Shown here: in pieces, positions 1 through 23,400 of the stretch | Numbering within the stretch: the stretch's first letter is position 1 | Layout: each line of letters starts with the position of its first letter | Origin: a virus | Length of the DNA stretch: 23,400 nt | Direction: 5' to 3' (one strand) | Virus record (IMG/VR): IMGVR_UViG_3300048672_001213 | Location: 1 to 23,400 of that record | Notes under the pieces: model-generated | The model's input: the letters and a program-made list of their open reading frames with translations, nothing else | Told to the model about the DNA's origin: nothing | Databases searched by the model: none | Program-made: the position numbers and the translations under genes

Positions 1-1608
1 AGCTAAGTCTTCTTTTTTGAGTAATGTATCTTTATAAGATTTTAAATCGTCTTCATCTAAATTCTTAGATATTTTTAAACTTCTAATTTTTGCGTAGTCA
101 TTTGCCTCAATAAATTTTCTTTCTTCATCGCTAATAAATTTTCCTTCAAATAGTTTATTTCTAGCATTTACAATGGCTTTGTTATTTAAATCATTTGTTT
201 TCTTAAAAGCTTCTTCCTCAATTTTTTGAGCCTTATTAATTAAGTCTATTCTTTCTTGTTCGCTTAAAGTCCTGTTTTTAGATTGAAGTATAAGTTGTTG
301 TACTTGTGTTTGAGCTTTGGCATTTGCCACTTCATTTGCATCTTGCGCTTTGGCAACTTCTCTTTGAGCTTTTGCTAAATCCATTGCGCCCTCTGCCGCT
401 TCTTTAGCTGAACTACCAAAACTTGAAAATATTTCTGTTAAACTTCTGGCTCCAGTAACTAAGTCAAAAATAGACTGCTTAATAGTGTTGAATACTGCCA
501 TTAAACCTGCAAAGGCATCTTTTATTGGGTTAACTATTGGAGCAAAATCTTTAAAAATGAAAAATAGCGCGGCTACTGCCGCTATAACTAATGTGATTGG
601 AGATAAAAGAACCCCCAAAGCAGCATTAAGCCCCCATGTTGCACCAGTTGCCACTACTTCTCCGGCTGCCGCCGATTCAGCGGCTACACCAGCTTCTATT
701 TTTGCAGCTGCATTTGCCTCCGTTATGGCTGTATTTGCTGCAGTTGTCGCAGTAGCGGCTTTTTCTGTAGCCGAAAACCCTGTCACTATAGTTCTTGATG
801 TGCTTGTTGCCACTGTATTTTCTTCAATAGCAATAGTATTTAATTCCTCTGCTTTAGTCATGCCAAGTTTAGCATTAACATATCCAATGATACCTTTTGC
901 GCCTGTAACTACAGAATCGTTTATTTCTTTTACTTTTTGTACTGCTTGAGCCCCAGTTTGAATAAAACCTATTGCAGTTCTTGACACTTCCCCTAGCTTT
1001 CCGTTGAATAACCCTGTTTTACCTAGCGCATCTTGAATAGCCTCTGAATAGTTTCCAATATTCATTTTTTGTTGAAGAGTAGCATCCGCATTTGTTTTGA
1101 TAAATGCATTATTTTTATCAATCGCATCGTTAAATATTTTCAATTGTGCCTGGCCTTCCACTGTTGAAACATTTACGTTATTTCTTGCCTGTGTCAATAA
1201 TGCATTTTGTGCCCTTGCTTCTGTAATAGTGGCGACTTCATTTTTAAGACTTTCATTAGCGCTATTTATTACATCAACTGAAGCTTTATTGAGTGCATTT
1301 TGTTGTTGTGTTTGTAAGTTTGTGGCAGCAATTTGTTTCGCTATATCTGACTGTGCATTCTTAAGTTTTATTTCGGCCTTTTCTAAATCAGTTAAAACAA
1401 CTTTCATTTTTTGGCTTTCATCATTACTTTTCTTTTGGGCATCTGCAAAGCTTTTCATTCCTGAGGCGTTGCTAAATTCTTTCATAGCTTTATCCGCATT
1501 GATTGCCATTTCAAGTACATTTTTACTAGTTGTCTGAACTAATGTATTAGCTTGGTTAAGTTGATCAATAAACTTTTCAAACCCCGGAATATTAAACTCT
1601 TGTGCCAT
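1..1608 (-). CDS. Tail tape measure protein, C-terminus beyond the window
   Basis: The frame is open from an ATG at 1608 to the left edge, giving 536 residues and no stop, so the gene is incomplete. Residues 20-180 and 400-530 are long polar helical segments rich in Ala, Lys, Glu, Gln and Asn. About 265-325 is an Ala/Thr-rich stretch, followed by a hydrophobic segment at about 331-352 (from LGVLLSP to LFFIF). This mix of long helix, low complexity and one central membrane-like segment is typical of siphophage tape measure proteins, which set tail length and may enter the host membrane at DNA injection. It is the last gene in the window, downstream of the major tail protein and the pre-tape-measure genes, as expected. 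The call rests on architecture and position; a minor tail protein is less likely. Confidence 0.85.
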   Translation of the reverse strand, partial: MAQEFNIPGFEKFIDQLNQANTLVQTTSKNVLEMAINADKAMKEFSNASGMKSFADAQKKSNDESQKMKVVLTDLEKAEIKLKNAQSDIAKQIAATNLQTQQQNALNKASVDVINSANESLKNEVATITEARAQNALLTQARNNVNVSTVEGQAQLKIFNDAIDKNNAFIKTNADATLQQKMNIGNYSEAIQDALGKTGLFNGKLGEVSRTAIGFIQTGAQAVQKVKEINDSVVTGAKGIIGYVNAKLGMTKAEELNTIAIEENTVATSTSRTIVTGFSATEKAATATTAANTAITEANAAAKIEAGVAAESAAAGEVVATGATWGLNAALGVLLSPITLVIAAVAALFFIFKDFAPIVNPIKDAFAGLMAVFNTIKQSIFDLVTGARSLTEIFSSFGSSAKEAAEGAMDLAKAQREVAKAQDANEVANAKAQTQVQQLILQSKNRTLSEQERIDLINKAQKIEEEAFKKTNDLNNKAIVNARNKLFEGKFISDEERKFIEANDYAKIRSLKISKNLDEDDLKSYKDTLLKKEDLA

Positions 1609-1624
1609 GATATTTTTTATTTAA

Positions 1625-1639
1625 GAATATGATATATTC
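1625..1639. repeat. Palindrome GAATATRATATATTC, copy 1
   Basis: The arms AAGAATAT and ATATTCTT face each other across GAT in the 42-nt gap between the pre-tape-measure gene and the tape measure start. The 15-base core differs by one base from a second copy at 14507-14521. It could be an operator or an RNA hairpin before the tape measure start codon; chance in AT-rich DNA is not excluded. Confidence 0.4.
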
Positions 1640-1650
1640 TTTATTTGACA

Positions 1651-2178
1651 TTATTTATTTGCTTTTTGTTGTTGTTCAATAAGATTCAAAATTGCACACC
1701 ATTCGCTTACAACTGTAGTAAATCGGTTAATTTGGAACCCATTTTTTAGAATTATAGCTATAGTTCTATCAAACTCTGTTTCATCCTTTGAGAATTCCTC
1801 TTTTGGGATAGTTTTAGTTATTCGAATAATATCATTTTGAATTAGCCCAATATTAGCAGTAAGATTTTCTTTAGTAACTCGATACATCTTCATTTCTTCG
1901 CTTACATCGCAACCTTTTTCTAAACAAAACCTTATAATTTCTAGTACATTTAACTTTTTTTCAAGCGTAATGACTTTGATTTTTTTTCTAAAGAGTTGTA
2001 GAGCATAATTATTATTTGATATCCTAAAATACTCATCTAAAATATCAAGCCATGCCTGTTGTAATTCTTCCTCTGGAACTTCGCTATTTTGGTCTTTCTT
2101 CAGAAAGTTTAGATTTTGTGTTGTCGCTATCTCATTAAAGTTGTGAATCGGGAGCTGGTTGCACTTCTTGAATACCAT
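1651..2178 (-). CDS. Hypothetical protein before the tape measure gene; candidate tail assembly chaperone
   Basis: This encodes 175 charged, mainly helical residues with no signal peptide, membrane segment or known motif. It lies directly upstream of the tape measure gene, where siphophages usually carry tail assembly chaperones (the lambda G/GT position). Its ATG at 2178 lies inside the preceding gene, overlapping it by 44 nt in another frame. The start is preceded by runs of 8, 7 and 6 adenines broken by short spacers. Such A-rich leaders can drive initiation in Bacteroidota, so an independent start is the simplest reading, but the frame is also open upstream to about 2236, which leaves room for a frameshift fusion. 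The chaperone role is inferred from position only. Confidence 0.7.
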   Translation of the reverse strand: MVFKKCNQLPIHNFNEIATTQNLNFLKKDQNSEVPEEELQQAWLDILDEYFRISNNNYALQLFRKKIKVITLEKKLNVLEIIRFCLEKGCDVSEEMKMYRVTKENLTANIGLIQNDIIRITKTIPKEEFSKDETEFDRTIAIILKNGFQINRFTTVVSEWCAILNLIEQQQKANK

Positions 2179-2422
2179 TTTTTGAACTTTTTTTAGCTTT
2201 TTTTTCTTGAATTTGTAGTGCTTTTGGCTGGTAAATTACTTCTGTTCCATCAGATAAAAAGTAACAGCATATTCCTAATTCATCATGTAGATCATTTAGC
2301 CGGCAAACAAAAACAATTTCGTTTAAAACAAATACTACTTGAGTTTCTCCTGTTTCTTTTTCAATTAATTGGGCAACTTTTAATTTATCGTTAAACCCTT
2401 GGGTATCTTTACATTTACACAT
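2135..2422 (-). CDS. Hypothetical tail-region protein overlapping the next gene
   Basis: This 95-residue protein starts with a CxC pair (MCKCKD). Residues about 25-45 look like beta strands (VVFVLNEIVFVCRL), and the C-terminal third is Lys-rich, where the overlap with the next gene begins. I do not recognise the family. It starts 2 nt after the stop of the gene before it and overlaps the following gene by 44 nt, so the three genes before the tape measure form a tight translational group. By position it could be the short partner of a tail assembly chaperone pair, but the sequence gives no independent support. Confidence 0.7.
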   Translation of the reverse strand: MCKCKDTQGFNDKLKVAQLIEKETGETQVVFVLNEIVFVCRLNDLHDELGICCYFLSDGTEVIYQPKALQIQEKKAKKSSKNGIQEVQPAPDSQL

Positions 2423-2424
2423 TG

Positions 2425-2868
2425 TTATTTTAGTTTTAAGTTTGTATTTAAAAGGTCTATAGCATTATCTTGCGTTATTGCCGTGAACTTATCTAAGTTT
2501 TTTTCTTGTAATCCAAATAAGCGAGGTCCTACTCGCTGTAATAAGTTAGGTAAGGCTTGACTGTGTGAATCAAAATGAAATAATAGGGTTTGGCTTTCTT
2601 GTTTTGAGAATAGCTCTAAATTTTTTCGCGTTTCACCTGTATCATCAATATCGAAAGGGTCGCCTGCTTTTTTCCTGCCATCAGTTATAATTTGGGTCAT
2701 TAGAGAGTATCTTCCTAAAATATTCCCTTCAGAATCTAAACCCTCATCCCATTGGCTTCTTTGTAAATCAGCTACTAAATTGTTTTTCTCAATACTCAAA
2801 AGCAATTCATCTATAAATTTTATAGTTGGATAGTTTTTTAGGTTTTCAGCAAATTCGAAAAAATTCAT
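2425..2868 (-). CDS. Putative virion morphogenesis (tail completion-like) protein
   Basis: This 147-residue protein has a patterned middle: QWDEGLDSEG then GRYSLMTQI at about 40-60, DPFDIDDTGETRKNL at about 71-85, and RVGPRLFGLQ near 112-121. Phage virion morphogenesis and tail completion proteins often show a DTG motif followed by a short helix and later an R-x-F-G-L stretch. I infer a structural or assembly role from these patterns and from its place just after the major tail protein. A small tail protein specific to these phages is the alternative. A terminator separates it from the major tail protein gene, so it may be read at lower level by readthrough. Confidence 0.65.
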   Translation of the reverse strand: MNFFEFAENLKNYPTIKFIDELLLSIEKNNLVADLQRSQWDEGLDSEGNILGRYSLMTQIITDGRKKAGDPFDIDDTGETRKNLELFSKQESQTLLFHFDSHSQALPNLLQRVGPRLFGLQEKNLDKFTAITQDNAIDLLNTNLKLK

Positions 2869-2881
2869 AGCTATAGGTTTT

Positions 2882-2913
2882 AAAAAATTAACCCCCTCAA
2901 ATGTGAGAGGGTC
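2882..2913 (-). terminator. Intrinsic terminator after the major tail protein gene
   Basis: Read on the minus strand, CCC and CUCA pair with UGAG and GGG around a CAUU loop with one bulged U (an alternative fold pairs CCCUC with GAGGG). GGUUAAUUUUUU follows. It starts about 25 nt after the major tail protein stop. A hairpin here would raise major tail protein output relative to the downstream tail genes. Confidence 0.65.
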
Positions 2914-2938
2914 AATAAATTAGCAAATAAGTAAGTGA

Positions 2939-3847
2939 CTAAGTCAACACTACTGCTTCTACATTTGAAGCGTAGAATTGTGTCGATAAAATATCTGCTA
3001 CAGGGGAATTTTTAACGCTATCATAAAGCTCGATAGTAACTGCCGCTGCTGTTGCTCCTGAAATAGAATATGTTCCATCTCCGTTATCAACTACTGTAAC
3101 GGCAACTACTGCTCCTGTTGAAGCGTTTTTAACTCTAAAATTAGCTGTGGAAAGTCCTAGAATTGGAGAAGAATTATCACATCCACCCAATACTTTAACC
3201 TTAAATCCAGCAGCAGTTTTTACTAAGGTTGTAATTTCAACATTTTGAACTCCATTAATAGAATAGAAATCTAATGTATCATTTGATAACATGAAAGAGC
3301 GTCTTTCATTATATCCTTTTGTACCATCTTGAGTTAATTGAATATTAGCATTAACCATGGCAATTTTAGATCCACCATCATTAACGGTTTCATTATCCAC
3401 TGAAAAATCTTGAATTTCAAAACCTTTTAATTTTCCTCCTTTGTTATCAAAGAAAAATTTACCTTCTGAATCTAATAGGATTAACCCCCATTTCTTCTTA
3501 GTTAAATCGTGTAGCGATTTTACTAGGCAAGTATTTGCTTCAAATTCTAAAGTAAAATCATATAATCCTTGAGAGATATAGATTTTCTTTTTGTTTGGCA
3601 AAGTTTGAAAGTTGTTTTTTGCACCTGCTTCTGCCACTTGCAAAATATCATTTAAAGGAACAAATTGCCCTTTTTTAATTAATAATGCTATTGCAGCATT
3701 ATCAAAAATACCTATCATTAAATCAACATTTAATGAAGGGCTAACCAAGAATGCTTTTGTAAAGTCTCTTGGAGTGGTTTTACAACCATCAAACCATGTT
3801 CCAGCTGAACCAGAACCGCAGTTTATTGTGTCTATAAGTATAGCCAT
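2939..3847 (-). CDS. Major tail protein with C-terminal Ig-like domain
   Basis: This 302-residue protein would form the tail tube. The N-terminal 200 residues alternate strands and loops with few charges, as in phage tube proteins (IYISQGLYDFTLEFEA, WGLILLDSEGKFFF). From about 220 on there is a separate beta domain carrying VVDNGDGTYSISG near 255-268, the signature of bacterial Ig-like or filamin-like repeats that decorate the outside of many phage tubes. It sits between the tail terminator candidate and the pre-tape-measure genes and ends at a terminator, which fits high expression. The tube role comes from position and length; the Ig-like domain is seen directly. A fibre-like virion protein is the main alternative. 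Confidence 0.75.
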   Translation of the reverse strand: MAILIDTINCGSGSAGTWFDGCKTTPRDFTKAFLVSPSLNVDLMIGIFDNAAIALLIKKGQFVPLNDILQVAEAGAKNNFQTLPNKKKIYISQGLYDFTLEFEANTCLVKSLHDLTKKKWGLILLDSEGKFFFDNKGGKLKGFEIQDFSVDNETVNDGGSKIAMVNANIQLTQDGTKGYNERRSFMLSNDTLDFYSINGVQNVEITTLVKTAAGFKVKVLGGCDNSSPILGLSTANFRVKNASTGAVVAVTVVDNGDGTYSISGATAAAVTIELYDSVKNSPVADILSTQFYASNVEAVVLT

Positions 3848-3865
3848 TTTTGATTTTTTAAATTG

Positions 3866-4432
3866 TTATTCAATACAGTCAGTAAACAAATTGATGTTAC
3901 AATCGTATGTGATTGCATCCCAAATGTCTATAGAACCGCTCTCTTTTTGTTCGCTAATAGAATAATTTGGGTACCATTTCTCATGAATATTTGACGTTTT
4001 ATCAACGTAGATATATTTCTTAAATTTGGAATTCCTCATTAGTCTATTAAATTCTGAAATAATACTTTGCAGTACTAATTTTGTAGTATGTACACGTGTT
4101 TCTACACGTTTATCAGCTGTATTATTAATAGCAAATATTAGGCGTAAACTTTTGTAAGTTTCAATATTTTGAGCGTTGTTATTGTAAGCCTTTTCGCTTG
4201 GGTACACTAACCAAATTAAAGGGTATTTGTCCTTTGTTTCTTTGATCCAAATATTTAGCTCTTTTTGAGTGCCAAACATAAATTTTACCGGTCTTTTTTC
4301 CTGTCCAAAAAATGGATTACGAAAAGTTTTCCCTTCTTGAAACTCATTAGAAATAAATTCTTGTGTAGGTATATCATAGTTTGACCCCACTGCTTGAAAA
4401 ACATTAAATAACGCTTTCTCAATATTTTGCAT
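3866..4432 (-). CDS. Putative tail terminator / head-tail joining protein
   Basis: This 188-residue soluble protein has alternating helix and strand, including YPLIWLVYP (about 70-78), SLRLIFAINN (about 94-103), a helix TKLVLQSIISEFNRLM, and WYPNYS followed by SIDIWDAITYDCNINLF near the C-terminus. A long helix packed on strands is usual for phage tail terminators, which cap the tube. In the standard order the tail terminator gene lies immediately upstream of the major tail protein, as here. Its ATG overlaps the stop of the preceding gene by one base (TAATG), suggesting coupled translation. I recognise no specific family signature, so the role is positional. Confidence 0.65.
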   Translation of the reverse strand: MQNIEKALFNVFQAVGSNYDIPTQEFISNEFQEGKTFRNPFFGQEKRPVKFMFGTQKELNIWIKETKDKYPLIWLVYPSEKAYNNNAQNIETYKSLRLIFAINNTADKRVETRVHTTKLVLQSIISEFNRLMRNSKFKKYIYVDKTSNIHEKWYPNYSISEQKESGSIDIWDAITYDCNINLFTDCIE

Positions 4433-5106
4433 TAGAATTTATCTTTAATTTTAAGGTTACAATTTTTTTTCCAAGTTGGATAACTAGATTTGTTCTCTTG
4501 CAAGAAACGGTATAGTGATGTTTGGTTTGAACGAATATTTACCGCTCCCAAAATAAATCTATTCCAGGCATCAATACGTTTTGAAAAGTTTTGAACCGTT
4601 GCAGAATTTTCACCAGATAAAACTTGCTGGCCTGTTCCGGCTGTAATAGTTCTATTTTCCAAAAGATAGTGGTAATAGATATAATCAGCTATAAAACTTC
4701 TTTTAGATGTCGCTAATGATGTTCCTATTACGAAACTATCAGTTTCAACAAGTCCATTCCATTTTCTTGTTTTACAATCCGAGTTTCCACATCCGCATCC
4801 ACATCCCTCCCACCAGCTAATAGTGTCATAAACATCATTTTCATTGGTAGTAACCTCGTATGATTTTCCGTTTACTAAGTCCGTAATTTCTTGCGTAGCA
4901 TTTTCTTTTAAATCAAATTTACCTCCTGAAAATTGTAAACTATCTACTACTTCTTTATACAAACATTCGCCTAATAAATCCAAAAGACATTGCTTTTCAT
5001 AAATACCAATAAATCGACTTAGCTCATTAGCAACGTCCCCAATTTCGGTTACATTTGCTATTTTATAAGGCTCGAATTCAAAAAATGAAGGTGTTATGAA
5101 AAGCAT
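4432..5106 (-). CDS. Putative head-tail connector protein with a Cys-Gly cluster
   Basis: This 224-residue protein resembles the connector or adaptor proteins found in this slot in Bacteroidota phages: an N-terminal helical part (ANELSRFIGIYEKQCLLDLLGECLY, broken here for brevity, at about 26-50), then a middle with K-W-N-G-L-V and a C-terminal helical region with FIADYIYYHYLL. These proteins seal the portal or join head and tail. Unusual are four cysteines at about 102, 104, 106 and 111, alternating with glycines (GCGCGCGNSDC), just before KWNGLV; this looks like a metal or disulfide knuckle. It lies one base from the next gene and 15 nt after the previous one. The connector role is inferred from position and general likeness. 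Confidence 0.6.
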   Translation of the reverse strand: MLFITPSFFEFEPYKIANVTEIGDVANELSRFIGIYEKQCLLDLLGECLYKEVVDSLQFSGGKFDLKENATQEITDLVNGKSYEVTTNENDVYDTISWWEGCGCGCGNSDCKTRKWNGLVETDSFVIGTSLATSKRSFIADYIYYHYLLENRTITAGTGQQVLSGENSATVQNFSKRIDAWNRFILGAVNIRSNQTSLYRFLQENKSSYPTWKKNCNLKIKDKF

Positions 5107-5121
5107 ATCTTATTGGGTTTA

Positions 5122-5358
5122 CTATTTTTTAACTTCTTCAGCTACTTTATTAGCAATATAAAAGTCCATTGCAACTTTAGAAACGTTTGCAATATTTCCA
5201 GATTTATGACCTCTAAAATCCTTTGTGAATTTGATTTCATAAGAATTTAAGATATCCACCTCGTGGCTTTTATCTTTTGTTGCTTTTGATGCATAACCAT
5301 CAAATACGTCTTGCATACTTACTACTTTACCCGCTGTAGCTTCTTTAACTTCTGCCAT
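5122..5358 (-). CDS. Small hypothetical protein after the major capsid gene
   Basis: This encodes 78 residues, charged, with a central segment FTKDFRGHKSGNIANVSK and a C-terminal helix ending NKVAEEVKK. I do not recognise a named family. Small proteins with a hydrophobic patch and a KxG turn often follow the capsid gene in siphophages and may be decoration or connector accessories, but nothing here proves this. It lies 30 nt after the capsid stop and 15 nt before the connector gene, clearly within the head-tail operon. Confidence 0.65.
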   Translation of the reverse strand: MAEVKEATAGKVVSMQDVFDGYASKATKDKSHEVDILNSYEIKFTKDFRGHKSGNIANVSKVAMDFYIANKVAEEVKK

Positions 5359-5388
5359 AATTTTTTTAAATTAAGATTACTATTTTTT

Positions 5389-6669
5389 TTAGTGTGCCGT
5401 GATCAATGATTTCACGTTTGTAAATGTATCAGATACAACTCCTGTACGAGTTCCCTCTGGAATTGCACTAGCCACAAATTTTTCCAAACGGTGAGATTTT
5501 AAGTTACGCTCTCCGTCATTTTCGGCAATCCATTCAATGTATTCTAATTGAGAATCGATAGCCACTTTTACGGCCATTTTTAAATCCCCTACAATAAATG
5601 AATCATTTGCAATTTCTAAATCGGTCTCAATTTTTACAGACACTTGTCCAAAATCAATTGACTGTGTCAATAAATTGATGCTTCCATTATTAGCTAACAT
5701 ATAGTGACCATCGGTAGCTTTGAGAGTTTTTAAATTTTCCCAAGCATAAACCGACATAATTACTACGTTTGGCACATATCCTAGTTTAATTAATTGAGCA
5801 ATTACAGCGATAATTGCATCATAATTATTAGGATTTGTGTACGTTGCTTGAGCAGGAACTGGTGTAAATGGAGTAGTATTTGCCAAAATTTTTGTCAATA
5901 TTTTTTTAGGAATCTCTTTTTCAAAAAATGACTGTAAAGTATTCAAAAAGCTATTCACAAACATTGGGTAAAATCTTCTCATTTGAGTAGATGTTTTCCA
6001 AAGTGTAGCAATAATTTCTGCTGGCTCTGAAATAGCGGCCCAGTTTGCTTTAGAAACAGGCTTAATTTGGCATTCTGGAGTAACTGCAATACTTACAGTT
6101 CTTGACTCAGAAATAGTAACCAAACGGTCTGCATTTAATGGCAATACATCAACATAATCTAATACGTTTGATTTTGCAACTGGACGTTTGAAAATTCCAG
6201 GTATCAATTGTGCAAAGTAGTTACCTACTGCTCCAATTGCTCCTGCAAATGATGTTGTACCATCATTTCCAGCAAAGTCATTCACTGCGATAGTATTATC
6301 AACATTGAATGATTTTTTAGTGCTTTGAGAATTTTGCTCATTATCAAAAATAGCTTTTAAAGAAGCTTCAACTTCTTTTGCTTTTTCTGAAATGTTTGAA
6401 TGAAAACCCGATTTTTGTGCGGCTAAAACTTCTCCTTGAGTTTTAACTACTAATTCTAAATCCTCAATTGATTTTGCAGATGTTTCATTTGCAGTTTTCA
6501 ATTTTGATTCGAAATCTTTTTCAAGAGTTTCTTTTACGGCTTTAACAGCCTCGTCGATAGCTTCTTTGTTTTGTTTAGCTTCGAACTCTCTTTTTGCAGT
6601 AGCGTAATTGTCTCTTTCTGCTGCTGACATTGCCTCTAAATCGGCATCTGTTTTGTAAGTAAACGGCAT
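5389..6669 (-). CDS. Major capsid protein, HK97 fold
   Basis: From the ATG at 6669 this encodes 426 residues beginning MPFTYKTDADLEAMSAAERD. An upstream ATG at 6744 would add 25 Lys-rich residues and run into the protease gene; 6669 leaves a clean 13-nt gap and is preferred. Residues about 5-115 are a charged coiled-coil-like region, as in the delta or scaffolding domain that the prohead protease removes. The rest looks like an HK97 shell protein: LPLNADRLVTISESRT, a spine-helix region FVNSFLNTLQSFFEKEI, and a C-terminal ERNLKSHRLEKFVASAIPEG. The gene order portal, protease, capsid supports it. The exact start of the mature protein cannot be read from sequence. Confidence 0.88.
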   Translation of the reverse strand: MPFTYKTDADLEAMSAAERDNYATAKREFEAKQNKEAIDEAVKAVKETLEKDFESKLKTANETSAKSIEDLELVVKTQGEVLAAQKSGFHSNISEKAKEVEASLKAIFDNEQNSQSTKKSFNVDNTIAVNDFAGNDGTTSFAGAIGAVGNYFAQLIPGIFKRPVAKSNVLDYVDVLPLNADRLVTISESRTVSIAVTPECQIKPVSKANWAAISEPAEIIATLWKTSTQMRRFYPMFVNSFLNTLQSFFEKEIPKKILTKILANTTPFTPVPAQATYTNPNNYDAIIAVIAQLIKLGYVPNVVIMSVYAWENLKTLKATDGHYMLANNGSINLLTQSIDFGQVSVKIETDLEIANDSFIVGDLKMAVKVAIDSQLEYIEWIAENDGERNLKSHRLEKFVASAIPEGTRTGVVSDTFTNVKSLITAH

Positions 6670-6682
6670 AATTTTAATGTGC

Positions 6683-7543
6683 TTAATTAATAAAAATTTT
6701 CTTTTTTTCTTTTTGAGTGCTAATATGCGGCTCTGGATTTTCAAGTGAGTTATCGGCTTGAACTTTATGTTCGATGGTCATGTCCATTGTCGGTGTTGCA
6801 AAACAACTACCTTTTACAACGGCACTACCTTCATCTCTAATTTTAGCTTCGGTAACGGCATAAAACCAGTTTACTTTAGCCAAGTCTTCTTTATTTGCGC
6901 AAAGTGGCGCATATTTGTCCCAATTCTCTTTGAATTGAGTACATTCAGGCTCTTCGGAATTCATACAGAAGTATTCCTTTACATATTCCATTCTTACAGA
7001 GTGGTTACGTACGTACCCTTTTTTGTATTGATTGAACATAAACTCATTTCTGTCCTCTCTTACTACTGCGTCAAATACTAAACATTCGCAAGAACCTTCT
7101 AGATCTACCCCTAATTCTTTGAATGTAAAAACTTGCGTATATGCCTTAATTTCATCCGAAATAATTCCTTTAAATGAAAGGTCATGCTCTTGGCATAAAT
7201 AGATTAGTTTTTTTTCTGAAAGTGATTTTTTCCAAATTCCAGGGATATGTAAATCCCTATGGCTATCCAAAATATTAGTAGCATTGATTACTACCTTTAC
7301 GTTTAGTACTCCTGAATCAATATCGCCATCCTCATCTTCATCATCCATTGTTTCAACAATAGCTTTTAATCTTTCTCCTTTTTTGTTTACGGCAAAAGAC
7401 ACAGCAGTTATAGATCCAAAATTTTGGCCGGATGTAAACTTTGGTTCACATCTTCTTTCGGCTTTCATTCTTGCCTGATTTTCAACTAACCAAAGATCAC
7501 TTTCTCTTTTAGTAGCAAAATTTTTTATTTTTATTTTTGCCAT
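6683..7543 (-). CDS. Prohead maturation protease, HK97/S78-like
   Basis: This 286-residue protein has the hallmarks of a caudoviral prohead protease: a QEHD segment with His at about 120, NHSVRMEYV with the likely nucleophile Ser at about 182, and a C-terminal block E-A-K-I-R-D-E-G-S-A followed by VVKGSCFATPT. An acidic stretch (DDEDEDGDIDSG) lies near 67-78. In this family a His and a Ser drive cleavage of the scaffold part of the capsid protein inside the prohead. The catalytic assignments follow the family pattern and are not proven here. It lies between portal and capsid genes, the usual place, and its start overlaps the stop of a 41-residue gene by 13 nt. Confidence 0.85.
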   Translation of the reverse strand: MAKIKIKNFATKRESDLWLVENQARMKAERRCEPKFTSGQNFGSITAVSFAVNKKGERLKAIVETMDDEDEDGDIDSGVLNVKVVINATNILDSHRDLHIPGIWKKSLSEKKLIYLCQEHDLSFKGIISDEIKAYTQVFTFKELGVDLEGSCECLVFDAVVREDRNEFMFNQYKKGYVRNHSVRMEYVKEYFCMNSEEPECTQFKENWDKYAPLCANKEDLAKVNWFYAVTEAKIRDEGSAVVKGSCFATPTMDMTIEHKVQADNSLENPEPHISTQKEKKKIFIN

Positions 7544-7656
7544 TTCTCAACAATTTTATTATTAGAATTTCTTTTTTGCAGCTCTTTATCCCCAGTCTTT
7601 TTAGCTATTTCCTTTATTTTCTCAAAGTCAGTATTGCTATCGTTAGATAATTTCAT
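7531..7656 (-). CDS. 41-residue protein overlapping portal and protease genes
   Basis: The frame begins with ATG at 7656, inside the last codons of the portal gene (14-nt overlap), and ends at TAA at 7531, inside the first codons of the protease gene (13-nt overlap). The product starts MKLSNDSNTDFEKIKEIAKK and ends IVEKWQK; it is hydrophilic and probably helical. No other gene fits the 99-nt space between its neighbours, and overlaps at both ends are what translational coupling would leave. I do not recognise the family. A role beside portal or protease, such as a small assembly factor, is speculation. Confidence 0.6.
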   Translation of the reverse strand: MKLSNDSNTDFEKIKEIAKKTGDKELQKRNSNNKIVEKWQK

Positions 7657-8854
7657 TTTCTTTCAATTTTTTAGTTAGTTCGTCTTTAGAAAGCAAGTCT
7701 TTTTCAAATAATGAAATCAATAGATTATATTGAAGTTGCTTAGTCTCGATTAAAGTTTTTTCATTATCACTAAATACCGGTAGGTGTGAAAAATCTATAA
7801 TTACTTTGTTGGAATGATTAAAAAAAGTTATCAGTTTTTCGATAAATGAATTGGCTAATGGTTCAATTGTATTTTGAACTACCTCAATCATTGCCATTTG
7901 TCTATTTTGGAACTTTGCGGTTTCGCTTGTTAAATTTTGAAATTCTTTTGGGATATTGAATTTGTTATAAATCTGTCTTGCATCTTCAATAGCTAAATTA
8001 TCAAAGCCTACTTTTTCTAAACCTAAAGATAAACTTTGAACTTTTAAAGGAAGCGTTGAGAACATGATTCCTTTTGAGTTTGTCCCTAAAGAAGTTTCTG
8101 CTAATTGCTTTTCTAATTTTTCTTTATGAGTTGTTGTTTTTCCATCCTCCTGAAAAGAATCTGCTGGGATGGCTACGTCAAGACCTAAATCATCTGTTTT
8201 TCCATCTAATGAGATTAATTGGCTTCCAGTTCTTTTGATTAAATTTTCTTTACCCTGAAGAGAGTAAGCATAATTTTGAATTTGACTCTGAAGAGATAAT
8301 AATCTTGAAATTCCTTTATACGGTTTTTCGGGATTTTGTCTAACGTCAAAGTAAGGGATTACGTCATTATAATTTATACTGCTAAAGTTATAAGGCTTAT
8401 AATTAAATTTTATTTTCTTATCCTTTTTACTGAAAAAACTAAAAAAACTATCTATGAAATCAATTTGGTCTGGATCACAATTAAATAACTGTAATTTTGC
8501 GCTGCTTTCTAACCTTTTTTCAAATCCAACTGAAGAGGATTGTGGGACCACATAGTTATACCCATGGCTATAGTGATAATAAACCCACTCTTTGATAAAC
8601 TCTTTATAATTTTGATTATCATTTGGATTTAAAAGTAACTGACAAAGTGGGTCAGTATCAGTAATCTCCTCGTCTTTATCGTTAAATGCTCTAACTTTTC
8701 CAGATGCTAAAATTTCAGCATAAAAAGTTATAGATGAATCAATAGGGTCTATTGTCTGCGCTAACTTGGTATAAAAACTTTGGTTGATTGCCTCCCAAGA
8801 AGTAGAGAGGATTGATTTGAAAATTATGTTTCCATCGTCAAAACCTAACCCCAT
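7643..8854 (-). CDS. Portal protein, HK97 family
   Basis: This 403-residue protein matches the HK97-type portal plan: an N-terminal region ending in DPLCQLLLNPNDNQNYKEF (about 68-86), a WVYYHYSHGYNYV segment, NPEKPYKGISRLLSLQSQI near 193-211, a hydrophilic middle, and a C-terminal helical part with EDARQIYNKFNIPKEF and QNTIEPLANSF. The pattern L-L-x-x-P-N, then G-x-S-R-L, then I-x-P-L is typical of these dodecameric vertex proteins, which carry DNA into the head. It is the first gene of the head operon, behind a putative promoter, with the protease and capsid genes following. The start at MGLGFDDGN is the first ATG in frame. Confidence 0.88.
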   Translation of the reverse strand: MGLGFDDGNIIFKSILSTSWEAINQSFYTKLAQTIDPIDSSITFYAEILASGKVRAFNDKDEEITDTDPLCQLLLNPNDNQNYKEFIKEWVYYHYSHGYNYVVPQSSSVGFEKRLESSAKLQLFNCDPDQIDFIDSFFSFFSKKDKKIKFNYKPYNFSSINYNDVIPYFDVRQNPEKPYKGISRLLSLQSQIQNYAYSLQGKENLIKRTGSQLISLDGKTDDLGLDVAIPADSFQEDGKTTTHKEKLEKQLAETSLGTNSKGIMFSTLPLKVQSLSLGLEKVGFDNLAIEDARQIYNKFNIPKEFQNLTSETAKFQNRQMAMIEVVQNTIEPLANSFIEKLITFFNHSNKVIIDFSHLPVFSDNEKTLIETKQLQYNLLISLFEKDLLSKDELTKKLKENEII

Positions 8855-8947
8855 TCCATTTGGTTGATTAGAATAGGTATGGATGAATCGCTGAATTAAA
8901 GATTGTAAATAACTTATCTCATAATTTTCGTAATCGAAATATTTTCA

Positions 8948-8983
8948 CAAAGTTAAAAAACTTTTTTAATGCTAAATACAAAA
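8948..8983 (-). promoter_or_regulatory. Putative Bacteroidota-type promoter for the head/tail operon
   Basis: On the minus strand TAACTTTG (8948-8955) matches the -7 consensus TAnnTTTG exactly. TTTTG (8979-8983) lies 23 bases upstream, at the long end of the TTG-N17-23-TAnnTTTG spacing described for Flavobacterium. It lies between the terminator at 9004-9036 and the portal start at 8854, so it would restart transcription of the structural genes. It was found by reading, not by scoring. Confidence 0.55.
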
Positions 8984-9003
8984 GGGATAAAAAAATAATC
9001 AAT

Positions 9004-9036
9004 AAAAAAAACCGCCCTGGAGTGGAGCGGCTTTTT
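9004..9036 (-). terminator. Intrinsic terminator after the lipoprotein gene
   Basis: CCGC at 9012-9015 pairs with GCGG at 9027-9030, extended by inner CC/GG pairs around a bulge, with an A-run on one side and a T-run on the other, so it can work on both strands. On the minus strand it starts about 14 nt after the lipoprotein stop and ends in at least seven U. It closes the accessory unit before the portal promoter. Confidence 0.75.
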
Positions 9037-9050
9037 ATAAGTAAATTGAA

Positions 9051-9482
9051 TTAAGGTGTTTTAAAAGTTGAATTATACCATTTATGTGTTTTATCAACGC
9101 ATGTGCCGGATGCTTTATTTTTTCCAGTTATATTTCCATAAAACTCATATTCATCTGTATTGAGACTGCCATTTAAGTTTACTCTTAAGTAAATAGATCC
9201 TGATGACTGTAATGTTCCGCTCAAGCTAAAACCATAATAGTATAGGGTTCCATTGCTTAAGTACTTATGTGTAAAGCATGAGGCATTTTTTATTTGTCCA
9301 CTTTTATCGATTTCAAAATCAAGGGTTCCATTTCCATCTGACTGGTTACTATTAATGATACAGTGATATATCCCCATATAAGAATTGTCAGGAACTGGGG
9401 TAGGAATTGGATCGCTTTTGGAGCATGATACAAAAGCAATTGATAGTAATAATACTAAGATAACATGTTTTAATTTTTTCAT
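9051..9482 (-). CDS. Phage-encoded lipoprotein
   Basis: The 143-residue product begins with a lipoprotein signal: MKKLKH, a hydrophobic core VILVLLLSIAF, and VSC with the lipidated Cys at position 20, followed by SKSD. The mature part opens with a Pro-rich linker (PIPTPVP) and continues as Gly/Ser/Tyr-rich alternating strands, with Cys at about 41, 69 and 128, consistent with a small beta sheet or barrel-like domain. It would be anchored to a host membrane, probably the outer one. A lipoprotein between terminase and portal, with its own terminator, looks like a moron gene; superinfection exclusion or a change to the host surface is a reasonable guess but unproven. Confidence 0.8.
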   Translation of the reverse strand: MKKLKHVILVLLLSIAFVSCSKSDPIPTPVPDNSYMGIYHCIINSNQSDGNGTLDFEIDKSGQIKNASCFTHKYLSNGTLYYYGFSLSGTLQSSGSIYLRVNLNGSLNTDEYEFYGNITGKNKASGTCVDKTHKWYNSTFKTP

Positions 9483-9505
9483 TTGATTTGGGATTTTAAG
9501 TTAAT

Positions 9506-9676
9506 TTATTTGAATTCTATTTTATGAATAATAAACTCTTTATACTTTATGGGGAATTTAAGCATTTTCAAAGAGTGATATGGAAGCAGGAACTCATCAC
9601 ACAGTTTCTTGAAATTTCCTCGTGCTATTGGCACATTATCTTTATTTAAGAGTACTATTATATTTTTTCTTTGCAT
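9506..9676 (-). CDS. 56-residue hypothetical protein upstream of the lipoprotein
   Basis: A short frame runs from ATG at 9676 to TAA at 9506. Its product starts MQRKNIIVLLNKDN and continues FKKLCDEFLLPYHSLKMLKF, ending with FIIHKIEFK. A strand, a helix, then an LPYHSLKMLKFP-like element recalls very small HTH-like proteins common in Bacteroidota phages; I make this link from memory of the pattern only. It fills the space between the zinc-ribbon gene (55 nt upstream) and the lipoprotein gene (23 nt downstream), and codon content resembles its neighbours. It may be a small regulator of the accessory unit. Confidence 0.55.
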   Translation of the reverse strand: MQRKNIIVLLNKDNVPIARGNFKKLCDEFLLPYHSLKMLKFPIKYKEFIIHKIEFK

Positions 9677-9730
9677 TCATTTTTTTTGTAAAAATACAAC
9701 TAATATTTATAAAAACTAGTATTTTATAAA

Positions 9731-9973
9731 TTATTTTTTACCAAAACTATATAAAGCCTCTGCCGCTTTTTTTTGATAGTTTACTGATTGAGTATTGTCT
9801 TTATCAAATGAGTTCCAATTGTGGCAAGTATGGCACTTTACATCCTTTTTATCTCCATCGATTTCTACCATAGATATAGCTTTCATTTGTTTAAATAATA
9901 GTTTATTATCGGTCAAAAGCCCAATTTCAGTAGTACAGGATTTGCAAAGGATTTTTTTAGGTTTGTTTGGCAT
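9731..9973 (-). CDS. Small zinc-ribbon protein
   Basis: This 80-residue basic protein has two CxxC pairs, Cys10/13 (ILCKSC) and Cys47/50 (VKCHTCHNWNS), separated by 33 residues, a classic zinc-ribbon arrangement. The layout recalls the Mu Com family, a zinc-finger protein that binds mRNA, with a CxxC near the N-terminus and C-x-x-C-x-x-x-N later. The similarity is of pattern and may be only structural. It follows the homing endonuclease-like gene by 8 nt and precedes the 56-residue gene, forming part of the accessory insert between terminase and portal. A nucleic-acid-binding role is likely; the target is unknown. Confidence 0.75.
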   Translation of the reverse strand: MPNKPKKILCKSCTTEIGLLTDNKLLFKQMKAISMVEIDGDKKDVKCHTCHNWNSFDKDNTQSVNYQKKAAEALYSFGKK

Positions 9974-9981
9974 ATTATTAA

Positions 9982-10707
9982 TTAATCAGTTATTTCTACT
10001 TTATAATTTTGAATGGCTTGATATACTTTTGTGTTTATTTTATCTTTCCATTTATCAGCAACTTTTTTTATATAATCTTCTTTTGCTATTTTATAATTAT
10101 GAAATGCTTCTTCTTTAGTATCAAAAGTCCCTAAATAATGCCTTTCTTTTTTCTTAGAAACATAAGCCATAAATCTTTTTTTATTTTTGCTTACGCCAAT
10201 AGGCAAATCACCTCTTAATCTTTTACATTTTTCAAAAAGGTAATTTATCTCTTCAGGAACAAAACAGCATGTATCTGGTCCATAAATTTTATTTCCTTTT
10301 ATTAAAATATCTTTATCCAAATGAAAACCTTCTATGTAATTATCATTATACCATTTAGAGAAGTTTTGAAAATTATGCCATTCTTTACTAACTGAACAAC
10401 CATAATAAGAAGGATAGCGTGTTATATGTTTTTCACTATAACACCTAAAAAACAAACTATTCCAAAGTATATACTTAGGTTCTTTTTTAATATTTTTATT
10501 TGAAATTGTGCCTTTAAATCCAATTCCATAAACTGACTTATGAAAAGGATTTTTTAAACTATTCCTTTTTAAGTTATCGTACTGTATGTTTTTTAATACA
10601 TTACCTTCTTCAAACCTTACAGTACAATTTTTAGCATTGAAATATTCTATTATTTCAACATTATACCCTTCGTTTGTCCTATGTACTTCTCCTATTCTAC
10701 TATTCAT
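9982..10707 (-). CDS. AP2-domain homing endonuclease-like protein
   Basis: This 241-residue protein shows the phage HNH/AP2 pattern: an N-terminal basic region, LWNSLFFRCY at about 81-90, YYGCSVSKEW at 101-110, FSKWYNDNY, then HLDKDILIKGNKIYGPD with C-C-F-V-P at about 129-150, and an AP2-like DNA-binding domain at about 168-220 (PIGVSKNKKRFMAY, YLGTFDTKEEA). The LDKD and N-K-x-Y-x-P-x-T-C motifs mark the nuclease part. Such proteins cut DNA and spread as free-standing intron-less elements, often beside terminase genes. Its ATG overlaps the terminase stop by 8 nt. The gene is even more AT-rich than its neighbours, which fits a recent arrival. Confidence 0.82.
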   Translation of the reverse strand: MNSRIGEVHRTNEGYNVEIIEYFNAKNCTVRFEEGNVLKNIQYDNLKRNSLKNPFHKSVYGIGFKGTISNKNIKKEPKYILWNSLFFRCYSEKHITRYPSYYGCSVSKEWHNFQNFSKWYNDNYIEGFHLDKDILIKGNKIYGPDTCCFVPEEINYLFEKCKRLRGDLPIGVSKNKKRFMAYVSKKKERHYLGTFDTKEEAFHNYKIAKEDYIKKVADKWKDKINTKVYQAIQNYKVEITD

Positions 10708-12178
10708 AAATATTTATAAAATTATTGTTAATCACTTGTTCCGCTAAAGCGGTTAAAGCATCTTGAATATCTTTAAAATCATTACCGCCTTCTCGACTAT
10801 AATAATCCATACTTTTTATAGCTTTTTCGTATTCATTGTTGGGGGAAGACTTGTAAAACCTAAAATACTTTGAAATTATATAAGACTTATCAAATATCCT
10901 TTCGTCTTTATTTCCTTTAGCGTTATAAGTTTTTACTAAGGGGTATTTATCTCGCACCGATTTAGCATAAGTGTTCCCTAGTCCGTTTTTTTCGAACCAA
11001 AAAACCATTGGTTTGTGTTCTTTAGCTTTTTCAATATTTCTAGTAATCGTTCCTTTTTTAATAACATTTCCTTCAATATCTTTCACATCCTCACTACCTT
11101 CTTGAGTATAAAGAATATCGTGTACCCAAACTCTATTACTATGTATAACAGCAAAAACAGACGCTATATAGCACTTGCCGTCATCCGCTGGATCACAAGC
11201 TGCTACATGTATTCCTTTTGATAAATCCATTGTATCTACCTTCTCAAGCATATACATTAACCCCTCGAGGGGTTTTGGCTCTTGTTGATACTGATTGTTA
11301 AAAACCCTCTCATTTCGTTGTTTAATAATCAGTAATTCCTCTACGGTATGGAATTTATCACATAATGCTGTTCCGTCATCTTTCAACGCTTTTAAATTCA
11401 AATGATACCATTCATTAGATTGCTCTAGTAGAAAGCCGCTAAGATCTTTGGGCGCTGTTCTTTGTTGAATTACGATAATTGGAGTATACCGTGAATTTAC
11501 ACGATTTTTAATAGTACTATCAAAACGCTCGTTTATCCTGTTTAAAATTATATTACTAAATGCGTCCTCTGGCTTGTTAGGGTCATCAATAATTATAGCC
11601 CCTCCAAAATCCGTACTATTAAGGGGTTTGTTTATAAAAAACTCTTCTATTTCGTCGTCGGTTAAATTTTCAATCCCATATTCTTCAATAGATTTCCCCG
11701 CTCCAAAACCTGTAACTTGACCACCAGCCGAAGTTGCATACACTCCTCCGCCTTGTTCCGTATACCATTTCTTTTTACTTTTACTATCTTTTTTTAAGTT
11801 TAAAGGAAAAAGTTTTTGATAACTATCCGAGTACACAATATCTTTTATAGTCTCTGAATTATCTAAGGCTAAATCGTCTGAATAAGACAAATGAATAAAT
11901 TTTGATTTTGGATTTAATGCCAAACAGTAAGAAATAAACATTTTAACTGCTATTTCTGTTTTTCTATACCTTGGTGGTATGTTTATAATTAACCTTGTAA
12001 TCTCGCCTTTTAAAACCTTTTCAAGTACGTTCACTATCTCAATTTGATATTCGTATAAATTAGGTTTATACCCGTAGAATTCTTTTTGAATGTATTTTAT
12101 ATAGTATTCAAAACTCAATCTACATAATTGAGCTTCTACATCTTCTATAGTTAAATTACTTAGTTCTATTTCCGTCAT
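10700..12178 (-). CDS. terL: Terminase large subunit
   Basis: This 492-residue protein is the DNA-packaging motor. Its N-terminal ATPase has NIPPRYRKTE at about 66-75 in the Walker A position, IHLSYSDDLA at 95-104, GGGVYATSAGG with VTGFGAG at 143-161 (a strong TerL signature), Walker B AIIIDDP at 194-200 and IQQRTAPKDL near 237-246. The C-terminal nuclease half shows VAACDPADDG at about 325-334 with a likely catalytic Asp, and FWFEKNGLG. The Walker A carries Arg where a Gly is common (PPRYRKTE). It starts inside the end of the small terminase gene (23-nt overlap) and its end overlaps the homing endonuclease start. The length is typical. Confidence 0.95.
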   Translation of the reverse strand: MTEIELSNLTIEDVEAQLCRLSFEYYIKYIQKEFYGYKPNLYEYQIEIVNVLEKVLKGEITRLIINIPPRYRKTEIAVKMFISYCLALNPKSKFIHLSYSDDLALDNSETIKDIVYSDSYQKLFPLNLKKDSKSKKKWYTEQGGGVYATSAGGQVTGFGAGKSIEEYGIENLTDDEIEEFFINKPLNSTDFGGAIIIDDPNKPEDAFSNIILNRINERFDSTIKNRVNSRYTPIIVIQQRTAPKDLSGFLLEQSNEWYHLNLKALKDDGTALCDKFHTVEELLIIKQRNERVFNNQYQQEPKPLEGLMYMLEKVDTMDLSKGIHVAACDPADDGKCYIASVFAVIHSNRVWVHDILYTQEGSEDVKDIEGNVIKKGTITRNIEKAKEHKPMVFWFEKNGLGNTYAKSVRDKYPLVKTYNAKGNKDERIFDKSYIISKYFRFYKSSPNNEYEKAIKSMDYYSREGGNDFKDIQDALTALAEQVINNNFINIYE

Positions 12179-12734
12179 CGAAAAATGAGTTTTTTAATTC
12201 TAGCAGCGTGTTTTTCGAAAGCTTTGATAAATCTGGCTTTGGTGCATTTAATTTATCACCGCCTGTAGTTATATCGGTTCTTATAGGGGAATAATCCCCT
12301 TCTATTTTACTTATCTCAGCTTGTAAATTTTTTATTGTATTCCTTAAATCTACCTTTTCCTTAATTGTCAAAGCTCTTGGTATATGATGCTCTCCATCAT
12401 TATTTAAGATCATTTGAATTGTGATATTTTTTTCTAATTCTTCTTGACAGCTATTAATTTGATTTTGTAGAATTTCTAACCTTTCTATTTTGCTTTTTAT
12501 AGCTGTTTTAACGCGTTCTTTTCCAGCTTCTATACTTTGCTCTGCAATTGCTTTTTGAGTTGATTCTTGGTTAATTGCGTGCCTTTCATTCGCTGATTTC
12601 CAATATCTTACAAACGTAGTCTTGGGTAAGTTCCATTTAGTGCCGTTTAGTGCCAAACAATCGCTATAGCTTATTCCTTTTTCAAGTTCAATAAGCATAT
12701 CGGTTATAATGTTTTCTTTGTTTGGTTTGGCCAT
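12156..12734 (-). CDS. terS: Terminase small subunit
   Basis: This 192-residue protein has an N-terminal HTH-like segment (ISYSDCLALNG followed by KTTFVRYWKSA, about 21-48) that would bind the packaging site, then a long helical coiled-coil region (about 65-145, SKIERLEILQNQINSC and TIKNLQAEISKIEG) that would form the ring, and a C-terminal tail with LSKNTLLELKNSFFD for contact with the large subunit. This order, and its overlap with terL, make the call strong although small terminases vary greatly in sequence. It follows a 53-residue gene by 4 nt and so sits in one operon with it. Confidence 0.85.
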   Translation of the reverse strand: MAKPNKENIITDMLIELEKGISYSDCLALNGTKWNLPKTTFVRYWKSANERHAINQESTQKAIAEQSIEAGKERVKTAIKSKIERLEILQNQINSCQEELEKNITIQMILNNDGEHHIPRALTIKEKVDLRNTIKNLQAEISKIEGDYSPIRTDITTGGDKLNAPKPDLSKLSKNTLLELKNSFFDDGNRTK

Positions 12735-12738
12735 GGTA

Positions 12739-12900
12739 TCAAATTCTCTCTTTAGTAGAAAAGCCTTTTTTATTTCCTAAAATGTCTTTTATATTGATCT
12801 TATACCAATACAATAAATACTTAGCTTTTTCAACTCCGTTTTTATATACAATTAACCCTCTTAGTGGTCGGCAGTATTCGTGAAATGATTCTCTATCCAT
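12739..12900 (-). CDS. 53-residue hypothetical protein before terS
   Basis: A short frame from ATG at 12900 to TGA at 12739 gives a basic protein that starts MDRESFHEYCRPLRGLIVYK and continues KYLLYWYKINIKDILG. The stop lies 4 nt before the terS start, tight enough for coupling. I do not recognise the family. It has no signal peptide or clear motif and a Tyr/Lys-rich second half. It could belong to the packaging operon or be a leftover small early gene. Confidence 0.55.
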   Translation of the reverse strand: MDRESFHEYCRPLRGLIVYKNGVEKAKYLLYWYKINIKDILGNKKGFSTKERI

Positions 12901-12925
12901 TTTAATACTTTTATTTATTTTTTTA

Positions 12926-12977
12926 AGCCCCTTTCCTGTACTTTTATTTTTGCCAATTTTGAGTTACACAAGGGGCT
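12926..12977. repeat. Inverted repeat AGCCCCTT / AAGGGGCT
   Basis: An exact 8-bp inverted repeat (12926-12933 and 12970-12977) flanks a 36-nt AT-rich loop between the Tyr-anticodon tRNA and the 53-residue gene. G and C clusters stand out in this AT-rich gap. No U-run follows on the minus strand, so it is a poor terminator; a leader hairpin or tRNA trailer is possible. Confidence 0.35.
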
Positions 12978-13010
12978 ACTTATTCAAAAAATCCTAGGTT
13001 TTTGATTTAG

Positions 13011-13093
13011 TTGAAGTGGAGGGAATCGAACCCACAAAGCCTAAGGCGACGATTTTACAGACCGCTGATTTAACCACATTTACCATCACTTCA
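13011..13093 (-). tRNA. tRNA-Tyr (anticodon GUA)
   Basis: A class II tRNA folds on the minus strand. A perfect 7-bp acceptor pairs TGAAGTG with CACTTCA, followed by discriminator A. The D stem is GGT/ATC with a GG-containing loop. The anticodon stem-loop GCGGT, CTGTAAA, ATCGT reads GUA, and a long variable arm pairs GCC with GGC. The T arm GTGGG, TTCGATT, CCCTC has one T-T mismatch. CCA is not encoded. A long variable arm fits bacterial tRNA-Tyr. Oddities: U1-A72 and A at position 8, normally U. Phages carry tRNAs to support their own codon use; whether this one is charged is not known. Confidence 0.75.
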
Positions 13094-13137
13094 ATTTTGC
13101 TTGTCTTTCCAAGCTGTCAAAGGGACATATAAATATT

Positions 13138-13725
13138 TTATTTCATAGCTTTCTTAGAAGCATCAAGTAATTGTTTTGCTTGGTCTGTGTCAATCACTGC
13201 TAATTTATTAACAGGCGATTTAAATTTTAATGGGACAGTAGCTGTAATGTATTTCATATTAGTTTGAATACAAATATCTTCTGGAGTAAATCCAAAAATA
13301 GCTTCTCCATTCTCTCCATAACTACCATCTTCACTTGGTGAAGGCATTACAAAATCTCCGTAATTTGTACCCATATCGCCTCTTACTAATTGCATAGGGT
13401 TACTTAATTGAGAGTTTACAGAACTAACTTTATTAACTTGATAATAACCAATTGGTTCAGAAATACCTTCAATAAAAACATACATAAAGAATGTTACGGT
13501 TCTATCGTTTTGTAATTTCTTAAGCTTAATCAAGTTATCTCTTTCCATACTCCAAGTAATGTCTGGTAATGGTTGATTTTGATTTAAACGCTGTTGATTA
13601 GTCTCTGTATGAGCTTGTTCTTCTACAGCACTAGTATTAGCTGGTTTATTCCCTTCGCAATCAGCAGACATTAACAAAGTTAATACAGCAAATGATAATA
13701 GTAATTTTGACAAAATGTTTTTCAT
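13138..13725 (-). CDS. Exported hypothetical protein, phage family with DGSYG motif
   Basis: This 195-residue protein starts MKNILSKLLLSFAVLTLLM, a clear signal peptide. A Cys follows at 23 (SADC), but Asp before it is poor for lipidation, so a periplasmic product is as likely as a lipoprotein. A Gln/Asn-rich linker leads to a folded part: SMERDNLIKLKKLQN, GYYQVNKVSSVNSQL, and EDGSYGENGEAIFGF at about 131-145. I recall this combination (K-V-S-S-V-N-S then D-G-S-Y-G-x-N-G) from uncharacterised proteins of many phages, with no function known to me. It lies 3 nt after the single-span membrane protein gene, so the pair probably works together. Confidence 0.7.
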   Translation of the reverse strand: MKNILSKLLLSFAVLTLLMSADCEGNKPANTSAVEEQAHTETNQQRLNQNQPLPDITWSMERDNLIKLKKLQNDRTVTFFMYVFIEGISEPIGYYQVNKVSSVNSQLSNPMQLVRGDMGTNYGDFVMPSPSEDGSYGENGEAIFGFTPEDICIQTNMKYITATVPLKFKSPVNKLAVIDTDQAKQLLDASKKAMK

Positions 13726-13728
13726 GAT

Positions 13729-14112
13729 CTAGTTATTACAGTTAAATTGTTCGTTAGTTAATTGATATGGTAATTGATTTGACTTCCATAAACTACGTCC
13801 CCACATCTTAGACTTAGCGTTATAAGTTTCAACCCATCTGTTAAGGTTCGTTTTGATTGTGTTAATTCTTTGGGCCTTACTAAATTGCTCAAACATAACA
13901 TCGTTATCAGGCAAGTCTTTCATGTTGCATAAATCAGTATTTAGCTTAACACAGGTGTTGTAAATTTCTTGATACTCTTCATAAACAATAACGGCATCTT
14001 TAATATGAGCCGCTTCCGATGCTTTGTTTAAAGAGAAATTGACAATTGAGAATACAATTGCCAGAGCAATTAGCCAATAAATTGCTTTTTTAATAATGCT
14101 GAATTCTTCCAT
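13729..14112 (-). CDS. Single-span inner-membrane protein
   Basis: This 127-residue protein has one membrane segment at about 9-26 (KAIYWLIALAIVFSIVNF) behind a short acidic N-terminus, so the C-terminal 100 residues are probably periplasmic. That part is helical, with Cys at about 54 and 62, then KAQRINTIKTNLNRWVETYN and SLWKSNQLPYQL near the end. It is paired with the exported protein 3 nt downstream. One anchored and one exported partner of this size recalls spanin pairs, but the exported partner is longer than most outer spanins and no lysis gene lies nearby. The function is unknown. Confidence 0.7.
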   Translation of the reverse strand: MEEFSIIKKAIYWLIALAIVFSIVNFSLNKASEAAHIKDAVIVYEEYQEIYNTCVKLNTDLCNMKDLPDNDVMFEQFSKAQRINTIKTNLNRWVETYNAKSKMWGRSLWKSNQLPYQLTNEQFNCNN

Positions 14113-14222
14113 TTTGTATTTTTTGATTAATAAAAAACTTTGGTAAGATTATCAGAACCCAAAGTAAAAGTTGCCCCAACAATGTTTAAAAAGTTTGTTA
14201 GTAGATAAGAACGTTATAATCT

Positions 14223-14243
14223 TAAGTGCTATAATAACACTTA
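14223..14243 (-). other. Hairpin directly 3' of tRNA-Met
   Basis: In the minus-strand RNA UAAGUGUUA pairs with UAGCACUUA (one G-U pair) around a UUA loop, starting one base after the tRNA discriminator. No U-run follows, so it is not a standard terminator. It could guide 3' processing or protect the transcript end. Confidence 0.4.
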
Positions 14244-14244
14244 G

Positions 14245-14315
14245 TTGCGGTCGGCAGATTCGAACTACTCTTTAGGTTTATGAGACCTTTGTGCTAACCT
14301 TTACACTACCCCGCA
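14245..14315 (-). tRNA. tRNA-Met-like (anticodon CAU)
   Basis: A class I tRNA fold on the minus strand has T8-A9, D stem GTGT/GCAC with a GG-containing loop, an anticodon loop CTCATAA reading CAU, and T loop TTCGAAT. No CCA is encoded. The acceptor pairs T-A, G-C, C-G, G-C, G-C, but positions 6-67 and 7-66 are mismatched (G-A, G-G), and two outer stem pairs (27-43 and 49-65) also fail. The three G-C pairs of an initiator anticodon stem are absent, so it is elongator Met or, if modified, an AUA-reading Ile tRNA. The mismatches may mean decay or phage-style looseness. Confidence 0.65.
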
Positions 14316-14550
14316 ATAAAAAAATCAGAAAAACAGGCAAAAAACTGACTTTGGTTTAAATTACCAAGAAACATCTTGATGCATCTGGATAATTGAGTAC
14401 CTATTTTTTTTAATCAAGGGCTAATCACCTCCCCAAACTACAATGTAAAACCACAAACCATTAAATAATTCTATGGCTAGAAATATTCAATACAAATATA
14501 AAAAAAGAATATAATATATTCCATTTATTTTTAAAAAAATTGAGAAAATC
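14316..14550. other. Non-coding gap between tRNA-Met and the 43-residue gene
   Basis: I find no credible gene on either strand. The gap holds a -7-like box TATATTTG (minus strand, 14493-14500), with no TTG at a suitable distance upstream, and the palindrome at 14507-14521 just upstream of that box. Short hairpins CAAGA/TCTTG and TTGGT/ACCAA lie at about 14360-14385 and would compete with each other. It is probably the leader of the tRNA-Met transcript, perhaps with a regulated promoter. Confidence 0.45.
14507..14521. repeat. Palindrome GAATATRATATATTC, copy 2
   Basis: Arms GAATAT and ATATTC are separated by AAT. It matches the copy at 1625-1639 in 14 of 15 bases. It lies just upstream of a -7-like box on the minus strand, where an operator could act, in a gene-free gap. 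Confidence 0.4.
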
Positions 14551-14682
14551 CTATTTGATATGGTATGTATATCCTTTTTCCTTTTTGGTTTTCGCAAATT
14601 GAATCCACTCGTCAAGTTTCATTATTTTTTTTACTGCCTCTCCGGTAGTATTGCAAATTTTGATTACTTCTACGTCAAACAT
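14551..14682 (-). CDS. 43-residue hypothetical protein
   Basis: A short frame from ATG at 14682 to TAG at 14551 starts MFDVEVIKICNTTGEAVKKI and continues KLDEWIQFAKTKKEKGYTYH. Its ATG overlaps the stop of the preceding gene by one base (TAATG), as at two other junctions in this window, which strongly suggests coupled translation. It looks like a small strand-helix-strand protein. I know of no function. Confidence 0.6.
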   Translation of the reverse strand: MFDVEVIKICNTTGEAVKKIMKLDEWIQFAKTKKEKGYTYHIK

Positions 14683-15038
14683 TACAAAGTATTAATATCA
14701 ATTGCTAATCCATTTTTAATAAGCCCGAAAATATCAAAATGCCATTCAAATAGTTTTAAAATATCTTCATAATTATTTTTCATAACAAATTCTTGCGGAT
14801 TTACAGAAGTAATTAACCAATCAAAATCTAAATAAGGCATTTTTTTCTGTGGAACAAACTTTTCTCCATTCACTTCTATTTCTTTTTGGAGGTCTGAAAG
14901 TGGTCTTAGGATTGGTCTTGAATTTTCATAATCAAATTCTCTTGTGCTACAATGTTGATAATAATAAATAGTATTATTAAATTTATATTTCAACTCATAA
15001 GGCAAATAAGGTGCTAAGTGTTTTAATTCTAATTTCAT
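14682..15038 (-). CDS. Conserved hypothetical phage protein, 118 residues
   Basis: I start this at ATG 15038 (MKLELKHLAPYLPYELK), not at the ATG 57 nt upstream, because this N-terminus is the form I recall from uncharacterised proteins of Flavobacteriia phages and the longer form would overlap the preceding gene. The body has NNTIYYYQHCSTREFD, SRPILRPLSDLQKEI and a C-terminal helical region with YEDILKLFEWHFDIFGLI. No enzyme motif is visible. It belongs to the tight run of small genes after PcfJ. The function is unknown. Confidence 0.7.
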   Translation of the reverse strand: MKLELKHLAPYLPYELKYKFNNTIYYYQHCSTREFDYENSRPILRPLSDLQKEIEVNGEKFVPQKKMPYLDFDWLITSVNPQEFVMKNNYEDILKLFEWHFDIFGLIKNGLAIDINTL

Positions 15039-15049
15039 AATTTCTCGTT

Positions 15050-15277
15050 TTAAAAAAGTGATAATTGTTTTTGTTCTTCTAGAACTGACTCCCATAGGTT
15101 TGGGAACATTTCTAAATACCTGTTCATGTAGTCAAAAGATTGACCACCAAGTATCGTAATATCTATGAATTTTTGCTTTAACCTAATTAATGGAACTTTC
15201 TCTCCGTCAACCAGATTAGCATAAATTATATTACTTTCTCTGCTTATGAAATAGCAGTTTTCAATGTGAGGGATCAT
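15050..15277 (-). CDS. 75-residue protein with C-terminal clamp-binding motif QLSLF
   Basis: This small protein starts MIPHIENCYFISRES and has beta-like segments (IIYANLVDGEKVPLIRLKQKF), then a helical end NLWESVLEEQKQLSLF. The last five residues, QLSLF, match exactly the consensus QL(S/D)LF by which bacterial polymerases, MutS and other proteins bind the beta sliding clamp. A free C-terminal position is the usual place for such a peptide. The motif is seen; clamp binding is inferred. Its ATG overlaps the stop of the preceding gene by one base (TAATG). It could tether a phage function to the host replication fork or interfere with clamp loading. No other domain is recognised. Confidence 0.65.
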   Translation of the reverse strand: MIPHIENCYFISRESNIIYANLVDGEKVPLIRLKQKFIDITILGGQSFDYMNRYLEMFPNLWESVLEEQKQLSLF

Positions 15278-15636
15278 TACTTCAATATCTTTTCCATAAT
15301 TCCCTCCATTGCCTTTGGATTGCGTTCGTGAGCCATGAGAAAACTACAAATCAAAGCTTTATCTAATAAGTGGTTTTTCATCACAAACTCGGCATTATTT
15401 TTAACCACGTTATAAAAGTGCATTGTGCCTTCTGCTGAAGCTTCAAATATTTCATTGTACTGTTTTGTCTGCTTATCTAATGGAGCATAAATTCCTTTGA
15501 GCTGTGTTTTTAATGGTTTGTTTGCCATTGGATTTTTTTTTAAATCTAAATCGTCCAGAATTTCAATTGCACGTTGCATTAATATTCTAAGTTCAATTAG
15601 ATTATAACCGGTTTGGTGTTCTTGTGATAGCTGCAT
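15277..15636 (-). CDS. Conserved hypothetical phage protein, 119 residues
   Basis: This 119-residue helical protein has segments IELRILMQRAIEILDDLDLK, KNPMANKPLKTQLKGIY and AEGTMHFYNVVKNNAEFV, ending with HERNPKAMEGIMEKILK. No catalytic or binding motif is apparent. It starts one base after the PcfJ-like stop region ends on the other side and couples to the 75-residue gene by a one-base overlap. Two genes with linked translation in a replication-linked run suggest a shared process, but I cannot name it. Confidence 0.65.
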   Translation of the reverse strand: MQLSQEHQTGYNLIELRILMQRAIEILDDLDLKKNPMANKPLKTQLKGIYAPLDKQTKQYNEIFEASAEGTMHFYNVVKNNAEFVMKNHLLDKALICSFLMAHERNPKAMEGIMEKILK

Positions 15637-15637
15637 T

Positions 15638-16963
15638 TTAGGATACTTGTTTGATTTTTCGACTTCTGTGCGTTGGGTATTCTAATTTCTTGATCTTGGT
15701 AAGGTTTCTTGTTACCAATTGAATTATTTTTTTGTGATGCTCCGTTGGGTCATTATTTAAACCCCTGGATTGTTCTATTTTTAAAGTAGGGAGAATTAAC
15801 TCGATTGTCTCTGCTCTTTTTCCATCTACTTTTGCGGATAGTATCAACGATTTTTCCTTTAAATAGTACTCATTGGTATAAACACAATGATTAAGCTCGT
15901 CGCCCTCTTCTTTGAATTCTTCGACACTTTTTAAAACTGAAATTGAAATATTTTTGTCTTTTATTTCTAAGCCAAAAAACTTCTTATTTCGCTCTACATA
16001 TTCTTTTATTGCTTTTTCAAGATTTTGCTGACGTTTAATAATTTCCTGACGTTGGCGCTGTCTTTCTTCACGTGCTAATATTTTACGTTTCTTTTTCATT
16101 AGCCGATCATGCTCTAATTTTAAGTTTTTAGGGCATACGTATTTTACATTTAGCAAATCTTTTTTGAAGTATTGCAATAGGTCCAAATAGTCAATATAAA
16201 TAGTATAGTCATTGGGTTTATAGTTGTTCCTAATGCAAATTTTAAATGTGTTCCAATAACTATTTATTCTATAAGAATACCCAAGGCCTAGTAAACCGTA
16301 TTGCTTTGCTTTGAGTAGCGTTTCCAACTTTGAATTGTACGGAACCAGTTTCACCGCTTCAAGAAAAGTCAATCCTCTTAAATTGCAGTCAATACCGAAT
16401 TTTTTATATTCGGGTTTAATTTCTGAATCAGGGTGATACTTTCTGGCATATACATCGTATTTAGATCTATTCCAACTCCTTGTATTTTCAACTCTAATTT
16501 CCATATTACCTCCCCAAGAATCACAAAAAGCTTGTGTGTTATGTTGTAGGCCAAACATGGTAACTTTTAAATTAGGCTGAATCCAGTACTGCAATATTTC
16601 ATGGAGTAAGTACTTAACCGGTTGACCTTTTTTATAGTGGGCAATTAGTTCGAAGTTTCTAACTATTTGGAATTCGTAAAGAGTATCACAAATTGCAAAA
16701 TAATTTTTTTGGGTGTCGGTAGTGCAACGCGATTCTTTGATTTGAAGCTTTGTTTTGCAATGCGGACAAGTTGCCCTTTTTCTACTCACTAAATTTGGTG
16801 AGAAGGTTTCCCTACAATCAAGACAAAGCACTCTATTTTTGGTTGCATAACCTCGATGCTCTAAACATTCTTTGTAAGCCCATTGCTTTTGGCGGTCAAG
16901 TATTTTTGGTAGGTATTGGCTTAACTCGACAACCCTTTTCTGAAGTATAGTTTTTGGGTTCAT
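15638..16963 (-). CDS. PcfJ-like protein
   Basis: The chosen start, ATG 16963, gives 441 residues beginning MNPKTILQKRVVELSQYLPK, the N-terminal form I recall for PcfJ-like proteins; an ATG at 17002 adds 13 residues. Two CxxC pairs (about Cys47/50 and 66/69) make a zinc ribbon. A long basic helical region (RKILAREERQRQRQE) precedes the conserved C-terminal block EEGDELNHCVYTNEYY, SLILSAKVDGKR, ETIELILPTLKIEQSRG. PcfJ is named from the conjugative plasmid pCF10 and its molecular role is unknown; relatives are common in Bacteroidota mobile elements. It follows the PcfK-like gene with a 68-nt overlap. Confidence 0.82.
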   Translation of the reverse strand: MNPKTILQKRVVELSQYLPKILDRQKQWAYKECLEHRGYATKNRVLCLDCRETFSPNLVSRKRATCPHCKTKLQIKESRCTTDTQKNYFAICDTLYEFQIVRNFELIAHYKKGQPVKYLLHEILQYWIQPNLKVTMFGLQHNTQAFCDSWGGNMEIRVENTRSWNRSKYDVYARKYHPDSEIKPEYKKFGIDCNLRGLTFLEAVKLVPYNSKLETLLKAKQYGLLGLGYSYRINSYWNTFKICIRNNYKPNDYTIYIDYLDLLQYFKKDLLNVKYVCPKNLKLEHDRLMKKKRKILAREERQRQRQEIIKRQQNLEKAIKEYVERNKKFFGLEIKDKNISISVLKSVEEFKEEGDELNHCVYTNEYYLKEKSLILSAKVDGKRAETIELILPTLKIEQSRGLNNDPTEHHKKIIQLVTRNLTKIKKLEYPTHRSRKIKQVS

Positions 16964-17372
16964 AGCTAAAACAAAGTTGGTTGCACACTTTCTTTTGTTC
17001 ATCTTTTTTTGGAGCTGATTTCTTCTTCATTCGCTCCATTTCTTGACTAATTATTTTGTCCTTTGCATCCTGTTTAGCTTTGGCAATATCATCTTCTGAA
17101 AGTTCTACTGTATGATTAACTACAACTTTACAATTTACATTGCCTTTATCGTTGATTGAATCTTCATCGTAGTAGTGCTTTGCCATTCCAAAAATTTCTT
17201 CGTCAGCAAATCCGCTACAACCCGATTTTTGAACTGTTTGAAGAATATAATTTATACAGCCATCAATATTTTTATTTTCCTTTTTCAAAGTTTCAGCAAA
17301 CAATGGATCTTTTGCTGCGGTTTCATTCAAATGGTTTTGAATTATGGTTTTAAAATTGTCTGTCGATTTCAT
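16896..17372 (-). CDS. PcfK-like protein
   Basis: The 158 residues begin MKSTDNFKTIIQNHLNE and continue with the typical PcfK pattern: DPLFAETLKKENKNIDGCIN, SGCSGFADEEIFGMAKHYYD, CKVVVNHTVELSEDDIA and a basic helical tail. The last about 40 residues (from KKKSAPKKDEQKK on) are poorly conserved and overlap the PcfJ-like gene in another frame, so the true family domain is about 120 residues. PcfK and PcfJ usually occur together, as here. Function is not known; the context, amid replication and recombination genes, points to DNA metabolism. Confidence 0.85.
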   Translation of the reverse strand: MKSTDNFKTIIQNHLNETAAKDPLFAETLKKENKNIDGCINYILQTVQKSGCSGFADEEIFGMAKHYYDEDSINDKGNVNCKVVVNHTVELSEDDIAKAKQDAKDKIISQEMERMKKKSAPKKDEQKKVCNQLCFSYEPKNYTSEKGCRVKPIPTKNT

Positions 17373-17381
17373 TTTATTATA

Positions 17382-17822
17382 TTAGTTGTTAAACTCAATT
17401 CTTGTTTGGTATTTTCCTTTGTAACCTTTAATTTCACATAACTTAATGAATTCATAAGGGGTTTCTGCTCCTAATTTTCTATCGTCAATTATTAATTTTT
17501 CCAGATCTTTGTAGTAGAAAACTAAAAACCTTTTAAATGATTTTCTGAAATAGTGATTAATGAATTCATCTATTTCTAGATCTGTAATCTGTCTTTGTGA
17601 AATTATTTCCCAGTTATTTTCAACTCCAGTTTTACGATTTTGAAATGGTATTAAATCAAATATCAAAGCTATTTGCATTTTCTTTGAACTGATTTTATTA
17701 TAAAAACCATAACTAACTCTAATGTTTTTATTTTTTATGAACGATCTTAAGAAAGAGAACTCATCTAATGAATACTCTTCTTGTTTATTCCATAAAACAT
17801 TGAATTTTTTATATTTATTCAT
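17382..17822 (-). CDS. Hypothetical protein, 146 residues
   Basis: This 146-residue protein is rich in Lys, Phe and Tyr, with segments VSYGFYNKISSKKMQIALIF, WEIISQRQITDLEIDEFINH and FRKSFKRFLVFYYKDLEKL. It has no signal peptide, zinc site or catalytic motif I can name. It starts 6 nt after the 69-residue gene stops and ends 9 nt before the PcfK-like gene, so it is in the early operon. Function unknown. Confidence 0.65.
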   Translation of the reverse strand: MNKYKKFNVLWNKQEEYSLDEFSFLRSFIKNKNIRVSYGFYNKISSKKMQIALIFDLIPFQNRKTGVENNWEIISQRQITDLEIDEFINHYFRKSFKRFLVFYYKDLEKLIIDDRKLGAETPYEFIKLCEIKGYKGKYQTRIEFNN

Positions 17823-17828
17823 TACTTT

Positions 17829-18038
17829 TTAATATTCTAATTCAAAATACCCGTTAATATCGTAGGCTATTGAATTGGTTATTAATTCTTCTAGTTGATC
17901 TATATTTTCCTCTTCTTCTTGAAATTCATAAGCACCGGTTTGTATATTCCATTTGGCATGATAACAAGAATTATCTAACCTGAATTGAAAAACGTTTGCG
18001 TCAATTGTAGTTCTTGGAGTGAAAAGTAGTATAGCCAT
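17829..18038 (-). CDS. Small acidic hypothetical protein, 69 residues
   Basis: The product starts MAILLFTPRTTIDANVFQFR, has a C-Y-H-A-K-W segment and a run of acidic residues (EFQEEEENIDQLEEL), and ends ITNSIAYDINGYFELEY. I do not recognise it. Its start codon directly abuts a 10-bp inverted repeat, so translation could be controlled by an RNA hairpin or transcription by a DNA-binding protein. Small acidic early phage proteins are sometimes inhibitors of host nucleic-acid enzymes; nothing here shows that. Confidence 0.65.
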   Translation of the reverse strand: MAILLFTPRTTIDANVFQFRLDNSCYHAKWNIQTGAYEFQEEEENIDQLEELITNSIAYDINGYFELEY

Positions 18039-18076
18039 AATATTGCTTTTTTAGGTGTTAAACGTTAAGCAATATT
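18039..18076 (-). promoter_or_regulatory. 10-bp inverted repeat abutting a start codon
   Basis: AATATTGCTT (18039-18048) and AAGCAATATT (18067-18076) are perfect reverse complements around an 18-nt loop containing TTAACGTTTAAC. In the minus-strand RNA the 3' arm ends exactly where the ATG of the 69-residue gene begins. It would occlude the start region if folded. No U-run follows, so it is not a terminator. Confidence 0.6.
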
Positions 18077-18118
18077 GGGTTGACAATTTTTACTGTGAAA
18101 GGAATTTTGGAAGTTTAT

Positions 18119-18838
18119 TTAAAATTTATATTCGCAAAATTCTAAATCGTAAATACCTAATTGTAAGTTAATTTCGTTTCTTAACTCAATTCTTTCATGA
18201 GGTGTTTTTTGGCACTCATCGCGTTTTAATTTCAAACGAATTGAAGAAGCTTTTAAGGCAATTTGAATTAAATCTGATTTTGATAAATGCAGCGGTTTAT
18301 GTCTTTGTAGAAACTCAACAAATTCAAAATAACCTAATCCGTATCTATCGATAAGGCCTTGCTTGTATCGAATAGGATCTCCGCTTTTGAAATGATTACT
18401 TTCGAAGGATTGAATATGAATGTTGTGTAAGTTTAATGCAGTAGTCCTGTTTGCTCCAACACTGATATAATGCCCACCATTCATTTTTCCGTAATTCCCA
18501 GTAGCAATACATGGGTTTCCAAAATCAATAATTCTTGATATTTCGTTGATAATTGGCTGAACTACTTCTGATCGGTATTTATCTGGAGACATTAATTCAA
18601 GCTTTATTCGCTTTTTTTCTTCGGAGCTTTTTTTTGAATTGTCACGCTCTACTTTTTTTCTTCCAATTGCAGCAGCTTTTTGAAGCTTTAGTTTTCCGTT
18701 TTCAGAATTTAAAAGCCAGTTGGAATAGCATCCACACATTTTTCCTAAGCCGTAAATCCGGTGTATTGTTTTATGTCCACAACCGTATCCTTTAGCTAAT
18801 CCTGTTCCATTGCATGGTTTTGGTTTTATTTCGATCAT
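18119..18838 (-). CDS. NinG/Rap-like recombination protein
   Basis: This 239-residue protein has the layout of lambda NinG (Rap), which in lambda acts in recombination as a branched-DNA nuclease. An N-terminal Cys cluster (about Cys9, 20, 35, 37) is followed by a basic helical region (KKVERDNSKKSS), SPDKYRSEVVQPIINE, then NPCIATGNYGKMNGGHYISV with ALNLHNIHIQSFESNHFKSG, the HNH-like core. In lambda NinG this core has CxxCG and CxxCN; here these are CIATG and SFESN, so the second metal pair is lost or replaced. The likely Asn/His residues of the core remain. It lies between the small coiled-coil gene and a hairpin-controlled unknown. Confidence 0.7.
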   Translation of the reverse strand: MIEIKPKPCNGTGLAKGYGCGHKTIHRIYGLGKMCGCYSNWLLNSENGKLKLQKAAAIGRKKVERDNSKKSSEEKKRIKLELMSPDKYRSEVVQPIINEISRIIDFGNPCIATGNYGKMNGGHYISVGANRTTALNLHNIHIQSFESNHFKSGDPIRYKQGLIDRYGLGYFEFVEFLQRHKPLHLSKSDLIQIALKASSIRLKLKRDECQKTPHERIELRNEINLQLGIYDLEFCEYKF

Positions 18839-18840
18839 GA

Positions 18841-19065
18841 TTAAAAATTGATTTTATTCATTTGGGATTGTTTCGTTTCAAAATGAAAAACAACCTCTGA
18901 GTTGAGCTGTTTCAAGTCCATTTTCTTGATTTCTTCTAGTCGTTGTTCGAGTTTTACTATTTCTTTTGAAAGTTTTACAACACTATTTTGCGGACATTCA
19001 GATATGAATTTTACATAGTCATTCAATTGCTTTTCTATTTTGTTTCGTTGGCTAATGTGATTCAT
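18841..19065 (-). CDS. Small coiled-coil protein
   Basis: The 74-residue product is almost entirely helical and charged, with leucine/isoleucine heptads in VVKLSKEIVKLEQRLEEIKK (about 28-48). It overlaps the helicase loader stop by 4 nt (ATGA) and precedes the NinG-like gene by 2 nt. No family is recognised. A role as partner of the loader or NinG-like protein is possible from coupling only. Confidence 0.65.
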   Translation of the reverse strand: MNHISQRNKIEKQLNDYVKFISECPQNSVVKLSKEIVKLEQRLEEIKKMDLKQLNSEVVFHFETKQSQMNKINF

Positions 19066-19934
19066 TTTCTGAATGATTTGCCTTTAAACTCGACTATGTT
19101 GAACATTTCAAAAAGTCTATCATAAACCCTTTCACCGTATTTTTTGGAGAATTGATCTAACGCAGCTTCCATGTTATCTGGATAGGCTTCATCAAAATTG
19201 CAAGTCACAAAAGTTTTTGATTTTCGATTGTAACGCTCTTCTAATATTTCTTTGAAAATATTAACCTTTCCAAAATTTGAAGCAATGCGTTCTGTTTTCA
19301 AATCGTCAAAGTATCGGTTCCCGTTGAACATCATTTTTTCAAATTCATCGCGAAGAATATCTGTAGAACATTTTTCAAAAAGCGTTACTGTTTCATTTGC
19401 AGAATAGCCTTTAAATCCAATTCCAGGAATGCCTTTGAATATTTTTTCAAAAACTTTCATCGTTGAAGTTTTACCATTGCCAAAATTCCCAATAATCAAA
19501 ATTCCTTTTTCAAAACTTGGAACTGATAAATTTGAAAGATTATCACAATCGAAAAACCGTTCATCTTTTGAGAAATAATAAATCAAAGGCTCCATATTTT
19601 TAACCGTAATTCCATCGATTTTTACAAAAGGCCTTTGGTTTACTTCCTGAAAATTAGCCTTAAATAAGTTCCATAAATCTCTTGCGGTGATAGAAAATTC
19701 TTTGTTTGGTTTTGGATCTAAAAGCCCTTGCAAATAGTCTGTTGTTTTTTTTATTTGCTCTGGAGTGGCAAACCGATGTTTACTTTCATAGGCTTCAATT
19801 TGTTTGTTTGAAAGTTCAGTACGATCCTCTGGCCTTAAACTTTTCAGATATTCATACTTTCGAATTCCAATAATCTGAATTTCTATTTTATCTATTTCTT
19901 GCTGATGGCCTAGCGAGTGATTCTGATTTTCCAT
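19062..19934 (-). CDS. DnaC-like helicase loader ATPase
   Basis: This 290-residue protein has an AAA+ core in its second half: Walker A GNFGNGKT at about 149-156, Walker B-like YFDDLKTE at 208-215, sensor I TFVTCNFD at 241-248, and GERVYDRLFEM with an arginine-finger-like Arg near 269-273 followed by EFKGKSFR, as in DnaC/IstB-type loaders. The N-terminal 130 residues, with AYESKHRFATPEQ, would contact the helicase or initiator. It would load the host or a phage replicative helicase at the phage origin. Its start overlaps the end of the initiator gene by 47 nt in another frame, typical of such pairs. No helicase gene is visible in the window. Confidence 0.85.
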   Translation of the reverse strand: MENQNHSLGHQQEIDKIEIQIIGIRKYEYLKSLRPEDRTELSNKQIEAYESKHRFATPEQIKKTTDYLQGLLDPKPNKEFSITARDLWNLFKANFQEVNQRPFVKIDGITVKNMEPLIYYFSKDERFFDCDNLSNLSVPSFEKGILIIGNFGNGKTSTMKVFEKIFKGIPGIGFKGYSANETVTLFEKCSTDILRDEFEKMMFNGNRYFDDLKTERIASNFGKVNIFKEILEERYNRKSKTFVTCNFDEAYPDNMEAALDQFSKKYGERVYDRLFEMFNIVEFKGKSFRK

Positions 19935-20631
19935 AACCTTCTTTTTTTATTTTTAAAATTTCGCCTGGTAACCATCTTGAAAAGTGACCCGCATAATCTT
20001 TTTTGGAAATTTTAGTATCTAGCTCTGTGATTAATTTTTGATTGAATATTTCAATCCAGTTTTTAATTTCTTCAGAAGCTATTTTATTTTGCATTGAGAT
20101 TGTCTCTATCCAAGTTTGGCTTTCTAAAAGTTCAATTCCGAAAATTTCATTTTGGGATTTTTTTTCTTCCTCTTTAAAATTTTCTTTTATCTTATTATCT
20201 TCTTTTCTTATCTCTTCTTTTCTTATCTCTTCTTTTCTTAATGCTTTTGTTTCGGTTTCGTTTTCTGAAAGCGGATTAAAACCGTTCGGTTTATTTTCGC
20301 TTTCTATTTGCTTTTTTGGACGCCCGCCTAAGGCTCCGTTTTTAGAGTTTATTTTTGATTTTTCCGAAAGTTTTTCCCACTGTTCATCAAGGAAGTTTAT
20401 TCTTATTTTTCCTGACTTAATTTTGATTATTTTTTCAGAAATCAATTCTTCAAATAACTCTTCATTTTTAAGTCTTTTTATAGCTTGTTCTATTGATAAA
20501 TCACAATCCTTTTGCCAGTATAAGGCTTTAATTGTTGCAAATAAACCTTGAGCTTGTAGGGTACAAAACATAATGTCTCCAGCTAGCCATTCGGCAGGCT
20601 CAAATTGAAAATATGGTAGTCTCTTACTCAT
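19888..20631 (-). CDS. Phage replication initiator-like protein
   Basis: This 247-residue protein begins MSKRLPYFQFEPAEWLAGDI, then QAQGLFATIKALYWQKDCDLS, the N-terminal domain found in replication proteins of Firmicutes and Bacteroidota phages, with a likely winged-helix fold. A linker (about 75-155) contains GGRPKK, N/E/K-rich low complexity and tandem RKEEI repeats. The C-terminal part, IFNQKLITELDTKISKKDYAGHF and RWLPGEILKIKKE, looks like the region that recruits a loader. Such proteins bind the origin and hand DNA to DnaC-like loaders. The overlap with the loader gene supports this. The origin itself, often inside this gene in such phages, is not identifiable. Confidence 0.75.
   Translation of the reverse strand: MSKRLPYFQFEPAEWLAGDIMFCTLQAQGLFATIKALYWQKDCDLSIEQAIKRLKNEELFEELISEKIIKIKSGKIRINFLDEQWEKLSEKSKINSKNGALGGRPKKQIESENKPNGFNPLSENETETKALRKEEIRKEEIRKEDNKIKENFKEEEKKSQNEIFGIELLESQTWIETISMQNKIASEEIKNWIEIFNQKLITELDTKISKKDYAGHFSRWLPGEILKIKKEGYGKSESLARPSARNR
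20198..20240 (-). repeat. 15-bp tandem repeat inside the initiator gene
   Basis: Three near copies of TCTCTTCTTTTCTTA run head to tail (the first lacks two bases) and encode the RKEEI repeats of the initiator linker. A coding repeat of this size may vary in copy number. Iterated sites inside an initiator gene can also serve as origin elements, though this strongly purine/pyrimidine-biased repeat looks more like linker expansion. Confidence 0.6.
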
Positions 20632-20633
20632 GT

Positions 20634-21104
20634 TTAACTATTTTTATTTTTCCATTTAATAAAATCATCAACTGATTTATCTTTTTTTTGTCTGTTACAT
20701 CTTATACAAGAAGTTGTTAAGTTTTCAACATTATCACTACCTCCTTTTGAAAATGGAATAATATGATCTGCTTCAAGTTTTTTCCCAACACTACCACAAT
20801 ATTGGCAAGTATAATTATCCCTTTTAAATACATAGTTGATTATTTTATACCATCCTTTTACATCTTTCTGGTACATTCTTTTACGATTAAAATAATCTTC
20901 AACTTCAAGATGTATATCAGGCAAAAAATTCATTCTTTCAAGGCTTGCAAATTCAATAAAAGACTCTTTAAATTCTTTAATTTGATTTTCTAAAAAAGGA
21001 TTTTTAGCTAAATCTGAGATAACTGAGTCTCTATACTTTTTAGCATATAATTTGTCTACAAAACCAAACCAATTTTTCGAGACTTTTCTTTGTTCTCTTG
21101 CCAT
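20634..21104 (-). CDS. HNH endonuclease
   Basis: This 156-residue protein has a complete C-terminal HNH domain: CQYC (Cys100/103), EADHIIPFSKGG (111-122) with His114 as the likely general base, ENLTTSCIRCNRQKK (about 127-141, Cys133/136). The N-terminal 80 residues are helical and basic and may bind DNA. In phages such genes are often mobile homing elements, or packaging nucleases beside terminase; here it lies far from terminase, between a terminator and the replication initiator (2 nt from the initiator start), which fits insertion of a mobile gene. AT content appears higher than in the two genes upstream. Confidence 0.85.
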   Translation of the reverse strand: MAREQRKVSKNWFGFVDKLYAKKYRDSVISDLAKNPFLENQIKEFKESFIEFASLERMNFLPDIHLEVEDYFNRKRMYQKDVKGWYKIINYVFKRDNYTCQYCGSVGKKLEADHIIPFSKGGSDNVENLTTSCIRCNRQKKDKSVDDFIKWKNKNS

Positions 21105-21125
21105 AATTATTTAAAATATTAAATT

Positions 21126-21149
21126 AACCTCCACCAAAAGGCGGAGGTT
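21126..21149. terminator. Hairpin terminator between unknown gene and HNH gene
   Basis: AACCTCCACC (21126-21135) pairs with GGCGGAGGTT (21140-21149) around AAAA. In the minus-strand RNA the stem is complete with one G-U pair. The U-run is strong on the plus strand and interrupted (UUAAUUUAAU) on the minus strand, so minus-strand termination may be partial. It lies 13 nt after the stop of the gene at 21163-21906. Confidence 0.6.
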
Positions 21150-21162
21150 TTTTATTTAATTA

Positions 21163-21906
21163 CTATTGCTCAATAATTGCAATATCAGGACATATTTCTA
21201 TGATTTTTGAAAGCTGCTCATCAATGACTTTATCTCTGATATCTTCCATTGTCTGATTAGCAGCAGGAGAAAGCAAAACAAAAGCTACTTCTCTTCCATT
21301 AACCTGGGCAAATGTTTCAACTTCAAGAGTTTCAGCAGGCGTGCCTTTAAAAATTGGTATTTTAAGCGTAAAAACAGGAGGAAGATTACTATTAACTGTT
21401 TGAGCAAATTTATCAGTTCTATCACCGTTTTCCTTGGCTGAACGCTCGATGCTATTATTAACCGTTGCAGTAAAATTCATTAGTTCAGTAACTAATCTCA
21501 TATTTTCTGCTTTATCCGTAAAAAATGCACGATTCATTTTAAAGAACATTCCAAGCTCTGTAGGGGTCCAAACCTTTCCGGTATTAATACCAAACTCAAT
21601 AAATTTTGGATGTTCTGCAAGAGTTCCAAGAACACTTCCCTGCAGGTATTCATCGCTTTCGTTGGTTACAAGCTTAATACTTATTTTCTCACGATTAACC
21701 AAAATATGACAACGCTTCTGATTAATCTGATACTCTTGGTCTTTCCTCTTTGAAAGAAATTCTTGTACTGAACTGATAACACCTTCAAGTTTCAGCTTTA
21801 CTGGTGGTTTTACAGCTAATTCATTTACTTCTGATACTTCGCGAACAATAATTTCAGCTTTAGACATTCCTGGGGCAAGATTTACTTGCAATTTTTCATT
21901 TTGCAT
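21163..21906 (-). CDS. Conserved hypothetical phage protein, 247 residues
   Basis: This 247-residue protein has SVQEFLSKRKDQEYQI near 46-61, ISIKLVTNESDEYLQGSVLG, KVWTPTELGMFFKMNRAF at about 111-128, and a C-terminal beta segment FTLKIPIFKGTPAETLEVET then a helix EDIRDKVIDEQLSKI. I have seen similar layouts in uncharacterised phage proteins next to recombination genes (DUF2303-like is possible), but I cannot assign one firmly. It appears somewhat less AT-rich than its neighbours. It probably forms one unit with the gene upstream (26-nt gap) and ends at a hairpin terminator. Single-strand DNA handling would fit the context, unproven. Confidence 0.7.
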   Translation of the reverse strand: MQNEKLQVNLAPGMSKAEIIVREVSEVNELAVKPPVKLKLEGVISSVQEFLSKRKDQEYQINQKRCHILVNREKISIKLVTNESDEYLQGSVLGTLAEHPKFIEFGINTGKVWTPTELGMFFKMNRAFFTDKAENMRLVTELMNFTATVNNSIERSAKENGDRTDKFAQTVNSNLPPVFTLKIPIFKGTPAETLEVETFAQVNGREVAFVLLSPAANQTMEDIRDKVIDEQLSKIIEICPDIAIIEQ

Positions 21907-21932
21907 GATATTTAATTTTTAGAGTTTTTAAA

Positions 21933-22364
21933 TTATTCTTTGTCTGTTCCTGTGCGTACCACCTGAAAGATATTTCCTTGAAGTTCTTCTGCATAGGCTG
22001 GGCGGCTTTCAATAAGCTCACCATCCTCATTATAGAAACCAACTTCACGTGTTTCAAGGTCAATAAATTTGTAACATACCTCCGTAACATGTTCTGATTT
22101 ATTTTTTAAGCCTCTCAAAATAGAGGCTCTTAATTCAGATAGTGGCTTTAATCTTAATTTAAAAAGATTCATAGTCGACTTTTTTTCATCTTCTATATCG
22201 TTGATTTCGATTGCTGTTTCTGAAAGCTCTTCTTTCATTTTAAGCAATTGCTCTGGAGTAAATCTTTTCATGTACCCCTTTTGCTCTACTGAGTCGCAAT
22301 TGTCTTTTAAAAATTGAATTCTTTTTTTAGGATCTTTAATATCCTTTCCTAATTCTCTTTGCAT
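21933..22364 (-). CDS. Conserved hypothetical protein, 143 residues
   Basis: The product starts MQRELGKDIKDPKKRIQFLK, is helical and charged over residues 1-70 (FTPEQLLKMKEELSETAIEI), then has KPLSELRASILRGLKN and a beta-rich end with YKFIDLETREVGFYNEDGEL. A helical N-terminus followed by a strand-rich tail with an acidic turn suggests a small partner protein. A short overlapping frame at 21896-22090 is not a gene. I know of no function. It sits between the HTH gene and the 247-residue gene in what looks like one operon. Confidence 0.7.
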   Translation of the reverse strand: MQRELGKDIKDPKKRIQFLKDNCDSVEQKGYMKRFTPEQLLKMKEELSETAIEINDIEDEKKSTMNLFKLRLKPLSELRASILRGLKNKSEHVTEVCYKFIDLETREVGFYNEDGELIESRPAYAEELQGNIFQVVRTGTDKE

Positions 22365-22391
22365 AATTTTTGTTTTTTTGCTTATTAGCAG

Positions 22392-22679
22392 TTAATTATT
22401 AAGTTTTAAAAAATACTCTTTGAAATTCCCGCTTACTGTTCGGGATTCAATTGGAACGTTCCAAAAGTCCTTAAGGTCTTTTATCCTACGTCTTAGGTCG
22501 CCAATCCTATATTCAAGTAATGCTTGAGTAGTCGTTAGCTTTTCGCCCCTTAAAAGAGCCTCATATACTATTTTACATTGTCTGGAAAACTTCGATTTAT
22601 TGGCTTCAAAATGCTCTTGACTTCCAATGTTATTTTCATGGTGTGAAAGATTTTCAAAATCTAATATTTGCTGATTCAT
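22392..22679 (-). CDS. Small helix-turn-helix protein (HTH_39-like)
   Basis: This 95-residue protein carries the HTH_39-like block SRQCKIVYEALLRGEKLTTT followed by QALLEYRIGDLRRRIKDLKD, then a wing-like NVPIESRTVSGNFKEYFL. Residues about 50-80 would form the recognition helices. It would bind DNA, perhaps as a small regulator or a recombination accessory factor. Its start overlaps the stop of the NinB-like gene by 4 nt (ATGA). The family occurs in phages and mobile elements of Bacteroidota; its target is unknown. Confidence 0.8.
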   Translation of the reverse strand: MNQQILDFENLSHHENNIGSQEHFEANKSKFSRQCKIVYEALLRGEKLTTTQALLEYRIGDLRRRIKDLKDFWNVPIESRTVSGNFKEYFLKLNN

Positions 22680-23113
22680 AGATATTGGTTGTTTTTAATT
22701 TCATTTTCAATTTGTTGAAGCAGGGCAATATCAGTTGGCTCTGGGAGGTAAATACCAGCCTCTTTAGATGCATAGTTCCTAAACCTATTTATTGCCGTTG
22801 TCATTTGCCCTTTATCAATAATTGAGGTTGATTTATACTCTATCCTTATTTCTCCAGTTTTTTTATTAATGTATTCATATTCAAAAATGTCTTTATTGAT
22901 TTGTTTTTTAAAGACTTCTTGTTTAATATATGAGGCTGTTTCCCCATATTCTAAAGCATACCATGATATAATTAGGTGTAGGTAACTATTTTGTCGTATT
23001 GAGCGTTTTTGCTTTTTCTCGACTAATTCAAATGTTTTTCCTTTTTCCAAAAAAAATCTAAACCTTTCTATTGCCCTCTTTTTATCTAAGGCTATTTCTG
23101 AATTGAAAATCAT
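22676..23113 (-). CDS. NinB/Orf-like recombination protein
   Basis: This 145-residue protein has RSIRQNSYLHLIISWYALEY at about 43-62, a pattern like the R-S-x-x-Q-N-x-x-L-H region of lambda NinB (Orf), which helps recombinase load on SSB-coated DNA. Then come QEVFKKQINKDIF, IRIEYKSTSIIDKGQMTTAI and NYASKEAGIYLPEPTDIALL, common in Bacteroidota phage versions as I recall them. The call is from sequence pattern and context (NinG-like, DnaC-like genes nearby). An unrelated replication accessory protein is the alternative. Start MIFNSEIAL is the first in-frame ATG after the previous stop. Confidence 0.55.
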   Translation of the reverse strand: MIFNSEIALDKKRAIERFRFFLEKGKTFELVEKKQKRSIRQNSYLHLIISWYALEYGETASYIKQEVFKKQINKDIFEYEYINKKTGEIRIEYKSTSIIDKGQMTTAINRFRNYASKEAGIYLPEPTDIALLQQIENEIKNNQYL

Positions 23114-23125
23114 CTCTATTATTTA

Positions 23126-23400
23126 TTAGGTAAATTCAAGGTACTCTCCTGTTTTACAAATTTTTGTTTTGAATGGGAATTTATCTTTTGGAACTTTTTC
23201 TATGGTTTGGATTAGGTATTTTCCTCCAGTAAAAACCACTCTTGGCTCCTCACGATATTCAATCTGAAGATCTAACCTGTCTCCTTTTCCTTCGAAATTT
23301 GATGGTGAAACTTTATAATTAAGAATGATAATCTCTTTATCAAGTACTTTTGAAATATTTATTTTTTCTCCAGTAAAATTTGTAATTACAGGTTTAATAT
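23126..23400 (-). CDS. Incomplete conserved phage protein, start beyond the window
   Basis: Ninety codons are visible, ending at TAA (23126-23128). The residues run from IKPVITNFTGEKINIS through DRLDLQIEYREEPRVVF, then FTGGKYLIQTIEKVP, and end FPFKTKICKTGEYLEFT. A strand-rich chain with T-G-G-x-x-L, P-F and a final aromatic strand recalls the C-terminus of small proteins beside phage replication genes, possibly single-strand DNA binding. The N-terminus is missing, so I leave the function open. It ends 12 nt before the NinB-like gene and looks like part of the same operon. Confidence 0.6.
   Translation of the reverse strand, partial: IKPVITNFTGEKINISKVLDKEIIILNYKVSPSNFEGKGDRLDLQIEYREEPRVVFTGGKYLIQTIEKVPKDKFPFKTKICKTGEYLEFT

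Follow-up and report, generated by a model that had tools for sequence, protein, structure and literature searches.

The small gene and its neighbours in the window

The window, i.e., the whole stretch of DNA that was analysed, is an entire record of 23,400 bases. On its minus strand, the early genes encode a DnaC/DnaI-like AAA+ protein, a NinB-like, a NinG-like and an HNH protein, PcfK, PcfJ, a protein of 119 amino acids and a small protein. The early-region setting with a helicase loader and recombination genes, named in the original prediction, was thus recovered. A dnaN gene is absent, which holds for that record only. Coordinates are given in Table 1.

Table 1 Features around the small gene, in window coordinates
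Feature	Position	Strand	Basis
Small protein with putative clamp-binding tail, 75 aa, phrog_14426 family	15050..15277	(-)	ORF; phrog_14426 E 2.4e-13; AF2
Putative C-terminal clamp-binding motif, codons Q71-L72-S73-L74-F75 (CAA TTA TCA CTT TTT)	15053..15067	(-)	Invariance in 11 members; synonymous changes
119-aa gene directly upstream of the small gene	15277..15636	(-)	ORF; weak phrog_9957 match
PcfJ-like protein (PF14284), N-terminal part zinc-ribbon-like	15638..17002	(-)	Pfam E 5e-34; ORF
PcfK-like protein (PF14058)	16896..17372	(-)	Pfam E 9e-43; alignment with L002

Small gene: The reading frame runs from ATG to TAA, and its product ends in EEQKQLSLF. The position originally given for it was right; no strand had been named, and the gene lies on the minus strand, the plus strand being closed by many stops. 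A C-terminal QL[SD]LF is seen once in the whole set of the window's 34 genes, where 6e-5 would be expected from the window's own amino-acid composition.

119-aa gene: Its stop overlaps the start of the small gene (TAATG), both in the window and in the closely related contig L002. In both, it stands where dnaN stands in four other contigs (L005, L028, L031 and L044).

PcfK: In L002, the PcfK gene carries a clamp-type C-terminal tail, QPTLF, in frame. Relative to L002, a 1-nt deletion in the window puts this tail out of frame, and the peptide can be read in another frame (16896-17002). The difference may be real or a sequencing error.

Elsewhere in the window, a 95-aa winged-HTH-like protein (22392-22679) starts with MNQQILDFENLS, a possible hexameric clamp motif at the N-terminus. 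A general enrichment of N-terminal clamp-binding motifs in these phages was not convincing (8 against 2.4 by shuffling, with a shuffle maximum of 8).

The AF2 model of the small protein (mean pLDDT 85) has a body of three strands and one helix. Residues from about 7 to 64 are folded, and the disordered tail behind them carries QLSLF. With pLDDT values below 50 at residues 69-73, the motif lies exposed in a flexible, terminal segment. Foldseek found no match in the PDB at E ≤ 0.001 for either of two AF2 models of the small family, in which the tail is disordered. In BFVD, only two matches were significant, of 115 and 69 amino acids, and these lengths fit the members from the phages FpV9 and FL-1. 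The 75-aa protein matched 0 Pfam families and is thus not a member of the PcfK-like family PF14058. It was also without a match in the PADLOC defence families and NCBIfam.

Family membership and conservation of the C-terminal pentapeptide

Apart from the last five residues, the original prediction knew no family for the protein. This had to be corrected, as the phrog_14426 profile is matched at its positions 59-115 of 115, up to the last position. The match spans the C-terminal 57 residues of the small protein, tail included. No function is assigned to this family. The closest relatives are found in L002-L004 (95% identity), L005 (66%) and L006 (53%), followed by FpV9 and other F. psychrophilum phages (45%). 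An FL-1 member was also found and confirmed by the profile at 2e-7; the members in L005, L006 and L011 match the profile as well. Contigs with PcfK, searched with the profile, yielded L028/L029, L031, L044, L061, L074 and L075, the last two being family members read on the same contigs as L032 and L039. In all, there are about 14 distinct members, mostly on metagenomic contigs. Two scans of 84,980 cellular genomes with strict peptide patterns, which can miss distant relatives, gave no confirmed relative, and none was found in plasmids with the patterns used.

The copy in L006 (L006:6001-6144; G005 16262-16486) has only 47 amino acids. There, the profile match runs on upstream, broken by stops, and the N-terminal part may be degraded.

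An alignment of homologues, proposed as a check in the original prediction, was made with 11 non-redundant, diverse members (pairwise identity 22-86%, mean 44%). The last five residues do not vary freely, and Q-x-x-L-F is kept in every free-tailed homologue found. The tails are QLSLF, QLTLF, QLELF, QISLF, QLNLF and QFSLFN, the last having a single extra residue after the motif in one member. Q, the Leu at position 4 and F have a column identity of 1.0. Position 2 is Leu, Ile or Phe, and position 3 is free (0.2). On average, column identity is 0.77 in the tail against 0.42 in the body, and the linker before the tail is variable in length with values of 0.07-0.44. Within the motif, the Leu and Ser codons differ synonymously among homologues; hence, the peptide is conserved and not the DNA. 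The genes that follow the small gene vary from contig to contig. Judged from the ten other free-tailed members of this diverse set, all ending in Q[LIF]xLF, the QLSLF end is no chance string.

Clamp-binding motifs (CBMs) are defined as Q-aliphatic-x-[LM]-[FL], with QLxLF as the highest-affinity form (PMC11139829). Residues 71-75 of the small protein conform to this definition. An engineered transposase with a C-terminal QLSLF binds bacterial beta clamps (PMC4549789), and QLNLF, the tail of the FpV9 and FL-1 members, is the UmuC motif known from a crystal structure with the E. coli clamp (PMC3716654). The tail of the small protein very probably binds a clamp of some kind.

The motif is conserved among homologues with one exception, in L011. 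At L011:5890-6741, the phrog_14426 domain (E 3e-10) lacks the clamp tail and is in frame with an RNase_T/DnaQ exonuclease (E 4e-17). In phage P2559Y, a relative of this exonuclease is a separate gene. The fusion, seen in one contig, points weakly to a role in replication or proofreading. An association of DnaQ-type exonucleases with the small gene was also considered; they occur in 7 of 22 records, with no clear pattern.

Phage-encoded clamps and PcfK tails

DnaN: In L005, the gene directly upstream of the small gene encodes a complete DnaN, with three Pfam beta domains and a TIGR00663 score above the cut-off. The order PcfK-PcfJ-DnaN-small is found in L005, L028, L031 and L044, and in L061 it is the same except that an 83-aa gene separates dnaN from the small gene. 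The spacing is tight. The dnaN stop overlaps the start of the small gene (TAATG) in L028 and L044, and the small gene starts one base after the dnaN stop in L005 and L031. A seed scan for DnaN with exact peptide patterns gave two contigs only; the remaining clamps came from comparing sequences within PcfK loci.

Of 49 records, 13 have dnaN and 18 have the small gene. Among the 39 PcfK-seeded records, dnaN occurs in 7 of the 8 with the small gene versus 4 of the 31 without it (Fisher p 1.5e-4, or 4.8e-4 after removal of a near-duplicate, in counts that ignore shared ancestry). The adjacency of dnaN in several relatives points to a putative clamp-centred gene module in Bacteroidota phages. It also lends independent support to the reading of QLSLF as a clamp-binding peptide at a free C-terminus, a highly probable assignment that, as a canonical motif kept in relatives, has held up since the original prediction. 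The linkage to a phage clamp is not universal, since the complete genomes of FpV9 and FL-1 have neither dnaN nor PcfK; the host clamp is therefore the likely target there. Of the 18 records with the small gene, 8 lack PcfK, some of them being fragments.

Pocket residues: The phage clamps were compared at positions of the E. coli clamp that form the peptide pocket. T172, D173, H175, P242, V247, N320, M362 and P363 are kept in 11 of 12. A divergent phage DnaN upstream of PcfK (L034:1905-2993) has several peptide-pocket residues changed.

PcfK tails: The PcfK-like proteins next to the small gene have tails of the same kind. In 35 non-redundant tails from 39 contigs, Qxx[LIM]F ends at most three residues from the C-terminus in 23, as compared with 0.05 in shuffled tails, and a looser CBM-like pattern is found in 30 of the 35 (0.37 by shuffling). 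The isolated phage Danklef_1 has a PcfK tail QISMF. In Bacteroidales plasmids, PcfK tails read APTLFDF, as well as QLTLFD at a PcfK-PcfJ read-through. The PcfK genes of L022-L060 mostly have CBM-like tails, which is a wider finding than that on the small protein itself.

In the loci examined, 41 of 645 genes end in a CBM-like motif, whereas shuffling gives 0.5. PcfK and the small family account for nearly all of the 41; the few others include an N6-methylase-like protein. This protein ends in QLQLF (L033:2241-2996). Among the early genes, other ends of this type were seen in a protein of unknown kind (QLSLF; L050:5498-5962), a DUF488 protein (QLSLF; L052:5116-5520), a further protein of unknown kind (QQSLF; L018:23754-24293) and a dATP/dGTP pyrophosphohydrolase-like protein (QIKMFE; L018:33132-33743).

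On the sequences at hand, we lean slightly towards a wider reading, in which Bacteroidota phages and plasmids share a clamp-centred module (PcfK, PcfJ, often an own DnaN and, in some phages, the small protein). PcfK and the small protein would have gained their C-terminal clamp-binding tails independently. The module would bring functions of the phage or plasmid to the replication clamp, and clamp binding would characterise the PcfK/AcrIIA9 domain family, which is widespread.

Proposed role and comparison with known systems

The computed features that bear on the role are the conserved free CBM, its position in a disordered tail, the linkage to dnaN with tight spacing and the like tails on the PcfK neighbours. 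From these, we infer clamp binding itself, a tether in preference to a blocker, and a partner of the folded part. The small protein likely assists phage DNA replication or recombination as a clamp-tethered accessory factor, which the sliding clamp would keep at the replication fork. The pentapeptide at its end is predicted to insert in the clamp's canonical peptide pocket. The folded 60-residue part would have a specific function, most likely the binding of a phage partner or of DNA, so that the protein would act as a tether. The target would be the host DnaN in the phage of the window, as far as the 23.4-kb record shows, and in other phages without a clamp gene; in relatives with dnaN beside the small gene, it would be the phage-encoded DnaN. 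The host clamp, the target assumed originally, is probably not the only one because relatives encode their own clamps.

The original prediction had left the choice between a tether and a clamp blocker. Its clamp-binding tail is supported by the features above, and the choice leans to the tether without being settled. As a blocker, the small protein would be an early inhibitor that fills the host clamp's peptide pocket, displaces host polymerases and repair proteins and so stops host replication. Its small size, the near-optimal motif and the early region would suit this role, and SocB shows that an inhibitor can work through the canonical pocket (PMC9690074). However, we consider a pocket blocker unlikely because relatives encode an adjacent clamp with the same conserved pocket, and a blocker would hit the phage's own clamp too. 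The phage of the window, with no own clamp in its record, would for its part depend on the host clamp. Simple blocking also needs no conserved folded domain, and in L011 this domain is fused to an exonuclease with the tail absent. The known phage clamp inhibitor Gp168 uses the DNA channel and not the pocket (PMC11139829).

Competing tails on several proteins of one module, together with the tight spacing of the small gene and dnaN, which suggests matched expression, could also fit a factor for clamp specificity. Such a factor would mark or cap a clamp, of the phage or of the host, and reserve access to it for phage enzymes whose tails match, PcfK among them, or it would alter clamp loading or unloading. 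However, the small protein showed no homology to parts of a clamp loader, and its gene occurs also without dnaN and without PcfK, which makes this role rather improbable. Least credible is a different meaning of the conserved C-terminus, which might be a degradation tag, a contact for some other protein or a product of chance. A hydrophobic C-terminus can serve as a degron, and clamp binding of the tail is itself predicted from sequence. Yet the invariant Q five residues from the end, the free position 3 and the QFSLFN variant are as expected of a CBM rather than of a generic hydrophobic tag. The linkage to dnaN also speaks against another role, and a chance run is opposed by the minute expectation within the window.

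CBMs and phage clamps as such are already known. A role of phrog_14426 at the clamp, the PcfK-PcfJ-DnaN-small unit and general CBM tails on PcfK were not found in the literature searched, the coverage of which was incomplete; searches for PcfK/PcfJ with clamps and for Flavobacterium phages with clamps gave nothing relevant. The finding offers a testable role, clamp binding, for an uncharacterised phage family and for the common, unexplained PcfK-PcfJ gene pair, and a phage dnaN shares an operon-like unit with proteins that bear the clamp's predicted docking peptide. The anti-CRISPR AcrIIA9 has the PcfK domain (PMC6739104). Should PcfK-domain proteins, AcrIIA9 included, prove to be clamp binders, replication would have to be considered in explaining what they do in mobile elements and their inhibition of Cas9.

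FpV9 and FL-1: The members in these Flavobacterium phages resemble the small protein in their profile membership and their C-terminal Q-L-x-L-F. The window copy lies inside a PcfK-PcfJ module, whereas the FpV9 and FL-1 copies lie outside such a module.

PcfK-like/AcrIIA9 domain proteins (PF14058): These are module neighbours of the small protein with the same kind of tail, but the small protein has a different domain.

Pol II, Pol IV, transposases and UmuC: These carry the same pentameric Q-L-x-L-F type of motif, usually at a flexible terminus (C-terminal, but internal in UmuC). In contrast to them, the carrier domain of the small protein has no known enzymatic activity, and neither polymerases nor transposases show a relation to it.

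Twort Gp168: This staphylococcal clamp inhibitor is likewise a small phage protein aimed at DnaN. As compared by description only, it contacts the DNA channel of the clamp, whereas the contact predicted for the small protein is the peptide pocket.

SocB: The DnaN-blocking toxin of Caulobacter, likened here by description, occupies the peptide pocket via a clamp-binding motif, as is predicted for the small protein. SocB is part of a toxin-antitoxin pair, whereas no such pairing was seen for the small protein.
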